From the NCBI GenBank assembly GCA_027486895.1, contig JAIXOE010000060.1, forward strand, positions 1 to 64,000: a stretch of DNA of 64,000 nt, in the 5' to 3' direction. This DNA is from Sphingomonadales bacterium (GTDB taxonomy: Bacteria; Pseudomonadota; Alphaproteobacteria; Sphingomonadales; Sphingomonadaceae). The notes under the pieces are model-generated. The model made no database searches and was not told where the DNA came from. It was given only the letters and a program-made list of their open reading frames with translations. The position numbers and the translations under genes are program-made. Below are positions 1 through 64,000 of the stretch, in pieces. Within the stretch, counting starts at the first letter, position 1. Every line of letters begins with the position of its first letter.

Positions 1-119
1 CAAATGCCGGTCGCCATGATCTCGACCAGAACCTCGCCGGCCTTCGGCCCCTCAAGATCAAGCTCGACAATCTCAAGCGGCTTCTTGGCTTCAAATGCAA
101 CAGCTGCGCGGGTCTTCAT
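1..119 (-). CDS. Class III alcohol dehydrogenase / S-(hydroxymethyl)glutathione dehydrogenase, N-terminal fragment
   Basis: The gene runs off the left edge; only the first 39 codons are visible, starting with ATG at 117-119. The translation begins [20 protein letters not shown] and continues with a [12 protein letters not shown]-type segment, the usual N-terminus of zinc-dependent class III alcohol dehydrogenases that oxidise S-hydroxymethylglutathione in formaldehyde detoxification. The next residue expected is the first zinc cysteine, which lies outside the window. The family call rests on this short segment, so the exact class is likely but not proven. Confidence 0.75.
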
Positions 120-180
120 TTTGGTGGGGTCTCCCTGTGACTGCCAACGGCTTTTCCATTAACCGCGCGGACACGCAAGC

Positions 181-954
181 CTAGATTCCGGCATACCACT
201 CATAGTCGCCTACATCTTCCCAATATCCACCTTTTCCAACATGGAATTTTGTCAGATCATCGGTCGCTTCGATGCGCATGACATATTTCGCCTGTTTGTA
301 ACCCAGCTGCCTTTCAACGCGCAGGCGAACAGGTGCGCCATATTTCACCGGCAACATTTCGCCGTTCATGCCCCAGGCCAATATCGTTTGCGGGTGAAAT
401 GCATCAATCAAATCAATCGACTCATAATAAGGCGCAGCGCCGTAATTGTCGGCGCAGTGGAAAACGATATATTTGGCGCGCGCCGATAACCCGGCTTGCT
501 GTAACAGTAAACGCAGCGGTGTACCTTGCCACTGGGCAATGGCACTCCAGCCTTCAACACAATCATGCCGTGTTATTTGGGTTCGCGCGGGCATCGCCCG
601 AAGCGTATTCAGGCTGACATCCATGGGGTTGGCAACCATGCCATCAACACGCAGCTTCCAATCAGCAAACTTATTGTCGACATGCGCAAGATATTCCGCA
701 GACGTCCCCGTCAGCGACCCGTTGGTTTTGAAAACAGGCGAAATGTCGGACGCAATAAATTCGGGCGCAAGCGCAGCGCGGTCCATCAAGCTTCTGTGTA
801 CCACCTTGTTGAGAGACTCGGCTGTGCGCAACGCCGACCGAAATGTGTCGCTTTCATTCAAGGCATCGCAACCACTGAGGATCAGCGCGCTGCCGCCCAA
901 AGTTGCGCCGCGCAAAAGGGCACGTCGTCCGATAGCGTCACGGTCGCTCTTCAT
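181..954 (-). CDS. Periplasmic molybdopterin-dependent oxidoreductase (sulfite-oxidase fold)
   Basis: Protein of 257 aa. The start chosen is ATG at 952-954, because it gives a clean twin-arginine leader (R10-R11, GRRALLRG) followed by a hydrophobic stretch and a lipobox-like LSGC at residues 26-29, and because it overlaps the stop of the upstream cytochrome gene by 4 nt. A longer open frame upstream has no such logic. Cys132 in the RHDCVEGW motif is the expected cysteine ligand of the molybdenum in the sulfite-oxidase/YedY fold. It should be Tat-exported and act in the periplasm, taking electrons from or giving them to the membrane cytochrome encoded just upstream. The substrate cannot be read from sequence; sulfite and methionine-sulfoxide chemistry are family precedents only. 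Confidence 0.85.
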   Translation of the reverse strand: MKSDRDAIGRRALLRGATLGGSALILSGCDALNESDTFRSALRTAESLNKVVHRSLMDRAALAPEFIASDISPVFKTNGSLTGTSAEYLAHVDNKFADWKLRVDGMVANPMDVSLNTLRAMPARTQITRHDCVEGWSAIAQWQGTPLRLLLQQAGLSARAKYIVFHCADNYGAAPYYESIDLIDAFHPQTILAWGMNGEMLPVKYGAPVRLRVERQLGYKQAKYVMRIEATDDLTKFHVGKGGYWEDVGDYEWYAGI

Positions 955-1769
955 GATTCCACTCCCGTCGCGTTGACTTGAGGTGCCTGCCGAACTTTGC
1001 CGGTAATCATCGAACGAATGCCGTTGATTGGCCCCGACAGCAGCACCATCACCAGATGCAGCAGAACAAAACTGCATAAAAGGGCAGCGCAAATGAAGTG
1101 GATCGAACGCGCAGATTGCCGGCCGGCAAATATATCAAGCAACCATGGCAGTGCCGCATTCATAGCCGGCGACATCGCAAGTCCTGTGAAGATCATCAGC
1201 GGCAGCAAAATGAAAATCACCCCTACATAACTGAACTTCTGCAGGATGTTATAGGTGCCTGCACCGTGCGCGTCGAAGCGCAGCCGTGCATGATTTTTAA
1301 TATCGCCCCATATATGCCCAAGGCCCCATTCTGCCTTGCGGATATGCAAATGCCGGCGGATGTGCCCATTCAACAACGACGCCGCCATGAAGCCAGTCAA
1401 CCCGAGTGCGAACAGCCACGCAAAGGCAAAATGCCAACGCCGCGCTGCGCCAAGATTGTAGCCCGTGGGTATCGTCGCCCAGCCCGGGAAGGCAACGCGG
1501 CGGACTTTGTCATTGGCGCCCAATGACAATCCCAACACGCCCGTCGTCTCCAGCGTCGCCGAGCCGACTTTCACAAATCCGGTTGTCCTCGTGTCATCAA
1601 TTTCCAACCACGCGCGGTCTTCGCGCGATCCATATTCGCCCCAATAGAGACGCGGATGTGCATTGAAAATCATCAGACCACTCATCAGCAACACCGTAAG
1701 CGCAACTGCGTTCAACCAGTGCCAAATCCGCGTGGTGGCTTTGTGCCGCTGTACCAGATTATCCGCCAT
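951..1769 (-). CDS. Cytochrome b561-type membrane subunit
   Basis: Protein of 272 aa with about four or five hydrophobic helices. His17 in RIWHWLNA, histidines in the LLNGHIRRHLHIR loop and a late HLVMVLL helix are candidate haem ligands, as in the Ni/Fe-hydrogenase-type cytochrome b family. It is first in a two-gene operon and overlaps the molybdopterin oxidoreductase by the ATGA junction at 951-954. The natural reading is that it passes electrons between the quinone pool and the periplasmic molybdenum enzyme. A long inverted repeat lies about 40 bp upstream of the start. Confidence 0.85.
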   Translation of the reverse strand: MADNLVQRHKATTRIWHWLNAVALTVLLMSGLMIFNAHPRLYWGEYGSREDRAWLEIDDTRTTGFVKVGSATLETTGVLGLSLGANDKVRRVAFPGWATIPTGYNLGAARRWHFAFAWLFALGLTGFMAASLLNGHIRRHLHIRKAEWGLGHIWGDIKNHARLRFDAHGAGTYNILQKFSYVGVIFILLPLMIFTGLAMSPAMNAALPWLLDIFAGRQSARSIHFICAALLCSFVLLHLVMVLLSGPINGIRSMITGKVRQAPQVNATGVES

Positions 1770-1808
1770 CGACCGTTCGCCCCATGATTGATCACACTGG
1801 ACATTATG

Positions 1809-1855
1809 CCAATGTCGTTATGACCACAACAGATACGCAGGTATAACGACATTGG
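1809..1855. repeat. 13-bp perfect inverted repeat upstream of the cytochrome b/molybdoenzyme operon
   Basis: Left arm CCAATGTCGTTAT at 1809-1821 and right arm ATAACGACATTGG at 1843-1855 are exact reverse complements, separated by 21 nt. The repeat lies between the stop of the usher-like gene (1871) and the cytochrome b start (1769), both on the minus strand. There is no T-run after the second arm, so an intrinsic terminator is unlikely. A two-site operator or mRNA stem is more plausible. Confidence 0.6.
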
Positions 1856-1870
1856 ATGCGCTTGGTCGAA

Positions 1871-4585
1871 CTAGGGCCCCTGTGCGTTTGCGGTCTCACC
1901 ATTCAGCATAGACGCAAGTCGCGGAACGAGGCGGGCGATTATAATTCCCATATCCACCGTGCCACTGGATTTGCCCAAGGCAGCAACGCCTGACAATTCT
2001 GGAACCACGCCAATGATGTTGGCCGACAGCGGTGCAACTCTGAGCTTATAATTCCCGTAAGGAATGAACTCGAAGAGGAAAAAGCCATCAAATTCACTGC
2101 GCGTCGACTTCACAACGCGCCCATTTTTATCGACAAGCTCTAGGTCGACGCCGCTGAGCGCTTTGCCACCCTCGCGCTGCAACGTTCCGGATATTTCGCC
2201 TGCTGAAACAAGCGGTAGTTCAATTATCGTCGGAATGCCTGGCCGCGGGGTCACCACAATACCGCTATTGGCAGGTTGCACGAAGGGATCGGGTAAGCTC
2301 GATGCATCAATGCCGATCAGAATCTGCTCATAGGGCTGAAGGCCGTCGATGATCGTGCGGCCTTGGCCATCGGTTGGCAATCCCCGGCCCGTCGAACCAG
2401 CGGTGAGCTCAACATCCTTATGCAGCGCTTCACCGGGCTGGCGGATACCATCAGCGTTATCATCTTGAAAAACAACAGCAAATGCCTGTCCCGATGACGC
2501 GAGCTTTTCGGCGGCAACGCGAATACCGCCGCTATGGGGATTTGGCCCAAGGCTGAAGGCAAGGCTTAGTCCAGCAGCGACGGATCCATCACTGCCGGCC
2601 TCAATCTGCCCGGTGACCGCAAAATATTTAAAGCGCCGACTATGACCGAGCGATAGGCGCGCGCGTGAGTCGCCCGCCGAATAGCCCGCCTCCACTTTCC
2701 AGTCGGAATATTCGCCAGCGCGCCACTCGCCGGTGATTTTGGATTCCCTAAAGCCGGCATCACCTGAAAGGGCAAATGTCGCCTCCCCCCGCAAACGCAG
2801 GCCACCTATCCGCCCCGATAACCGAAGCGCCGAGTCCAACCGAGATGATGGCGTATCACCGCGCCCACTGTGTTCCTGCGTCCATTCAAGTTCTGCGCTT
2901 GCATTTAATCTATTGATATTAAATGACATTCTTGATGCCGCTTCAATTCGGCTGCCGCCATCCGCGCGCTCAATATAGCGAATTTCGCCACGCAGCGGGA
3001 TATATTGCCGCCCCAACTTCAGCGCATGATCAAGCGATATGCTGTTGAAACGCCGAACATCGCGATCATATCGTTCACTTTGATAGTTCCCAAACAGCCA
3101 GGCGCTTTCACCGGCAATAAGCGCTTGCCCGACCTGCGCCAGTACTTGCCCCCGCAGTGCGTAACCCCCAACAAGGTTTGCTGCGCCAGCAACTTCGACC
3201 AGCGTTGGTCCAACCGCACGGCGGACCGATGCTTCAAGATAATATTGGCGCTGCCCGCGCAGTTCCGATGTAAATAGCGAAGCCGCAACTGACGTCTTGG
3301 GGTCAAGTCCGCGCTCAAGTCCGAAACCGCCGCGCCATCCCAAAAAGTCGCTCGGTTCAACATTGCCCAGGTCGATGAGGTCGCGCCCTGCGTCTTGCAC
3401 AGCGGCCCAATAATAGGTTTCTCGGGGAGGAATGGAGTCGAGCCCGACCGGGATCATCTTCATTTCGCGGCGCACCTGACCCTGCGGCCCATAGAGCACG
3501 ACTTCAAAGCGGTTCTGGCCGTAGGACAATTGAACATCAAGAAACTCAAAGCGCCCGTCACCACGGCTTTGGACATAACCAATCAGCTGATCATTGCGGT
3601 ATAGCTCCGCTTCCCAACCATCGGGCAATTCCCCACGGAATACCGTTCTGTCGAAGCTGGCGGGTCGGTTAAGAGGTCGATTGGTAACAAATGCGCCACG
3701 CCCCGCCGTAGTTTGGATGCCAAGCGCGGTCGCATTGGTCGCGACATCGCCGAGCGCGAAATGTGTGGCACCCAAGGGTCCCAATAGGGCGCCATCGGGA
3801 TCCGTCCGATAGGCACGGAGGCGCAAGTTCTCAGGCATACCGCGCCCGTTTGACGATAGGCGGGCATCAACCGAGGCGCCAGCAATCTCCCCACTCGCAT
3901 AAATTTCATAGCGCGCGTCAACCCGGTTCCCTGACCTTTTGTCACGGGCAGCGCTCATAGACGCCACGACGTCTATGGAGGGTGTACGGAAGAATTTATA
4001 CGGATCGCGCGATTGTGGCAGACTGCTGAGGTCAAAATCTTTGGGCGGTTTGACTTTCCCGGCTCGCGCTTTGCGTTCTTCCGCGAGCTCGAATGGCAAC
4101 TTACGGTCAGCGCTTACAAGAATGAGCGCATTGGATTGGTCAGCCTTGATGTTTACATCCAGCCATTTTGCCATGACATCAACGTCAACGCACCAGCCTT
4201 CAGGGACGTCGCGTACGTCGGCAGGGTTCAGGTTTTGTATTTTGTTCACGATTTGTACTATATTGGCTTCGCGGTCGAGCGTGAAAGTCCGGCTTTCTTC
4301 AAATAACCAACCAGTTGCGCGGCGCGACTTCTTGTCCAAACGCACAGGAAGATCGAAAGCGATGATGATATCCGCCAAGTCAATGCAGACGCCGGTATCG
4401 GTTTGATAGCCCCGCACGCCGTCACCAACCCGCCATTGGCCAACGCGTACATCAAAAAGCAGCGCATCATCTTCATTGGCTTGCCAGCCCGCGGCAAACG
4501 CAGGTGCAACCGGAGCCACGAGGACCCCGGTTGCAACGGCGATTGCCGTTAGTGCCTTTAAGGCCTGATGAAAGATGCGGCGCAT
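1871..4585 (-). CDS. Usher-like outer-membrane protein with SdrD-B/carboxypeptidase-regulatory-like C-terminus
   Basis: Protein of 904 aa. Residues 1-31 look like a Sec signal peptide ending in AFA. Residues about 30-200 form a globular N-terminal region. About 200-690 is rich in alternating beta strands (many Arg/Tyr/Gly, as in an outer-membrane barrel), with a small beta domain around 320-375 typical of the usher plug region. A segment with DDNADGIRQPGEA (about 720) is an SdrD-B-like Ca-binding motif, and GEISGTLQREGGKALSGVDL to NYKLRVAP (about 810-860) resembles a carboxypeptidase regulatory fold. It is last in an operon with a PapD-like chaperone (22 nt upstream) and a DUF4402 subunit gene. 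The context argues for an outer-membrane secretion/assembly platform for DUF4402 subunits. It is not a textbook FimD usher; the usher role is inference. Confidence 0.7.
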   Translation of the reverse strand: MRRIFHQALKALTAIAVATGVLVAPVAPAFAAGWQANEDDALLFDVRVGQWRVGDGVRGYQTDTGVCIDLADIIIAFDLPVRLDKKSRRATGWLFEESRTFTLDREANIVQIVNKIQNLNPADVRDVPEGWCVDVDVMAKWLDVNIKADQSNALILVSADRKLPFELAEERKARAGKVKPPKDFDLSSLPQSRDPYKFFRTPSIDVVASMSAARDKRSGNRVDARYEIYASGEIAGASVDARLSSNGRGMPENLRLRAYRTDPDGALLGPLGATHFALGDVATNATALGIQTTAGRGAFVTNRPLNRPASFDRTVFRGELPDGWEAELYRNDQLIGYVQSRGDGRFEFLDVQLSYGQNRFEVVLYGPQGQVRREMKMIPVGLDSIPPRETYYWAAVQDAGRDLIDLGNVEPSDFLGWRGGFGLERGLDPKTSVAASLFTSELRGQRQYYLEASVRRAVGPTLVEVAGAANLVGGYALRGQVLAQVGQALIAGESAWLFGNYQSERYDRDVRRFNSISLDHALKLGRQYIPLRGEIRYIERADGGSRIEAASRMSFNINRLNASAELEWTQEHSGRGDTPSSRLDSALRLSGRIGGLRLRGEATFALSGDAGFRESKITGEWRAGEYSDWKVEAGYSAGDSRARLSLGHSRRFKYFAVTGQIEAGSDGSVAAGLSLAFSLGPNPHSGGIRVAAEKLASSGQAFAVVFQDDNADGIRQPGEALHKDVELTAGSTGRGLPTDGQGRTIIDGLQPYEQILIGIDASSLPDPFVQPANSGIVVTPRPGIPTIIELPLVSAGEISGTLQREGGKALSGVDLELVDKNGRVVKSTRSEFDGFFLFEFIPYGNYKLRVAPLSANIIGVVPELSGVAALGKSSGTVDMGIIIARLVPRLASMLNGETANAQGP

Positions 4586-4607
4586 AGGGTTTTAAGTGAC
4601 CATGCGG

Positions 4608-5462
4608 TCAGGGAAGGACAGCGCGAACCTGGCTGATGAGGCCGCCACCGGCTTCTGGCGCTTCATAATAGGATATGACGATATCACCGCGAACCTGAGC
4701 GGCCAATTCCGGCGAAAGCGGAATCGAGACGACACGGCGGCTTATCTCGGGATAGATGGCGATACCCTTGCTCACATGCAACGGCTCTGAAACGCCCGGT
4801 TTCGTCACGTGAATTTCGCCGAACAATGACCGGTTACCCGACCGGTTCATGTCGAATTCGAGCGTAGGTCCTTCATTGTCCTTGCCAATACGGACATTGG
4901 CCAATGCAGCAGTAGCCGACACATTGCCCTTGCGGACAATGACCGGAATACTGATCCCGTAAATAGGAATGATCTGGATTTTTAAGCCCTCAGTCGGGCT
5001 AGCTGCGGCGTCCACTGGCGTGGCTTTGGGAATGGCGCGAAATAGCATATGCGCTCGGTATTCGCCGTCAGGCAGCGCTTCATTCGGCTGAAGCCCAATC
5101 CGGATAGACTGCGGCTGGTTCGGAGGAAGGGTAACACGCCGTGGTGCATATCGAATAACATCCAAAGCCGACTTTTCTTGATCAGTCGCTTTTTCAGCAT
5201 CGACATCATCAAGCCTGCCTTGCGCGTTCATACGGCGAAGTTCGAGCGTGATCCGGTAGGTCGCCTCTTCGTTGCCGATATTGTTCAAGATGACCTCAGT
5301 TCCACGACGACCGTCGAGGACCACGCGCGTAGGTGCAATGAGCAGATCACCGGCGGCATACGCAGCTGTTGAAGCCACGGTAAAAGAAATTGGAAGAAGG
5401 ATTGCCAACTTCACACTCTGCAGCGCAGTTAGCCAACATGCTTTTCCAAGCAATTTAAACAT
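4608..5462 (-). CDS. PapD-like periplasmic fimbrial chaperone
   Basis: Protein of 284 aa with a signal peptide over residues 1-36 (ends TAAYA). The mature N-terminus DLLIAPTRVVLDGRRGTEVI matches the first strand and linker of PapD-type chaperones, and APRRVTLPPNQPQSIRI is the conserved mid-domain strand bearing the subunit-binding Arg/Pro context. It should bind DUF4402 subunits in the periplasm and hand them to the downstream usher-like protein. A GGGTGA sequence just before the start can serve as ribosome binding site. At 284 aa it is longer than FimC/PapD (about 230-240 aa). Confidence 0.82.
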   Translation of the reverse strand: MFKLLGKACWLTALQSVKLAILLPISFTVASTAAYAAGDLLIAPTRVVLDGRRGTEVILNNIGNEEATYRITLELRRMNAQGRLDDVDAEKATDQEKSALDVIRYAPRRVTLPPNQPQSIRIGLQPNEALPDGEYRAHMLFRAIPKATPVDAAASPTEGLKIQIIPIYGISIPVIVRKGNVSATAALANVRIGKDNEGPTLEFDMNRSGNRSLFGEIHVTKPGVSEPLHVSKGIAIYPEISRRVVSIPLSPELAAQVRGDIVISYYEAPEAGGGLISQVRAVLP

Positions 5463-5573
5463 ATTATTTCACCCACATTGATGCACGAGGGGGTCGATCC
5501 GCCGTGCTGGTCCACGCTGCCAATGTGGAACAATATGGTTACCATCCCGCTAACGATGTTTTGTCACGGGCAC

Positions 5574-5605
5574 AAAAAACCCCCGACAGCTTGGCCGTCG
5601 GGGGT
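5574..5605 (-). terminator. Intrinsic terminator after the DUF4402 gene
   Basis: On the minus strand a 9-bp stem (ACCCCCGAC at 5597-5605 as read in reverse, GTCGGGGGT at 5579-5587) with a 9-nt loop is followed by a run of six T (5574-5579 read in reverse). It lies between the DUF4402 subunit gene (ends 5643) and the chaperone start (5462). If transcription partly reads through, subunit mRNA will exceed chaperone and usher mRNA. Confidence 0.88.
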
Positions 5606-5642
5606 AAGATGCTAGATGATTGCGTCCGCAGACGCAGACGTC

Positions 5643-6137
5643 TTACTGATAATCAGCGGAAACGTTGTATGAGCCTGTGTAGGTTCCGGCAGCTTGGTTA
5701 GCGCCAACTGCAAGCGAACCACCGACGAAGAATATTTGTGGTGCACCAGTGGAGCTGAACGAGGTCATCGATGGTGCCAATGTCAGCACCATGTTATTGC
5801 CGCCCGAGGTCAAAGTTGTGGTCGCTGGTACGTTGATCGCAACAACATAACCCGAGGTTGCGCCGCTTACGGTGAAGCGGCCACGCAGCGCTGTACCAAC
5901 GCAGGTAACGCCAGCCGAGCAAACCCGTGTGTTGGAAGCGGTCGGCAGCACAACTGTTCCTGCGGTACCGCTCGAGGCGACAACACCGAAATCAAGGCCG
6001 TCGTTTTGAGCCAATTGTACGGCTGCGACAATATCAACTTCAGCCGATGCGGTTTGCGTAGCAGCCTGCGCGCCAGTCGAAGCCATTGCAGCGGCGGCGA
6101 CAACACCCAAAAGGGCGAATTTCGTCTTGTTCAACAT
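5643..6137 (-). CDS. DUF4402-family secreted subunit, putative pilin/adhesin
   Basis: Protein of 164 aa with a signal peptide (MLNKTKFALLGVVAAAAMASTGAQA). The mature part is Thr/Ser/Gly/Val-rich and beta-predicted, with LDFGVV near the N-terminus and a closing GTYTGSYNVSADYQ, hallmarks of DUF4402 proteins. Two cysteines in the TRVCSAGVTCVG segment could form a disulfide. It is first in the operon, has its own terminator, and precedes chaperone and usher-like genes. This is the arrangement of a major fimbrial subunit followed by assembly genes. An AAGGA ribosome site precedes the ATG. Surface-fibre function is inference from context. Confidence 0.8.
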   Translation of the reverse strand: MLNKTKFALLGVVAAAAMASTGAQAATQTASAEVDIVAAVQLAQNDGLDFGVVASSGTAGTVVLPTASNTRVCSAGVTCVGTALRGRFTVSGATSGYVVAINVPATTTLTSGGNNMVLTLAPSMTSFSSTGAPQIFFVGGSLAVGANQAAGTYTGSYNVSADYQ

Positions 6138-6364
6138 ATTCTGGTCCTTTGTGACTTAGCAGATTCGGAATGCCCCACTGCATTCACGGTCCTCTATGCA
6201 CATCGAATCATAAATTTTTGCTTTCCATCATGGTTAATGAAAGCTTTCAGCCAAAGCTTAGATTCTGTCATTGACCGGTCAGAAACCAAAGCATTTCCGC
6301 CAACAATCAGAATATCGAACGGCAAGCCCAGATATCAAGACACAGCTATAATATTGAAAAAATA

Positions 6365-7291
6365 TCAGAATTTTTCACCCGTCAGGCGCTGACACAGCAT
6401 GTCGAGCTGATCGAGACTGCCATATTCAAACGTCACGGCCCCTGCACCCGTGGCATTTTTCTGAACGATTCGCACGCTCAAGCCCAACAGGTCGCCCAAA
6501 TGGGATTCCACGGCGCGGATGTCCGCATTGTCACTCGGACCTGTGCTCTTGCCTTTTTTGGCAGTTGGTGCGCGCTCCTTCTGCACAAGCGCTTCAGTAG
6601 CACGGACCGACAGGCCATTTTTGATGACCAACATTGCCAGTGGAACCGCATTTTCGCTTCCCAACAGTGCCCGAGCATGGCCCATCGTCAATTTCTCTTC
6701 GATGACCAAATCGCGCAGCGGCATCGGCAAATCGAGCAGACGCATCATATTCGCCACGTGGCTACGCGACTTGTGGACCAGATCCGCCAACTCGGCAGCA
6801 CTATGCCCGAACAAATCCGTCAGCTTTTTGTAAGCTTCAGCTTCTTCAATGGGGTTGAGATCCTGGCGCTGGATATTCTCCAGCAATGCGATTTCAAGCG
6901 TTTCAGCATCATCGAAATTGCGCACGATCGCCGGCAGGTCGTGCAGCTGAACCCGCTGTGCCGCGCGCCAGCGGCGTTCTCCGGCCACGATTTGATAGCC
7001 ATCCTTAAATGGACGGACGACGATTGGTTGGATAACGCCATGCTTTGCAATGCTGGCCGCCAACTCGTTCAGCTTATCGTCCGAAAAATGGCGGCGCGGC
7101 TGATCCGGGTTTGGGCGTATCTCGGCCACTGCAATTGTCGTGACGCCCAAGCTGCGTGAATCAATATTTGCAGACGCGCGCGCAGAAGACGAATCGCCGC
7201 GCAATGCTTCACCAAGCAAAGCATCCAGACCACGACCCAATCCCATTTTCTTTTTCAAAGGGGATTTTTCCGATGGATTATCATTCGTCAC
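6365..7291 (-). CDS. parB: Chromosome-partitioning protein ParB
   Basis: Protein of 308 aa. The N-terminal GLGRGLDALLGE tail (17-28) is the usual ParA-stimulating segment; GERRWRAAQ at 104-112 is the ParB box II (CTP-binding region), followed by a helix-turn-helix around 150-190 that reads parS and a C-terminal dimerisation domain. It overlaps parA by 4 nt (ATGA). It should load on the two parS sites at 8673-8688 and 10651-10666 and spread as a CTP-dependent clamp to tether the origin region. The next 227 nt downstream, up to the DUF4402 start, is AT-rich and must hold that operon's promoter; I could not place -35/-10 boxes with confidence. Confidence 0.96.
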   Translation of the reverse strand: MTNDNPSEKSPLKKKMGLGRGLDALLGEALRGDSSSARASANIDSRSLGVTTIAVAEIRPNPDQPRRHFSDDKLNELAASIAKHGVIQPIVVRPFKDGYQIVAGERRWRAAQRVQLHDLPAIVRNFDDAETLEIALLENIQRQDLNPIEEAEAYKKLTDLFGHSAAELADLVHKSRSHVANMMRLLDLPMPLRDLVIEEKLTMGHARALLGSENAVPLAMLVIKNGLSVRATEALVQKERAPTAKKGKSTGPSDNADIRAVESHLGDLLGLSVRIVQKNATGAGAVTFEYGSLDQLDMLCQRLTGEKF

Positions 7292-8067
7292 GCTGCGAGC
7301 TCCCGAGCCGGTAACCGGCCAATCAATTCTCTTGCCAATTTCATATACGCCTCTGAACCCGAGCAGCGATGGTCATACACCAACGCCGGAAGCCCATGGC
7401 TTGGTGCCTCGGACAAACGCACGTTCCGCGGGATGACTGTTTCGAACACCAGTTCGCCCAGGCAACTGCGGACGTCATCGGCAACTTGTTCAGTCAGTTT
7501 GTTGCGCTTGTCATACATCGTCAACGCGATGCCCATGATCGTAAGCGCCGGGTTAAACCGCGCTTGAATGCGCTCAACTGTCTGTAATAGCTGACTTAAA
7601 CCTTCCAATGCGAAAAATTCGCATTGTAGCGGCACAAGAATCGAGTCGACCGCTACCAGCGAGTTAATCGTAATGAGCCCAAGCGACGGCGGGCAATCGA
7701 TGATGCATATGTCCCAGTTGGAATCCGATTTGTCGAAAGCCGCCTTCAAGCGTCCGGTGCGGTCCTCATATTCGACAAGTTCGATTTCAGCCCCGGACAG
7801 ATCGACCGTTGCAGGCACAATATCCAAATTGGGAATGAGAGTCGGGATAGCTGCATCCTTCAGAGACGCATCACCGAGCAAAAGATCATAGCTGCTATGT
7901 ACCCGCTGCGCTTGCTTCAAGCCAAGGCCGGTTGACGCATTTCCTTGAGGATCCAGATCAACCAATACGCAACGCCAGCCACTTGCTGCCAATGCAGTAG
8001 CCAGGTTGATAGCCGTCGTGGTTTTGCCAACGCCACCCTTTTGATTTGCCACTGCAATTCGGATCAT
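7288..8067 (-). CDS. parA: Chromosome-partitioning ATPase ParA (Soj)
   Basis: Protein of 259 aa with a deviant Walker A motif KGGVGKTT at 10-17, the DIVPATVDLSGAE segment and the IIDCPPSLG Walker B region, all typical of the MinD/ParA family. It binds DNA non-specifically in its ATP form and is stimulated by ParB, moving origin regions apart. It overlaps rsmG (8064-8067) and parB (7288-7291) by 4 nt each, so the three are translationally coupled. Confidence 0.96.
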   Translation of the reverse strand: MIRIAVANQKGGVGKTTTAINLATALAASGWRCVLVDLDPQGNASTGLGLKQAQRVHSSYDLLLGDASLKDAAIPTLIPNLDIVPATVDLSGAEIELVEYEDRTGRLKAAFDKSDSNWDICIIDCPPSLGLITINSLVAVDSILVPLQCEFFALEGLSQLLQTVERIQARFNPALTIMGIALTMYDKRNKLTEQVADDVRSCLGELVFETVIPRNVRLSEAPSHGLPALVYDHRCSGSEAYMKLARELIGRLPARELAA

Positions 8068-8732
8068 GGTTTCTGTCCCTTTGCTCCGGCCTTACCGCCA
8101 CCTGTGCGCTTGCCAGTCAATGTGCCGACAAGGATACCGGCGTCTGCATCCGTTATGCTTTGTTTTACGCTGAATTCGCCATCCCAGACTATCTCAGCAT
8201 CATCCCACTCTGCAGCAGCGTTACGACCCTTTGGCAGCAGCCACAAAGTATTATTTGTAGAGAAACGCGCGGCCAGTTCAAACAATTTGGGCAAGGGTGC
8301 AAACGCGCGCGCGCTAATGACCGAAAATGGGGCGGTTTTCATGCGCTCAAGCGGCATACCTGCCACGGTCACGCGTCCACCGATATCGAGCATTTCAACT
8401 GCACGCTGCAAATATTCAATGCGACGTGCGCGCGACTCCACAAGAGTCACTTCAAAATCTGTAAGAAACGCGACAATTAACCCCGGAAACCCAGCACCCG
8501 ATCCGAGATCCAGCCATTTTGTATCCGGCCGACGGCTCCCCATAAAGCTGAGCAACTGCGCACTATCCAGGATATGGCGTGACCAGATATCGTCTATTGT
8601 CGAGGCCGCAATGAGGTTCTGGCTCACCGACTCGCGCTTCAAAAACGCAACAAATGCTTCAAGCGCGTCCATTGTTTCACGTGAAACACCCGCAGACGAA
8701 GTCAGCCAATCTTTCGCTTCTGCTTCGGTCAT
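8064..8732 (-). CDS. rsmG: 16S rRNA (guanine(527)-N7)-methyltransferase RsmG
   Basis: Protein of 222 aa. The SAM-binding motif [10 protein letters not shown] lies at 75-84, and the conserved N-terminal VSRET sits at 16-20. RsmG (GidB) methylates G527 in the 530 loop of 16S rRNA. The codons for the VSRET motif and its flanks contain a perfect parS site (8673-8688), so the stretch serves two functions. It overlaps mnmG and parA by 4 nt each. Confidence 0.95.
8673..8688. promoter_or_regulatory. parS site 1 (inside rsmG)
   Basis: TGTTTCACGTGAAACA is a perfect 16-bp palindrome and matches the well-known bacterial parS consensus exactly. It lies within the rsmG reading frame. With parAB 600 bp away it is very likely a ParB loading site. 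Confidence 0.95.
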
Positions 8733-10600
8733 GCCACTTCAGTCACTGCGCTACGCGCTCTTTTGGCGTGCACCAATATAGCGGCTAACGCTGCAGGGGT
8801 GATACCGCGGATGCGCGACGCCGCAGCCAAATTTTCTGGTTTTGCGCTTTGCAGTTTCTCCACCATCTCATGGGAGAGCCCCGCGATTGCCGCATAATCA
8901 ACATTGCTCGCCAGCGTTATCTTCTCGTTGGCGGCAACGTCTTGAATCTCGGCCTCCTGCCGAGCTAGATATGGCGCGTAGCGACCGTCCTGCTCAATCT
9001 CTAACAGAAGCTCGCGCGGCCATTTGTCACCTTCCAACCCCATCAGGTCGGTGATCGAAACATGTGGGAAACGAAGCCACTCCAACTTTGACATCTTTCC
9101 TGCATCGGGTTTAACCGCCACACCCTGCTTCATGAGGATGTCGGCACTGACCTGGACCGACATGATATCAAGCGCATTAGCTTTCATCCGCTCTCTATCT
9201 TCGAATGCACGCATACGAACTTGGCCGACCGCACCCGCCCCAATTGCCAGAGGAGTCAACCGCGTGTGGGCATTGTCTGATCGGAGCCGCAAGCGATACT
9301 CAGCGCGGGCCGTTAGCATCCGGTATGGTTCGGTAACGCCCTGTAGCGTGAGGTCATCAATCATCACGGCGATATAGCTGTTGGTGCGGTCTATTGATGG
9401 CATAGGCCGATCGAGCAATTTGCAAGCAGCACCTAGCCCCGCGACCAGTCCCTGTGCCGCGGCTTCTTCATAACCCGTTGTGCCGTTGATTTGGCCGGCA
9501 CAATATAATCCATCGAACGCGCGCACGGCGAGCGTTGAATCGAGACAGCGTGGGTCAATGTAATCATATTCAACGGCATAGCCCGGGACAACGATTTCGC
9601 ACTGCTCAAGCCCGGCCATCGATTTGACCATGGCTTCCTGAATGTCCGTTGGAAGCGAAGTTGAGATGCCATTGGGGTAAACCAAATGGCTATCTAGACC
9701 TTCGGGTTCTAGGAATATCTGGTGACCATCACGATCACCAAAACGGAATATTTTGTCTTCAATAGACGGACAATATCTTGGGCCCCTGCCCTCAATATCT
9801 CCCCCAAATAAAGGTGACCTGTCGAGACCTGAGCGAATGATGTCATGTGTCACTGCATTGGTGCGCGTCATCGCGCAGAATATCTGGGGAACCGATCGCC
9901 GTTGATTTGAAAATGACATCGTCCAATCATCATCGTCGGATGGCTGCTCTTCCAGCATTGCCCAGTTAATCGTCCGGCCATCAATGCGTGGCGGTGTGCC
10001 TGTCTTTAGCCGTGCTATTGGCAATGCCGCATCGCGCAGCTGCCTAGACAGAAGCATTGCGGAATCTTCGCCTACTCTGCCACCCTCAAACCGCTCTTCG
10101 CCACGAAACAGCTTTCCACCCAAGAAAGTACCTGTCGCCAATATGACGGCCGAGGATGTTATGATTGACCCATCGCCAAGGACCAAGCCACTCACTTTGT
10201 TGGATGACCCGGGCACAAAATGCAGTGCTGCTGCCTCAGACTGCAATATCGTCAGATGTTCAATCTCACCGAGCTGGCGCTGAATCGATGCCTTGAATAA
10301 CGAACGGTCTGCCTGAACGCGGGGCCCCTGCACTGCAGCGCCTTTAGACGCGTTGAGCATTCGATAATGGATCGCAGCATCATCTGCCGCGCGGGCAATC
10401 AGGCCGTCAAATGCATCGACTTCTCGAACAAGGTGCCCTTTTCCAAGGCCGCCTATTGCTGGATTGCATGACATGGCGCCAATCATGCTTTTATCGAAAC
10501 TGACCAGTGCAACGCGGGCACCCATGCGCGCAGCGACGGCGGCGGCCTCAGTTCCGGCATGCCCTCCGCCAACTACAATGATGTCGAAATCCGTCTTCAT
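8729..10600 (-). CDS. mnmG: tRNA uridine-5-carboxymethylaminomethyl modification enzyme MnmG (GidA)
   Basis: Protein of 623 aa, the normal family length, when started at ATG 10598-10600; an in-frame TTG 21 nt upstream is less likely. The FAD-binding GGGHAG is at 11-16, and the [15 protein letters not shown] and ATGTFLGG motifs are present. MnmG works with MnmE to install cmnm5/nm5 groups on wobble uridines of several tRNAs. Its upstream leader contains a parS site, and its 3' end overlaps rsmG by 4 nt. Confidence 0.96.
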
Positions 10601-10650
10601 AGGTGGCGCATAGACGAACAAGGCGCATCGGTCAAAACTCTGCGTCAGAT

Positions 10651-10666
10651 TGTTTCACGTGAAACA
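10651..10666. promoter_or_regulatory. parS site 2 (mnmE-mnmG intergenic)
   Basis: A second exact TGTTTCACGTGAAACA palindrome, in the 71-nt gap between the mnmE stop (10672) and the mnmG start (10600). It is about 2 kb from parS site 1 and about 6 kb from the probable origin. Confidence 0.95.
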
Positions 10667-10671
10667 GCGCG

Positions 10672-11970
10672 TCATTTCCCAACGCAGAATTTACCGAACA
10701 AATTGTCCAGCAGCTCTTCGGTATGGGCGCGGCCCGTTAGCGCATCCAAAGCCAGCCGCGCTTGCCGCAAGCTCTCTGCGACGATGAGCCAATCTTCGGT
10801 CGTCCGACAAGCACCAAGAGCAGTTGCGCACTCTGCGAGCAAATTCCGCTGGCGCTGATTGACCGAGAATTGGTCCGGTGGCGGCAGAAGCTGCCGTGCC
10901 TTTTCCGCTACGGCTGTTTTCAAATCGGTAATGCCTAATCCGGACAAGGCCGAGACCTGTATCGCGGCGCCCGACTTCTTCACACCATCGGGGATGTCGG
11001 ACTTGGCAGCCACTTCAATCATATGCGGATGATCAGGGCCACTTCCTTCGGCCCCAAGCCACAATAGGATGTCAGCCCCTTGCATCGCGGCTTGGCTTCG
11101 GTCGATGCCGATTCGTTCAATGACATCGTCTGTATGATCCCGTAAGCCCGCTGTATCGGTGAAAACAAGCGCTATGCCATCCAGCCCGATCGGCACTTCA
11201 ATCATGTCCCGTGTCGTACCGGCGATGTCGGACACAATAGCCGCCTCGCGCTCGACGAGGGCGTTTAATAATGTCGACTTCCCACAATTTGGTGGACCGC
11301 CCAGTACCACGCGAAGGCCATCCTTCAGTTTTTCAACGGAGGGACTGGACAATATATTCTCAATCTCATGCTGGATATGCATACAAGAGTCTGAAATTAT
11401 TGTATTATTTTGAGATTCGACATCAGACTCATCTGAAAAATCAAGCTCAGCCTCGGTCAACGCCGACAAGCGCAACACTTCTTGCCGCCATGTTTCTATC
11501 GCTGCACTGAATTTGCCACCAAACATCAAGGTTGCAGATTTGCGCTGCCACTCGGTTTCGGCCGATAACAAATCTGCAAGACCCTCAGCTTCGTTTAGAT
11601 CAAGCCGGCCATTGGCAAAGGCCCTTCGCGTAAACTCGCCAGCCTCTGCCATGCGAACTTCGGGAAACTGCGATATGGCTTTTTCGACAGCGCGAACGAC
11701 TGCACGCCCGCCATGGATATGAAATTCAGCCAAATCCTCTCCGGTTGCACTATCAGGACCCGGAAACAGCAGCAAAAGCGCCTGATCGAGTAACTCTCCA
11801 CTCCCTGGTGCCTGCAACACAGCCAAAGACGCACGCCGCGGCGCAGGTGTACGCCCCGCAAGCCCGCGTACCACATCAAACGCCGCAGGGCCGCTGATGC
11901 GAATAATTGCTATGGCAGCCGGAGGCGCGCCGCTGGACAGCGCAAAAATGGTATCGGTGGCAGACATCAA
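10672..11970 (-). CDS. mnmE: tRNA modification GTPase MnmE (TrmE/ThdF)
   Basis: Protein of 432 aa, slightly short for the family. The N-terminal formyl-THF-binding domain begins TDTIFALSSGAPPAAIAIIR. The embedded G domain has P-loop GPPNCGKS at 225-232 and DTAGLRD for the G3 motif. The C-terminus is CVGK, with the catalytic Cys429 expected for MnmE. It partners MnmG in wobble-uridine modification. The P-loop reads PPNC rather than the more common PNVG/PNAG order. An alternative ATG one codon downstream cannot be excluded. Confidence 0.95.
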   Translation of the reverse strand: MMSATDTIFALSSGAPPAAIAIIRISGPAAFDVVRGLAGRTPAPRRASLAVLQAPGSGELLDQALLLLFPGPDSATGEDLAEFHIHGGRAVVRAVEKAISQFPEVRMAEAGEFTRRAFANGRLDLNEAEGLADLLSAETEWQRKSATLMFGGKFSAAIETWRQEVLRLSALTEAELDFSDESDVESQNNTIISDSCMHIQHEIENILSSPSVEKLKDGLRVVLGGPPNCGKSTLLNALVEREAAIVSDIAGTTRDMIEVPIGLDGIALVFTDTAGLRDHTDDVIERIGIDRSQAAMQGADILLWLGAEGSGPDHPHMIEVAAKSDIPDGVKKSGAAIQVSALSGLGITDLKTAVAEKARQLLPPPDQFSVNQRQRNLLAECATALGACRTTEDWLIVAESLRQARLALDALTGRAHTEELLDNLFGKFCVGK

Positions 11971-11974
11971 ATTG

Positions 11975-12235
11975 CTATTTTTTGTCTTTGCTGTTCAAGC
12001 CCGACATGGCGGCCTTCGCACCCGTCTCAATCAGCTGTTGAAAAAGCTGCAATCCCATTTGCCCCATTGGGGCGATCTGCTTGCCAAGCTCCTGAAGCTG
12101 GTCGATGCCACCGGCTCCATTCATCAGGTTGGTTACCTTTTCCACATAGGCTTCATTGGCCTTGGTCACGTCGGGTAGACCCAACAGCGCACGGGCCTCT
12201 TCTGGAGAACAATCGATTTCTATGTTCATCTTCAT
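11975..12235 (-). CDS. Small conserved protein, DUF6489-like
   Basis: Protein of 86 aa without signal peptide or membrane segment. The N-terminus has IDCSPEEARALLGLPDV, followed by a helical region and a Lys-rich tail (NSKDKK). It resembles the small DUF6489 proteins found beside mnmE in alphaproteobacteria; the family name is from memory and unverified. A GGAG lies 10 nt before the ATG. It is 4 nt upstream of mnmE and so heads the mnmE-mnmG-rsmG-parAB run. Function unknown. Confidence 0.75.
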   Translation of the reverse strand: MKMNIEIDCSPEEARALLGLPDVTKANEAYVEKVTNLMNGAGGIDQLQELGKQIAPMGQMGLQLFQQLIETGAKAAMSGLNSKDKK

Positions 12236-12324
12236 GGCCCGGACTCTCCTATTGTTGGTAGGACATAGTATAAAGCCAACATCGAATCACGCAATTGCGG
12301 AGAATATCCGCACAGGAGCAAGAT

Positions 12325-13035
12325 ATGGGCGACATGATAAAGATTGCGGCACTCAATGAGGATGCCCTGTTTCCGGCGTATCGCGCCTCACCCGTCGGCG
12401 CAGCGAAAGCGGCCATTATCGTCATACCTGAAATATTCGGCGTAAATGCAGGCATTCGCCAAAAATGCGATCGTTTGGCTGATGAGGGATATCTGGCGAT
12501 TGCGCCTGACATTTTCTGGCGTTTCGCGCCCGGCGTCGAACTTGATCCCGATGTCGAAGCACAGCTGCAAGAAGCATTCGGTTATTTTGGGCAATATGAT
12601 GCCGATGATGGCGTCAAGGACATCGAGGCGGCCATTCACGCAATACGCGGCGGTATTTCAGGCCATGATCCCGTTCAGAAAGTGGGCTGTGTTGGCTACT
12701 GCCTCGGTGGACGACTAGCCTATATGGCGGCGACGCGTACCGACATCAGTGCATCGGTTGGCTATTATGGCGTAATGATCGACCAGATGCTCGGCGAAAG
12801 CCACGCCATCGCTAACCCGCTCATGCTGCATATCCCGACTGCTGACCATTTTGTCGGACCTGAAGCGCAGGCCGCGATCCATTCTGGGCTGGGAAGCCAT
12901 CTTAAGGTCACGCTGCACAGTTACGACGGCCTGGACCATGGCTTTGCAGCAGAAATGGGCAATCGCAGGGATGAGACAGGCGCTGCCTTAGCGGACACCC
13001 GCACAGCAGCGTTTTTTGCAGAGCACCTAAGTTGA
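12325..13035 (+). CDS. Dienelactone hydrolase family protein
   Basis: Protein of 236 aa. The start at 12325 is preceded by AGGAG at 12314-12318 with good spacing; an upstream in-frame ATG at 12295 lacks a ribosome site. The alpha/beta-hydrolase signature GYCLGG puts the nucleophile at Cys126; Asp174 (TADHF) and His205 (GLDHGF) complete the triad, and Glu36 (PEIFG) is the conserved activating glutamate of the family. Members hydrolyse cyclic ester or lactone bonds; the actual substrate is unknown. It is the only plus-strand gene left of the origin in this window. Confidence 0.9.
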   Translation: MGDMIKIAALNEDALFPAYRASPVGAAKAAIIVIPEIFGVNAGIRQKCDRLADEGYLAIAPDIFWRFAPGVELDPDVEAQLQEAFGYFGQYDADDGVKDIEAAIHAIRGGISGHDPVQKVGCVGYCLGGRLAYMAATRTDISASVGYYGVMIDQMLGESHAIANPLMLHIPTADHFVGPEAQAAIHSGLGSHLKVTLHSYDGLDHGFAAEMGNRRDETGAALADTRTAAFFAEHLS

Positions 13036-13066
13036 GTGCTATCTGACTATCGTCAGATGCCCTCAA
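13031..13066. terminator. Hairpin between convergent genes
   Basis: A nested inverted repeat, GTTGAG ... CTCAAC outside and ATCTGAC-TATC-GTCAGAT inside, overlaps the stop of the dienelactone hydrolase gene and ends 4 nt before the terC-like stop. It lacks a clear T-run, so bidirectional termination is likely but not certain. Confidence 0.5.
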
Positions 13067-13069
13067 CTA

Positions 13070-13816
13070 TTAGCGGCTGATCATTGCGATGACATAGCTG
13101 CCGATCCCCAATTCGGGATCGGTCCAGCCTTCATAAATCATCTTGAGCGCAACATATACAATGACCGCCATGCCCAACCATGCAATCCATTTATAGCGTT
13201 CGATATACTGGGCGATGATATTCGCTGCGATACCCATAAGGGCAACAGCAAAAATCAGACCGACAATCATGATTCCTGGATGATCCTTCGCTGCACCTGC
13301 AACGGCGAGAACATTGTCGAGGCTCATAGACACATCGGCGACAGCAACTGCCCACGCCGCAGCAGCAAAGCTTTTAGCAGCGGGGATACCGCTATTTTCG
13401 TCACCTAAAACTTCAGGAGAGCCCGGGGATTCTGTTGCTTCGCTGCGTTGAAGGTCGCGGTACATCTTCCACGCAACCCAGATCAGCAACAATCCGCCGA
13501 CGAAGATGAGGCCAATAACACCCATCAACAAATTGACCATCAAAGCAAACACCACGCGCAAAACAAGCGCAGCGATAACCCCTATGAAAATAACCTTTTT
13601 GCGCTGTTCCGCAGGCAGACCCGCCGCCAATGCGCCGACAACGATCGCATTGTCGCCCGCAAGCACGAGGTCAAGCAAGATGACCGAACCCAAAGCGGTC
13701 CATGCACTGCTGGTATTCAGATTGGAGAAATCATTGACGATATGCCCCCAAATTTCGGCGGGGCTGCCAAGTGACATAGCCGATGACGCGGTCGCAATCA
13801 GAAATTCAAACATCAT
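13070..13816 (-). CDS. TerC-family integral membrane protein (YjbE-like)
   Basis: Protein of 248 aa with about seven hydrophobic helices. The family signatures LDLVLAGDNAIVVGALA (about 50-65) and ADVSMSLDNVLAVAGAA (about 160-175) carry the paired acidic/Asn residues of TerC proteins, which are linked to metal (often manganese) export. It lies 15 nt downstream of rho on the same strand, leaving no room for a leader riboswitch. The metal is not determined by sequence. Confidence 0.88.
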   Translation of the reverse strand: MMFEFLIATASSAMSLGSPAEIWGHIVNDFSNLNTSSAWTALGSVILLDLVLAGDNAIVVGALAAGLPAEQRKKVIFIGVIAALVLRVVFALMVNLLMGVIGLIFVGGLLLIWVAWKMYRDLQRSEATESPGSPEVLGDENSGIPAAKSFAAAAWAVAVADVSMSLDNVLAVAGAAKDHPGIMIVGLIFAVALMGIAANIIAQYIERYKWIAWLGMAVIVYVALKMIYEGWTDPELGIGSYVIAMISR

Positions 13817-13831
13817 GACGTGGCCTATTGC

Positions 13832-15088
13832 TTACTGATTCATCGAATCGAAGAAATCTTCGTTGGTCTTCGAATCCTTCATCTTGTCGAGCAAGAATTC
13901 CATCGCATCGATGGTGCCCATTTGCATAAGGATACGGCGGAGGACCCACATTTTCTTCAACTTGCCTTCCTCGACCAGCAATTCTTCCTTACGCGTGCCG
14001 GATTTGCCGACATCAAGCGCTGGGAAGATGCGCTTGTCCGCAACCTTGCGATCCAGAACGATTTCTGAGTTACCCGTACCCTTGAACTCTTCGAAAATAA
14101 CTTCATCCATGCGGCTGCCCGTATCGATCAGCGCCGTTGCGATGATGGACAACGAACCACCTTCCTCGATGTTCCGGGCCGCGCCGAAGAAGCGCTTTGG
14201 ACGTTGCAATGCGTTCGCATCTACACCGCCGGTCAACACCTTGCCAGACGATGGAACCACGGTGTTGTAGGCACGGCCTAGACGTGTGATGGAGTCGAGC
14301 AAGATGACAACATCATGCTTGTGCTCAACCAGACGTTTTGCCTTTTCTATAACCATTTCAGCAACTTGCACGTGGCGCGTTGCTGGTTCATCAAAGGTGG
14401 AGGAGACAACTTCACCCTTTACCGAGCGCTGCATGTCGGTAACTTCTTCTGGGCGTTCATCGATCAACAAAACGATCAAGAACACTTCCGGATGGTTTTC
14501 GGTAATGGCGCGCGCAATGTTCTGCAACAGCACCGTCTTACCTGTACGCGGCGGTGCAACGATGAGTGCGCGCTGACCCTTGCCTTGCGGACTGACGATA
14601 TCAATAACGCGTGCTGACTTGTCCTTCACCGTTGGGTCCAGCGAGTCCAAAATCAGCTTTGAATCGGGATAAAGCGGTGTCAGGTTGTCGAAATTGACGC
14701 GGTGACGGACGGCATCCGGATCGTCAAAGTTGATTTTCATAACCTTGGTCAGGGCAAAGTAACGTTCGCCATCCTTAGGTGCGCGAATTTCGCCTTCGAC
14801 GGTATCACCGGTCCGTAAACCAAATTGGCGCACCATATTCGGCGATACGTAAATGTCGTCTGGTCCAGCAAGATAGTTCGCTTCCGGCGAACGCAAGAAA
14901 CCGAAGCTGTCGGGCAAAACCTCAATCGTACCGAGACCCATGATCTGCTCGCCATCTTCGGCAAGCTCTTTCAGGATGGCAAACATAAGATCCTGTTTGC
15001 GCAAGGTCGACGCGCCCTCGACACCAAGCTCTTCAGCCATCGATACGAGGTCAGCGGGGTTTTTGCTTTTCAGCTCTTTCAAATGCAT
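13832..15088 (-). CDS. rho: Transcription termination factor Rho
   Basis: Protein of 418 aa, the typical length, from ATG 15086-15088 ([15 protein letters not shown]); an upstream ATG adds eight non-conserved residues. It has an N-terminal Rho-N domain, a cold-shock-like RNA-binding domain ([12 protein letters not shown] at 56-67), a Walker A APPRTGKT at 178-185 and the Q/R-loop ATPase core. The 216 nt between hemJ and rho contain several short hairpins (for example GGACAGTTTGTCC near 15131) and could carry the autoregulatory leader known for rho genes; nothing more specific is visible. Confidence 0.97.
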
Positions 15089-15304
15089 AGATAATTCCGT
15101 TGAATGGACCATTGGCCCAGATTGCAGGTGGACAGTTTGTCCGAGTGAGGGCCGGTTTTAGAAAGACAACCAGCTGAATATTGAAAGTTGGTGGCGCGGT
15201 TGTTGTTAAAGTCGCGCCTCACGCCCAGGACGGGCTTGGGCTCGCAAATACTCTGCGATGCGTGCGCAGTCAACTGTTCTGCAAAAACGCAGGCGTGAAC
15301 GCAT

Positions 15305-15748
15305 TTAGAAAGGTTTGGCAACGACCAGTATGACGATGATGGCTGCGGCAATGCCTGGCACTTCATTAAACAACCGCAATTGCTTACCCGTTAGCTTCCG
15401 TTCGCCGCGCGCGAGTTTCTTCGCATAACCAACGATCCAGCCATGATATCCGGACAGACCAAGTACGAAGAGCAACTTGGCATGGAACCAGCCTTCGGTC
15501 ATCGCGCCAATATTCCAAGCCAGCAAAAGTCCGATCACCCAAACGACAATGATTGCCGGATTGAGGATGATTTTGATGAGCTTTGACTCGCGGTCCACCC
15601 ATTTGGCAGCCTCTTCAGACCCTTCGGCACTTTCCTGATGATAAACGAAAAAGCGCGGGAGCATAAACAGCCCCGCCATCCAGAAAATCACGAAAATAAT
15701 ATGGGCAGATTTAAGCCAAATATACAGCACAGATAGCGTTTCCGTCAT
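15305..15748 (-). CDS. hemJ: Protoporphyrinogen IX oxidase HemJ
   Basis: Protein of 147 aa with four membrane helices. HIIFVIFWMAGLFMLPRFFVYH at the N-terminus carries the conserved histidines of HemJ, and WFHAKLLFVLGLSGYHGW the second histidine pair. HemJ converts protoporphyrinogen IX to protoporphyrin IX in bacteria lacking HemG/HemY. It sits 18 nt downstream of hemE on the same strand, so two haem steps form one operon. Confidence 0.92.
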   Translation of the reverse strand: MTETLSVLYIWLKSAHIIFVIFWMAGLFMLPRFFVYHQESAEGSEEAAKWVDRESKLIKIILNPAIIVVWVIGLLLAWNIGAMTEGWFHAKLLFVLGLSGYHGWIVGYAKKLARGERKLTGKQLRLFNEVPGIAAAIIVILVVAKPF

Positions 15749-15766
15749 GAAAACGGCCTTTATGGG

Positions 15767-16798
15767 TTAACCCTTGCGGACCAGATTAAGAAGCATTTCG
15801 ACATTTTCTATCGGCGTATCAGGCAAAATACCATGTCCGAGATTGAAAATATGCGGACGGTCCGAAAATGCCGATAGAATATTATCCGCTGCCTCTTTCA
15901 GGACCTCGCCACCTGCAATCAGCGCAAGTGGATCAAGATTGCCCTGCACCGGCAGGCCCTTCGGCAACTCGCGGTTCGCCCAATGCGGATCAACGGTTTC
16001 ATCCAATCCTAATGCGTCAACGCCTGTGCCTTCGGCATAGGCAGCGAGTTTTCCGCCCGCGCCTTTTGGAAAGCCAATGATAACCGCATCGGGATTACGC
16101 GCTTTCAAACGACGCACGATTTCAGCATTTGGCGCAATGACCCATTTTTCGAACTGAGCTGGTGATAAGGAACCTGCCCAGCTGTCGAACAACTGGACGG
16201 CATCAACCCCAGCATCAATCTGATCGCCAAGATAATCGACCGTTGCAGAAATGATCGCCTCGATAAGCCCGCCAAAACGCTGCGGCTCTGCATGCGCCAT
16301 TCTGCGGGCCTCTGCTTGGTCTTTGCTACCCTGACCATGCACCATATAGGTAGCGACGGTCCACGGGCTTCCAGCGAAGCCCAGGAAGGTTGTTTCTGCT
16401 GGCAGCCCGGCAGATACTTTACGCACCGTGTCTATGACAGGAGCAAGCCGTTCGGGGGCCGGCACGAATTCTTCAAGACGCGATTCCGCAAGTCGAGGCG
16501 CCAACCGAGGACCTTCGCCAGTTTCGAACCAAAGATCCTGACCCATGGCGTGCGGAATGACGAGAATGTCTGAGAACAGGATGGCGCCATCAAAACCAAA
16601 GCGCCGGATAGGCTGCAAAGTTATCTCAGTCGCGGCATCGCTGTCATAAGCAAGTGCTAGAAATCCGCCCTTCTCAGCACGTAGGGCACGATATTCTGGA
16701 AGGTAACGGCCGGCCTGTCGCATGAGCCAAATAGGAGGTACTGCTTCTTGGTTGCCCTTAAGGACGTTAAGCAGTTTTTTCGAGGCTTGCACTGACAT
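15767..16798 (-). CDS. hemE: Uroporphyrinogen decarboxylase
   Basis: Protein of 343 aa from ATG 16796-16798; an upstream TTG start would add seven residues. PPIWLMRQAGRYLPEYR near the N-terminus is the family signature, with the substrate-binding arginines, and FSDILVIPHAMG and GFAGSPWTVATYM follow. It catalyses the four decarboxylations of uroporphyrinogen III to coproporphyrinogen III. Its 5' end faces the probable replication origin, as in Caulobacter, where the origin adjoins hemE. Confidence 0.96.
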   Translation of the reverse strand: MSVQASKKLLNVLKGNQEAVPPIWLMRQAGRYLPEYRALRAEKGGFLALAYDSDAATEITLQPIRRFGFDGAILFSDILVIPHAMGQDLWFETGEGPRLAPRLAESRLEEFVPAPERLAPVIDTVRKVSAGLPAETTFLGFAGSPWTVATYMVHGQGSKDQAEARRMAHAEPQRFGGLIEAIISATVDYLGDQIDAGVDAVQLFDSWAGSLSPAQFEKWVIAPNAEIVRRLKARNPDAVIIGFPKGAGGKLAAYAEGTGVDALGLDETVDPHWANRELPKGLPVQGNLDPLALIAGGEVLKEAADNILSAFSDRPHIFNLGHGILPDTPIENVEMLLNLVRKG

Positions 16799-16956
16799 AA
16801 GCGGACGAGATCCAATCAAAATATATATTTATATAAAGGATGATGAAAGATGATGTGCTGTTGATATCACAATCCTTAAAAGCTTTTGCGGATATTGCCA
16901 ACATCTTGACGCGCAAGGGCAAACGCAATCCAAAGGAGTCGCAAATTCCATCCCCA

Positions 16957-16965
16957 TTATCCACA
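16957..16965 (+). promoter_or_regulatory. DnaA box, exact consensus
   Basis: TTATCCACA matches the high-affinity DnaA box exactly. Two inverted near-matches follow at 12- and 32-bp offsets (16969-16977 and 16989-16997). Confidence 0.88.
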
Positions 16966-16968
16966 GCC

Positions 16969-16997
16969 TGTGCATAGCGAAAAGCCCCTGTGGATAG
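16969..16997 (-). promoter_or_regulatory. Two minus-strand DnaA-box-like 9-mers
   Basis: Read on the minus strand, CTATGCACA (16969-16977) and CTATCCACA (16989-16997) each differ from TTATNCACA only at the first base. They are spaced 20 bp apart, about two helical turns. Confidence 0.7.
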
Positions 16998-17068
16998 GCT
17001 GTGCTCGAATCGAGAGGTTATTCGGTGGTAGTGGGGAAGATATGATGGGTAGAAACTTGTCCCTTGAT

Positions 17069-17077
17069 TTATCCCCA
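17069..17077 (+). promoter_or_regulatory. DnaA-box-like site, one mismatch
   Basis: TTATCCCCA differs from the consensus DnaA box at one position. It lies 24 bp before the ppsR start codon, within the origin gap. Confidence 0.5.
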
Positions 17078-17100
17078 GCCTACCAACAAGACTGTGAGTC

Positions 17101-17934
17101 ATGAGCGAACGTTTTCACCTTCACCTGCTTTCGGACTCAACAGGCGAGACGCTTGAAAACATCGCGAAGGCAGCGTTGGCGCAGTTTGACGGCGCAGAAA
17201 ATGTCGTAAAGCATTTCTGGCCTATGGTCCGTTCGGAAAGCCATCTCGACCGTATATTACTCGACGTCGCGACCAATCCTGGCCTTGTCCTGTTTACTTT
17301 GGTCAACCGCGACACCCGCCGCAAGCTGGAAACACGATGCCGTGCAATGGGTTTGCCAGCGGTGGCTGCGCTTGATGCCGTTAGTGATGCGATGTCGAAT
17401 ATGCTTGGGCAAGAGGCAAAGGCGCGTCCCGGGCGTCAACATGCTATGGACGCTGCCTATTTTGCGCGCGTTGACGCTATCCAGTTTACTATTGCGCATG
17501 ATGACGGGATCAATGCGCAAAATTGGGAAGAAGCCGACATTGTCCTCGCTGGTGTGTCGCGGACATCGAAAACACCAACGAGCATTTACTTGGCCAATCG
17601 TGGTTATAAGACCGCGAATATTCCCATTGTGCCCGAAGCACCGCCGCCACCGATATTGTTTCAGCTGAAACATCCTATGGTGATTGGTCTTGTCACCAGC
17701 GCCGAACGGCTGATCCAAGTGCGGCGCAATCGCCTGCTATCCTTGAACCAAGCGCCCGATACCGATTATGTCGATGAGGAAAAGGTAAAGGCTGAGGTCG
17801 CGCATGCACGGCGTATGTTTGCTGATAATGGCTGGCCCGTTCTGGATGTAACCCGCCGTTCGATTGAAGAAAGTGCTGCTGCGATCATTAATCTATTCAA
17901 CGAGCGCGAACTAGCCGAGGCTGCAAAAATATGA
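17101..17934 (+). CDS. ppsR: Pyruvate,water dikinase / PPDK regulatory protein (DUF299 kinase-pyrophosphorylase)
   Basis: Protein of 277 aa. It opens with FHLHLLSDSTGETLENIAKA and carries the P-loop-like GVSRTSKTP at 151-159, both diagnostic of the bifunctional ADP-dependent kinase/phosphate-dependent pyrophosphorylase family that switches phosphoenolpyruvate synthase or PPDK off and on. It is the first gene right of the origin and begins immediately after a GANTC site (17096-17100). It overlaps the downstream maf gene by 4 nt. The symbol is by family; the target kinase is outside the window. Confidence 0.9.
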   Translation: MSERFHLHLLSDSTGETLENIAKAALAQFDGAENVVKHFWPMVRSESHLDRILLDVATNPGLVLFTLVNRDTRRKLETRCRAMGLPAVAALDAVSDAMSNMLGQEAKARPGRQHAMDAAYFARVDAIQFTIAHDDGINAQNWEEADIVLAGVSRTSKTPTSIYLANRGYKTANIPIVPEAPPPPILFQLKHPMVIGLVTSAERLIQVRRNRLLSLNQAPDTDYVDEEKVKAEVAHARRMFADNGWPVLDVTRRSIEESAAAIINLFNERELAEAAKI

Positions 17935-18527
17935 CTCTCATCCTCGCGTCGCAAAGCGCTGGACGGATTGCGATGTTGCGCGCTGCGGGCGTTGATGTTC
18001 AGTCTTGCCCTGCGCACGTAGATGAAGACAGCATCAAAGCCGCGCTTATCCAATCAGGGGCAAAGCCGCGCGATATTGCGGACGCACTTGCCGAAGCCAA
18101 AGCGCTCAAAATATCACGCAAACAACCGACTGCGATGGTGCTTGGCTGTGACCAAATATTGCTGAGTGCCGAGGGCAAAATCTACGATAAGCCCCAAAAT
18201 AAAGACGAAGCACGGGCACATGTCGCGGAACTATCGGGCGCATCCCATAAATTGATAAGCGCTGCGGTCATATGCGAACAAGGCGCGCACGTTTGGCGGA
18301 TTGTCGATACGGCGCAGATGACGATGCGCGCGCTCAGCGCCGAATTCATTGACCAATATGTCGACGAATATTGGGATGAAATTCGGCACTGCGTCGGGTG
18401 TTACCGCATTGAAGCTGAAGGTGCGCAGTTGTTTGCCAACGTGAGCGGCAGCCAATTCACCATTATCGGGATGCCTTTGCTTCCTATTCTTGACTATCTG
18501 CGAGTGAGGGGTCTTTTGCCGATATGA
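17931..18527 (+). CDS. Maf-like nucleoside triphosphate pyrophosphatase
   Basis: Protein of 198 aa. LILASQSAGRIAMLRAAG is the N-terminal Maf signature (normally LASxSPRR), and VLGCDQILL holds the catalytic Asp. Maf proteins hydrolyse dTTP, UTP or modified nucleotides. The SPRR motif reads SQSAGR here, and the region after DTAQMTMRAL is shorter than in canonical YhdE, so substrate class is uncertain. It overlaps ppsR and aroE by 4 nt each. Confidence 0.85.
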   Translation: MTLILASQSAGRIAMLRAAGVDVQSCPAHVDEDSIKAALIQSGAKPRDIADALAEAKALKISRKQPTAMVLGCDQILLSAEGKIYDKPQNKDEARAHVAELSGASHKLISAAVICEQGAHVWRIVDTAQMTMRALSAEFIDQYVDEYWDEIRHCVGCYRIEAEGAQLFANVSGSQFTIIGMPLLPILDYLRVRGLLPI

Positions 18528-19333
18528 CTATATATGCCGAAGTTATCGGACACCCGATATCACATTCTAAATCCCCCCTGATTCACGGCCACTGGCTTCG
18601 GCTTTTGGGAATATTTGGGGAATATCACGCGCATGATGTGTTGCCTGAAAATCTCGAACAATATTTTGCGACCCGCGCAGCTGATGGCAATTGGCGCGGA
18701 TGCAATATCACCATACCGCACAAGATTGCCGCGCTGGATTTCGTGAATGACCCAGGTGACGTCCGCAGTTCGATAGGTGCGATCAATACTGTGTTTCGCA
18801 ATGAATCAGGCGCGTTGGTCGCAACCAACACCGATGCAGGCGGTTTCTACGGACCTATCGCAGATGTCCCTATTGCTGGCGAGACCGCCGTCGTGATTGG
18901 CGCTGGTGGGGCTGCACGCGCGGTGCTTTTTGCTTTGGCTCAGGCGGATGTCGGTGAGGTTGTTCTGTTAGCGCGCAATGCGTTGAAGGCCGCAGGCTTA
19001 CTTGCCCATTTCGGTTTGAAAGGCAAAGTGATTGGATTTGATGCACGCCTTCCCGATGCTGCCTTGCTCGTGAACGCAAGTCCGCTGGGTATGGTGGGGC
19101 AAGAGCCGCTCGATATCGACCTGTCGCCGTTGCCAGAACATGCGTTGGTCTATGATCTGGTTTATGCGCCCATTGAAACGCCGTTGCTAAAGGCTGCGCG
19201 CGCACGTGATCTGGAAACGGTCGACGGGCTTGAAATGCTTGTGGGCCAAGCCGCCATTGCGTTTGAATTGTTCTTCGGTGTTGCTCCGCCAGAGGAGGGC
19301 GAAGACGAACTGCGCGCGTTGCTTCTGAAATGA
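18524..19333 (+). CDS. aroE: Shikimate dehydrogenase
   Basis: Protein of 269 aa. It has HPISHSKSPLIHGHWL (shikimate binding), NITIPHK with the catalytic Lys near residue 66, NTDAGGF for the catalytic Asp, and the NADP-binding GAGGAARAVLFAL. It reduces 3-dehydroshikimate to shikimate in aromatic amino-acid synthesis. It is coupled by 4-nt overlaps to maf upstream and coaE downstream. Confidence 0.95.
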   Translation: MTIYAEVIGHPISHSKSPLIHGHWLRLLGIFGEYHAHDVLPENLEQYFATRAADGNWRGCNITIPHKIAALDFVNDPGDVRSSIGAINTVFRNESGALVATNTDAGGFYGPIADVPIAGETAVVIGAGGAARAVLFALAQADVGEVVLLARNALKAAGLLAHFGLKGKVIGFDARLPDAALLVNASPLGMVGQEPLDIDLSPLPEHALVYDLVYAPIETPLLKAARARDLETVDGLEMLVGQAAIAFELFFGVAPPEEGEDELRALLLK

Positions 19334-19929
19334 ACAAGCCACTCATCATCGGGCTCACCGGATCTATCGGCATGGGCAAATCGGCCGTAGCGGCCATGTT
19401 CGCTGATGAAGGGGTTCCTGTTTTTGATGCGGATGCTGCCGTGCATGACATGCAAAAGGCTGGCGGCGAACTTGTCCACGAAATTGAGGCTGCTTTTCCG
19501 GGAACGACCGGTGCGGATGGTGTTGACCGCAAGGCATTGGGTGCAGCGGTCTTCGGTTATCGCGACCGGCTCGCCAAACTCGAATCTATCATTCATCCTG
19601 CCGTGGCTGAACGCCGCAAAGCGTTTCTCGCGGCGCGCAAAGACGCCGATATGGTGTTGTTTGACATACCCTTGTTATTTGAAAAAGGCGGACAAGCCGG
19701 TGTCGACGTGACCGTGGTGGTATCTGCGCCTGCGTCCGATCAACGCGCGCGTGTGCTTGCCCGCCCGGCTATGCTGCCCGAAAAATTCGAACAAATATTA
19801 GCACTGCAAATGAACGATGCGGATAAGCGCGCGCGCGCCGATTACGTGATTGATACCGGTCAGGATATGGCCGGTACACGGCACGACGTACGCGCTCTTG
19901 TCAAAAAGCTGCGTGCGGGTCTTGCATAA
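19330..19929 (+). CDS. coaE: Dephospho-CoA kinase
   Basis: Protein of 199 aa. IIGLTGSIGMGKSAVAAMF is the P-loop with its leading GLTG, and VFDADAAVHDM and FDIPLLFEKGG are the substrate-binding motifs of CoaE. It adds the 3' phosphate in the last step of CoA synthesis. The start overlaps the aroE stop by 4 nt. Confidence 0.95.
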   Translation: MNKPLIIGLTGSIGMGKSAVAAMFADEGVPVFDADAAVHDMQKAGGELVHEIEAAFPGTTGADGVDRKALGAAVFGYRDRLAKLESIIHPAVAERRKAFLAARKDADMVLFDIPLLFEKGGQAGVDVTVVVSAPASDQRARVLARPAMLPEKFEQILALQMNDADKRARADYVIDTGQDMAGTRHDVRALVKKLRAGLA

Positions 19930-19960
19930 GGCTTCAAACAGGCTCACATCTCATTACAGA

Positions 19961-20668
19961 ATGCGTGAAATTATATTCGATACAGAAACGACTGGATTTG
20001 ACCCTGCCACCGGGGATCGCATGGTCGAAATCGGCTGCATTGAAATGATCGGCCGAGTCATGACCGGCAATCATTATCACGCATATTTCAATCCGCTTCG
20101 TCCAATGCCCGCTGCAGCTGAACAGGTGCATGGGCTTTCCGACCGTTTTTTGTCGGACAAGCCTGTATTTGCGGAAAAAGCAGATGAGTTGCTCGCGTTT
20201 CTGGGTGACAGCCCATTGGTGGCGCATAATGCCAGTTTCGACTTCGGCTTTTTAAACCATGAATTGCAATATTGCGGCCGCACACCCGTTTCGATGGACC
20301 GGATGGTGGATACTGTCGCGCTGGCGCGAGTCAAAAATCCCGGCGCCAAGCTGTCTCTGGATGCGCTGTGTACGCGCTATGGCATAGACCGCAGCCACCG
20401 CGTCAAACATGGTGCGCTGTTGGACGCAGAACTGCTCGCGCAATTATATATTGAGCTGACCGGTGGCCGTCAGATTGGTCTTGGCCTCGCCGATAATGAC
20501 ATTTCTGATAAAGCCTTGGCTCAAACGGACGTTAGCAGCGTTCAGATAACGAAAATTTTCCGGCCCGCGCGTGCGCATACTGCTTCGGCAGAAGAATTGG
20601 CGCGACATGCGGATTTTATAGCGAAGATTAAAGACGCGCTTTGGCTCCAGACGGGGTCATCGCTTTAA
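19961..20668 (+). CDS. dnaQ: DNA polymerase III epsilon subunit (proofreading exonuclease)
   Basis: Protein of 235 aa from ATG 19961 (MREIIFDTETTGFDP); an open frame extends 37 codons upstream into coaE but is not conserved-looking. ExoI motif DTETTG has Asp7 and Glu9, ExoII is HNASFDFGFL, and ExoIII is HGALLDAELLAQLY, so this is a DnaQ/DEDDh 3'-5' exonuclease. The long C-terminal tail should bind the polymerase alpha subunit. Confidence 0.94.
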   Translation: MREIIFDTETTGFDPATGDRMVEIGCIEMIGRVMTGNHYHAYFNPLRPMPAAAEQVHGLSDRFLSDKPVFAEKADELLAFLGDSPLVAHNASFDFGFLNHELQYCGRTPVSMDRMVDTVALARVKNPGAKLSLDALCTRYGIDRSHRVKHGALLDAELLAQLYIELTGGRQIGLGLADNDISDKALAQTDVSSVQITKIFRPARAHTASAEELARHADFIAKIKDALWLQTGSSL

Positions 20669-20683
20669 CAAAGGAGACAGGCA

Positions 20684-21259
20684 TTGGACATCAGGGTTTC
20701 AGGACATCAGGTCGACACCGGTGAAGCACTCCAGACCCACGTGGAAACGCGACTTGGATCCATTGCTGAAAAATACTTTTCAAAGGCATTGTCTGCGCAT
20801 GCGACATTTGGGCGCGCGCCGCATGATGGCTTTACCAGCGACATTGTTATGCACGTAATGCAAGGCCTCGTGCTGAAAGGAAGAGGCGAAGCGCAAGACG
20901 CGCATGTCGCATTTGACCGAGCTGCGGAGCGCATTGAAAAGCAGTTGCGCCGCTACATGCGCCGGTTGCAAGATCGCCACGTCCAGACCGCTTATGCGCT
21001 GGCGCAGGAAGAAGCAGCCTATACGGTCTTTGATGGCGGTGATCGCGATCAAGAGACGCCGGAACCCGACGCACCAGTAATCGTCGCCGAAATGCGCACC
21101 GATATTCCCGAATCTACAGTTTCGGATGCCGTTATGTTGATGGATTTACGCAATACGCCTGCATTGTTATTCAAAAACACTGGAACTGGACGGCATAATA
21201 TGGTTTACCGCCGCGAAGACGGCACGATCGGTTGGGTTGAACCAAAATCCGCGCCATAA
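20684..21259 (+). CDS. hpf: Long-form ribosome hibernation promoting factor
   Basis: Protein of 191 aa that must start at TTG 20684-20686: AAGGAG (20671-20676) is 7 nt upstream, and there is no ATG in frame nearby. The N-terminal half (IRVSGHQVDTGEALQTHVETRL) is the S30AE ribosome-binding domain. The C-terminal segment (residues about 130-190, LMDLRNTPALLFKNTGTGRHNMVYRRED) is the extra dimerisation domain that lets one protein form 100S ribosomes. It precedes ptsN, a common pairing; the rpoN gene usually found upstream is absent. Confidence 0.92.
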   Translation: MDIRVSGHQVDTGEALQTHVETRLGSIAEKYFSKALSAHATFGRAPHDGFTSDIVMHVMQGLVLKGRGEAQDAHVAFDRAAERIEKQLRRYMRRLQDRHVQTAYALAQEEAAYTVFDGGDRDQETPEPDAPVIVAEMRTDIPESTVSDAVMLMDLRNTPALLFKNTGTGRHNMVYRREDGTIGWVEPKSAP

Positions 21260-21347
21260 ATACCGGTCACATTCGTTTAGTTTTCTTTACCAATTCAAAT
21301 ATTTAGGGATTGTGCTGCTTGTTGAAGCAGGCGCGTTTGAAAGAAAT

Positions 21348-21815
21348 ATGATCAGACTTTCTACAAGGCTCGTTGAAGGGGCCGTTGCTGCTGACATGGT
21401 ATGTTCGGGGAAATCCGACCTGCTTGCACGTCTATCGGTGATTGCAGCCGAAAATTATTTTCTGGATTCTCATGCGGTGCTTGAGGGCATGGTGGAGCGC
21501 GAGCGACTTGGCCCCACGGGTTTTGGCGGCGGCACCGCGATTCCCCATTGCAAGGTGTCGGGTATTGATATGCCCGTTGCCGTATTTGCGCGGCTGGCAA
21601 AGGCTGTGCCCTATGATGCGGTGGATGATGAACCGGTGGATTTGGTCTGTGCGCTGATATCGCCAGCCCAGGACGGTGCGTCGCATTTGCGTGCATTGGC
21701 CGAAGTCTCCCGCTTGTTCCGTGATGAGAAATTCCGGGCCCAACTCCGCGGTGCAGCCGATTCGTCGGCCATGTTTGCCGTACTGACGCTTTCCGAAGAG
21801 CGCGACGCCGCTTGA
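21348..21815 (+). CDS. ptsN: Nitrogen-PTS EIIA protein PtsN
   Basis: Protein of 155 aa from ATG 21348, matching the usual 150-155 aa length; the open frame extends upstream but without family character. His67 in GGTAIPHCKV is the phosphorylation site of EIIA-Ntr. As in other alphaproteobacteria it probably reports nitrogen/PEP status to regulators and potassium transport; the cognate PtsP/NPr are not in the window. The next gene starts in its stop codon. Confidence 0.93.
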   Translation: MIRLSTRLVEGAVAADMVCSGKSDLLARLSVIAAENYFLDSHAVLEGMVERERLGPTGFGGGTAIPHCKVSGIDMPVAVFARLAKAVPYDAVDDEPVDLVCALISPAQDGASHLRALAEVSRLFRDEKFRAQLRGAADSSAMFAVLTLSEERDAA

Positions 21816-22153
21816 TTGAACCGCGGCTCGCAAGTGGCGTGCAGATATCTGCGATGAAGCGCTTGGCAGAGGCGGACGGCGGCTTTGCGACAGTATTAAA
21901 AAAGGGCGACGCGACATCAGGCGCAATCCTGCTTATCGGACAGATCCGCGGCGCAGAACCGCGCCTGTATGACCGTTATCCCTCATTGGATGGCAAAACC
22001 GCATGGCAAAGCGTAGATTTGGCTGAAACAGGTGATGCCGCAATCCAGAATTATTGGCAAAACCGCTGCGCGCGCGATCCGGATTTGTGGGTTTTTGAAC
22101 TGGATGTCGCATCCGCTGCACGGTTGGACGGACTATTGGCCGCGTTTAATTGA
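21812..22153 (+). CDS. DUF1491 family protein
   Basis: Protein of 113 aa beginning at TTG 21812-21814, which overlaps the ptsN TGA, so translation is probably coupled. The pattern PRLASGVQISAMKRLAEADGGFATVLKKGDATSGAILL and the later YWQNRCARDPDLWVFELD match DUF1491, a small alphaproteobacterial cytosolic family of unknown function. No membrane segment is seen. Confidence 0.85.
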   Translation: MIEPRLASGVQISAMKRLAEADGGFATVLKKGDATSGAILLIGQIRGAEPRLYDRYPSLDGKTAWQSVDLAETGDAAIQNYWQNRCARDPDLWVFELDVASAARLDGLLAAFN

Positions 22154-22321
22154 CTTTGTTGCGGCGCATCATAAATGCGCGATGAACGAGTAGCGAAGGT
22201 TGTCGTACGGGAACGCAATAGGGGTGACCAGACAAACACGCGAGTCGGACACAACAAAAGACGAATAAAAACAAGTATATAGCAATTCGTCCGCTGTTGT
22301 TGCCGCTTTATTGTACGTTAA

Positions 22322-23038
22322 ATGTTGAAATTTTTTCGGGCTGCCTCTGTTGCGGCCGTAACGTTTACCCTGGCTTCCGCAGTTATCACTGCAGATGCAG
22401 GTTTTGCTTTTGGTAATAACCAAAGCACTGCGTTAAATGCGACCACCATATTAGTGGACGCCGCGCAAATCTCCGCTGATCAAGCCCAAGCAGACTTGGC
22501 AAAAAGCGGTAAGGTTACTGCGACCCTCGCCGACAATGGCGACATTATTTTCACACCAGGCATTGGCGAACCATCCAACATGGATGCCCTATTAACGCCG
22601 GCTGATGACAATGAAGCAATCTCGGCTTCGTCACTTGCCGACCTCGTTCGTCAACAAGATACCACCGATTCGCTAAGCGCTGAGCAACGCTGCCTTGCGG
22701 GTGCTGTGTATTTTGAATCAAAAGGCGAATCGCTCACCGGACAACTCGCCGTTGCCCGTGTCGTGATGGCGCGTGCCAAGTCCGGCCGTTTCCCCACCAC
22801 ATTGTGCGGTGTTGTTTTCCAGAAAAGCCAATTTTCCTTTGTACGCGGGGGCGACATGCCGCCGATAGCCATTGGCAGCGCGCATTGGCGGAACGCCGTC
22901 GCGATCAGCAAGATCGCGTTGGACGACCGTTGGGAAAGCCCCGTTGAGGGCGCGTTATACTTTCATGCGCGGCATGTGTCGCCAGGCTGGCGCCTGACTC
23001 GTCTTGGCAGCATCGATAACCATATCTTCTACCGCTAA
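22322..23038 (+). CDS. SleB-type cell wall hydrolase
   Basis: Protein of 238 aa with an N-terminal signal sequence (hydrophobic residues 5-27, ending near DAGFA). A spacer of about 95 residues is followed by the Hydrolase_2/SleB domain: CLAGAVYFESKGES (catalytic Glu in the YFESKGE motif), LAVARVVMARAKSGRFP, and GALYFHARHVSPGW. These are lytic transglycosylase- or amidase-like peptidoglycan enzymes. The 168-nt upstream gap has no recognisable element beyond AT-rich sequence. A terminator follows. Confidence 0.88.
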   Translation: MLKFFRAASVAAVTFTLASAVITADAGFAFGNNQSTALNATTILVDAAQISADQAQADLAKSGKVTATLADNGDIIFTPGIGEPSNMDALLTPADDNEAISASSLADLVRQQDTTDSLSAEQRCLAGAVYFESKGESLTGQLAVARVVMARAKSGRFPTTLCGVVFQKSQFSFVRGGDMPPIAIGSAHWRNAVAISKIALDDRWESPVEGALYFHARHVSPGWRLTRLGSIDNHIFYR

Positions 23039-23061
23039 GCGCCAGTGAAAGCTGAGAATAA

Positions 23062-23088
23062 GGGCCCCTAAATGGGGCCTTTATTTTG
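23062..23088 (+). terminator. Intrinsic terminator after the SleB-type gene
   Basis: The stem GGCCCC (23063-23068) with GGGGCC (23074-23079), a 5-nt loop, then TTTATTTTG. Confidence 0.85.
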
Positions 23089-23102
23089 TTCTTCTTTCGT
23101 TC
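23088..23102 (+). promoter_or_regulatory. LexA (SOS) box upstream of mmcB
   Basis: GTTC at 23088-23091, seven bases, and GTTC at 23099-23102 give an exact GTTC-N7-GTTC, the alphaproteobacterial LexA operator. It ends 12 nt before the mmcB ATG. MmcB is a known SOS gene in Caulobacter, which supports the call. Confidence 0.85.
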
Positions 23103-23114
23103 TATCCATTCGGA

Positions 23115-23600
23115 ATGAACGCGCACACTTCATCACTGGCGATAGGGGCTCCATCTGTTGCCCGCGGAACGTCACGTCTGTTTCTTCGCAATCAGATTAT
23201 GGTTCAATCCGAGGTAAGCCTTCGCAATGGTCGGCGCGCAGATCTTATGGGCCTGACGACCAAAGGTGAAATCATCATCGTTGAAATCAAATGTTCGCGG
23301 GCAGATCTTTTAGGCGATCAGAAATGGCCCGAATATCTTGAATATTGCGACCGGTTTTTTTGGGCAGTCCCGGTAGGGTTTGATATCGGACCATTGCATG
23401 GCGAAGCGTTCATGCCTGAACGGGCAGGGCTTATCATCGCAGATGCCTATGACGCCGAAATAGCGCGTCCAGCGGCACTCGTTCCATTGGCAGCAGCGCG
23501 GCGCAAGACCGAAACGCAACGGCTTGCGCGGCTTGCCATGCGCCGCCTGATGGGTATCGCTGATCCTGACCCGATCCTCGCTGAAATCGAAGCCGAGTAG
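23115..23600 (+). CDS. mmcB: MmcB family DNA repair protein
   Basis: Protein of 161 aa. NGRRADLMGLTTKGEIIIVEIKCSRADL contains the D...EIK arrangement of a PD-(D/E)XK nuclease fold, and EYCDRFFWAVPVGFD is the family's conserved core. MmcB acts with the ImuA-ImuB-DnaE2 damage-tolerance pathway and is induced by mitomycin C in Caulobacter. The exact SOS box just upstream fits this. An internal ATG at 23199 is a possible alternative start. Confidence 0.9.
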   Translation: MNAHTSSLAIGAPSVARGTSRLFLRNQIMVQSEVSLRNGRRADLMGLTTKGEIIIVEIKCSRADLLGDQKWPEYLEYCDRFFWAVPVGFDIGPLHGEAFMPERAGLIIADAYDAEIARPAALVPLAAARRKTETQRLARLAMRRLMGIADPDPILAEIEAE

Positions 23601-23608
23601 AGACGGAA

Positions 23609-25543
23609 CTAAGTCTTCTTTGGATTAAACCAAATCGGCGAAGAATAAGCCCGTTCTTGCGCTTTCAACTGAGTGCCGGGAAGCAACTTTGCTCCATAAC
23701 GCAGGACATCGAACAGCACCCATCGCGGCGTCGGAATTTCAATGACGCGCACATAATAAAACGCCCTGATAGACGGATTAAACTCGGGGTCAGTCCATAT
23801 CGTGCGCAATTCAGGATCGCCAATGCTGTTGGTGTAACTGGCCTTGGCTATGTTGACGGTGTCGCCCACTGGTGAAAGCTTGCCATTGGCGCCTTTGGTG
23901 CGCTTGTCGGCGTCCGACCAGACAACATCGAAGACTTTCTCTTGCAGCGCGCCTGATGCATTTACCCAGCCTTTGACGACTTGCACGCGATCAAGGTTCG
24001 CACCTATCGGGTCTTTGAGTGCCGAAATCATGAATTTGGGCGCGCCGCTGCCGGGCTTTAAATCTGCGCCCATCGGCACACCGCGCGCATAGCCAGCCTT
24101 AACCCAGTCGCGTGTGAATTCTTTCTCGGTAAAGTCCCAACCACCAAAGAAACGCAATGTGATGCGTGGTCCGGTAGTGGCATAAACCTCACGCCGCGTC
24201 ATAGCATCGAAGATTGCCGCGCGCGTATTTGCTGTGGCCCACACCGCAGCATACCCACCGGCGAGATAATTCCAACCAAAGCGGCCAGTCGTGTTCCCCA
24301 GATTTTGGGCCTGGCTTGCGCGCTTTGCATTAGGTTCACCCCCAGAATGCTTACCGAAGAAGTTGTTTTCATCGGCAGTAGCAAGTCCCGTGTGACTATC
24401 GGTTGAACCGATAACCCCAAATTTATAGGGATTCACGCCAGTGCGCGCCTCAATCGCAAGCCCGCGTTTCAAAGCCTCGCGAATATATTCGCCAGCATAA
24501 TCCTGATTCTTCTTTTTGATCTGCATCGTCAGGTTGCCAAGTTCCCAACCCGCAGTGCCAAAGCCTGCAAATTCGTCATTTGGCGACAGAAATGGATGCG
24601 ATTCGCTATCGCCCTTAATTTGCGTGATTTCCGTTACCGGTTCGTGCGCAGCGCGGCGTCTGGCATATGCGGCCGTCATCGGTCCGCCATCGGGACCAAC
24701 CAGTTCAAACATCAGGCCATTGGAAAGATTGCTGTTGTGCGGAATCGCCAACACCTTGCCGCCTGTGACCTTTTCATAATTGTCCATATAATCCCACAGT
24801 TGGCTGACGGGCGTGTCGCCTTGGCCGGGATCATAAGGGAGGACCTTGTCGGTCCGGCTTTTGCCATCACGGAACATGACAACTCGGTGCAAATTGTTGC
24901 CACCGGGCATCAACGTATATTCAAAGCCCATGAAGGCAGTGAACTTGCCTGGTTCATTATATCGCTCGACGAGCGTGCTGTGGCCTGTCCAGATGCTGGT
25001 CGATGTTTTGCGTTGCCGTTCAGGGTCAGTCAGTGCGGCTGGCAAATCATTACGGCCAACACGGTCGATGAGTTCCGCCGTGACGCGTTGCATCCCTTCC
25101 TGACCCTTGTGCATTTCGTCGTGCCAACGGCGAAGTGTTGGATCGCGGATAAGAAAGCCTGGTGCGTCATAGAGCATTTTGGTGGCGCCGAGCCCGCCAG
25201 AGTGGTCGGCAATCACCAGAAAGTCGAGTGGGCGTTCCAGCTTTGCTTTCATCCCGCCAGTCGACATAACTTCTTCACCGCGCGCAAACCGCAACGCGTC
25301 TTCAGGGCCAAGCTTCACGCCAAAACCAAAGGCGTCGATGGAATTTGCCGTGTGCAAATGGGTGTCACCCCATAAAAGCTTGTCAGCGGGACCCGAGGTC
25401 ACCTCGCTATCGGACGACGCTTGTGCAGAGCGTGAGTCATCCATGATGCTCTTCTCGCGATATTGCTGCCAACCATAGGCCAGTCCAGCACCGACCGCGA
25501 CGACAGTCACCGTGCCCAAAATGATGTTGCGCAATTTCGCCAT
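23609..25543 (-). CDS. DUF3604 domain-containing protein
   Basis: Protein of 644 aa. Residues 1-24 form a signal peptide or anchor, and the mature protein begins with LLWGDTHLHTANSIDAFGFG, where the HLH pair is a PHP-like metal-binding motif. DFLVIADHSGG, GFEYTL and GSTDSHTGL (a second Asp-His site) are the other DUF3604 hallmarks. It is probably a periplasmic metal-dependent hydrolase of unknown substrate. The PHP-type histidines suggest phosphoester or amide hydrolysis, but no activity should be assumed. Confidence 0.9.
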   Translation of the reverse strand: MAKLRNIILGTVTVVAVGAGLAYGWQQYREKSIMDDSRSAQASSDSEVTSGPADKLLWGDTHLHTANSIDAFGFGVKLGPEDALRFARGEEVMSTGGMKAKLERPLDFLVIADHSGGLGATKMLYDAPGFLIRDPTLRRWHDEMHKGQEGMQRVTAELIDRVGRNDLPAALTDPERQRKTSTSIWTGHSTLVERYNEPGKFTAFMGFEYTLMPGGNNLHRVVMFRDGKSRTDKVLPYDPGQGDTPVSQLWDYMDNYEKVTGGKVLAIPHNSNLSNGLMFELVGPDGGPMTAAYARRRAAHEPVTEITQIKGDSESHPFLSPNDEFAGFGTAGWELGNLTMQIKKKNQDYAGEYIREALKRGLAIEARTGVNPYKFGVIGSTDSHTGLATADENNFFGKHSGGEPNAKRASQAQNLGNTTGRFGWNYLAGGYAAVWATANTRAAIFDAMTRREVYATTGPRITLRFFGGWDFTEKEFTRDWVKAGYARGVPMGADLKPGSGAPKFMISALKDPIGANLDRVQVVKGWVNASGALQEKVFDVVWSDADKRTKGANGKLSPVGDTVNIAKASYTNSIGDPELRTIWTDPEFNPSIRAFYYVRVIEIPTPRWVLFDVLRYGAKLLPGTQLKAQERAYSSPIWFNPKKT

Positions 25544-25620
25544 TTTATATTCTCCCCGCCGCGAAAATGCGTCGGAAAACAGGGCAGGTCAAGCATAGCC
25601 GAAGCGACACCAAAATGACG

Positions 25621-26412
25621 CTACGTCATTGGCTGCTTCATGCTCCAGATAAACGACGCTGGCTGCCGATCGTCGAATTGGGATAAGCCGATTTTCTGAT
25701 TTTCGGCACCGACGGCGGATTCTGCACGATAGGTGCCAAACAGCCGGTCCCAAATCGACAATGCAAAACCGAAATTACTTTTTTGTTCGGCTACAGCCAC
25801 GCTGTGATGCACCAAATGCGTATCAGGTGTTATGAAAAAGACGCGCAGAATGCGGTCAATTTTCGAGGGTAGCCGAATGTTGCTATGATTGAACAGCGCA
25901 TTGGCGTTGAGCCACAATTCGAACGCCAGCGCTACGATGACTGGCACGCCCAACAAAATAACAATCGCGGATTTGTAGAGCGTCGACACGATCAATTCGA
26001 ATGGGTGAAATCGCAATGCCGTGGTGACGTCCAGGTCTCTGTCGCTGTGATGTACGGCATGCATCCGCCAAAAAAATGCGAATCTATGCATAGCAAAATG
26101 CTGAAGCCAAACGGCGAAGTCTAAAACGACAAAGGCCAGTAAAGCCTCAGCCCAGAAAGGCCAGTTTAGGACGTGCAGCACTCCGAATCGGTGCGTGCTT
26201 GCCCATGTCGCAGCCACACCGACAACGACCACAAAGGACAGTAACCTGCCGACAATGGCGTTCGTTGCGAAGAATAAAGCATGGGTCCGCCATCGCGGAT
26301 AGCGGCCCAAGACCAAGGCACGGCGCGGCCACATCAATTCTGCACCAGCCAACAATACCAGCAGCAAAGCGGGGATGGCTATTGCATATATACCAAGCCC
26401 CGCTTCGACCAT
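25621..26412 (-). CDS. Sterol desaturase/fatty-acid hydroxylase family protein
   Basis: Protein of 263 aa from ATG 26410-26412, starting 5 nt after the stop of the upstream oxidoreductase gene; the frame remains open 23 codons further up, inside that gene. It has four or five membrane helices and the di-iron histidine clusters HFAMHR, HAVHHS and HLVHHS. Members hydroxylate or desaturate lipids; the substrate is unknown. It shares an operon with the old-yellow-enzyme gene. Confidence 0.88.
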   Translation of the reverse strand: MVEAGLGIYAIAIPALLLVLLAGAELMWPRRALVLGRYPRWRTHALFFATNAIVGRLLSFVVVVGVAATWASTHRFGVLHVLNWPFWAEALLAFVVLDFAVWLQHFAMHRFAFFWRMHAVHHSDRDLDVTTALRFHPFELIVSTLYKSAIVILLGVPVIVALAFELWLNANALFNHSNIRLPSKIDRILRVFFITPDTHLVHHSVAVAEQKSNFGFALSIWDRLFGTYRAESAVGAENQKIGLSQFDDRQPASFIWSMKQPMT

Positions 26413-26417
26413 CTGCG

Positions 26418-27512
26418 TTACGCGTCCGCCGCTTCCAGGAACGGATAATCCGTATATCCTTCGGCGTCTGGTGCGTACCATGTCTTGAAGTTGTCCGGAG
26501 TCATCTCTGCGCCCGTGCGCAGACGTTCGACGAGATCGGGGTTGCTGATATACCGACGGCCAAAGCTGATCGCGTCAGCCAGTCCAGACGCCAGATCTTC
26601 ATCCGCCAATTCCCGCGTGTATTCCTGATTCAGCACCAGCGGGCCTTTAAACACCTTGCGGATCTCAGGCGAAATACGCGGCACGTCGGTCTGCCCGAAA
26701 TTGCCGTACCCCTTTATTTCGCGCAGTTCCAAGAACGCGATGCCGATGTCTTGCAACGCAGCGGCGGCGGCGGTGAACAATGGCACCGGATTGCTATCAT
26801 TCGCCCCTTGTGTTTCGCCATTGGGCGACAGCCGTACCGAGGTTCGTTCCGAACCAATCGCATCGACCACGGCTTGGGTAACTTCGCGCAACAGGCGGAT
26901 ACGGTTTTCGATTGAACCGCCATATTCATCGGTGCGCAAATTGGTGTTGTCGCGCAGGAACTGGTCAATCAGATAGCCGTTCGCGGCATGAATTTGTACG
27001 CCATCAAAGCCAGCAGAGATCGCGTTTTTAGCGGCACTGACATAATCTGAAATGATGCGCGGAATTTCCGAAGTCTCAAGCGCGCGCGCTTCGGTATAAT
27101 CTTTTTTGCCCTCTGCAGTGTGGGCATAACCCGGCGCTGTCGTTGCAGACGCGGACACGGGCTGGGCGCCGCCAAGGAAGTCTGGGTGTACGAGGCGTCC
27201 CATATGCCACAGTTGCAATATGATCCGGCCATCGGCCTTGTGTACTGCTTCCGTCACGGGCTTCCATGCTTCTATTTGTGCATTCGACCAAATGCCGGGC
27301 GCAGACGGCCAGCCAAGGCCTTCTTGGCTGATGCCTGTTGCTTCAGCGATGATAAGGCCAGCAGTGCTGCGTTGGCTGTAATATTCGGCCTTTAGGTCTG
27401 ACATCGGAACATGTTCACCAACACTGCGTCCGCGGGTCAGTGGAGCCATGAGGACTCGGTTAGGCGCGGTGATCGCGCCGAGTTGAATGGGATCAAACAA
27501 AGTTGCAGTCAT
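26418..27512 (-). CDS. Old-yellow-enzyme family alkene reductase (NemA-like)
   Basis: Protein of 364 aa from ATG 27510-27512, with an AGGA ribosome site 6 nt before it. NRVLMAPLTRGRS, the substrate-binding VQIHAANGYLIDQFL (His-Asn pair) and the C-terminal phosphate-binding DAISFGRRYISNPDL are typical of FMN-dependent ene reductases that reduce activated C=C bonds or nitro compounds with NAD(P)H. The region upstream of the start overlaps the divergent DMT transporter leader. Confidence 0.92.
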   Translation of the reverse strand: MTATLFDPIQLGAITAPNRVLMAPLTRGRSVGEHVPMSDLKAEYYSQRSTAGLIIAEATGISQEGLGWPSAPGIWSNAQIEAWKPVTEAVHKADGRIILQLWHMGRLVHPDFLGGAQPVSASATTAPGYAHTAEGKKDYTEARALETSEIPRIISDYVSAAKNAISAGFDGVQIHAANGYLIDQFLRDNTNLRTDEYGGSIENRIRLLREVTQAVVDAIGSERTSVRLSPNGETQGANDSNPVPLFTAAAAALQDIGIAFLELREIKGYGNFGQTDVPRISPEIRKVFKGPLVLNQEYTRELADEDLASGLADAISFGRRYISNPDLVERLRTGAEMTPDNFKTWYAPDAEGYTDYPFLEAADA

Positions 27513-27584
27513 GCGATATCCTGTCATTAAGCGTTTCTTTGCCGCCAAGATGCGGATGAAAGTTGCAAAATGCAACGGGGGTTT

Positions 27585-28457
27585 ATGTCGCAGAAGATTT
27601 TCCATCAGCAACCACGGAGATTGCTAGCCTTCGCCGCACTTCTTGCTGGTAACGTTGCTATTGCCTTTGGACCACTTCTGGTTCGCTTTGCCGATAGCGG
27701 TCCAATCGCGACGGGTTTCTGGCGATTGGCATTGGCCACACCGTTTTTGTTTTTTGTCGGATATCGATTTGGTTTTCGTTTTTCGGGGCTTGGCAAATCA
27801 ACGATCTGGCTTGCAATAATTGCGGGTCTATTTTTCGGCGTTGATATCATCCTGTGGCACATCGGCATTTTCCAGACGAAAATGGGCAATGCGACTTTAT
27901 TTGCAAACTGCGCCAGCCTGCTCCTTGTGGTTTACGGCGTCATCATGGCGCGCAAAATGCCTAGCAAATGGGAAAGTGCCGCAGTGCTTTTTGCATTTGT
28001 TGGGGCTGCTCTTTTAATGGGGCAAAGCCTTGAGCTATCCCCTTTGCATTTCCAAGGTGATGTCCTGTCGCTCGCCGCCGGCCTGACATATACAGTATAT
28101 CTGCTGCTTATGATGCGTGTGCGGCAGAATACGGAAAGCTGGGGTGCCTTGGGCATGGCCAGCGCCGTTGCCGCGGTGGTTCTGTTGGCTGCTTCACTTT
28201 CCGCTGGGGAGCAGGTTATCCCGACAACATGGTGGCCAGTTGTGTTGCTGGCATTCTCCTCGCAATTTTTCGGGCAAGGATGCCTAACCTATGCCTTGCC
28301 GCATTTTAGCCCGCTGGTGATCGGATTGGCATTGCTGCTTCAACCTGCTTTGTCGGCGGCTGCTGGTTGGCTGGCTTTCGGCGAAACACTGACCACGATG
28401 GATTTTGCGGGCAGTGCGTTGGTGATGATCGCGCTTGTGCTGGTGCGCAAGCAATAG
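27585..28457 (+). CDS. DMT family (EamA) transporter
   Basis: Protein of 290 aa with ten hydrophobic helices in two EamA repeats, each ending near the usual Gly/Pro-rich junctions (GPLLVRFADSGPIATGFWRLALA at the start; LQPALSAAAGWLAFGETLT near the end). The start at 27585 follows GGGGG and is preferred over an ATG at 27570. It is divergent from the ene-reductase gene; the two share a promoter region of about 70 nt. Substrate unknown, metabolite export is common in the family. Confidence 0.87.
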   Translation: MSQKIFHQQPRRLLAFAALLAGNVAIAFGPLLVRFADSGPIATGFWRLALATPFLFFVGYRFGFRFSGLGKSTIWLAIIAGLFFGVDIILWHIGIFQTKMGNATLFANCASLLLVVYGVIMARKMPSKWESAAVLFAFVGAALLMGQSLELSPLHFQGDVLSLAAGLTYTVYLLLMMRVRQNTESWGALGMASAVAAVVLLAASLSAGEQVIPTTWWPVVLLAFSSQFFGQGCLTYALPHFSPLVIGLALLLQPALSAAAGWLAFGETLTTMDFAGSALVMIALVLVRKQ

Positions 28458-28495
28458 ACCTTTTCTTGCGGGCACCGAACGCCTACATATTGTTC

Positions 28496-29164
28496 ATGTC
28501 TATATCACCTCTTCCTGCCGACCCGACGCTTGACGAAATTCGCGCTGCCCTTGCCCCAATCATTGCGCGCAACGCGGGCTTTGATGGCTGGTCGGAAGCC
28601 GCCGTACATTCGGCCGCTGATGAAGCTGGCGTCGACCGCGATGTTGCGAAACTTGCGTTCAAGGATAACGCGATCGACATGATCGACGCATGGATCGACA
28701 GCATTGACTTGGAACTTGCGCATCGTTTGCCGTCAGAAAAACTCGGGGCCATGAAAATCCGTGACCGGATTACAGCATTGCTGGCAACGCGGTTGGAAAT
28801 CATGGCACCGGACCGCGAATCCCTGCGGCGGGCAATGGCGATCATGGCGATGCCTCAGAATCTGGTGCGCAGTGCAAAGATCGGCTGGCGGTCTGCTGAC
28901 CGTATGTGGCGTCTTGCCGGGGATACCGCGAGCGACTTCAACCATTATACCAAACGCATGACGCTTTCGGCGGTATATGCGAGCACGCTGAGTGTTTTCG
29001 TAAATGATGACAGCGACAATTTTGCCGATGCACGTGCGTTCCTCGATCGCCGCATTGATAATGTGATGCAGTTTGAGAAGGTGAAGTTTCAGGCCAAACA
29101 GCGTCAGGAATATGTACCAAGCCTCTCGCGCTTTATCGGCCGGCTTCGCTATCCCGCGCGTTAA
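28496..29164 (+). CDS. COQ9 family ubiquinone-biosynthesis protein
   Basis: Protein of 222 aa from ATG 28496; the 43 upstream open codons overlap the previous gene and are not conserved-looking. TLDEIRAALAPIIARNAGFDGWSEAAVHSAADEAGVD is the COQ9 N-terminal TetR-like fold, and IAMMAMPQN...RMWRLAGDTASDFNHYTKRMTLSAVYASTL is the family's conserved core. COQ9 binds lipid and assists hydroxylation of the ubiquinone ring. Confidence 0.9.
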   Translation: MSISPLPADPTLDEIRAALAPIIARNAGFDGWSEAAVHSAADEAGVDRDVAKLAFKDNAIDMIDAWIDSIDLELAHRLPSEKLGAMKIRDRITALLATRLEIMAPDRESLRRAMAIMAMPQNLVRSAKIGWRSADRMWRLAGDTASDFNHYTKRMTLSAVYASTLSVFVNDDSDNFADARAFLDRRIDNVMQFEKVKFQAKQRQEYVPSLSRFIGRLRYPAR

Positions 29165-29212
29165 TCCAAATCTCTATTGATGTTATTGCGAATCGGTTGC
29201 AAATAGGCGCCC

Positions 29213-29455
29213 GTGCAGCTTGACCATCTTCCATTAAACCGCGCCGCGGTTATTCGGGCCATCGATTGGGATGTTTTGCCCGATCAGGAAGGGCATCGTT
29301 TGCGTTCGCTTGGCTTTGAACCGGGGGTCGCCATAGAAGCATTGCACAAGGGCATCTTGATGTGGCGTGACCCGCTTGCCGTGCGTGTTGGCCGAATGAC
29401 CGTAGCCTTGCGCACCAATGTTGCCGCAGCCATCGATTGCGAGCTCAAGACATGA
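29213..29455 (+). CDS. feoA: Ferrous iron transport protein FeoA
   Basis: Protein of 80 aa with an SH3-like FeoA fold (GHRLRSLGFEPGVAIEALHKG, RVGRMTVALR). The start is GTG 29213-29215. It is coupled to feoB by an ATGA junction (29452-29455). FeoA is a cytosolic helper of the FeoB iron permease. The upstream segment TTGCGAATCGGTTGCAA (29184-29200) may be a Fur/iron-responsive operator; this is weak. Confidence 0.9.
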   Translation: MQLDHLPLNRAAVIRAIDWDVLPDQEGHRLRSLGFEPGVAIEALHKGILMWRDPLAVRVGRMTVALRTNVAAAIDCELKT

Positions 29456-31305
29456 CTCAAATGCCGCCGCTCGTTGCCCTTGTCGGGAATCCCAATGCCG
29501 GAAAAAGTGCGCTGTTCAATGCGCTGACGGGTGCACGACAGAAGATTGCAAATTATCCCGGCGTCACGGTTGAGCGCAAATCGGGGCGGGCCACTTTCGA
29601 CGATGGCCGACCCGTTGAAATGATCGACTTGCCCGGTGCCTATAGCCTCGATCCCGATAGCCTTGATGAAGCCGTGACCCGCGATGTCGTATTGGGAAAT
29701 CTGGAGGGCCATCGTCGCCCTGATGCGCTTGTGATCGTTCTTGATGCCGGAAATCTCGACAACCATCTCCGCTTCGCGCTTGAACTGATTGCGCAGGGAC
29801 TGCCAACAGTGGTCGCACTGAACATGGTGGATCTTGCCGAACGTGATGGCTTGAAGTTGGATGCAGATAAACTCTCCCGCGCCTTGGGTGTACCCGTTAT
29901 TGAAACGGTTGCCGTCCGCCGTCGTGGTCTCGCACCTCTGATGGCGGAGCTTGAACAAGCACTTAAAGCGCCACGTCCACCTGGTGACCCTGTTGCAATA
30001 TCGTTTGGCGCGCAGAATCAGCGCGCGCGCGACATTGCCCGTTCGGTGATCATCAGCGAAACGGCTGGCCGTCAGTGGACCCGCAGAATGGATTCCGTCT
30101 TGTTGCACCCGGTTGGCGGGGTGGTCATTTTGCTCGCTTTGCTGTTCCTGATGTTTCAGGCGGTTTACGGCTGGTCTGAGGCACCGATTGGCTGGATTGA
30201 AAGCGGTTTTGCCCTGTTAAGTGATGCCATTACGGGCGCGCTGCCTGATGGATTATTCCGGTCATTTTTGACTGACGGTGTCATTGCGGGTGTCGGATCG
30301 GTGATCGTTTTCCTTCCGCAGATTTTGATCCTGTTTCTGTTCATTCTGCTCCTTGAGGCATCGGGTTATATGACGCGGGCTGCCTTTGTCATGGACAGGG
30401 TGATGGCGGCGGTTGGCCTTTCGGGACATAGCTTCATTCCGCTTTTGTCGTCCTTTGCCTGTGCGATCCCCGGGATAATGGCGACCCGCACCATCATGGA
30501 TCAGAAGGAGCGGCTGGCAACGATATTGATTGCACCGCTGATGACCTGTTCCGCGCGGCTGCCGGTATATACCGTTATCATTGGCGCATTCATTCCAGCA
30601 ACGACTGTTGGACCCGGAATCGGATTGCAGGGCCTTGTCCTCTTCGGCCTGTATATCTCAGGCATATTGGGCGCAATGCTCGCGGCATCGGTCATCCAGC
30701 GCTTTGTGACGCAAAGCCAGACCAGCAGTTTTCTGATTGAAATGCCCCGCTATCAATGGCCGCGATTGAACGATATCGCGCTTGGTCTGTGGCAGCGCGC
30801 TTGGGTGTTTTTGCGCCGCGCAGGCACGATTATCTTTGCTGCGACCATCATATTGTGGGCGCTGTTAAGCTTCCCCAAGGCGCCGGAAGGCAGCGGCGTT
30901 TCGCAAGTGGAATATTCGGTTGCTGGCCGCATTGCCGATGGTCTTGAACCTATCGTCCGCCCAATTGGCTTCAACCATGATATCGCGCTTGCCCTTATCC
31001 CTGCCATGGCCGCACGCGAAGTGGCGGTTTCCGCATTGGCCACGGTCTATGCAATTGATGCTGCGGACGACGAAGCGGCAGCGACAAGTCTTGGCCCCAA
31101 ATTAGCGGCCGATTGGTCGCTCGCCACGGCGTTGGCGTTTCTCGCCTGGTTTGTCTTTGCTCCACAATGTATTTCGACAATTGCTGTCACGCGGCGCGAA
31201 ACCAACGGCTGGAAATGGCCGATCTTCATGGTCACATATCTTTTTGCATTGGCATATGCTGCGGCGGGCATAACATATTGGACAGCGCGTTCCTTCGGCT
31301 TATAG
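29452..31305 (+). CDS. feoB: Ferrous iron transporter FeoB
   Basis: Protein of 617 aa. The N-terminal G domain has GNPNAGKS at 12-19, [12 protein letters not shown] (switch I), DLPGAYSL (G3) and NMVD (G4). The C-terminal part has about eight membrane helices, with the two gate regions. It is the Fe(II) permease across the inner membrane. It is of the shorter type and lacks a clear C-terminal cytoplasmic extension. Confidence 0.95.
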
Positions 31306-31342
31306 CAAGTTAACAAGAACATTTGCATTAGAGGGCAGGAAC

Positions 31343-31867
31343 ATGGCGGGAAGCGTCAATAAAGTTATCATCGTTGGCAATTTGGGCGCTGATCCCGAAG
31401 TGAAATCCTTTCAGAACGGTGGACGCATTTGCAACCTGCGGATCGCAACATCGGAAGACTGGAAAGATCGCACGACCGGCGAGAAAAAAGAACGCACGGA
31501 ATGGCATAGCGTCGTGCTGAATTCCGACGGCCTTGTCGGCGTTGCTGAACGCTTCCTAAAAAAGGGTAGCAAGGTGTACATCGAAGGCCAATTGCGCACA
31601 CGCAAATGGCAAGATGCTTCAGGTAATGACCGTTACACGACCGAAGTGTCTGTCGCTGGTTTTGATGGCAAGCTGGTCATGCTTGATGGTCCAAAGGGCG
31701 GATCGGGTAGCGGCGAAGGCTGGAGCGGCGGCGCATCTGGCGGTGGTTCCTCGGGCGGATCATCGGGTGGAAACAATTGGGGTGCCGGCGGCGGCGGTGG
31801 CGGAAGTTCTTCCGGTTTTGGCGGCGGTGATTTTGACAACGACCTTGATGACGACGTACCATTTTGA
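31343..31867 (+). CDS. ssb: Single-stranded DNA-binding protein
   Basis: Protein of 174 aa. The OB fold opens [21 protein letters not shown] and includes WHSVVLN and [12 protein letters not shown]-like strands. A Gly/Ser-rich linker (about 115-160) leads to the acidic C-terminal tip DDDVPF that binds repair and replication partners. A good ribosome site (GGCAGGAAC) precedes the ATG. No SOS box of GTTC-N7-GTTC type is seen upstream. Confidence 0.96.
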
Positions 31868-31914
31868 TCGCTAGTCAGGTGCCAATACCAACGCGAGATT
31901 GAACAGGGGCCAAA

Positions 31915-32589
31915 ATGAAAAAAGCAATTTTGGCTCTTGTCCTGATTGGCGCGATTGCTGCCTATTTCGCGTTTGATTTGGGCCAATATCTCAGCCTCGA
32001 AAACTTCAAGGCGAGCCAGGCAGAAATTGTCGCGGCCAAGGATGCGAACCCAGCTTTGTATATCGCCGGGTTTTTCCTTCTCTACGTCGCGGTGACGGGA
32101 TTATCGATTCCCGGCGCTGCGATAATGAGCTTGGTTGCCGGCGCTTTGTTCGGCGTTGTCATTGGCACGCTTATTGTGTCCTTCGCATCGACCATCGGCG
32201 CGACATTGGCGTTCCTCAGCTCGCGTTATTTGTTGCGCGATTGGGTGCAAGGCAAATTTGGCGAACGCTTGCGTGCAGTGGATGACGGACTTGAAAAAGA
32301 CGGCGCATTCTATCTTTTCACGCTGCGTTTGATTCCGGTCTTTCCGTTCTTCGTCATCAACCTGCTGATGGGTCTTACACGGATTAAGACCGGCACATTC
32401 TTCTGGGTGAGCCAGATCGGCATGTTGCCGGCAACGATCGTGTTTGTGAATGCCGGCACCCAGATCAGCCGCATCGAAAGCACGGCTGGTTTGTTGTCTC
32501 CGACCTTGATTGCATCGTTCGTCGCCTTGGCGTTTTTCCCGTGGGCGGCAAAGGCTATCGTAGCCATCGTGAAACGCAGCCGTGGCTGA
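31915..32589 (+). CDS. TVP38/TMEM64 (DedA-like) family membrane protein
   Basis: Protein of 224 aa with about six hydrophobic segments. YVAVTGLSIPGAAIMSLVAGALFG and ASTIGATLAFLSSRYLLRDW carry the reentrant loop/Gly motifs of this family, thought to move lipids across membranes. The downstream flavin disulfide reductase starts 8 nt inside its 3' end, so the two are coupled, a pairing seen widely in bacteria. Confidence 0.88.
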   Translation: MKKAILALVLIGAIAAYFAFDLGQYLSLENFKASQAEIVAAKDANPALYIAGFFLLYVAVTGLSIPGAAIMSLVAGALFGVVIGTLIVSFASTIGATLAFLSSRYLLRDWVQGKFGERLRAVDDGLEKDGAFYLFTLRLIPVFPFFVINLLMGLTRIKTGTFFWVSQIGMLPATIVFVNAGTQISRIESTAGLLSPTLIASFVALAFFPWAAKAIVAIVKRSRG

Positions 32590-34042
32590 ACGCTGGCAAA
32601 AGCCAAAGCGGTTTGACCGCAACCTCATTGTCATTGGTGCAGGATCGGCGGGCCTAGTGTCTGCGTACATCGCGGCTATGGTCAAAGCGAAAGTGACGCT
32701 GGTCGAAGCGCATGACATGGGCGGCGATTGTCTGAATACCGGATGCGTGCCGTCAAAGGCGCTCATCAAAAGCGCTAAGGTTGCGCACCAGGTTGCGGAC
32801 TCGGCCCGCTTTGGTATTCAGAATGGCGCGCCAGTCGTTGACTTCCCTGCGGTCATGCGCCGTGTCCGCGATGTCATTACCGCGATTGAACCGCATGATA
32901 GTGTTGAGCGCTTTACGGGTCTCGGCGTTGATTGCGTGAAGGGCTATGCCCGTTTCATTGATCCGTGGACCGTCGAGATAAATGGCGAGCGACAGTTAAC
33001 CGCAAAATCCTTCATTATCGCCACGGGCGCAGCGCCGTTCATCCCGCCACTCCCGGGTGTGGAGGATAGCGGCTATCTGACGAGCGAGAGTTTGTGGGAT
33101 GCCATGGCAGTTCGGCCAAGTGCGCCCAACCGTCTGGTGATATTGGGTGGCGGCCCGATTGGCTGCGAACTGGCGCAGGCATTCCAGCGTCTTGGGTCGC
33201 AGGTAACAATCGTCGAAATGGCGGACCGGTTGCTGCTTAAAGAGGATGCTGATGCCGCTGCATTGGTGACCACGCGATTAGAGTCCGAAGGCGTAACGAT
33301 TCACACAGCCCACCGTGCCGTGCGATTTGAGCCGGGAAAATCGTTGGTCGTTGAAGGACCACAAGGCGCAACGTCGATAGCCTATGATGACATCATCATC
33401 GCGGTTGGTCGCAAGCCGCGGGTGTCGGGCTTTGGTCTCGAAGAATTGGGCCTCGTTGTCGATGGCAAGCTTGAGAATGATGATTTCCTGCGCACGAACA
33501 TGCCGCACATATTGTGTGCAGGCGACGTTGCCGGACGCCAGCAACTCACGCACGGCGGCAGTCATGAGGCATGGTATGCGAGCGTAAATGCACTTGTCCA
33601 GCCCTTCAAAAAATACCGCACCGATTACCGCGTCCTGCCACGTGTAACCTATACCGAACCCGAGCTTGCGACTGTTGGCTTGACCGAAGCGGAAGCGCGC
33701 GCGCAAGGCCTGTCTTTCGATGTCACGCGTTACGACCTTGATGATCTCGACCGCGCCATTGCCGAAAGCGAAGCGCATGGCTTTGTCAAAATCCTGACTG
33801 CGAAGGGCAATGATCGCATTTTAGGCGCAACGATCATCGGCCAGAATGCAGGGGAAATTCTGGCCGAAGTAACCTTCGCGATGAAGCACAAAATGGGTCT
33901 GCGTAAAATCCTCCAGACCATTCACCCCTATCCAACTTGGGCTGAGGCTAACAAATATGCTGCCGGCCAATATGGGTTGGCGCGCAAGCCCGAAGGTTTG
34001 CTGAAATGGGCGGAGCGTTGGTTCCGGTGGCAGCGTGGCTAG
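32582..34042 (+). CDS. FAD-dependent pyridine nucleotide-disulfide oxidoreductase (mercuric reductase/dihydrolipoamide dehydrogenase-like)
   Basis: Protein of 486 aa from GTG 32582. The FAD site is GAGSAGLVSAY, the redox pair GGDCLNTGCVPSKA has Cys50 and Cys55, and the NADH site is LGGGPIGCELAQAF. ICAGDVAG and the C-terminal HPYPTWAEANKYAAG dimer-interface His complete a class I flavin disulfide reductase. It lacks the N-terminal HMA domain and C-terminal Cys pair of true MerA, so mercury reduction is unlikely. Its stop overlaps the convergent gene by 4 nt. Confidence 0.87.
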   Translation: MAERWQKPKRFDRNLIVIGAGSAGLVSAYIAAMVKAKVTLVEAHDMGGDCLNTGCVPSKALIKSAKVAHQVADSARFGIQNGAPVVDFPAVMRRVRDVITAIEPHDSVERFTGLGVDCVKGYARFIDPWTVEINGERQLTAKSFIIATGAAPFIPPLPGVEDSGYLTSESLWDAMAVRPSAPNRLVILGGGPIGCELAQAFQRLGSQVTIVEMADRLLLKEDADAAALVTTRLESEGVTIHTAHRAVRFEPGKSLVVEGPQGATSIAYDDIIIAVGRKPRVSGFGLEELGLVVDGKLENDDFLRTNMPHILCAGDVAGRQQLTHGGSHEAWYASVNALVQPFKKYRTDYRVLPRVTYTEPELATVGLTEAEARAQGLSFDVTRYDLDDLDRAIAESEAHGFVKILTAKGNDRILGATIIGQNAGEILAEVTFAMKHKMGLRKILQTIHPYPTWAEANKYAAGQYGLARKPEGLLKWAERWFRWQRG

Positions 34043-34641
34043 CTGAAGCTTTTTGCGGCGAGTGCAATACGTTGCGCAACGGTCATTAGACACAAAACGG
34101 CAAATATAATCGCCAAACTCGGGAAAAATCCCGGGAGCAGGCAGAATAGCAGAAAGAATGCGATGGTTTCCGCGCCCTCCATCAAACCGGTTGAATAGAT
34201 AAATGCTTTCGGGCCGTGCGCACCATCATCAGCATTGCGGCGCGCGGCGATTGCTGCAAATCCGAGAAAGCTTACTGCCGTCAGTGTGAAGCTGGCAACC
34301 AGTGCGAGGGCTGGCATTTGATTGTCTGCACTGAGAGTGCCGAACGCGACCGGGACGGAGACGTAGAACAGAAAGTCGCACAGCGAATCCAAATATCCGC
34401 CAAACTCAGTCGGCCCGATAATGCGTGCAATCGCGCCATCTAGGCCGTCAAAAATGCGGTTCAGCACGACACACACCAAGGCGGCTGGAAAATTGCCCTG
34501 TGTGATGAAAAACGCTGCCCCAAGTCCGATTGCAGCACCTGTTAAGGTGAGGGTGTTCGCAGAAAACCGGGCGTCTGCCAGCATGCGTGCCATGCGGAAC
34601 AGCGTAGGGTCAACCAGCCGGCGAAGCGCCACATCAAACAT
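34039..34641 (-). CDS. CDP-alcohol phosphatidyltransferase family protein
   Basis: Protein of 200 aa with about six membrane helices. The full catalytic motif D-x2-D-G-x2-A-R-x8-G-x3-D-x3-D is present at 65-89 (DGLDGAIAR then GYLDSLCD). Such enzymes make phospholipid headgroups or archaetidyl-like lipids; the acceptor alcohol is not defined. It lies in an operon-like run with DUF177 and CBP3 genes. Confidence 0.88.
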   Translation of the reverse strand: MFDVALRRLVDPTLFRMARMLADARFSANTLTLTGAAIGLGAAFFITQGNFPAALVCVVLNRIFDGLDGAIARIIGPTEFGGYLDSLCDFLFYVSVPVAFGTLSADNQMPALALVASFTLTAVSFLGFAAIAARRNADDGAHGPKAFIYSTGLMEGAETIAFFLLFCLLPGFFPSLAIIFAVLCLMTVAQRIALAAKSFS

Positions 34642-34653
34642 GGCGGAGCACCA

Positions 34654-35184
34654 TCATTTTTTCGCCAGCAAGTCCTTCAGCCCAGCGAGCGCGCTCACCG
34701 GAGCAACATCTTCTTCGCTTTTTACGCCCGCAGCCCTCAAGATTTTCTCGGCCTCGGGACTGCGTGGATAGGGATTGAGCGCTAGACCCAATGACTGCGC
34801 AACCGCCTCGCCCAAATCAATGGTCTGGCCGTCGTGGAACATTGTGTCGCAATCTTCCGGTGCGAGTTCGAGTTCAACTTCGCCGTTTAATGTAGGTTCA
34901 GCAATAAACTGGATATGGATGGCCTCGTCCAACTTTGCAGGAACCGGATCATGCGTTGCGATGCAAAATTGCGCGAGGCTGGCCGTGAAGCGTCCGGTTG
35001 CAATCACTGCATCGCCTTCATGCTTCAACGATATTTCAGCCTCAAGATCGTCGAGCGCGGCAAGATCAAACCGCGCCATTAGGCCACTGCGTGCAGCTTC
35101 ATCCGCCGAAAGGCGAAGGTTGCGGCTGTGGTTTCCAACTTCGGAGATTTTGATGACATAGCTGAACTCGTTAGCCGTCACCAT
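34654..35184 (-). CDS. DUF177 (YceD) family protein
   Basis: Protein of 176 aa. The acidic region FIAEPTLNGEVELELAPEDCDTMFHDGQTIDLGEAVAQSLGLALNPYPRSP is the YceD/DUF177 signature, including the motif IDLGEAVAQSLxLALNPYPR. In many bacteria this gene precedes rpmF and affects 23S rRNA maturation; here rpmF is not adjacent. It starts 7 nt inside the 3' end of the upstream chaperone gene. Confidence 0.88.
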   Translation of the reverse strand: MVTANEFSYVIKISEVGNHSRNLRLSADEAARSGLMARFDLAALDDLEAEISLKHEGDAVIATGRFTASLAQFCIATHDPVPAKLDEAIHIQFIAEPTLNGEVELELAPEDCDTMFHDGQTIDLGEAVAQSLGLALNPYPRSPEAEKILRAAGVKSEEDVAPVSALAGLKDLLAKK

Positions 35185-35702
35185 TTGGCGTCACCTTCAA
35201 CGATCATATCAGGCAATTGCGAGCCCAATGCACGTTCGACATCAAGCAAACCTTGGCGTGTGTGCGCAAGCGGACCAGCGTCGGGTGCGACGCCCCTGTA
35301 CATATTGCGTATGATGGCTTCATCGAGTTCGGTCGTATCTGACAGAGCTGTCCGCAACGCGCCGAGGCGGCCGCCGACAGCACTCATAATCTGGCCGATA
35401 TGTTTGCCAACAATCATGTCGCCGATGCCCACTTCACGCAGCTGCCCATCCATGTCGTCGACAAACACTTCAGTCAGGCGCGCCATGTCGAGTGCGTAAC
35501 CACCGCTGTCCTCAAGCCGCAGCAGAACCAGCGACAATATAGCAGCAACCATATCGAAGCGTCCGTCAATGCTGTCCGGAACTTGCCCTTCGATATACCA
35601 ATGTGGCTCACGGGCCTTAGCGACGATCTGGTTATAAAGGGGAATGAGCTTAAGCTTGGGGTCAGGTTCCCCTTTCCCGAAAAGTCTTTTCAATAATGTC
35701 AT
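35178..35702 (-). CDS. Ubiquinol-cytochrome c reductase chaperone (CBP3 family)
   Basis: Protein of 174 aa. LYNQIVAKAREPHWYIEGQVPDSIDGRFDMVAAILSLVLLRL and the later EVFVDDMDGQLREVGIGDMIVGKHI are the CBP3/UQCC1 signatures. It should help assemble the cytochrome bc1 complex, whose genes are elsewhere. It opens a minus-strand run and is divergent from bamE. Confidence 0.9.
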   Translation of the reverse strand: MTLLKRLFGKGEPDPKLKLIPLYNQIVAKAREPHWYIEGQVPDSIDGRFDMVAAILSLVLLRLEDSGGYALDMARLTEVFVDDMDGQLREVGIGDMIVGKHIGQIMSAVGGRLGALRTALSDTTELDEAIIRNMYRGVAPDAGPLAHTRQGLLDVERALGSQLPDMIVEGDAKW

Positions 35703-35816
35703 TTTGACGCGTTTTCATCCTTACTCATCGGGCATTCATCTGGGATTGCATATTGATATTGCGCCTTAAGGATGCAATGGCAAAGGCACAAGTTTAGTGG
35801 ATTAGCGGAGAAGTTT

Positions 35817-36290
35817 ATGCGCGCGTCGCAAATTGCAGGTTTTGCAGCATTATTAGCCGCTATGACATTGGCGTCGGGTTGTACTCGGCTTCGTTCGCAT
35901 CAGGGCTATATTGGCGACCAGACTTTGCTGAACGCCATCCAACCAGGCGTCGACAACAAGGAATCGGTTCAGGCATCGCTTGGCCGTCCTACATTTGTCG
36001 GTCAGTTTGATCAGAACGACTGGTATTATTATTCCCGCGACACAAAGCAGCTCGCGTTTTCGCAGCCTAAGGCGGATTCGCAATATGTGCTGAAGGTCCG
36101 GTTTGACCCTGCAGGAAATGTCGCCTCAGTCGCGCAAACCGGCAAAGAGCTGATTTCGAAAATCAGCCCTGAAGGCGATGAAACGCCAACGCTTGGCCGC
36201 AACACCAGCTTCTTTGAAGAAGTCTTCGGCAACATCGGTTCAGTTGGCGCAGGCAGTGGCCAAGGCGCAACGCCGAACAGCCCGAACTGA
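35817..36290 (+). CDS. bamE: Outer membrane protein assembly factor BamE
   Basis: Protein of 157 aa from ATG 35817, chosen because it follows GCGGAG and gives a lipoprotein signal with lipobox LASGC (Cys22). GYIGDQTLLNAIQPGVDNKESVQASLGRPTFVG and DWYYYSRDTKQLAF are the SmpA/OmlA fold. BamE anchors in the outer membrane and supports the Bam complex. Confidence 0.92.
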   Translation: MRASQIAGFAALLAAMTLASGCTRLRSHQGYIGDQTLLNAIQPGVDNKESVQASLGRPTFVGQFDQNDWYYYSRDTKQLAFSQPKADSQYVLKVRFDPAGNVASVAQTGKELISKISPEGDETPTLGRNTSFFEEVFGNIGSVGAGSGQGATPNSPN

Positions 36291-36320
36291 TTCTGATCTA
36301 GCTTTGCGCTATGCGTAAAG

Positions 36321-36346
36321 GCGGGGACGATCGCCCCCGCTTTCTT
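36321..36346. terminator. Bidirectional terminator between bamE and the malic enzyme gene
   Basis: GCGGGG (36321-36326) pairs with CCCCGC (36335-36340), followed by TTTCTTC on the plus side; it also lies 12 nt after the convergent malic enzyme stop. Confidence 0.8.
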
Positions 36347-36352
36347 CTCCGC

Positions 36353-38614
36353 TTATTCGGTTACACCTGCCGCAGCGAGTACAGCCAAGGTCACCAAATC
36401 GCTGGTGCTTGATGCCATGGTGGCCACTTGTACTTGACGCTCGATGCCAAGCAGCATTGGTCCGATGACTTGATCTCCGCCCAATTCGCGCAATAGCTTT
36501 GCCGACAGGTTTGCCGATTGCAGGCCAGGCATGACGAGCACGTTGGCAGGTCCTGACAGCCGGCAGAATGGATAGTTTTTCATCAACGCAGGGTTGAGCG
36601 CAACATCTGGCGGCATGTCGCCTTCATATTCGAAGTCAGGACGGCGGGCATCTAGCAAAGCAACGGCGTCGCGGATGTTATTAAGCCAGTTTCCAGCCGG
36701 ATTACCAAAGGTCGAGAATGACAGGAACGCCACGCGTGGAACATGGCCCATGCGGCGCGCAACGCCAGCAGTTTTCTCGGCAATATGCGCCAGTTCTTCT
36801 GCCGTCGGGCGTTCGTTGACTGTCGTATCGGCGATAAACACGGTATGTGTTTTACCGACCATGACGTGAATACCGAACGGTATCGCATCCTTCTTCGCAT
36901 CCAGCACGCGCCGCAGTTCGCGCAAGGTTTGACCAAAGGTGCGGGTGACGCCAGTGATCATCGCATCAGCTTGATCCATCTGAAGCAGCAGTGCGCCAAA
37001 GATGTTGCGATCGCGGTTGACCATCCGCTGAATGTCGCGGCGCAGATACCCCCGACGCTGCAAGCGGCTGTACAAACGGTCGACCATTTTATCGACCAGC
37101 GGACTTTGGACGCTGTTATGGATTTCATATTCGTCCGGATTGGCGCCAAGTTCGATAAGCTTCTCGGTAACCCGCGCATCGCGTCCGATAAGCACGGGAA
37201 CGCCATAGCCATCCTGTTTGAATTGAACGGCTGCGCGCAATACGACGTCTTCTTCAGCTTCGGCAAAAATGACGCGCTTTGGCTTTGCCCGGGCGGCCTC
37301 ATAAACTTGAGTCAGAACGGATGTTGTCGGATTTTGACGCGCGCGTAGGCTCGCACGATAGGCGTTCATGTCGGCAATCGGCTTTTGCGCGACGCCAGAG
37401 TCCATTGCCGCCTTTGCAACTGCCGAGGCGACGATTTCCATAAGGCGCGGGTCAAATGGCGAGGGGATGATATAGTCCCGGCCGAATTTGTGCATCATGC
37501 CGCCATAGGCCGCCGCGACTTCTTCGGGCACGGTTTCACGCGCCAACTGCGCCAATGCATTGGATGCCGCAATCTTCATTGGCTCGTTAATCGTGGTGGC
37601 GCGAACATCTAGCGCGCCGCGAAACAGGAATGGAAAGCACAGGACATTGTTGACCTGATTGGGAAAATCCGACCGTCCCGTTGCAATGATCGCATCGGGA
37701 CGTGCTGCGCGCGCAACGGGCGGCGAGATTTCGGGATCTGGGTTTGCCATGGCAAAAATGATGGGTTCAGGCGCCATCGACTTCACCATATCGGCGCTCA
37801 ACGCATTGGCGGCAGAAAGGCCAAGGAAAACGTCCGCGCCGACAATGGCTTCGGCCAAGGTGCGCGTAGTGGTTTTTGCGGCATGCGCCGATTTCCATTG
37901 GTCCATGCCTTCCGTGCGACCTTGATAAATCACACCGGAGCGGTCGCACATGATCACATTGCTGTGCGGTACGCCCATGCCTTTGATAAGCTCGGTGCAC
38001 GCAATGGCAGCCGCGCCCGCGCCATTGCAGACGACCTTAATATCTTTCAACGAACGGCCGGTAAGTTCGCACGCATTGATCAACCCTGCCGCCGCGATAA
38101 TAGCTGTGCCATGCTGGTCATCATGAAAGACGGGGATATTCATCCGTTCTTTCAGCGTCTGTTCAATGATGAAGCAATCAGGCGCGGCGATATCTTCAAG
38201 GTTGATGCCGCCAAAGGTCGGTTCCAGAAGTTCGACGGCGTCAATGAAGCGCTGTGCATCTTCTGTCTTCACCTCGATGTCGATTGAGTCCACATCAGCG
38301 AAGCGTTTGAACAGCACCGCCTTGCCTTCCATGACGGGTTTGGATGCCAATGCACCCAGATTGCCCATACCAAGAATTGCGGTACCATTTGAGATGACTG
38401 CGACGAGATTACCCTTTGCGGTATAATCGTAGGCCGTTGCCGGATCGTCATAAATGGCCTGCACGGGAACGGCTACGCCTGGCGAATAAGCGAGCGACAA
38501 ATCGCGCTGTGTCGCCATTGGCTTGGTCGCCACGATTTCGATTTTCCCGGGGCGGCCTTGGGAATGGAAATCCAAAGCTTCCTGAGCTGTAATTTGGACG
38601 TCGCTATCGTTCAT
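36353..38614 (-). CDS. maeB: NADP-dependent malic enzyme with C-terminal phosphotransacetylase domain
   Basis: Protein of 753 aa. The N-terminal malic domain has LAYSPGVAVPVQAI and PVFHDDQHGTAII, and the NAD(P)-binding domain includes VVCNGAGAAAIAC. Residues about 430-753 are a phosphate acetyltransferase-like domain (EAEEDVVLRAAVQ, TVNERPTAEELA, GLQSANLSAKLLRELGGDQVIGPML). This MaeB-type fusion decarboxylates malate to pyruvate; the PTA domain is regulatory, usually binding acetyl-CoA, and not catalytic. Confidence 0.95.
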   Translation of the reverse strand: MNDSDVQITAQEALDFHSQGRPGKIEIVATKPMATQRDLSLAYSPGVAVPVQAIYDDPATAYDYTAKGNLVAVISNGTAILGMGNLGALASKPVMEGKAVLFKRFADVDSIDIEVKTEDAQRFIDAVELLEPTFGGINLEDIAAPDCFIIEQTLKERMNIPVFHDDQHGTAIIAAAGLINACELTGRSLKDIKVVCNGAGAAAIACTELIKGMGVPHSNVIMCDRSGVIYQGRTEGMDQWKSAHAAKTTTRTLAEAIVGADVFLGLSAANALSADMVKSMAPEPIIFAMANPDPEISPPVARAARPDAIIATGRSDFPNQVNNVLCFPFLFRGALDVRATTINEPMKIAASNALAQLARETVPEEVAAAYGGMMHKFGRDYIIPSPFDPRLMEIVASAVAKAAMDSGVAQKPIADMNAYRASLRARQNPTTSVLTQVYEAARAKPKRVIFAEAEEDVVLRAAVQFKQDGYGVPVLIGRDARVTEKLIELGANPDEYEIHNSVQSPLVDKMVDRLYSRLQRRGYLRRDIQRMVNRDRNIFGALLLQMDQADAMITGVTRTFGQTLRELRRVLDAKKDAIPFGIHVMVGKTHTVFIADTTVNERPTAEELAHIAEKTAGVARRMGHVPRVAFLSFSTFGNPAGNWLNNIRDAVALLDARRPDFEYEGDMPPDVALNPALMKNYPFCRLSGPANVLVMPGLQSANLSAKLLRELGGDQVIGPMLLGIERQVQVATMASSTSDLVTLAVLAAAGVTE

Positions 38615-38715
38615 CTTTGGCCCTGACCGTATTTCATAATTTAAAGTGCCCTAACGCGGTGGTGCCGCTAGGGCAAGCATTGCCCCGCAGGAACGGCTCC
38701 GCTATCGCGTTGCCT

Positions 38716-41334
38716 ATGACGGGGACAATCAAAACGACATCGGGACCGACACCAATGATGGTGCAGTATCTGGGGCTGAAGGCGAAGGCCGAGGATTGCC
38801 TGTTGTTCTACCGCATGGGTGACTTTTTCGAGCTGTTCTTTGATGATGCGCGTGCGGCGGCCGCGACGCTTGATATCGCGCTGACATCGCGCGGCGAACA
38901 TGATGGTAGGCCAATTCCGATGTGCGGTGTGCCCGTACATGCAGCAGAAGGCTATCTGGCGCGGCTCATCAAGGCAGGGCACCGCGTCGCGATTGCAGAG
39001 CAGACGGAGAGCCCCGAGGATGCTAAGGCACGCGGTGGTTCTAAGACGTTAGTGGCACGCGACATTGTCCGCTTTGTAACGGCAGGTACGCTGACCGAGG
39101 ACAGCTTGCTCGACAGCTGGACCTCAAACATGCTGGTCGCCATTGCCCCGGTGGGTGAAGAGTTTGGTCTCGCGGCGGCAGATATCTCGACGGGCTATTT
39201 CGAACTCGTTACCGTTGCTGCCAGCGCACTTGAGGCTGAACTTGCACGCCTTTCGGCAAGCGAACTTGTCGTTCCGGATGGTTTGACCCAGCAACTGACA
39301 GGCGCAATCATTCGTCCGCGTGCTGACTTTGAAAGCATCGTCGGCGGCGATTTGTTGAAGCAGCATTTCGGCTTGTCGACGTTGGATGCAATTGGTTCGG
39401 TCACACGTGCGGAACAGGCTGCCGCTGGCGGGCTCATCGCCTATCTGGCGCATGTAGGGCGCGGCAACATGCCGTTCCTCAAACTGCCTGTCCGGCGTGA
39501 AGTGCATGCCCATCTGCTAATTGACCAAGCAACGCGCGATAGCCTCGAAATCAGTTCAGCGAATAAAGGCGCGCGCGCTGGCTCCTTACTGGCTGAGGTT
39601 GATCGCACGATAACGGGTGCTGGCGCGCGCCAGCTTGCGTCCGACCTGTCTGCGCCGCTGATGAACCAAAGCATCATCGAAGCGCGCTTGTCGCTGGTGC
39701 AGTGGTTTCATGAAGCACCTTTGACCCGCGATGCCGTCCGGTCTGCTTTGCGACAATTGCCCGATATCGCCCGCGCACTGGGCCGTGTTGTTGCCGGACG
39801 CGGAAGTCCACGCGATTTGGGGCAAATTCGGGATGGGTTGGATGCGGCGCGCAATTTGCGCGAGCGGCTGGGTGCAATGGCGGACCGTCCCAGATTGCTT
39901 GACCAGTTACTCCCGCTGCTGGACGGCCACGGCCATATGGTTGACGTGCTCAGCCGTGCGCTTGTGGCGTCGCCACCTACCGATACTGCGCAAGGCGGCT
40001 ACATCGCAGAAGGCTATGATGCGGCGCTCGACGTGCTGCGTTCGGCTGGCCGTGACGGACGGCAAGCGATTGCCCAATTGGAGGCGCGCTATCGCGATTC
40101 CACGGGCGTTGCTGCGCTGAAAATCCGGCACAATGCCGTATTGGGATATTTTGTCGAAGTGCCTGCTAAACATGGCGATGCGCTTATGGCGCCCGGCACT
40201 GGTTTTGCGCACCGGCAAACGATGGCGGGCGCTGTGCGTTTCAATTCGCCCGAGCTTCACGAAGAGGCCATGCGCATTACACAGGCAAGCGGGCATGCCC
40301 TGGCGGCTGAAGCTGCGCATTTGGAAGAACTGACCAGCATTGTGCTCGCGCGCCGTGATGCAATTGCCGCCAGCGCCGACGCTTTGGCGCGGATCGATGT
40401 ATCTGCGGCGCTTGCGGAACGGGCTGCAGAGGGCAACTGGTGCCGCCCGGTATTTGTCAGCCATCCATGCCTTGAAATCGAAGGCGGACGACATCCGGTG
40501 GTCGAAAGCGCGCTCGCCAAATCGGGTGACCGATTCATCGCCAATGATTGCAAGCTCTCGCCGGAAAAACGACTGTGGTTGGTCAGCGGCCCCAATATGG
40601 GTGGTAAGTCGACATTCTTGCGGCAGAACGCATTGATCGTTTTGCTGGCGCAGGCGGGCAGCTACGTCCCTGCGACATCGGCAAAACTTGGCCTTGTTGA
40701 CCGCCTTTTCAGCCGCGTTGGCGCATCGGATAATCTTGCGCGCGGGCGATCGACCTTCATGGTTGAAATGGTCGAAACTGCGGCCATCCTTGCGCAGGCA
40801 ACCGAACGTAGCTTTGTGATTTTGGACGAGGTCGGGCGCGGCACATCGACCTATGATGGCCTCGCCATTGCATGGGCGGTGGTCGAAGGCATTCACGAAA
40901 CCAATCGCTGCCGCTGCCTGTTCGCAACGCACTATCACGAACTGACCCGGCTCTCGGATAGCCTTGACGCGCTGTCGCTGCACCATGTCCGCGCAAAGGA
41001 ATATAAGGGCGATCTCGTCTTGCTCCATGAGCTTGGCGATGGCCCCGCCGACCGCAGTTACGGCATTGCTGTGGCAAAGCTTGCTGGTCTTCCGCCGCAA
41101 GTCGTGGCGCGCGCAAAGACCGTGCTGGAGAAACTTGAAAAAGGGCGTGCGGAAACTGGCGGCTTGGCCGCAGGTCTGGGTGACTTACCGCTGTTCAGTG
41201 CAGCACTCGACGCCGCCGAAGCCAAGGTCGATGCGTTGCGTGAAAAGCTGACCGGACTAGACATTGATGCACTTAGCCCAAGGGCCGCGCTTGATTTGCT
41301 CTATGAGTTGAAAACCGATGCAGGTGCGCAATAA
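38716..41334 (+). CDS. mutS: DNA mismatch repair protein MutS
   Basis: Protein of 872 aa from ATG 38716; an open frame extends 33 codons upstream without conserved features. The mismatch-recognition motif GDFFELFFDDA (Phe-x-Glu) is near residue 37, and the ATPase has SGPNMGGKSTFLRQ (Walker A), VILDEVGRGTSTYDG and ATHYHEL. It recognises mispairs and recruits MutL. It ends one base before the convergent small gene. Confidence 0.96.
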   Translation: MTGTIKTTSGPTPMMVQYLGLKAKAEDCLLFYRMGDFFELFFDDARAAAATLDIALTSRGEHDGRPIPMCGVPVHAAEGYLARLIKAGHRVAIAEQTESPEDAKARGGSKTLVARDIVRFVTAGTLTEDSLLDSWTSNMLVAIAPVGEEFGLAAADISTGYFELVTVAASALEAELARLSASELVVPDGLTQQLTGAIIRPRADFESIVGGDLLKQHFGLSTLDAIGSVTRAEQAAAGGLIAYLAHVGRGNMPFLKLPVRREVHAHLLIDQATRDSLEISSANKGARAGSLLAEVDRTITGAGARQLASDLSAPLMNQSIIEARLSLVQWFHEAPLTRDAVRSALRQLPDIARALGRVVAGRGSPRDLGQIRDGLDAARNLRERLGAMADRPRLLDQLLPLLDGHGHMVDVLSRALVASPPTDTAQGGYIAEGYDAALDVLRSAGRDGRQAIAQLEARYRDSTGVAALKIRHNAVLGYFVEVPAKHGDALMAPGTGFAHRQTMAGAVRFNSPELHEEAMRITQASGHALAAEAAHLEELTSIVLARRDAIAASADALARIDVSAALAERAAEGNWCRPVFVSHPCLEIEGGRHPVVESALAKSGDRFIANDCKLSPEKRLWLVSGPNMGGKSTFLRQNALIVLLAQAGSYVPATSAKLGLVDRLFSRVGASDNLARGRSTFMVEMVETAAILAQATERSFVILDEVGRGTSTYDGLAIAWAVVEGIHETNRCRCLFATHYHELTRLSDSLDALSLHHVRAKEYKGDLVLLHELGDGPADRSYGIAVAKLAGLPPQVVARAKTVLEKLEKGRAETGGLAAGLGDLPLFSAALDAAEAKVDALREKLTGLDIDALSPRAALDLLYELKTDAGAQ

Positions 41335-41574
41335 TTACAAAATACCGAGAAAATCGACCGTCAGTAACGTTATCCCTGCGCACAGCAAAAAGATGCCTAA
41401 CACACGCCGATTTTGTACCTTCTTCCAACCGGGATATGATCGATAGGAGCGCTGTTCTTCGAAGAAACGATCGTCACCTTTCTCAATCCGCCTTTCCACC
41501 ATGTTGCGTTTCCAAGTGGGCCTGACGATGTACGCAATGCCTAAAACGATAGCGACTATAGCGGAGCTTAACAT
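41335..41574 (-). CDS. Small two-helix membrane protein of unknown function
   Basis: Protein of 79 aa. A hydrophobic helix over residues 3-17 and another over 59-79 flank a basic, hydrophilic middle rich in Arg/Tyr (RRIEKGDDRFFEEQRSYRSYPGW). I do not recognise a family. It lies 3 nt downstream of the nucleoside transporter gene and is probably cotranscribed with it. Its 3' end abuts mutS with no gap. Confidence 0.65.
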   Translation of the reverse strand: MLSSAIVAIVLGIAYIVRPTWKRNMVERRIEKGDDRFFEEQRSYRSYPGWKKVQNRRVLGIFLLCAGITLLTVDFLGIL

Positions 41575-41577
41575 AAG

Positions 41578-42843
41578 CTACCCCAACGACAGGAACAAAC
41601 CGGCCAGCGCCGCGCTCATCAGGTTCGATAGCGATCCGGCGGCGAGTGCTTTTAGGCCCAGCTTGGCAATGATTGGCCGCTGGTTCGGCGCGAGGCTTCC
41701 GGTTACCGCCATTTGAATGGCGATCGAGCTGAAATTGGCAAATCCGCACAAGGCGAAAGTGACGATACCGACGGTCGGCGCGGAAAGTTCTTTCAAGGCG
41801 CCCAAATCGATAAACGCGACGAATTCGTTCAACACGATTTTTGTACCGAACAAGCCGCCGGCCTGAATCGCTTCATTCCATGGCACGCCCAAAAGGAACA
41901 TCACGGGCGCAAAGGCATAGCCGACAATTTGTTGGAAACTAAGACCAGGCTGACCAAACCAGCCGCCAATTCCGCCTAAGATGCCGTTGGCTAATGCGAC
42001 CAGGGCAACAAACGCGAGAACCATCGCGCCCACCGCTACCGCGAGCTTAACGCCGGTTTGTGCACCCTGCGCGGCCGCCATGATGATGTTGGCGGGTTTT
42101 TCTTCGCCATCATCGTGGACCATGACCGGTTCATCATCGGGATGCGGGTTCGCCAACGCGGGATCACCTTCGGCAAGCACCGCAGGTGGCACGTCAGGCA
42201 TCATCAACTTGGCCATCAATATGCCACCGGGCGCGGACATGAATGCCGCCGCGAGCAGATAATCAATACGGATGCCCATGGATGCGTAGGCGGCCAATAT
42301 GGTTCCGGCGACGCCCGCCATGCCAACGGTCATGACGCAGAACAGTTGCTCTGGTTTTAGGCTGGCAAGATAAGGACGGATCACCAAAGGCGATTCCGAC
42401 TGACCGACGAAAATATTGGCTGCTGCACACAGGCTTTCCACTTTTGAAATGCCGGTAATCTTCTGCAGACCGCCACCGATCCAGCGGATGACATATTGCA
42501 TGATGCCGAGATAATAGAGGATCGAAATCAGCGAAGCGAAGAAGATGATGACAGGAAGCGCTGCAATCGCAAAACTGTTGCCGCCGATTTCCGGGGAAGC
42601 GAGTGGGCCAAAAATGAACTGGGTGCCTTTGGCAGAATAGCCAAGCAGGTTCGATACGCCGGTTGAAGCAGCATTCAGTGCGACCTTGCCCCATGAGGTA
42701 TAAAGGACAAGAGCAGCTACGCTGGCTTGCAAGGCAAACGCAGCGCCAACCACGCGGAACTTGATAGCGCGCCGGTTTGACGAGAGCAAAGTGGCGATCG
42801 CGAGAATAACGACCATCCCTGCAAGGCTCAATAAAATATGCAT
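41578..42843 (-). CDS. Concentrative nucleoside transporter (NupC/CNT family)
   Basis: Protein of 421 aa from ATG 42841-42843; 20 upstream open codons are dropped because they lie before the first hydrophobic helix and lack family character. GQSESPLVIRPYLASLKPEQLF and the paired reentrant region, plus LNEFVAFIDL and FALCGFANFSSIAIQ, are CNT signatures. It should import nucleosides by proton or sodium symport. It has about nine or ten membrane helices. Confidence 0.93.
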   Translation of the reverse strand: MHILLSLAGMVVILAIATLLSSNRRAIKFRVVGAAFALQASVAALVLYTSWGKVALNAASTGVSNLLGYSAKGTQFIFGPLASPEIGGNSFAIAALPVIIFFASLISILYYLGIMQYVIRWIGGGLQKITGISKVESLCAAANIFVGQSESPLVIRPYLASLKPEQLFCVMTVGMAGVAGTILAAYASMGIRIDYLLAAAFMSAPGGILMAKLMMPDVPPAVLAEGDPALANPHPDDEPVMVHDDGEEKPANIIMAAAQGAQTGVKLAVAVGAMVLAFVALVALANGILGGIGGWFGQPGLSFQQIVGYAFAPVMFLLGVPWNEAIQAGGLFGTKIVLNEFVAFIDLGALKELSAPTVGIVTFALCGFANFSSIAIQMAVTGSLAPNQRPIIAKLGLKALAAGSLSNLMSAALAGLFLSLG

Positions 42844-42929
42844 AACGTCCCGACCCCCGATATATTGACGCGACACGTAGCGCCATCGTTGGCCTTGCGC
42901 CAATAAAATTAGACGCTAGTCAGTTTCGC

Positions 42930-43592
42930 ATGACTGACCAGACCACTTCGGGCGTATCATTAAACGCCATTCCACGATCATTGTTTGTTTTTGCGATCTT
43001 CTACGGCGGCATGGTCCCCTTGGGTGGATTTCTGGGTGCAAAGCAGGTGGCGATGGGGCCGCTTGCCGTTGAAGCAGGCATTTTTCCATTTCTGACGCTG
43101 ATCGCAGTCTCAAGTGCCATTGCCGAAATGCATGGACGCGCCGTCGCCGACCGTTTGGTCCGCTATGGTTTTGTCCCGTTGTTCATTGCAATTGGACTTG
43201 CCTATTTTGTCCTCCAGCTCCCGACAGATCCCGGCATGTATGAACCAGCCAAGGAAGCCTTTCCCATTATCGTCGGTCAAAGCGGACGGATGATGGCAGC
43301 GGGCATCATTGCTTATGGCGTATCAGTTTCGTTGAATGTCTGGTTGTTTGCGCGGCTGAAAGGCACGTCGGGTAAGTTCCTTGCGGTTCGCGGCTTCATT
43401 GCTGCGGCGTTATCGCAAATTGTCGACACGCTGATTTTCATCACCGTATCCTTCTATGGCGTTCGCCCTATCGCTGATCTGATGGTCGGGCAGATGATTG
43501 CCAAAATTGTCCTGTCGGCAGTCATGGTCCCGCTGGTCATTGCCTTGGTTGTCCGTATCGGACGTAAACTTGATGCTGAAGCTGCAGCATGA
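42930..43592 (+). CDS. Queuosine precursor transporter (YhhQ/VUT family)
   Basis: Protein of 220 aa with about six helices. [36 protein letters not shown] and [25 protein letters not shown] match the COG1738 family that imports 7-deazaguanine precursors for queuosine tRNA modification. The usual VN(I/V)xA..K motif reads FLGAKQV here. It overlaps argB by 4 nt, an unexpected partner. No preQ1 riboswitch is evident in the 86-nt upstream gap. Confidence 0.85.
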
Positions 43593-44479
43593 CGATTGAC
43601 CCCGCCAATTTAGCCAAAGCAGAAACGCTCACGGAGGCGCTGCCTTATCTGCAGCGTTACGCGGGTAAAACGTTCGTCGTCAAATATGGCGGCCATGCGA
43701 TGGGTGATGCTGGTCTGGCGCGCGATTTCGCTGATGATGTCGTGCTTTTGAAAGCCGTCGGCATCAACCCTGTTGTTGTCCATGGCGGCGGGCCACAAAT
43801 TGGTGCGATGCTCAAGAAATTGGGTGTGGAAAGCCAGTTTGTCGACGGCCTGCGCGTGACTGACGCTGAAACTGCCAAGATCGCTGAAATGGTGCTTTCA
43901 GGGGCCATCAACAAAGAACTGGTCGGCTGGATCAACGCCGCTGGCGGTAAGGCTTTAGGCATTTCAGGTAAGGACGGCGGCTTTGTAACCGCGACCAAGG
44001 TTCAGCGGACGCAGAAAGACCCAGACAGCCATATCGAACGCAATATCGACTTGGGCTTTGTCGGCGAACCGACGACGGTCGACCGCAGTGTGATCGACAC
44101 CATCAGCGCTGCGGGCATGATCCCGGTAATTGCGCCCATTGGTGTAGGCGCAGACGGGCATACTTATAATATCAACGCCGACACCATGGCCGGCGCGGTG
44201 GCTAGCGCACTTGGCGCATCGCGGCTGTTCCTTTTGACCGATGTTGCAGGTGTGCTCGATAAGTCGGGTGAGCTCCTTACGGATCTCGACCCTGCGGCGA
44301 TTGCGAAGTTGCAAAGCGACGGAACGATTAGCGGCGGCATGATCCCCAAAATCCAGACCTGCGTTGATGCAGTGGAATCGGGCGTGGATGCAGCGGTCAT
44401 CCTCGACGGGCGCACCAGCCACGCGATGTTGATCGAAATGTTCACTGTAAAGGGTGCTGGCACGCTGATTCATAAGTGA
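43589..44479 (+). CDS. argB: Acetylglutamate kinase
   Basis: Protein of 296 aa. [12 protein letters not shown] (phosphate-binding Lys), [33 protein letters not shown] and [11 protein letters not shown] are ArgB motifs. It phosphorylates N-acetylglutamate, the usual control point of arginine synthesis. The start overlaps the queuosine-precursor transporter gene. Confidence 0.96.
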
Positions 44480-44498
44480 AATTGCTTATGCTGTTTTA
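44471..44498 (+). terminator. Weak terminator-like hairpin after argB
   Basis: CATAAG (44471-44476) pairs with CTTATG (44485-44490), followed by CTGTTTTA. The stem is short and AT-rich and overlaps the argB stop, so function is doubtful. Confidence 0.35.
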
Positions 44499-44559
44499 GG
44501 GTGTTGATACAGCGCCTTGGCTCGGCTAATTGCCGATCCAGACTTATCCGGAGAATTCC

Positions 44560-44862
44560 ATGCTTTCTGCGCTTATCTCAGTCCTCAGCTATCTTGCCAC
44601 AATACTTTCAACGGTCGTCATTGTTCAGTTTGTTTTAAGCTTGTTGCTGGCGTTCAATGTCGTGAGCCTATCGAATAATATAGTGTCGTCTATTTGGGAC
44701 GCCTTAAACATGATCCTAAATCCTTTCCTAAAACCAATTCGTAAAATCATGCCGGACACAGGAATGATTGATTTTTCTCCGATGGTATTACTGATCGGTT
44801 TGAATGTTATCATAACGCTACTGGGTGGTCTGGAACGTCAGATGTATTTGGCGGGCATGTGA
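44560..44862 (+). CDS. YggT family membrane protein
   Basis: Protein of 100 aa from ATG 44560, which has GGAG at a good distance; a TTG-started extension is less likely. Two hydrophobic blocks are separated by [33 protein letters not shown], the YggT signature with the ILxPFxxPIRRxxP motif. The family is linked to cell division and osmotic tolerance, with no firm function. FolD begins in its stop codon. Confidence 0.9.
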
Positions 44863-45755
44863 GCACAACCAAGATCATTGATGGCAAGGCTTTTGCTGCC
44901 GATTTGCGCCAACGGGTTGCAGCTTTAGTTCCTGCCTTTGTCGCCAAAACGGGCAGAAATCCGGGTTTGGCTGTTGTGCTGGTCGGCGAAGATCCCGCGA
45001 GTCAAGTTTATGTGGGGTCCAAGAAAAAGGCGACCGTCGAAGCTGGCATGGAAAGCTTTGAACATAAGCTTCCAGCTTCGGTTTCGCAGGATGACCTGAT
45101 TGCATTGGTCGAAACATTGAATGCCGATGCTGCCGTGGATGGCATATTGGTTCAACTTCCATTGCCAGCACATATGGACGACAAGGCGGTCATTGCTGCG
45201 ATTGATCCCGCCAAGGATGTCGACGGATTCCATGTGGTGAACGCAGGGCGGCTTGCGGTGGGTGAGGATGCTTTTGTGCCGTGCACCCCGCTTGGTTGCC
45301 TGATGCTGTTAAAAGACCATATGGGCGACCTGACGGGCAAAAATGCCGTGGTCATCGGGCGTTCCAACATTGTCGGCAAACCAATGGCGCAGCTGCTTCT
45401 CGCGGAAAATTGCACCGTGACCATCGCCCATAGCCGCACGCAGGATTTGCCTGATGTGGTGCGGCGCGCGGATATTGTGGTTGCGGCGGTCGGCCGTGCC
45501 GAGATGGTGACAGGCGACTGGCTGAAGCCGGGCGCAGTGGTCATAGATGTCGGCATCAACCGCCTTGCGCCCGCTGATGGGCAAAGCAAGGGCCGGCTGG
45601 TCGGCGACGTTGCCTTTGACGATGCAATGGGTCATGTTGGCGCAATCACACCCGTGCCAGGCGGCGTTGGGCCCATGACCATCGCATGCCTGTTGCGCAA
45701 TACTCTGGTCGCCGCGCATCGTCGTGCAGGGATCAATGTGCCGGAAGGAATTTAA
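44859..45755 (+). CDS. folD: Bifunctional methylenetetrahydrofolate dehydrogenase/cyclohydrolase FolD
   Basis: Protein of 298 aa from GTG 44859, which overlaps the yggT TGA. The motifs are [17 protein letters not shown] (catalytic Lys in the Y-x3-K site), [36 protein letters not shown] and [15 protein letters not shown]. It interconverts methylene-, methenyl- and formyl-THF. A lipoprotein gene follows 4 nt after. Confidence 0.95.
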
Positions 45756-45759
45756 CGCC

Positions 45760-46446
45760 ATGAAAGCGCTTTCTGCCTTAACGCTTGCTGCGGCTTTGAC
45801 AGGTTGCGCCTCTGGCCCGAGTCCAGAATTCCGCACATTCCAGCCCAAGATTGCCAATCCAAGTGCGATCATTGCCGCTGAAATCGCCTTTAACCAGCTT
45901 GCCCAACAAAAGGGTCAGTGGACGGCATTTCGTGAGACGGCTGCCAAGGATGCGGTTATGTTTGTGCCGCAGCCAACTCTTGCGTTGGAATGGCTCAAAG
46001 GCAGGGCCGATCCAGCAGCATCGGTAAAGTGGCAGCCGCACAAGGCATTCATGTCCTGCGATGGAAAAACCGGCGTTACGACGGGCGCATGGCAGCGGCC
46101 CGATGGCTCTGTCGGTTATTTCACGACCGTTTGGGAATTTGTCGAAAAGAATGACCGCGGCGATGGCGAGTGGAACTGGGTTCTCGACCATGGGGATGCC
46201 CTGACCGCGCCGCGCATGCCGAAGGAAATGATTGAGACCAAGGTCGCCAGCTGCAAGGGCCGTGCGCCGGCCATGTTGGTTGCGCCGCCAGAAGGCGCGA
46301 AAATGAAGACCGGCTATTCGCGGGACCAGTCACTGAGCTACGGTTGGGTCGTGCTGCCAAATGGCGCGCGGACCATCGAAATCAAATTGTGGAACGGTGA
46401 AGCTTCAGAGACGGTGATTACCGATCAGGTTGCCGCACAAATATGA
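45760..46446 (+). CDS. Lipoprotein of unknown function
   Basis: Protein of 228 aa with a lipoprotein signal, lipobox LTGC at residues 13-16. The mature region has FNQLAQQKGQWTAFRETAAKDAVMFVPQP and W-rich strands (VWEFVEKN...GEWNWVLDHG) that look like a SnoaL/NTF2-type alpha+beta fold, but I do not assign a family. It is coupled by ATGA to the downstream marC gene and follows folD by 4 nt. Confidence 0.8.
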   Translation: MKALSALTLAAALTGCASGPSPEFRTFQPKIANPSAIIAAEIAFNQLAQQKGQWTAFRETAAKDAVMFVPQPTLALEWLKGRADPAASVKWQPHKAFMSCDGKTGVTTGAWQRPDGSVGYFTTVWEFVEKNDRGDGEWNWVLDHGDALTAPRMPKEMIETKVASCKGRAPAMLVAPPEGAKMKTGYSRDQSLSYGWVVLPNGARTIEIKLWNGEASETVITDQVAAQI

Positions 46447-47066
46447 TCGACCTGTTCCTCTCCGCATTCATCACATTCTTTGTGGTGATCGATCCACCGG
46501 GATGTGCGCCGATTTACGCAAGCCTGACCAAAGGCGCAAATGCCGCCCAGCGCCGCAACATGGCGTTTCGCGCGGTCATGGTCGCATCTGGCATATTGCT
46601 GGTGTTCGCATTGTTTGGCGAACAGTTGCTCTCGGCACTACATATTGAATTGAACAGTTTCCGTATTGCAGGCGGCATCATGCTGTTTTTGATAGCCATC
46701 GACATGGTTTTTGAAAAACGCACCGAACGGCGCGAAGAGCGCGCGCAGAAAATCATCGATACGCCCGAAATTGAAGACGTCTCGGTCTTTCCGATGGCCA
46801 TGCCGATGATTGCGGGACCAGGCTCAATCGCATCGGTCATGCTGCTCATGTCGCAGAATAGCGGTATCGACCGCGCAGGCGTGATTCTTGGCGCGTTGGC
46901 CACTGTGCTGGTTCTGACCTTGCTCGCGCTTTTGGCCGCTGGTCCGATCATGCGGGTTCTTGGCGCAAATGCAGAGGCAGTTATCACACGGCTTCTGGGT
47001 GTCCTTCTGGGCGCGCTTGCGGCACAGTTTGTTATTGATGGGTTGCGCGCAAGCTTCGTTGGCTGA
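46443..47066 (+). CDS. MarC family membrane protein
   Basis: Protein of 207 aa with six hydrophobic helices. FVVIDPPGCAPIYASLTKG and AMPMIAGPGSIASVMLLMSQ are MarC/UPF0056 signatures. Function in the family is unclear; early links to multiple antibiotic resistance were not upheld. It ends immediately before the convergent LON-domain gene. Confidence 0.9.
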   Translation: MIDLFLSAFITFFVVIDPPGCAPIYASLTKGANAAQRRNMAFRAVMVASGILLVFALFGEQLLSALHIELNSFRIAGGIMLFLIAIDMVFEKRTERREERAQKIIDTPEIEDVSVFPMAMPMIAGPGSIASVMLLMSQNSGIDRAGVILGALATVLVLTLLALLAAGPIMRVLGANAEAVITRLLGVLLGALAAQFVIDGLRASFVG

Positions 47067-47684
47067 TTATTGAAGCGTTACCCGGTCGTCCGACCCGTCG
47101 TGGCGTCCGAAAAACTGCATCAGTTGAACGATAGTATCCGCGCGGTCTGACAAGCCCCGTGCCTCCAACAATGCCTGTTTGGCGGCGAAGTCAAATGGCG
47201 CGATTTGAGCGATGGCGTTGACCAGCGAATAATCATCGAGCTGCGATACTGCACTCCAATCGACGCTATAGCCCTGCACTTCGGCGAAGCGACGCGATTC
47301 GATTTCGAGTGATGCGCGTTCGGCGATGGACAAGGCCTCGCCGATTTCATCTTCTTCCCAAAGCTCGGCTTCGACCTGCCGGAAACTGGTGGAAACATTA
47401 AGCTCATTCACGATCGAGAAGCGCTGCACGCCCTCCAATATGATATTGTACCTGCCATCGTCGAGTGCCTCGACATCGTGGATGCGTGCAAGGCAGCCGA
47501 CGGTGAACAATGGCGGGTTGGTGCCCTGACCCTTTGGCTGGATCATGCCTATCTTCCGGTCACGCGCGAGCGAATCGCTGACAAGGTCACGGTAACGTTG
47601 TTCAAAAATATGCAGGGGCAGCTGCATTCCCGGAAAAATAATTGCCCCGGTAAGTGGAAAAATCGAGATACGGCGCGTGGTCAT
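47067..47684 (-). CDS. LON peptidase substrate-binding domain protein
   Basis: Protein of 205 aa from ATG 47682-47684, which overlaps the stop of the upstream thioredoxin gene. ISIFPLTGAIIFPGMQLPLHIFEQRYRDLVSDSL is the LON N-terminal domain; no ATPase or protease domain follows. Such stand-alone proteins often sit beside YbbN-type genes in alphaproteobacteria. A role in protein quality control is inferred from this pairing only. Confidence 0.9.
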   Translation of the reverse strand: MTTRRISIFPLTGAIIFPGMQLPLHIFEQRYRDLVSDSLARDRKIGMIQPKGQGTNPPLFTVGCLARIHDVEALDDGRYNIILEGVQRFSIVNELNVSTSFRQVEAELWEEDEIGEALSIAERASLEIESRRFAEVQGYSVDWSAVSQLDDYSLVNAIAQIAPFDFAAKQALLEARGLSDRADTIVQLMQFFGRHDGSDDRVTLQ

Positions 47685-48610
47685 CCGAACAATATCGCAG
47701 ACAATTTGCGACGTGTTGCAGACACCCATGGGTCCTCAAGACCAATGACTGCAAAAATTTCCAGAAGCCGTGCCTTTGCCGCGCCTTCATTCCATTCGCG
47801 GTCGGCGGCAATGATATGCAGCAGCGCTTGGGCTGCGCCGTCGCGATCACCCGCCGCCATCAAAGCGTTTGCAAGATCGAGCCGTGCTCCATGGTCGTCG
47901 GGCGCTGCCTCAACAGCAGCCTTTAGACCGGCCAGTTCTTCCGGCGGGACAGCGGCAGCGGCGATGCTCAATATCGAGCCTGCTTTTTCCAAGGCAGGGT
48001 CGTTGTGCTGCTCGTCGCTTAGGCTGTTGTAAATGGCCTGAGCTTCGTCCAGCCGGTCCATAGCAGCCAAAGTCCGGATAAGGCCTGACAATGCGGCGGG
48101 GTGCTCTGGCGATATCGTCAGCGCCTGCGCAAACAGTCCGTAGGCCTGCTCTGCGCCGTCATGCGCCAAAAGGTCTTCTGCAGCGTCAATCAGCGGCAGC
48201 AGGTCAGCCATGGGGTCATCTTCCATTGCGCCTGCTGACACGGGCAGCTTCTCAAGCAGTTGATCCAGCATTTGCTTCAATTGCGGCTCAGTGCGCGCCG
48301 GTGACAGGTCAGCAACGGGCTGTCCCTGAAAAATGGCATAGACCGTTGGAATCGAACGCACCTGAAACTGCGACGCGATGAATTTATTTTCGTCGACATT
48401 GACCTTGGCCAATATCACGCCGCGATCTGCATATTCTGCGGCGACCTTTTCCAAGATCGGCGTCAACTGCTTGCATGGGCCGCACCATTCGGCCCAGAAA
48501 TCGAGGATCACCAATTTGTCCATGGACGGCGTGACTACGTCGTTCCGGAATTGCTCAACGGCTTTTTGCTCGTCGGTGGTAAGGCCCATCGTCGCCACTT
48601 CATTCTCCAA
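47681..48610 (-). CDS. Thioredoxin-like co-chaperone YbbN/CnoX family with TPR region
   Basis: Protein of 309 aa. The thioredoxin domain (about 25-125) has ILDFWAEWCGPCKQL with the active WCGPC, and cis-Pro in RSIPTVYAIF. The C-terminal half (about 150-300) is helical with TPR-like repeats (YGLFAQALTISPEHPAALSGL and the terminal NEGAAKARLLEIFAVIG), as in chaperedoxins. ATG 48608-48610 is used, with MGLTTDE seven codons later as alternative. It is coupled to the LON-domain gene. Confidence 0.9.
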   Translation of the reverse strand: MENEVATMGLTTDEQKAVEQFRNDVVTPSMDKLVILDFWAEWCGPCKQLTPILEKVAAEYADRGVILAKVNVDENKFIASQFQVRSIPTVYAIFQGQPVADLSPARTEPQLKQMLDQLLEKLPVSAGAMEDDPMADLLPLIDAAEDLLAHDGAEQAYGLFAQALTISPEHPAALSGLIRTLAAMDRLDEAQAIYNSLSDEQHNDPALEKAGSILSIAAAAVPPEELAGLKAAVEAAPDDHGARLDLANALMAAGDRDGAAQALLHIIAADREWNEGAAKARLLEIFAVIGLEDPWVSATRRKLSAILFG

Positions 48611-48774
48611 TCCACAGGATTCGTTTCGCCCCTATGTGCGCAAAGAGATAGGTTTCACAATAGAGGCATTACCCCCGTTTTCGTAAAAAGCCGATATTTG
48701 GGGCTTGCGGGGGAATATACCCCATGCTAACGGCGCGCCTCACCCGTCAGGATTTAAAGAACCTGACCGCCAGA

Positions 48775-48849
48775 GCGGGCGTAGCTCAGGGGTAGAGCAC
48801 AACCTTGCCAAGGTTGGGGTCGAGGGTTCGAATCCCTTCGCCCGCTCCA
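48775..48849 (+). tRNA. tRNA-Gly (anticodon GCC)
   Basis: Cloverleaf with acceptor GCGGGCG pairing CGCCCGC, D arm TAGCTCAGGGGTAGAGC, anticodon loop TTGCCAA with GCC at 48807-48809, T arm GGGTTCGAATCCC, and encoded CCA end at 48847-48849. The upstream stretch CTTGCG (48704) and TGCTAA (48725) may be its promoter, with a GC-rich discriminator; this part is weak. Confidence 0.96.
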
Positions 48850-48941
48850 GTTTTCCTAGAGAAAATATATAAAATGCACCTCGCGCAGCGCGCGAGGGTT
48901 GGGCCAATTCGCGCAACGTGTAGCCCGTGGGGTGCGCTCAG

Positions 48942-48977
48942 GTAACAGTAACAAACTCCCAATTCACCCGCCGTTAC
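48942..48977. promoter_or_regulatory. GTAAC/GTTAC half-sites upstream of metalloprotease copy 1
   Basis: GTAAC at 48942-48946 and 48948-48952, and GTTAC at 48973-48977, lie in the leader of the first metalloprotease gene. The same 5-mer builds the palindromes ahead of copy 2 (49801-49823), so a shared regulator is possible. Confidence 0.35.
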
Positions 48978-49010
48978 ATAAACCGAGGCATCAGACGGGG
49001 AGTGATGCAG

Positions 49011-49709
49011 ATGATTTTTCATCTTCGGAACAGAATTTGTCATGCAGCAACGGAGCGCTGGCTCCTTGCATTCACTGCTGCGCCTCTTGTGGCATTGTCA
49101 GCGCCGGTTCTCGCGGCAGAACCCATTCAGCCCGCTGGCGATGTCGCGTTGCAAGAACCGCCACTGATGACCGAGAAGGCGGCGAGATTGCTCATCATCC
49201 CCCAGATGCTTCCAGATTCCCAAGTCGACGTGGTGATTAAAGACATATGCGAGCATATCGGGCTGACCTACAATTTTGACGTCTTTCCGGCGCGCGTTCC
49301 CAATGCGATGGCGTATATGATCGATGGAAAGCGCGTTGTGATGTACAATCCCGAATTTATCGGAAAACTGCAGCGTGTCAGCGGAAAGCCCTCATGGGCA
49401 ACTCTGAGTGTGCTCGTCCATGAAATTGGTCACCACCTTCTGGGCCACATGTTCGTCAACGATGGGAACTTCCCGGCCCGCGAACTTGAGGCAGACAGAT
49501 TCTCTGGCTTCCTGCTTTATCGCATGGGGTCCACTTTAAATGAGGCGCAGTCAAATATCCTCAAGATGGCGCAGGAAAACGAGACTGCCAGCCATCCGGG
49601 TCGGTCGCGGCGGCTCGTGGCCATTGAAGAAGGCTGGACGGCAGGAAGGACGATTGCACTTGAAGAAAAGGCACTAGCGGCAAAGCGGGCAGCGCATTCT
49701 ATCCAATAG
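49011..49709 (+). CDS. M48-like secreted metalloprotease (copy 1 of a tandem pair)
   Basis: Protein of 232 aa from ATG 49011, which has GGGGAG 8 nt upstream; an ATG six bases earlier is too close to it. A signal peptide ends about residue 36 (VLAA-E). The mature part begins EPIQPAGD. HEIGHH at 137-142 is the zinc-binding HExxH motif, and Glu158 in ELEADRFSGF matches the ExxAD third-ligand pattern of M48-type gluzincins. About 85 residues before the motif (PQMLPDS...NAMAYMIDGKRVVMYNP) contain two cysteines or fewer and are unassigned. It should act in the periplasm. A near-identical but damaged copy lies 852 bp downstream. Confidence 0.82.
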   Translation: MIFHLRNRICHAATERWLLAFTAAPLVALSAPVLAAEPIQPAGDVALQEPPLMTEKAARLLIIPQMLPDSQVDVVIKDICEHIGLTYNFDVFPARVPNAMAYMIDGKRVVMYNPEFIGKLQRVSGKPSWATLSVLVHEIGHHLLGHMFVNDGNFPARELEADRFSGFLLYRMGSTLNEAQSNILKMAQENETASHPGRSRRLVAIEEGWTAGRTIALEEKALAAKRAAHSIQ

Positions 49710-49800
49710 CGATGCTGTTATAAGCGATTACTCGACTGATGGGCTGGCCTGTCGCCGGGGCCAATACGGCAGGCTTGCATATCTAGTTTACAATGATATG

Positions 49801-49823
49801 GTTACATATGTAACTTAAGTTAC
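49801..49823. promoter_or_regulatory. Overlapping perfect palindromes upstream of metalloprotease copy 2
   Basis: GTTACATATGTAAC (49801-49814) and GTAACTTAAGTTAC (49810-49823) are each exact 14-bp palindromes sharing the central GTAAC. This gives three alternating half-sites with 4-nt spacers, a typical operator layout for a dimeric regulator binding twice. Confidence 0.55.
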
Positions 49824-49871
49824 ACTTTTTGGGGAAGTGCAGCTAAGGCAGACGCAGATGGTTGTTCAACG

Positions 49872-50561
49872 TTGAACAGTCGAAAGAGACTTGGTTACGC
49901 GTTAGCTAAACGCGTCACGTTCTTTTTTGCGTTATGTGCTCAAGCGTCTTCAACACCGGTTTTCGCTGCAGAACCCATTCAACCAGCTGGCGATGCTCAG
50001 ATTCTGGAACAGCCAGTGCCAAACGAGCAGGCGGCGAAGCTGTTGATTATCCCGCAGATGCTGCCGGATTCGCAAATCGATGTCGTGATGAAAGATATAT
50101 GCGAGCATATCGGGCTGGCTTGCAATTTTGACGTCTTCCCGGCGCGTGTTCCCAACGCAATGGCATATATGATCGATGGCAAACGCGTCATAATGTACAA
50201 CCCGCAATTCATCGCAGAACTTCAGCATGACCATGAGAATCCTTCATGGGCAACTCTGAGTGTGCTCGTCCACGAAATTGGTCACCACCTTTTAGGTCAT
50301 ATGTTCGTCAACGACGGGAATTTCCCGGCCCGCGAACTCGAGGCAGACAGGTTCTCCGGCTTCCTGCTTTACCGCATGGGGTCTACCTTAAACGAGGCGG
50401 AGGAGAATATCCGCACTATGGCGCAAGAGAATGAAACGCCCAGCCATCCCGCTCGATCGCGTCGGCTCTAAGCCATTGAACAAGGCTGGGTCGCCGCAAG
50501 GGCGATTACGCTGCACGAAAAAGCACTCGCCACAAAGCGGGCAGAGCATTCCATCAACTAG
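49872..50561 (+). pseudogene. M48-like metalloprotease copy 2, probably decaying
   Basis: This is a tandem paralogue of the gene at 49011: from the mature N-terminus to the last codon the two align without indels at a constant offset of 852 bp, and HEIGHH is intact (codon at 50271). Two defects are seen. First, the ATG equivalent to copy 1 (49858, after the same GCAG) is out of frame and runs into TGA after five codons; the open frame can start only at TTG 49872, without a ribosome site. Second, the codon GTG of copy 1 (in RRLVAIEEGW) is TAA here (50469-50471), cutting off 29 residues that are still readable to a TAG at 50559-50561. A shortened active product remains possible, since the zinc motif and signal peptide are kept. 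Confidence 0.75.
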
Positions 50562-50626
50562 CGACCGAGGCGCTTGATGGCCCGCAGCTAAGAATTTGTA
50601 AGCAATGTCGGTTATATGCTTGCGGC

Positions 50627-51202
50627 ATGACAATGATCCGTCCGGCGCGCGCGAAAGTTCCAGCGACATTTCACGCCAAACTGATGCTGCCGTTTGCCGC
50701 ACCCATATTGGTGACTTTCGTTTTGCTTGCTTTGGTAGGGGATCAATGGCCGCGAGATATTGCGCCAGGGTCTGGTTTAAAATTTGCCGGATTATGCACA
50801 ACCGCTGTCAGTGCATTTGCGTGTTGGCTACATGCCGTTCGTGCGGTGGATGATCGCCGCGTGCGCGGCTTTGCGGCGCTGCTGTGCGCCATTACTGGTC
50901 TGATGGGCTGGCCCGTCTGGTCCGTAGGAGTCTTGCCCAGCATCAATGGATCCGTAATGACGGAACCCAGCGCAGTGCGTATGACCGTTGAACGGACTGA
51001 GGCGACGCACAAGAGTAAGAGCAAGGGCTTTTATTATTGGGTTTGGCTAAAGGCGGGCACCGGGAATGCGCGCTTATATTCTGGACGCTACTTCATTTCT
51101 GAGGATGTCTATGAGCGACTTAACCGCGCCGCGCCGGACATAGTGACGGTCAATGTCGCGCGCGGGTTACTTGGCGCTCAAATAGTCACGGGTTTCGAGT
51201 GA
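50627..51202 (+). CDS. Membrane protein of unknown function
   Basis: Protein of 191 aa with three hydrophobic segments in the first 110 residues (about 20-40, 50-68, 82-105), followed by a polar domain of about 80 residues (TVERTEATHKSKSKGFYYWVWLKAGTG...YERLNRAAPDIVTVNVARGLLG). I do not recognise a family. No strong ribosome site precedes the ATG; MIRP two codons later is an alternative start. It stands alone between the protease pair and the convergent desaturase gene. Confidence 0.65.
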   Translation: MTMIRPARAKVPATFHAKLMLPFAAPILVTFVLLALVGDQWPRDIAPGSGLKFAGLCTTAVSAFACWLHAVRAVDDRRVRGFAALLCAITGLMGWPVWSVGVLPSINGSVMTEPSAVRMTVERTEATHKSKSKGFYYWVWLKAGTGNARLYSGRYFISEDVYERLNRAAPDIVTVNVARGLLGAQIVTGFE

Positions 51203-51242
51203 AGACCGCCGCCGCGGCAGCAACTTATATGCGTGGAAACTT

Positions 51243-52358
51243 TTAAGCCCCGCGGACAAATGTGCTGCGTGCAAGACGGTATACCAATCCAGCAAGCCCG
51301 TCATAGCTGGCGCGGTGATACGCCGAATCGGGTGCCAGCTGCGCTGTCAGGCGTTTGTGGGCCTTTCCAAGCGCATGATACGGCACGCTGGGCAGCAAGT
51401 GATGCAGCGCATGGTAACGCAAGCCCACGGGCGCCCAAAGCTCAGCCAGCAGGCCAGGCGGCGGAACGTTGACGCTGTCCAGAAACTGGGCGGTAACGCT
51501 CAGCGGCTCACCATCATTTTCCCATAAATGGGCTACAAGCGTCCGAACCTGATTCAGGACTGCAACGCACGAAACGATCGCGAGGAAGATCAAGAACGAC
51601 GTAAGCGGGATGAAGCTGGTAAAAACACCGGTTAGCAGCGCAATAGACCAAATGCTTGCAGCGGTTTCCTGTATGATCCAGTTGCGATGTGCTTCGCCCG
51701 CGGCTGGCCGGCGACGGAACGCAGGATTAATGGCAAGACCCGAATAACGCTCGACGACAATTTTGCGCAGCGGCGGGATAAGCAGTGACAAAGGTGCCAG
51801 TACCGCATTGCGGAACAGCAACGCGATAGGCGCCAGCAATGAGATGATAATGAACACAGGCAAGGTCCATGGCTTCATCAACGCCAATGGCAGATATTCC
51901 GGATCCTGATCGGTGCCATAACGCGTGCGTGCGTGATGGAGATTGTGGATGCCTTCATACATGTAGGAAGGCACGAGAAGCGGCACGCCAATCACGGCGT
52001 TGAAGCCAAAGCGGAACCAAGGCAGCGCCGAATGCTTCACATGCGTTACCTCATGAATGAAGCCGCCTGCCCGATACAGAGCAAGTATGGAGACAAAAGC
52101 AGCCATGCACTGGATCCAAAGAATTCCAGACATGATTGCCACGGCTAGTCCGGCATAGCCAACCAAGGCCGACAAAAGGAAGTCTGACCAGAAAATGCGT
52201 GGATTGGGCGCGGCAAGATCGCGCGTGAGTTCGGCGACTGCACGCAGCATCGCTTTGTCATCAGGTACGTGCTTAAGACGCGCGGCACGGCCGACGAGAT
52301 CACCGCCAGCAAGGGCGCCATCTAAAGCTGTGTGCGGGGTCAGTAACATCTCACTCAT
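51243..52358 (-). CDS. Membrane fatty acid desaturase family protein
   Basis: Protein of 371 aa with four or more helices. Three histidine boxes are visible: HEVTHVKH (about 124-131), HNLHHARTRYG (about 161-171) and HALHHLLPS near 317. They bind the di-iron centre of acyl-lipid desaturases or related hydroxylases. The chain and position specificity are unknown. A second in-frame ATG three codons down is an alternative start. Confidence 0.9.
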   Translation of the reverse strand: MSEMLLTPHTALDGALAGGDLVGRAARLKHVPDDKAMLRAVAELTRDLAAPNPRIFWSDFLLSALVGYAGLAVAIMSGILWIQCMAAFVSILALYRAGGFIHEVTHVKHSALPWFRFGFNAVIGVPLLVPSYMYEGIHNLHHARTRYGTDQDPEYLPLALMKPWTLPVFIIISLLAPIALLFRNAVLAPLSLLIPPLRKIVVERYSGLAINPAFRRRPAAGEAHRNWIIQETAASIWSIALLTGVFTSFIPLTSFLIFLAIVSCVAVLNQVRTLVAHLWENDGEPLSVTAQFLDSVNVPPPGLLAELWAPVGLRYHALHHLLPSVPYHALGKAHKRLTAQLAPDSAYHRASYDGLAGLVYRLARSTFVRGA

Positions 52359-52504
52359 GCGCTATTTCAATCTGCCTGTCGGAACTTGTAGGAGAGTACA
52401 TAGGCATTAGTCGTGGCGATAAAATGGCAGAATGTATGAATTATGGCCGCTTTCTATCCGTCACACTGATCGAAGGTGCCGATATTGGAACGCAGAAAGC
52501 CAAT

Positions 52505-53086
52505 TCAGCCCCGATGGCTCGTCTGCCGCTCCGCTTCCCGAGCGGGACCGGCGATTTTGCGAAATAGCAAATTGACCAGAAACGTTCCATCGTCTTGCGG
52601 TCCCTTGCCAGCCTGCAAATCGGACATGGCCACCACCGGATGTTGAATGCCTTCATCTTCCAATGCCCCATGTAATTCAGGATGTCCCAGAATCAGGATG
52701 CCGTCACAGCGACCCGATTCGGCCATGCGGATCAACCATCTTGGGTCCATCTCGTCTGCCGTCAGAAGCAAAAGGTCATAGTCGCGGTCACATAATGCTG
52801 CGCTAATCGGAGCCAGCAACGCAAGGCATTCGGAATCCCGTGGTTGCGGCTTGCCATGTTGTGTGAGGGGAATAACGACAGCAATCGCGCCAGTGCGTTT
52901 TGTGCGCAGGTTACGTGCAAGCGCGTTGGGACGGAAATCATGCTCTTGGGCAATCGCTTGAATACGATCACGGGTTTTCTGCGCGATTAAGTGCGAATCT
53001 GCCAAAGCTCTGGAAACAGTGCCCGGCGAGACACCCGCCAAATGCGCCAAATCAGTGATATTGCGAACGCGGGCGCCATTCTGCAT
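52505..53086 (-). CDS. LacI-family regulator, truncated in the ligand-binding domain
   Basis: Open frame of 193 aa, against about 340 aa for the family. The N-terminal HTH is intact (ITDLAHLAGVSPGTVSRALAD at about 9-29, hinge FRPNALARNLRTKRTGAIAVVIPL), with a strong GGAGG ribosome site. After about residue 150 the expected sugar-binding strands are missing and the tail (LFRKIAGPAREAERQTSHRG) does not resemble LacI. Roughly 150 residues of the effector and dimer core are gone. It is divergent from a GH42 beta-galactosidase gene and was probably its repressor; whether the stub still binds DNA is open. Confidence 0.7.
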   Translation of the reverse strand: MQNGARVRNITDLAHLAGVSPGTVSRALADSHLIAQKTRDRIQAIAQEHDFRPNALARNLRTKRTGAIAVVIPLTQHGKPQPRDSECLALLAPISAALCDRDYDLLLLTADEMDPRWLIRMAESGRCDGILILGHPELHGALEDEGIQHPVVAMSDLQAGKGPQDDGTFLVNLLFRKIAGPAREAERQTSHRG

Positions 53087-53276
53087 GTCTGTTCCTCCGG
53101 TTTGTCATTGTGCGAGGATACCGCAGTCTTACGTAACTGAAGCGCCCCTAGTGTCTGGCGACAACCATCGGCAGCATGGGATGTTCCCAAAATGGATTTC
53201 GTGACATCATCGGCTCACCAAAGCCCAACACGTGCGCAGGCTTGCCAGCAGTGGGTTGTGCGCTAAACAAACGCAC
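53087..53276. promoter_or_regulatory. Divergent control region of lacI-like and GH42 genes
   Basis: This 190-bp gap holds both promoters. An 8-bp palindrome TTACGTAA at 53129-53136 is the only operator-like element I see; LacI operators are usually longer, so it is only a candidate. Confidence 0.35.
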
Positions 53277-55235
53277 ATGTTAGGTGTCTGTTACTATCCA
53301 GAGCATTGGTCCGAGGATCATTGGCCACGCGATGCACAACGCATGCGCGATCTCGGGCTAAGCTACGTCCGGATTGGCGAATTTGCGTGGGGCCGCATTG
53401 AAAAGGCCGAAGGCCTATTTGATTGGGCATGGATGGACCGCGCGATCGACGTGCTGGGTTCGGCGGGGCTTAAAGTCGTTCTTGGCACACCCACCGCGAC
53501 GCCGCCCAAATGGCTGTGCGAAAAATACCCCGATATTTTGCCGGTGGATATTCACACCGGGCAAGTGCGGCGCTTTGGATCGCGCCGCCATTATGATTTT
53601 TCCAGCGAAACTTATCTGGAGCAGGCCGAACGCATCACCACCGCAATGGCGCAGCGTTATGGTAGCCACCTGCATGTTGCGGGTTGGCAAACCGACAATG
53701 AATTGTGCTGCCACGACACGACCATGAGCGCATCGCCAGCAGCGCTGGAGCAATTCCGTGCCTATTGTGCGCAACGTTATGGATCGATTGAGGCGCTGAA
53801 TGCGGCATGGGGAAATGTGTTCTGGTCAATGGAATATGACCATTTTGAACAGATCGATCTTCCCTTTTTCACGGTCTGCGAAACGAATCCTGCGCATCGC
53901 TTGGCCTATCGGCGCTTTGCTTCGGAACAGGTCGTCCGCTTTCATGACGTCATGATATCTGCGATTCGCCGTCACGCCGCGCCGCACCAATGGGTGACGC
54001 ACAATATCATTCCGCCATCGACAACAGGCGTCGACAACGCCGCGCTGACGCGCGACCTCGATTTTGTCAGCTACGACAATTATCCGCTCGGTTTTTCTGA
54101 TCAGCTCATGGCCAAAGCATCGGCTGATGAATGGAAGCCATTTATGCGGACGGGGCATCCCGATCTTGCGGCGCTCAATTTTGATTCGGTGCGCGGGCTA
54201 TCCAAAGGTGCGTGGTGGGTGATGGAGCAGCAGCCCGGGCCCGTAAATTGGGCACCGCATAATCCTCGTCCCGCGCCGGGCATGGTGCGCCATTGGACGC
54301 TTCAGGCCTTTGCACATGGCGCGGCTTGTGTGGCCTATTTCCGTTGGCGGCAAGTGCCATTTGCTCAAGAACAAATGCATGCCGGGCTGAGGCGACCCGA
54401 TGACATGCCCGCCGCTGCATGGGCCGAAGTGGAACAAGCCGCATCGGAAATGCAGTTACTTGGCGACCTGTCGGTTGTGGCAGCGAAATCCCCTGTGGCG
54501 ATTATCATTGATCCGGTGTCTGCCTGGGTCGACGACATTGAGCGGCAAGGCGCGGGATATCGCTATGATGCGATCGTCTTCCAATATTATCGTGCGTTGC
54601 GTGCACTCGGCGTTGATGTCGACTTTGTGTCCGCGCGAGACGCGCAGCTGGCTGGATATCGACTGGTAGTTATTCCGACCATAGCGGTGGTCGACGATGC
54701 CGCGTTTGATGCGTTGAAAGCCAGCGATGGCATATTGCTCTTCGGGCCACGCGCGGGTGCGAAGACCGATGAATTCTCGATAAGCGAAGGCCTGCCACCC
54801 GGGCGGCTGCGCCAATTTGTCCCGGTCAAAGTCACTTCAGTTGAAACACTTCGGGCGGATTGTGGCGGCAGCATCGCTTATAAAGGCGTGGAGTATGAAA
54901 GTGGGCTTTGGCGCGAGACTATAGAGCCAGGCGAATCGGAAATTATCGCAACTTACGAAGACGGCGCTCCGGCCGCGGTCCGGGCGGCACGAAGTGTCTA
55001 TCTCGCGACGCTGACTGACGATGCATTCATCACCAATTTGCTCGTCGATTTATGTGCAGAGGCTGGCGTGCAGATTATACCGCTGCCACCAACCTTGCGT
55101 ATACGTCGCCGGGGTGACCTGACTTTTGCCTTTAATCTCGATAGCGCAACCGCGCACGCCCCTGCACCAATAGGCGCGGAATTTGTCATCGGCGGTTCGG
55201 AGATCGAACCCTATGGTGTTGCTGTCTGGCGTTAA
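53277..55235 (+). CDS. GH42 beta-galactosidase
   Basis: Protein of 652 aa starting at ATG 53277 (MLGVCYYPEHW), the normal GH42 N-terminus; the frame is open 15 codons upstream from GTG 53232. The acid/base is Glu142 (WQTDNE, with the preceding Asn141) and the nucleophile is Glu317 (WWVMEQQPGPVNW). The C-terminal trimerisation and beta domains follow. There is no signal peptide, so it should act in the cytosol on imported beta-galactosides. No strong ribosome site is seen. Its stop overlaps the convergent prfC stop by 4 nt. Confidence 0.93.
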   Translation: MLGVCYYPEHWSEDHWPRDAQRMRDLGLSYVRIGEFAWGRIEKAEGLFDWAWMDRAIDVLGSAGLKVVLGTPTATPPKWLCEKYPDILPVDIHTGQVRRFGSRRHYDFSSETYLEQAERITTAMAQRYGSHLHVAGWQTDNELCCHDTTMSASPAALEQFRAYCAQRYGSIEALNAAWGNVFWSMEYDHFEQIDLPFFTVCETNPAHRLAYRRFASEQVVRFHDVMISAIRRHAAPHQWVTHNIIPPSTTGVDNAALTRDLDFVSYDNYPLGFSDQLMAKASADEWKPFMRTGHPDLAALNFDSVRGLSKGAWWVMEQQPGPVNWAPHNPRPAPGMVRHWTLQAFAHGAACVAYFRWRQVPFAQEQMHAGLRRPDDMPAAAWAEVEQAASEMQLLGDLSVVAAKSPVAIIIDPVSAWVDDIERQGAGYRYDAIVFQYYRALRALGVDVDFVSARDAQLAGYRLVVIPTIAVVDDAAFDALKASDGILLFGPRAGAKTDEFSISEGLPPGRLRQFVPVKVTSVETLRADCGGSIAYKGVEYESGLWRETIEPGESEIIATYEDGAPAAVRAARSVYLATLTDDAFITNLLVDLCAEAGVQIIPLPPTLRIRRRGDLTFAFNLDSATAHAPAPIGAEFVIGGSEIEPYGVAVWR

Positions 55236-56794
55236 CGCTCTTTGGTCGCGCTGAATTTCACGTCAGGATGCTTTTCCTGCTGATAGCCAACGTCCCAAGA
55301 TGAGCGTGCCATAAACACGGGATGTCCATCGCGGTCCTTGGCCATGTTCCCGCCATTGAACGAGATGAATTGCGCGAGCGCCGCTTCTGACCCGATGAGC
55401 CAGCGCGCGGTATCATAAGGCGCAGGCTCCAGAAACGCATCGACCTTATATTCCGCCTCAAGCCGCGAAATCAGAACATCGAGCTGAAGCTGTCCGACGA
55501 CGCCAATCACCCAGTTCGAACCAATCTCCGGATAGAACACCTGAATGACGCCCTCTTCGCTCAGGTCATCAAGCGCCTTGCGCAGCTGCTTCGTCTTTGT
55601 GGGGTCACGCAACACAACACGCCGCAATATTTCAGGCGCAAAGTTGGGCAAGCCAGTGAAGCGCACCTCGTTGCGCTCGGACAAAGTGTCCCCCACGCGC
55701 AAGGTGCCATGGTTTGGAATGCCGATGATATCGCCCGGCTCAGCGCTGTCTGCAATCTCGCGATCCTGCGCAAAAAACAGGATCGGCGAATGAATGGCAA
55801 CTGGTTTGCCAAGGCCAGAAGGCGTCAGCTTCATACCGCGTTTGAAGGTTCCGGAGCACAGCCGCATGAATGCGATGCGGTCACGGTGCTGCGGATCCAT
55901 ATTGGCTTGCACCTTGAAAATGAAGCCAGTGACTTCTTTTTCGGAAGGATCAATGTCACCCTTTGAACTGGGTTGCGGGCGCGGTGGCGGCGCATATTTG
56001 GCGATAGCGTTGATGAGCTCGATCACGCCGAATTCTTTCAGCGCCGAACCAAAATAGACAGGCGTCAGGTCACCGTTCTGAAACGCGGTGAGATCGAAAT
56101 CCGAATATCCAGCTTGGGCAAGCTCGGCCTCTTCGCGCAGCCGCGCGACGCCAGCGGGCGTGAGCACATCTTCAAGGCTGTTGGCGTTCAGACCTGCATG
56201 GTCACTGACTTTGCCTTCAAACGCCTTGCTGTCGCCCGATGGCTGGCTGAGGCGGCCACTGTTAAAGTCATAAAGGCCTTCAAACTCGCCCCCCATACCC
56301 ACTGGCCAGTTCATAGGGCAGACATCGAGCGCCAGCGCGTCGGCGACTTCATCAATCGTTTCAAATGCCGGTCGGCCTTCACGATCCACCTTGTTTACAA
56401 AAGTAATAATCGGAACGCTGCGCAGGCGGCATACTTCGAAAAGCTTGCGTGTCTGCGGCTCAATGCCCTTAGCGGCGTCGATGACCATGATGGCGGAATC
56501 GACAGCCGTCAGCGTCCGGTAGGTATCTTCGGAGAAATCCTCATGCCCCGGCGTGTCGAGCAGATTGAAGACAATGCCATCTTTCTGGAACGTCATCACA
56601 GATGAAGTCACTGAAATACCGCGCTGCTGCTCAATCTTCATCCAGTCAGAACGCGCACGGCGGGCCTGACCGCGCGCCTTTACTTCGCCAGCCAAATGGA
56701 TGGCGCCGCCTTGAAGCAACAGCTTTTCGGTAAGCGTTGTTTTACCCGCATCGGGGTGGGAGATAATGGCAAAGGTTCGGCGGTTGAGCGTCAT
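55232..56794 (-). CDS. prfC: Peptide chain release factor 3
   Basis: Protein of 520 aa. The GTPase domain has HPDAGKTTLTEKLL (P-loop), RGISVTSSVMTF, LDTPGHEDFSEDT and FVNKVDREGR. RF3-specific sequence QGGAIHLAGEVKARG separates it from EF-G. It recycles RF1/RF2 after termination. Its 3' end overlaps the galactosidase gene. Confidence 0.95.
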   Translation of the reverse strand: MTLNRRTFAIISHPDAGKTTLTEKLLLQGGAIHLAGEVKARGQARRARSDWMKIEQQRGISVTSSVMTFQKDGIVFNLLDTPGHEDFSEDTYRTLTAVDSAIMVIDAAKGIEPQTRKLFEVCRLRSVPIITFVNKVDREGRPAFETIDEVADALALDVCPMNWPVGMGGEFEGLYDFNSGRLSQPSGDSKAFEGKVSDHAGLNANSLEDVLTPAGVARLREEAELAQAGYSDFDLTAFQNGDLTPVYFGSALKEFGVIELINAIAKYAPPPRPQPSSKGDIDPSEKEVTGFIFKVQANMDPQHRDRIAFMRLCSGTFKRGMKLTPSGLGKPVAIHSPILFFAQDREIADSAEPGDIIGIPNHGTLRVGDTLSERNEVRFTGLPNFAPEILRRVVLRDPTKTKQLRKALDDLSEEGVIQVFYPEIGSNWVIGVVGQLQLDVLISRLEAEYKVDAFLEPAPYDTARWLIGSEAALAQFISFNGGNMAKDRDGHPVFMARSSWDVGYQQEKHPDVKFSATKER

Positions 56795-56818
56795 ACCGCG
56801 CGGCTTAGGGATGATTGA

Positions 56819-57442
56819 TTATCGCTTCAACCCGTTTGTCAGAAGGTCTGCGGCGATAGTCGCGACTTCAGTTGCATCGCGATCCTCACCAAGGACACCG
56901 AAACGCAGCCCTAGAAACACGTTCATGCCGACGATTGCCCACGCATGGACTTCCTCGACATCGTCGCGAACTTGGCCCTTATTCGCCGCATCTTTCAGGC
57001 TGGCGAGATATCCGTTGACCGTGTCTTCGTAATGCGCGCGATAACTTGGCGGATCGACAAATTCAGCCTCGTCAATAATCCGGTAGAGTTCCTTGTGCTC
57101 GCGTACAAAATTCAAAAATTTGGCAAGGCCTTTGCGTTCGCCTTCAAGACGGTCTGTCTCCGCAGCGATCACGGGTCCTACCGTGCGTCGCACCTGCGCA
57201 GACATGTCGCGGACCAGCGCGCGGAAGAGCGAATCCTTGGAATCAAAATAGGTGTAGAAGCTACCTAACGCCACGCCGGCGCGCTGGGTAATGGACACGA
57301 CTGAACTGTCGTGAAATCCCTTTTCGCCAAATTCGGCAGCGGCGGCATCCAGCAACAAGCGCAGTGTCTTGCGGCCCCTTTCGGTGCGGGGTGTCTTTTC
57401 AGCCGGTGTCATTGTTGCTGATATGCCACGTTCGGCCGACAT
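56819..57442 (-). CDS. TetR family transcriptional regulator
   Basis: Protein of 207 aa with an N-terminal HTH (LLLDAAAAEFGEKGFHDSSVVSITQRAGVALGSFYTYFDSKDSLFRALV at about 28-78). GGGAAG lies before the ATG. It is divergent from the TonB-dependent receptor gene, and a 22-bp perfect palindrome in the 102-bp gap is the likely operator for both promoters. The ligand is unknown; lipid or steroid-like compounds are common for such pairs in sphingomonads. Confidence 0.9.
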   Translation of the reverse strand: MSAERGISATMTPAEKTPRTERGRKTLRLLLDAAAAEFGEKGFHDSSVVSITQRAGVALGSFYTYFDSKDSLFRALVRDMSAQVRRTVGPVIAAETDRLEGERKGLAKFLNFVREHKELYRIIDEAEFVDPPSYRAHYEDTVNGYLASLKDAANKGQVRDDVEEVHAWAIVGMNVFLGLRFGVLGEDRDATEVATIAADLLTNGLKR

Positions 57443-57465
57443 TCGCTACACTTCCCAAAGTCATT

Positions 57466-57487
57466 AAGTTGAAACATGGTTCAACTT
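57466..57487. promoter_or_regulatory. Palindromic operator between tetR and the TonB-dependent receptor gene
   Basis: AAGTTGAA (57466-57473) and TTCAACTT (57480-57487) are exact reverse complements around a 6-nt spacer. Size and position suit a TetR-dimer site overlapping the tetR promoter and lying 58 bp ahead of the receptor start. Confidence 0.75.
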
Positions 57488-57544
57488 TCAGTATAAGCAT
57501 ATTTGTGAATGGGTAAAGACCTGCAATTCAAAGGGAGAGTGACA

Positions 57545-59896
57545 ATGAAATCCACGAAAATTTCGATGATTCGCGCTGCATTGTTTGCCAGCATTGCCAT
57601 GTCCGGCTTGGCTGTAACCGCGCCTGCCATGGCGCAAGAAGAAGCAACGGGCGCCGATAATGCGGATGAAATCATCGTTACCGCCCGCCGCCGTGAAGAA
57701 AATCTCCTCGATGTGCCAATCGCTGTCAGTGCATTTTCGGGCGAAGCGCTTGAACTGCGCGGCGCCCTTGACCTGACCGACATTGGCAACATCACGCCGA
57801 ACACCACGCTTGAAACATCGCGCGGCACTAACTCGACCTTGTCGGCTTTTATTCGCGGCATTGGCCAGCAAGACCCCGTATCGGGCTTTGAGCCTGGCGT
57901 GGGCATTTATCTTGACGATGTGTATTTGAACCGGCCTCAGGCTGCAGTTCTCGACATTTATGATGTCGAGCGCATCGAAGTTCTGCGCGGGCCGCAAGGT
58001 ACGCTGTACGGCCGCAATACCATCGGCGGCGCCGTGAAATATGTCACCAAGCGTTTGCCGCAAGAATTCGCTTTGAGCGCACGGGCGACAGTTGGAACCT
58101 ATAAGCAGGCCGATGGCGTACTGACCGTCTCTGCACCGATTGGCGAAATCGTCCGCGTCGGCGGCAGTGTCGCGCGGCTTTCACGCGGTGGCTTTGGCGA
58201 TAACCTGACCACTGGACTTGAGAACTATAACAAGGACGTCTGGGCTGCGCGCGGCACATTGGAGATGGGCGGCTACGGCGCGCCGGTTTCGGTTCGTATC
58301 AGCGGCGATTATAGCCGCGACAAGAGCGATCCACGCGGAGGCCATCGCATCATTCCTGGATTGTTGTCAGGCGCACCTGTGCTCGACAATGTCTACGATA
58401 CACGTGGCGGCCTTGTTGATCCGAAACAGGACATCAAGGCTTATGGTCTCGCCATGAATATTTCGGTGGACCTATCCGATAGCCTGACGCTGCGTTCCAT
58501 CAGTGCATGGCGTAAAGATGACACGCTGACACCGATCGACTTCGACGCGCTGCCTGCTGCAGATGTTGACGTCCCCGGTGGCTATTTCAACGAACAGGTT
58601 AGCCAAGAAGTGCAGTTGCTTGTGGACGCTGGTCCGTTCAGCGGCATGGTCGGTGCCTATTATCTGGATGCCACCGCCGATACGTTGTTCGATGTGCGTC
58701 TGTTCACGACGCTCAACGGCCTGACTGCATTTACAAAAGCTGCAGTAGATACCGAAACCTACGCAATCTTCGGTGATTTCACATATGACTTCTCAGATCA
58801 ACTCAGCCTGTCAGTCGGCGGTCGTTACACATGGGATAAGCGCACGGCGAATATCCTGCGTCAAAACTATCTCGGCGGCGGCTCGCCGTTCTTCGGTGGC
58901 GCAGGCGTCCCATTTGGCGCAGCGAGCACAAACTTCAGCGGGCAGCGTGATTTCAAAAAGTTCACACCACGCGTATCGCTAAGCTTCAAGCCGACACCAG
59001 ACCACAATATCTACGCCAGCTTCAGCCAAGGCTTCAAGGGTGGCGGTTTTGATCCGCGCGGCGTAGGCGCCAACGCACCTGACCTCAACGGCAACGGTAT
59101 CCGTGGCGAAAATGCCGAAGTGGCTGCATTCCTGAGCTTCCGTCCAGAAAGCGTCGACAGCTACGAAGTTGGCTATAAGGGCAATTTGTTCGATGGCGGA
59201 CTGACCTTCGCTTTGGCCGGCTTCTATGCTGACTATAAGGACGTCCAGATACCAGGCTCGGTTGCCTGCATCGTTGGCGGCCTGCCATCATTCTGCGGCG
59301 TAACTTCGAACGCGGGCAAAGCGACGTTCAAGGGCTTAGAGCTTGAGTTTAACGCACGGCTTGGCGAAAGCGTTGCCAGCGATGGCGACCGTTTGAACCT
59401 GCTGGGCGCAGTGGGTTACATTGATGCGAAGTTCGACGAATATATCTCGAACATCGCTAACGTGCCTACAGATGTTGCTGCCTTCCGCGATGTTCAGAAC
59501 ACACCTTCATGGACAGCGAGCGCAACGCTTGCCTATATGACGCCTGTTGGCGCTGGACGGTTGAATTTGGGAACGACAGTTTCCTATCGCAGCAGCACGA
59601 CCCAGTTCGAAATTCCGAACCCCTATATCGATCAGTCCGGCTATGCCTTGGTCGACGCTAGCCTCGTGTATACCGCGCCTGACGATCGTTGGAGCATTGG
59701 CCTCTATGGTAAGAACCTGCTCGACAAGGAATATAAAACTTCGGGCTACAGTTTCATTGCTGGCAATGCGACGACCGGTGTGCCCATCCTTGGTGGAAAC
59801 GGACTGCCGATTGCCTCGCTGGGCCGCGAGGGCACACTGACAGCATTTTACGGCAACCCGCGTCAGGTCTTCCTCACAGCTGGCGTGAAGTTCTAA
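57545..59896 (+). CDS. TonB-dependent outer-membrane receptor
   Basis: Protein of 783 aa from ATG 57545 after a GGGAGAG ribosome site. A signal peptide ends at AMAQ (about 31). The TonB box/plug entry is DEIIVTARRREENLLDVPIAV, followed by the plug motif VEVLRGPQGTLYGRNTIGGAV and a 22-strand barrel ending in VFLTAGVKF, with the terminal Phe needed for Bam recognition. Substrate is not evident: no iron-, B12- or sugar-specific neighbour exists here. Control by the divergent TetR protein suggests a ligand-responsive uptake system. Confidence 0.93.
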   Translation: MKSTKISMIRAALFASIAMSGLAVTAPAMAQEEATGADNADEIIVTARRREENLLDVPIAVSAFSGEALELRGALDLTDIGNITPNTTLETSRGTNSTLSAFIRGIGQQDPVSGFEPGVGIYLDDVYLNRPQAAVLDIYDVERIEVLRGPQGTLYGRNTIGGAVKYVTKRLPQEFALSARATVGTYKQADGVLTVSAPIGEIVRVGGSVARLSRGGFGDNLTTGLENYNKDVWAARGTLEMGGYGAPVSVRISGDYSRDKSDPRGGHRIIPGLLSGAPVLDNVYDTRGGLVDPKQDIKAYGLAMNISVDLSDSLTLRSISAWRKDDTLTPIDFDALPAADVDVPGGYFNEQVSQEVQLLVDAGPFSGMVGAYYLDATADTLFDVRLFTTLNGLTAFTKAAVDTETYAIFGDFTYDFSDQLSLSVGGRYTWDKRTANILRQNYLGGGSPFFGGAGVPFGAASTNFSGQRDFKKFTPRVSLSFKPTPDHNIYASFSQGFKGGGFDPRGVGANAPDLNGNGIRGENAEVAAFLSFRPESVDSYEVGYKGNLFDGGLTFALAGFYADYKDVQIPGSVACIVGGLPSFCGVTSNAGKATFKGLELEFNARLGESVASDGDRLNLLGAVGYIDAKFDEYISNIANVPTDVAAFRDVQNTPSWTASATLAYMTPVGAGRLNLGTTVSYRSSTTQFEIPNPYIDQSGYALVDASLVYTAPDDRWSIGLYGKNLLDKEYKTSGYSFIAGNATTGVPILGGNGLPIASLGREGTLTAFYGNPRQVFLTAGVKF

Positions 59897-59924
59897 AACC
59901 TGCGCGAAAGCGCTATTCAAAAAG

Positions 59925-59958
59925 AAGGCCGGGTCATCATGCCCGGCCTTTCATTTTA
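59925..59958. terminator. Bidirectional terminator between the TonB receptor gene and pheT
   Basis: AAGGCCGGG (59925-59933) pairs with CCCGGCCTT (59942-59950) around an 8-nt loop, with TCATTTTATC after it on the plus strand and CTTTTTG on the minus strand. The end of pheT is at 59956. Confidence 0.9.
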
Positions 59959-62355
59959 TCCGCGAAGCACCGCGCCAAGTTTGGCGGCTGCCGCGATGAC
60001 CTTATCTGAAATCAGCTTCAGATCATCGTCACCATAGCTTTTGTCGGTGGGCTGAAGCGTGACTTCAACCGCAAGGCTGACTTGGCCGTCGGGAACGCCC
60101 TGTCCGGCAAAGCGGTCAAACAAACGCACTGCGACAATGTTGTCCTTGTCGCATCCCTTAATGGACCGAACCAGATCATTGGCTGGCGTATCTTGCGATA
60201 CCAGAAACGCAAAATCACGCGTCACGGCCTGCAATGCAGGCGGCGTGAAGGCTGGGCGCATAAAGCCGGTGGCTTTCTTGAGCGGAATCGCATCCAAAAA
60301 GATTTCCGCTGCGACAATGCTGCCATCAAGGTCGAACGCCTTTGCCGTTGCCGGATGCAACGTTCCAAATGCCGCGAGAATATTCTTCGGTCCCATGCGC
60401 AGCGTCGCCGATTGTCCGGGATGATAATGCGCACCTGCATCATCCATTACGAGCAGGCCGTCGGTTGCGACACCTGCGGCCTTCAGCAAGGCTATTGCAT
60501 CTGCCTTGGCGTCAAACGCGTCGAATTTCGTTGCCTTGCCTGTCGCCCAGTTGCGTACGGATTTGTCGCCAGCCAGCACGATGCCTGCTGTCAGGCGCTC
60601 GTCGCTTGTACCATCCGCAGCAGCGAAATAGCGGCGTCCGATTTCGAATAGCCGAACCGATGAAGCACCGCGGTCCATGTTCCGCTGCGCTGCAGAGAGC
60701 AGACCCGGCAAAAGTGAAGGTCGCATGACCTTCATGTCTTCGGAGATCGGGTTGGCAAGGCTCCAAGCGCCGCCGCCAAATGCGTCCGCTGCCTTTTGCG
60801 GCAGGAACGACCAATTGATCGCTTCGTTCAGCCCACGCGCAGCTGCTGTCCGCCGAACTTTGCGTTCCAATGACTGAACAGGCGTTGCAGTTGGCTTGGC
60901 AACGCCGTCTGCACGGGGCAATGGAACCGAAACAACATTATCGAGGCCGACGATGCGGACAACTTCTTCGACGATGTCTGCAGGGCCATCGACGTCACGA
61001 CGCCATGTCGGAACGGTTACGTACCAGTTATCGCTCACGGAAAAACCAAGTCTTTCCAATATATTGCGCTGTTCCTCTGGCGTGACATCAACGCCGCCAA
61101 GCTGCTGGCAATATTGGGTGTCATAGGAAATGTCGCGCGGCGCAACTGGCGCAGTGCCTGACCGGGTGATTGCACTTGCGGTCCCGCCGCAATGGTCAAG
61201 CACGAGCTTGGTTGCGATCGCCAACCCGTCCTCCAAGAACGCAGGGTCAACGCCGCGCTCAAAACGTTGCCGTGCATCGCTGGTCAACGCAAGCTTCTGT
61301 CCGGTGCGCGCGATATGTTCGGGGTCGAAATAAGCGCACTCGATGAGGACATCGCTGGTCGTTTCCGAAACGCCACTATGTTCGCCGCCCATGATACCGC
61401 CAATGTCATGGACCATGCTGTCGTCAGCAATGACGGTCATGCTCGAATCGAGGGTGTAGGTTTTGCCATTGAGCGCGACCATGTCCTCGCCGTCTATGGC
61501 CTTGCGCGCGACCAGTGCACCATTCAGCTTGGCGCGGTCATAAACGTGTAATGGCCGGCCAAGATCGATTGATACGAAGTTGGTGATGTCGACGAGCACT
61601 GAAATCGGCTTTTGGCCAATGGCTTTCAGCTTGCTGCGCATCCATTCGGGCGCGTCGCCATTGCGGACACCGGACACGGCTTGTGCGAAGAACGCAGGGC
61701 AGCCTGCGATGTCGTCTGTGCGCACTATCGGTGCGGGTCCACCGCCTTCGTTTGGCGCGGCAAAATCGATGCGGTAGACTTCGCTCAGTGGGCGCAATGT
61801 TCCAAGACCAGCTGCTGCGAGGTCGCGCGCGATGCCGCGAACGCCCATGCAATCCTGACGGTTGGGCGTGATGCTAACATCTATGACCGGATCATCGAGG
61901 CCTGCCCAGTCGGCATAGGCCTGGCCCACAGGCGCATCTGCCGCGAGTTCGATGATGCCGTCATGGTCATCCCCAAGCTCAAGTTCGGCAATTGAGCACA
62001 TCATCCCGTTGGATTCGACGCCTCTGATCGCTGCAACTTTCAGCACCATCCCGTTGGCGGGCACGACTGCGCCGGCTGGACCAAATACGCCAAGCAGGCC
62101 TGCCCGCGCGTTGGGTGCGCCGCACACAACCTGAAGCGGTTCCCCGCCTGCATCGACGGACAAGACCTGTAGTTTATCGGCCTGTGGATGCGGCGCTGCG
62201 CTCAGCACCTTTGCGATCCGGAACGCGGACAATTTGTCCGCTGGATTCTCGATGCCTTCAACTTCAAGCCCGATACGGTTCAGGCAATCGGCAACCGCAT
62301 GAATATCGGCGTCGGTGTGGAGATGCTCTTTAAGCCATGACAATGAAAACTTCAT
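59956..62355 (-). CDS. pheT: Phenylalanine-tRNA ligase beta subunit
   Basis: Protein of 799 aa starting [12 protein letters not shown], with the EMAP-type tRNA-binding domain ([23 protein letters not shown]), B3/B4 editing domain, B5 domain and C-terminal ferredoxin-fold anticodon domain ([29 protein letters not shown]). It forms the alpha2-beta2 enzyme with PheS. It overlaps pheS by the ATGA junction at 62352-62355. Confidence 0.96.
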
Positions 62356-63431
62356 GCGCCTACTCCTCCGCTAAGCGTCGGAACATCGAGCGCATCAAAT
62401 CCGTAATGCTGAAGCCAGCGATTATCGCCGTCGAAAAAGGCGCGCAAATCGTCCATCCCATATTTAAGCATGGCAAGACGGTCGACACCGGTACCGAAGG
62501 CGAAGCCTTGCCAAATATCAGGATCAAGCCCGCAGGCCTCGATAACTTTGCGATGGACCATGCCGGAGCCAAGAACTTCCATCCAGCCTTCCGATCCGCC
62601 AATGACGCGTTTGCCGTTGACCATCGAATAGCCGACGTCGACTTCAACCGATGGCTCGGTGAACGGGAAATAGCTTGGCCGCAGGCGCAAGACGACATCT
62701 TCGCGTTCGAAATAGGCCTTCAGAAACGTCTCCAGCGTCCACTTCAGATGACCAAGATGAATGCCCTTGTCGATAACAAGGCCTTCGATCTGGTGGAACA
62801 TCGGCGTGTGCGTAGCATCGCTGTCGCTTCGGTACACCCGGCCGGGCGCGATGATGCGAATAGGCGGTTCCTGCGACGTCATGGTGCGGATCTGGACAGG
62901 CGATGTGTGGGTGCGCAACAGCATTTTGCTGCCGTCGCGCGCCATTTCATCGGGGAAATAGAATGTGTCATGCATCGCGCGCGCAGGATGCGTTTCCGGA
63001 ATATTGAGCGCGGTGAAATTATGCCAATCGTCTTCGATCTCACGCCCTTCCGCGACTGCGAAGCCCATGTCGGCAAAAATTTCTGCCAACTCGTCCATGA
63101 CTTGGCTGACAGGGTGCACTGTTCCGCGCGGTGTTTCGGGCGCTGGCAACGTCATGTCGACATATTCGTTTGCGAGACGGCGGTTCAACTCAGCCGTTTC
63201 CAAGCCGGCTTTCTTTGCGGCCAGCGCCGTGGTGACGCTCTCGCGCAAACCATTGATGATGGGGCCTTGTGCCTGGCGTTCATCAGGTGACATCGCCCCC
63301 ATCGTCTTGAGCAATGCCGAAACGCTGCCTTGCTTACCAAGGGCGGATATCCGAACAGCCTCGAGCGCGTCCAGCGTATCCGCGGAATCAATTGCTGCCA
63401 TCAGTTCGGTTTGGAGTGTCGCAATATCCAT
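62352..63431 (-). CDS. pheS: Phenylalanine-tRNA ligase alpha subunit
   Basis: Protein of 359 aa from ATG 63429-63431 ([10 protein letters not shown]), which has GAG 6 nt upstream; an ATG at 63441-63443 lies inside the repeat element and has no usable ribosome site. Class II motifs [45 protein letters not shown], and GSGMVH with [14 protein letters not shown] are visible. Upstream, a GIY-YIG cassette separates it from rplT, its usual neighbour. Confidence 0.95.
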
Positions 63432-63437
63432 AATTCT

Positions 63438-63469
63438 CGTCATTCCCGCGAAGGCGGGAATCTAACTCC
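63438..63469 (+). repeat. Palindromic repeat, left copy (ATTCCC-N8-GGGAAT type)
   Basis: The core ATTCCCGCGAAGGCGGGAAT at 63442-63461 is a hairpin with 8-bp arms and a GAAG loop. With flanks CGTC and CTAACTCC the 32-nt element recurs inverted at 63818-63849 with 29 of 32 matches. The core fits the ATTCCC-N8-GGGAAT (dRS3) pattern known from Neisseria. It lies directly upstream of the pheS start. Confidence 0.88.
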
Positions 63470-63483
63470 CGCACGTTCATATT

Positions 63484-63807
63484 TCATAGCTGCCGCGATG
63501 GCAGAGGAAGAAAGCCCAAATCAACCGCCAAATCGTGCCAGTCGGAGTTTTCTGCCTCGATCAAGTTGATTTTCCACTGCCGATTCCATTTCTTGATCTG
63601 CTTTTCGCGCGTAATCGCCGTTTCCATAGTGCCATGTTGTTCATGCCAAACGAGCATCTTCACATTGTGGTCGGCGGTAAAGCCTTCAAAGCACCCTTCG
63701 CGATGTTGATGCATGCGTTGGACGAGATGCGATGTCACACCGACATAAAGCGTCCCATAGCGTCTGCTCGCCAATATGTAGACCGTTGGCTGGAAGTCGG
63801 CATGCAT
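63484..63807 (-). CDS. Small GIY-YIG nuclease family protein
   Basis: Protein of 107 aa. The GIY-YIG signature reads VYIL (9-12) and LYVGVT (20-25), with Arg31 and catalytic-type Glu68 (REKQIKKW). This is a complete single-domain nuclease like the stand-alone proteins often labelled excinuclease subunit C. It lies between inverted repeats: the right copy ends 10 nt before its ATG, and its stop is 14 nt from the left copy, so the gene nearly fills the space. Association with a mobile or repeat-linked function is inference. Confidence 0.88.
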   Translation of the reverse strand: MHADFQPTVYILASRRYGTLYVGVTSHLVQRMHQHREGCFEGFTADHNVKMLVWHEQHGTMETAITREKQIKKWNRQWKINLIEAENSDWHDLAVDLGFLPLPSRQL

Positions 63808-63817
63808 AAAAAGGCCC

Positions 63818-63849
63818 GGAGTTGGATCCCCGCCTTCGCGGGGATGACG
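63818..63849 (-). repeat. Palindromic repeat, right copy (inverted)
   Basis: Read on the minus strand it matches the left copy at 29 of 32 positions; core at 63826-63845 is ATCCCCGCGAAGGCGGGGAT. Two of the three differences (T to C in one arm, A to G in the other) form a compensatory pair, keeping the stem intact. Confidence 0.88.
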
Positions 63850-63888
63850 ATAATGGGTAAAACGCTGATTTCATTGACCTGAATAAGC

Positions 63889-63926
63889 AAAAGGGCGCGA
63901 ACGGCAAGTGCCGCCCACGCCCTTTT
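63889..63926 (-). terminator. Terminator after rplT
   Basis: On the minus strand AAAAGGGCG (63918-63926 read in reverse) pairs with CGCCCTTTT (63889-63897 read in reverse), with an inner CGGCA...TGCCG stem and the trailing TTTT inside the arm. It lies 25 nt after the rplT stop. Confidence 0.8.
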
Positions 63927-63950
63927 GCGCAATATCGAAGTTTTAGGAGC

Positions 63951-64000
63951 TTATGCTGCTTTCGCGAGCGCTGCCTTCGACTGCGCAATGATTGTGCTAA
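63951..64000 (-). CDS. rplT: 50S ribosomal protein L20, C-terminal fragment
   Basis: The right edge holds the last 15 codons and a TAA (63951-63953). The readable tail STIIAQSKAALAKAA matches the L20 C-terminus, and rplT is the normal upstream neighbour of pheST. The rest lies outside the window. Confidence 0.8.
   Translation of the reverse strand, partial: STIIAQSKAALAKAA

Follow-up and report, generated by a model that had tools for sequence, protein, structure and literature searches.

Organisation of the rplT–pheS junction

The window, by which we mean the whole stretch of 64,000 nucleotides that was analysed, ends inside rplT. Read along the minus strand, the order from there is rplT, a long terminator-like hairpin, a repeat, a nuclease gene, a second repeat and pheS:

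62352–63443, minus strand: pheS (the longest open reading frame starts at 63443, inside a repeat; likely start at 63431)
63438–63469, plus strand: CGTC-tagged hairpin repeat, copy 1, from sequence, fold and pattern count in its own genome (tag CGTC 63438–63441, outward, on the pheS side; stem 63442–63449 and 63454–63461; loop 63450–63453; tail CTA; inner extension ACTCC)
63484–63807, minus strand: standalone GIY-YIG (Slx1/UPF0213-like) nuclease open reading frame of 107 aa, from the reading frame, PF01541, AlphaFold2 and Foldseek
63818–63849, minus strand: CGTC-tagged hairpin repeat, copy 2, inverted, from sequence, fold and pattern count (tag 63849–63846, outward, on the rplT side; tail CCA; inner extension ACTCC)
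63889–63926, minus strand: long terminator-like hairpin after rplT, found in most genomes of the genus with or without the cassette
63952–64000, minus strand: 3' end of rplT (stop codon 63954–63952)

From tag to tag, the unit between rplT and pheS occupies 63438–63849 (412 bp). The sequence-only reading had described a 107-aa GIY-YIG gene filling a 412-bp unit with inverted 32-nt ends, and both the coordinates and the PF01541 match bear this out. It had also counted three differences between the ends, two of them restoring one type of base pair. Comparison of 63438–63469 with the reverse complement of 63818–63849 gave the same three, two of which together change a T-A pair to C-G, and each 32-nt copy folds into an 8-bp stem with a 4-nt loop. 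Extended to 37 nt, the inverted match contains four mismatches, of which one is in the outer flank. The core ATTCCC-N8-GGGAAT occurs at only four places in the 2.87-Mb genome, and the same pattern read backwards occurs at none, so two copies that face each other with their starts 387 bp apart are not due to chance. The wider pattern TYCCCGCN4GCGGGRA is found at six places in this genome.

The same reading held that the cassette splits rplT from pheS and leaves the pheS start beside a repeat. This is the case: the repeat stops a few bases ahead of the pheS start, and the longest pheS reading frame begins inside it. The upstream ATG of that frame lies within the repeat, with no clear Shine-Dalgarno sequence between it and the likely start (window 63431–63443). 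The hairpin at 63889–63926 gave a sub-threshold Rfam match to the Brucella sRNA BSnc120 (over 63875–63989; 21.7 bits, E 0.028, gathering threshold 114); as both Rfam matches in the window were below threshold, no Rfam identity was accepted.

The nuclease

The 107-aa protein matched the Pfam GIY-YIG domain PF01541 with an E value of 1.9e-14 (54.2 bits against a curated cut-off of 22.6), and this was its sole Pfam match, giving a protein of one domain. No NCBIfam model matched it at E ≤ 0.001, and a search of NCBIfam with 47 family members returned weak and varied matches only. All 47 sequences compared share residues Y10, Y21, G23, R31, H35 and E68, among them the tyrosines of GIY...YIG and the arginine and glutamate of the active site. 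The AlphaFold2 model had a mean pLDDT of 92.4. Foldseek found no match in the PDB at E ≤ 0.001, the nearest being the UPF0213 structure 1zg2 (E 1.9e-3, TM 0.52), followed by 1ywl, UvrC and Slx1, all weaker. The protein shares its minimal one-domain form and its nearest solved folds (1zg2, 1ywl) with standalone Slx1-like/UPF0213 proteins, for which roles in DNA repair or restriction-modification are predicted in passages of Dunin-Horkawicz (2006; PMC1564403). It is unlike them in that those passages make no tie between such proteins and palindromic repeats.

In ten of 11 nuclease pairs dN/dS was between 0.04 and 0.22 (dS was undefined in the other), a sign of strong purifying selection on the gene. 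Relatives were present in 29 of 45 genomes of the genus, with 60 matches in total, and a sample of 398 genomes from the phylum of the window had them in 114. The GTDB loci span alpha-, beta- and gammaproteobacteria, Planctomycetota, Anaerolineae, Ignavibacteria and Deltaproteobacteria, many of them in MAGs, while a tblastn search of 50,697 phage records gave 0 matches.

The hairpins as CGTC REPs

By their sequence, the window hairpins are CGTC-tagged REPs of family CGTC-1, like the dRS3 repeats of Neisseria. Both copies carry the unpaired end tag of the family (CGTC or TGTC), in each case as CGTC, together with the 8-bp stem, the 4-nt loop and a short CCA-like tail, CCA in one copy and CTA in the other. 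The predominance of HH pairs (convergent, with tags outward) and the rarity of TT pairs in this family also recur here: the neighbour pairs less than 1 kb apart that are listed for genomes up to G034 include at least 46 HH, no TT and one HT. The placing of the ATTCCC-N8-GGGAAT core in the dRS3 class by the earlier reading therefore stands, since tag, stem, loop and tail are those of CGTC-1.

Passages of the 2013 survey by Di Nocera, De Gregorio and Rocco (PMC3733652) equate CGTC-1 REPs with Neisseria dRS3 and Rickettsia RPE-6, and report CGTC REPs across all alphaproteobacterial orders as well as in Neisseria. According to the same passages, these repeats 'apparently lack a dedicated transposase', with RAYTs or other transposases left as possible movers. 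The term 'GIY' is absent from the main text of the survey (term search). The repeats studied here resemble those described there in tag, 8-bp stem, 4-nt loop, CCA-type tail, predominance of HH dimers, rarity of TT dimers and alphaproteobacterial bias. They differ in their genetic company: the passages give an association with transposase genes as absent, whereas here a GIY-YIG nuclease is the usual partner. A Neisseria gonorrhoeae genome holds both a nuclease relative that is 61% identical (L103) and 178 exact CGTCATTCCC-N8-GGGAATC repeats.

The earlier proposal that the hairpin is under selection is supported by covarying stem pairs in 30 repeats of one genome, G014. When the search pattern allowed any base on either side of two stem pairs, one pair was C-G in 17 repeats, T-A in 12 and T-G in one, and the other was C-G in 20 and G-C in 10.

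Hairpins beside nuclease genes

Outward-facing CGTC hairpins are concentrated next to the nuclease genes. Within 100 bp of the gene their density was 7.67 per kb at 30 genus loci and 6.18 per kb at 80 GTDB loci (the best-scoring of at least 578, and so biased towards the nuclease subfamily of the window), compared to 0.11–0.17 per kb more than 600 bp away. Inward-facing tagged hairpins were also raised near the gene, to a lesser extent (at most 2.0 per kb within 200 bp), and five control 4-nt tags produced no comparable peak near the gene at the 80 GTDB loci.

A looser finder, which accepts TGTC and CATC tags besides CGTC, placed outward tagged hairpins on both sides of the gene at 98, on one side at 29 and on neither at 13 of 140 nuclease loci, a set that holds at least one duplicate (L026 = L130). 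The same finder applied to uvrC, another GIY-YIG gene, in the same genus (30 loci, the best-scoring of 44, their gene ends set by the longest open reading frame) gave 0, 5 and 25, respectively. When CGTC alone was counted, the figures became 86, 32 and 22 of 140 for the nuclease and 0, 1 and 29 of 30 for uvrC. A strict finder, which misses AT-richer stems, returned 44 loci with hairpins on both sides, 16 upstream only, 17 downstream only and 33 with none, out of 110. In a test free of any tag, the best flanking inverted repeat scored at least 15 in 110 of 135 loci (five of the 140 were left out for N or short flanks) and in none of 270 dinucleotide shuffles; a score of at least 13 was reached in 53 of 58 scorable genus loci, against a null rate of 0.37%.

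The association weakens with distance from the subfamily of the window. The 28 top-ranked loci had hairpins on both sides in 20 cases, on one side in six and on neither in two, while 20 lower-ranked relatives, hand-picked from the phylum sample as a counter-sample, gave four, six and ten, with some inverted repeat scoring at least 15 in 11 of the 20. Most of the 13 hairpin-less loci belong to more distant subfamilies, and several have another palindrome instead.

GC-rich intergenic hairpins are common, and the pattern could be put down to chance or to ordinary intergenic terminators. That the enrichment is specific to tag and orientation, that the uvrC and shuffle controls are clean and that stem bases covary make this explanation barely credible. 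Rather, the positions of the hairpins identify the GIY-YIG family, as far as sequence comparison can tell, as the usual partner of CGTC-tagged REPs.

Co-variation of enzyme, hairpin and copy number

Hairpin distance increased with protein distance over 120 loci (Mantel r 0.524, 0 of 2000 permutations), after 20 of the 140 had been left out because no tagged hairpin lay within 160 bp or the protein was shorter than 80 aa. For 44 of the 60 genus loci, the partial correlation given the PheS distance of the host was r 0.670 (0 of 2000 permutations), and host distance against hairpin distance in the genus gave r 0.046. Nucleases paired within one genome (25 pairs) had a mean hairpin distance of 0.42; for similar nucleases in different genomes (181 pairs) the mean was 0.12. 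Nucleases sharing a genome thus have unlike hairpins and similar nucleases elsewhere have like ones, and therefore repeat identity tracks the enzyme and not the host.

Repeat number also follows the cognate nuclease, by Mann-Whitney tests over 45 genomes in which genome relatedness is ignored. The median number of CTGAA repeats was 31 in the 18 genomes with the cognate nuclease versus 6 in the 27 without (p 0.0008). For CCCGC repeats the medians were 8 (10 genomes) versus 0 (35 genomes; p 0.0002), and the p value was 0.0013 once the cassettes' own ends had been removed. Presence of the non-cognate nuclease in the 45 genomes did not predict repeat number (p 0.62 and 0.19). Orphan repeats, with no cognate nuclease detected, reached 51 CTGAA copies in G020 and 35 CCCGC copies in G023. 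In G033 and G011, which have a CTGAA-type nuclease, there were few or no repeats (0 and 6, respectively).

Short dimers and deletion derivatives

The spacings of the listed HH pairs cluster at 61, 66–67 and 83–84, and only three of these pairs are wider than 100 bp; all three are nuclease cassettes, at 360, 387 and 389. Among 20 dimers whose sequences were retrieved, many show inner ends that covary (for example CCAACTCC/GGAGTTGG or CCATCACC/GGTGATGG); some of the 20 contain at their centre an AAATTT that recurs at one cassette 3' end.

These pairs bear on the idea that the repeats owe their movement to a RAYT or another transposase, with the nuclease as one of several passengers between HH ends. 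Passages of the 2013 survey leave room for such movement (PMC3733652), and many genomes have repeats without a nuclease of the window's family. The wide HH pairs listed nevertheless hold the nuclease in three cases out of three, repeat type tracks the nuclease, and the presence of the nuclease predicts the number of cognate repeats only (the gene survey covered this nuclease family). We regard a passenger role for the nuclease as very unlikely.

The clearest view of the family came from Sphingomonas sp. IC081, in which 12 of 14 exact-pattern repeats form six HH pairs. Two of these are nuclease cassettes 0.93 Mb apart (spacing 356), and the other four, at 106–118, retain both termini of the nuclease reading frame but lack its middle. 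Judged by what they share, the six dispersed copies are a family of autonomous and internally deleted units. The shared unit continues for about 50 nt on the outer side of the left tag in six copies, and for about 75 nt on that of the right tag in five (without L371); because it extends past both tags, the hairpins of IC081 are subterminal and the tag is not the end of the unit. At the right end of L124, in IC081, tandem units of about 20 bp lie at the right REP. The genome of L127 (G444) holds tandem REP arrays with units of 32–33 nt (C25:100740-100863 and C34:22456-22608). A Methylophilaceae genome has a single cassette, whose two ends are its only exact-pattern repeats, as might be expected of a founder.

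The six copies of IC081, similar, dispersed and with shared ends, are in this respect like those of an insertion sequence. Unlike a classical insertion sequence, the 82 cassettes examined showed no excess of target-site duplications of lengths 1–9. Some insertion sequence families, e.g., IS200/IS605, make no target-site duplication. Outside the tag, similarity dropped near to background within 1–3 bases, both among 20 CCCGC dimers from the genus and among 10 CTGAA dimers from G014. The base before the tag was a pyrimidine in 87% of 164 cassette ends and 93% of 60 dimer ends, and G was depleted upstream of the tag. Comparisons of filled and empty sites gave no clean insertion from which to read the exact point, the bases beside the tags being too divergent.

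The strongest rival to a mobile element is an autoregulated or domesticated nuclease, with the flanking hairpins as binding or RNA-processing control sites, no self-transposition and repeats spread by other means; the dispersed hairpins would then be genomic targets of the nuclease, for instance in hairpin clean-up or repair. Such a nuclease would be expected to show the same co-diversification and position pattern, its strong purifying selection would fit, and the weak fold matches to UPF0213, UvrC and Slx1 include repair nucleases. Regulation alone would not make dispersed dimers that keep both ends of the nuclease reading frame, that is, deletion derivatives. Nor does it sit well with a similar unit at six dispersed loci, or with a genome whose exact-pattern hairpins lie at cassette ends only. 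On balance we consider this rival improbable.

Occupancy of sites is polymorphic. At the fnrL/response-regulator junction of Sphingobium plasmids, seven records have the gene and four have both flanks without it, and 11 dimers of G014 (four of them aligned: D1, D2, D7 and D9) also vary in presence and absence. Two Sphingobium plasmids (L205 and L206) carry a double-tag palindrome, CGTCACCCCGGGTCAAGCCCGGGGTGACG in L205, where sister plasmids carry a cassette; it has the look of the two end hairpins collapsed into one. Similar double-tag hairpins were seen at L167 and L299. The groES–groL junction holds a CTGAA HH dimer in G014 (D2) and a dimer of another hairpin in G017, G000 and G012 (L247–L249); here one repeat family replaces another at one site.

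The junction across the genus

Of 45 genomes searched, 44 had a pheS match, and six of these (G000, G007, G021, G027, G037 and G042) have the cassette before pheS. Eight have a single, sometimes degenerate repeat and a scar that fits deletion through the short repeat GTGAAWTTTA, two (G018 and G025) have a gene-less dimer, and 22 have a short junction with no repeat. Two further junctions (G005 and G043) lack a whole repeat, and four were not classifiable as rplT was not found in the stretch.

A homing-type element is another reading of the cassette. On that reading the nuclease cuts the uninterrupted rplT–pheS or another allele, homologous repair copies the cassette, and the hairpins are passive or terminator-like. 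Homing endonucleases do belong among the GIY-YIG enzymes (passages of PMC1564403), and the cassette occupies the same intergenic spot in the six genomes although PheS of the other five is only 63–81% identical to that of the window (163-aa query). The closest nuclease, in G027, is 85% identical and its PheS 65%, whereas seven species with PheS 96–98% identical (163-aa query) have no cassette. Against this, the family has members at many further sites, gene-less dimers are dispersed, and with host distance controlled for, the type of hairpin still varies along with the enzyme. One old insertion followed by losses and local recombination would also account for the shared site. The window nuclease shares the catalytic fold and a mobile context with homing endonucleases of the I-TevI type, but differs from them in its 107 aa and one domain, with no intron or intein, its own repeats at the ends and many sites. 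Homing has, in our estimation, only a slim chance of being correct. The copy at rplT–pheS is probably an old insertion now in decay, with repeated decay in many lineages and local recombination, which fits the pattern at this locus better than a recent jump.

A proposed REP-like element with a GIY-YIG nuclease

We consider it likely that the 412-bp unit is a REP-like mobile element with the GIY-YIG nuclease as its only protein, working like the RAYT/REP system with another enzyme. The sequence-only reading had suggested that this may be a self-spreading unit, and neither of the two outcomes that it named as counting against mobility was found. Empty sites exist in the genus, where 22 of 44 rplT–pheS junctions are short and free of repeats. 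Repeats elsewhere are linked to nuclease copies by position, orientation, sequence type and number, and there is a dispersed family with deletion derivatives. Its analogy to RAYT/REP pairs with a different enzyme remains apt, the gene being flanked by and matched to its repeat.

Co-diversification suggests that the nuclease acts on the hairpin, and from this we infer the steps of binding, nicking and transposition, and their route. The two CGTC hairpins, in convergent order with tags outward, would form the element ends. The nuclease would most likely recognise its own hairpin by sequence and structure, perhaps in single-stranded DNA such as the lagging strand, and nick next to the tag (Y|CGTC). 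Single-stranded sites that are G-poor and pyrimidine/A-rich might then receive the HH unit, either released or as a copy. Internal deletions would give rise to short HH dimers of about 60–145 nt tag to tag, mobile in trans; such dimers would account for the majority of copies in the genomes examined, and solitary repeats would be dimer remnants. REP/RAYT and IS200/IS605 mobility is strand-specific and prefers single strands. The pyrimidine, low-G flank and the lack of target duplication hint at a similar process here.

Several known systems offer a comparison. RAYTs (TnpA-REP) are Y1 HUH enzymes whose REPs have the tag GTAG, and inverted pairs of these REPs are non-autonomous units. RAYTs with their GTAG REPs and REPINs are alike in that an enzyme gene is flanked by, and matched to, its presumed substrate repeats. 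They are unlike in enzyme and in tag: PF01541, not a Y1 HUH domain, was the sole Pfam match of our nuclease, the window tag is CGTC, and no GTAG peak appeared at the 80 GTDB loci. GIY-YIG nucleases are not known to use covalent tyrosine–DNA chemistry. MITEs (NEMIS/CREE) are also short gene-less derivatives with inverted ends, and their parents encode a DDE transposase; here the ends are tagged hairpins, no target duplication was found and the parent encodes a GIY-YIG nuclease.

To our knowledge, no GIY-YIG enzyme is known in the role of a dedicated repeat partner. A search of the open-licence literature (preprints excluded, few subscription journals) found no report of a GIY-YIG nuclease paired with CGTC REPs. 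Within passages of two later REP papers (PMC6006769, PMC12306157), CGTC is mentioned only where the 2013 survey is cited. What would be new is the GIY-YIG enzyme in the role of dedicated partner; pairs of a repeat and its enzyme are themselves known.

Wider occurrence and implications

Distant small GIY-YIG genes of the genus (32–45% identical; L193, L194, L196, L198 and L199) stand between other inverted palindromes, CGTAGCCCTGAGCTTGTCGAAGGGC, CCGTTCGTCCTGAGCTTGTCGAAGGAT and CCGTTCGTGTCGAGCGAAGACGAGACACC, weakly so for L193. The own genome holds a gene of the same group (L197, C19:82442-82678), and L044 and L195 have no flanking palindrome. Further subfamilies (L181, L184–L187, L179 and L182) have the ends GTGTKCCCCGGCGMAGGCCGGGGTCCAG, CAGTGCTCCGCACTTGTTGCGGAG or, weakly, GTCATTGCGAG...CGAAGCAATC. 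The association of GIY-YIG genes with palindromes may cover several classes of dispersed repeat. In the own genome, the GIY-YIG part of uvrC has a degenerate CCCGC palindrome some 0.2 kb upstream (C21:14169, L012); at uvrC in relatives, hairpins on both sides were found at 0 of 30 loci.

A widespread class of hairpins, whose spread has hitherto been unexplained, probably has its missing partner in the GIY-YIG family. With about even odds, standalone GIY-YIG nucleases may drive the transposition of prokaryotic mobile elements that form a class of their own, taking in the CGTC REPs (dRS3 among them) of several phyla and, by way of other subfamilies, dispersed palindromes like CTGAGCTTGTCGAAGG and GTGTKCCCCGGC, each nuclease lineage evolving with its own hairpin. 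A candidate enzyme for CGTC REPs makes the question of their origin testable with one 107-aa protein and short oligonucleotides. If the proposal is true, GIY-YIG would join the short list of chemistries that move bacterial DNA hairpins, in the form of a minimal protein/hairpin pair whose rules of specificity could be read from sequence, and a function could be given to genes whose sole annotation is 'GIY-YIG nuclease family protein'.
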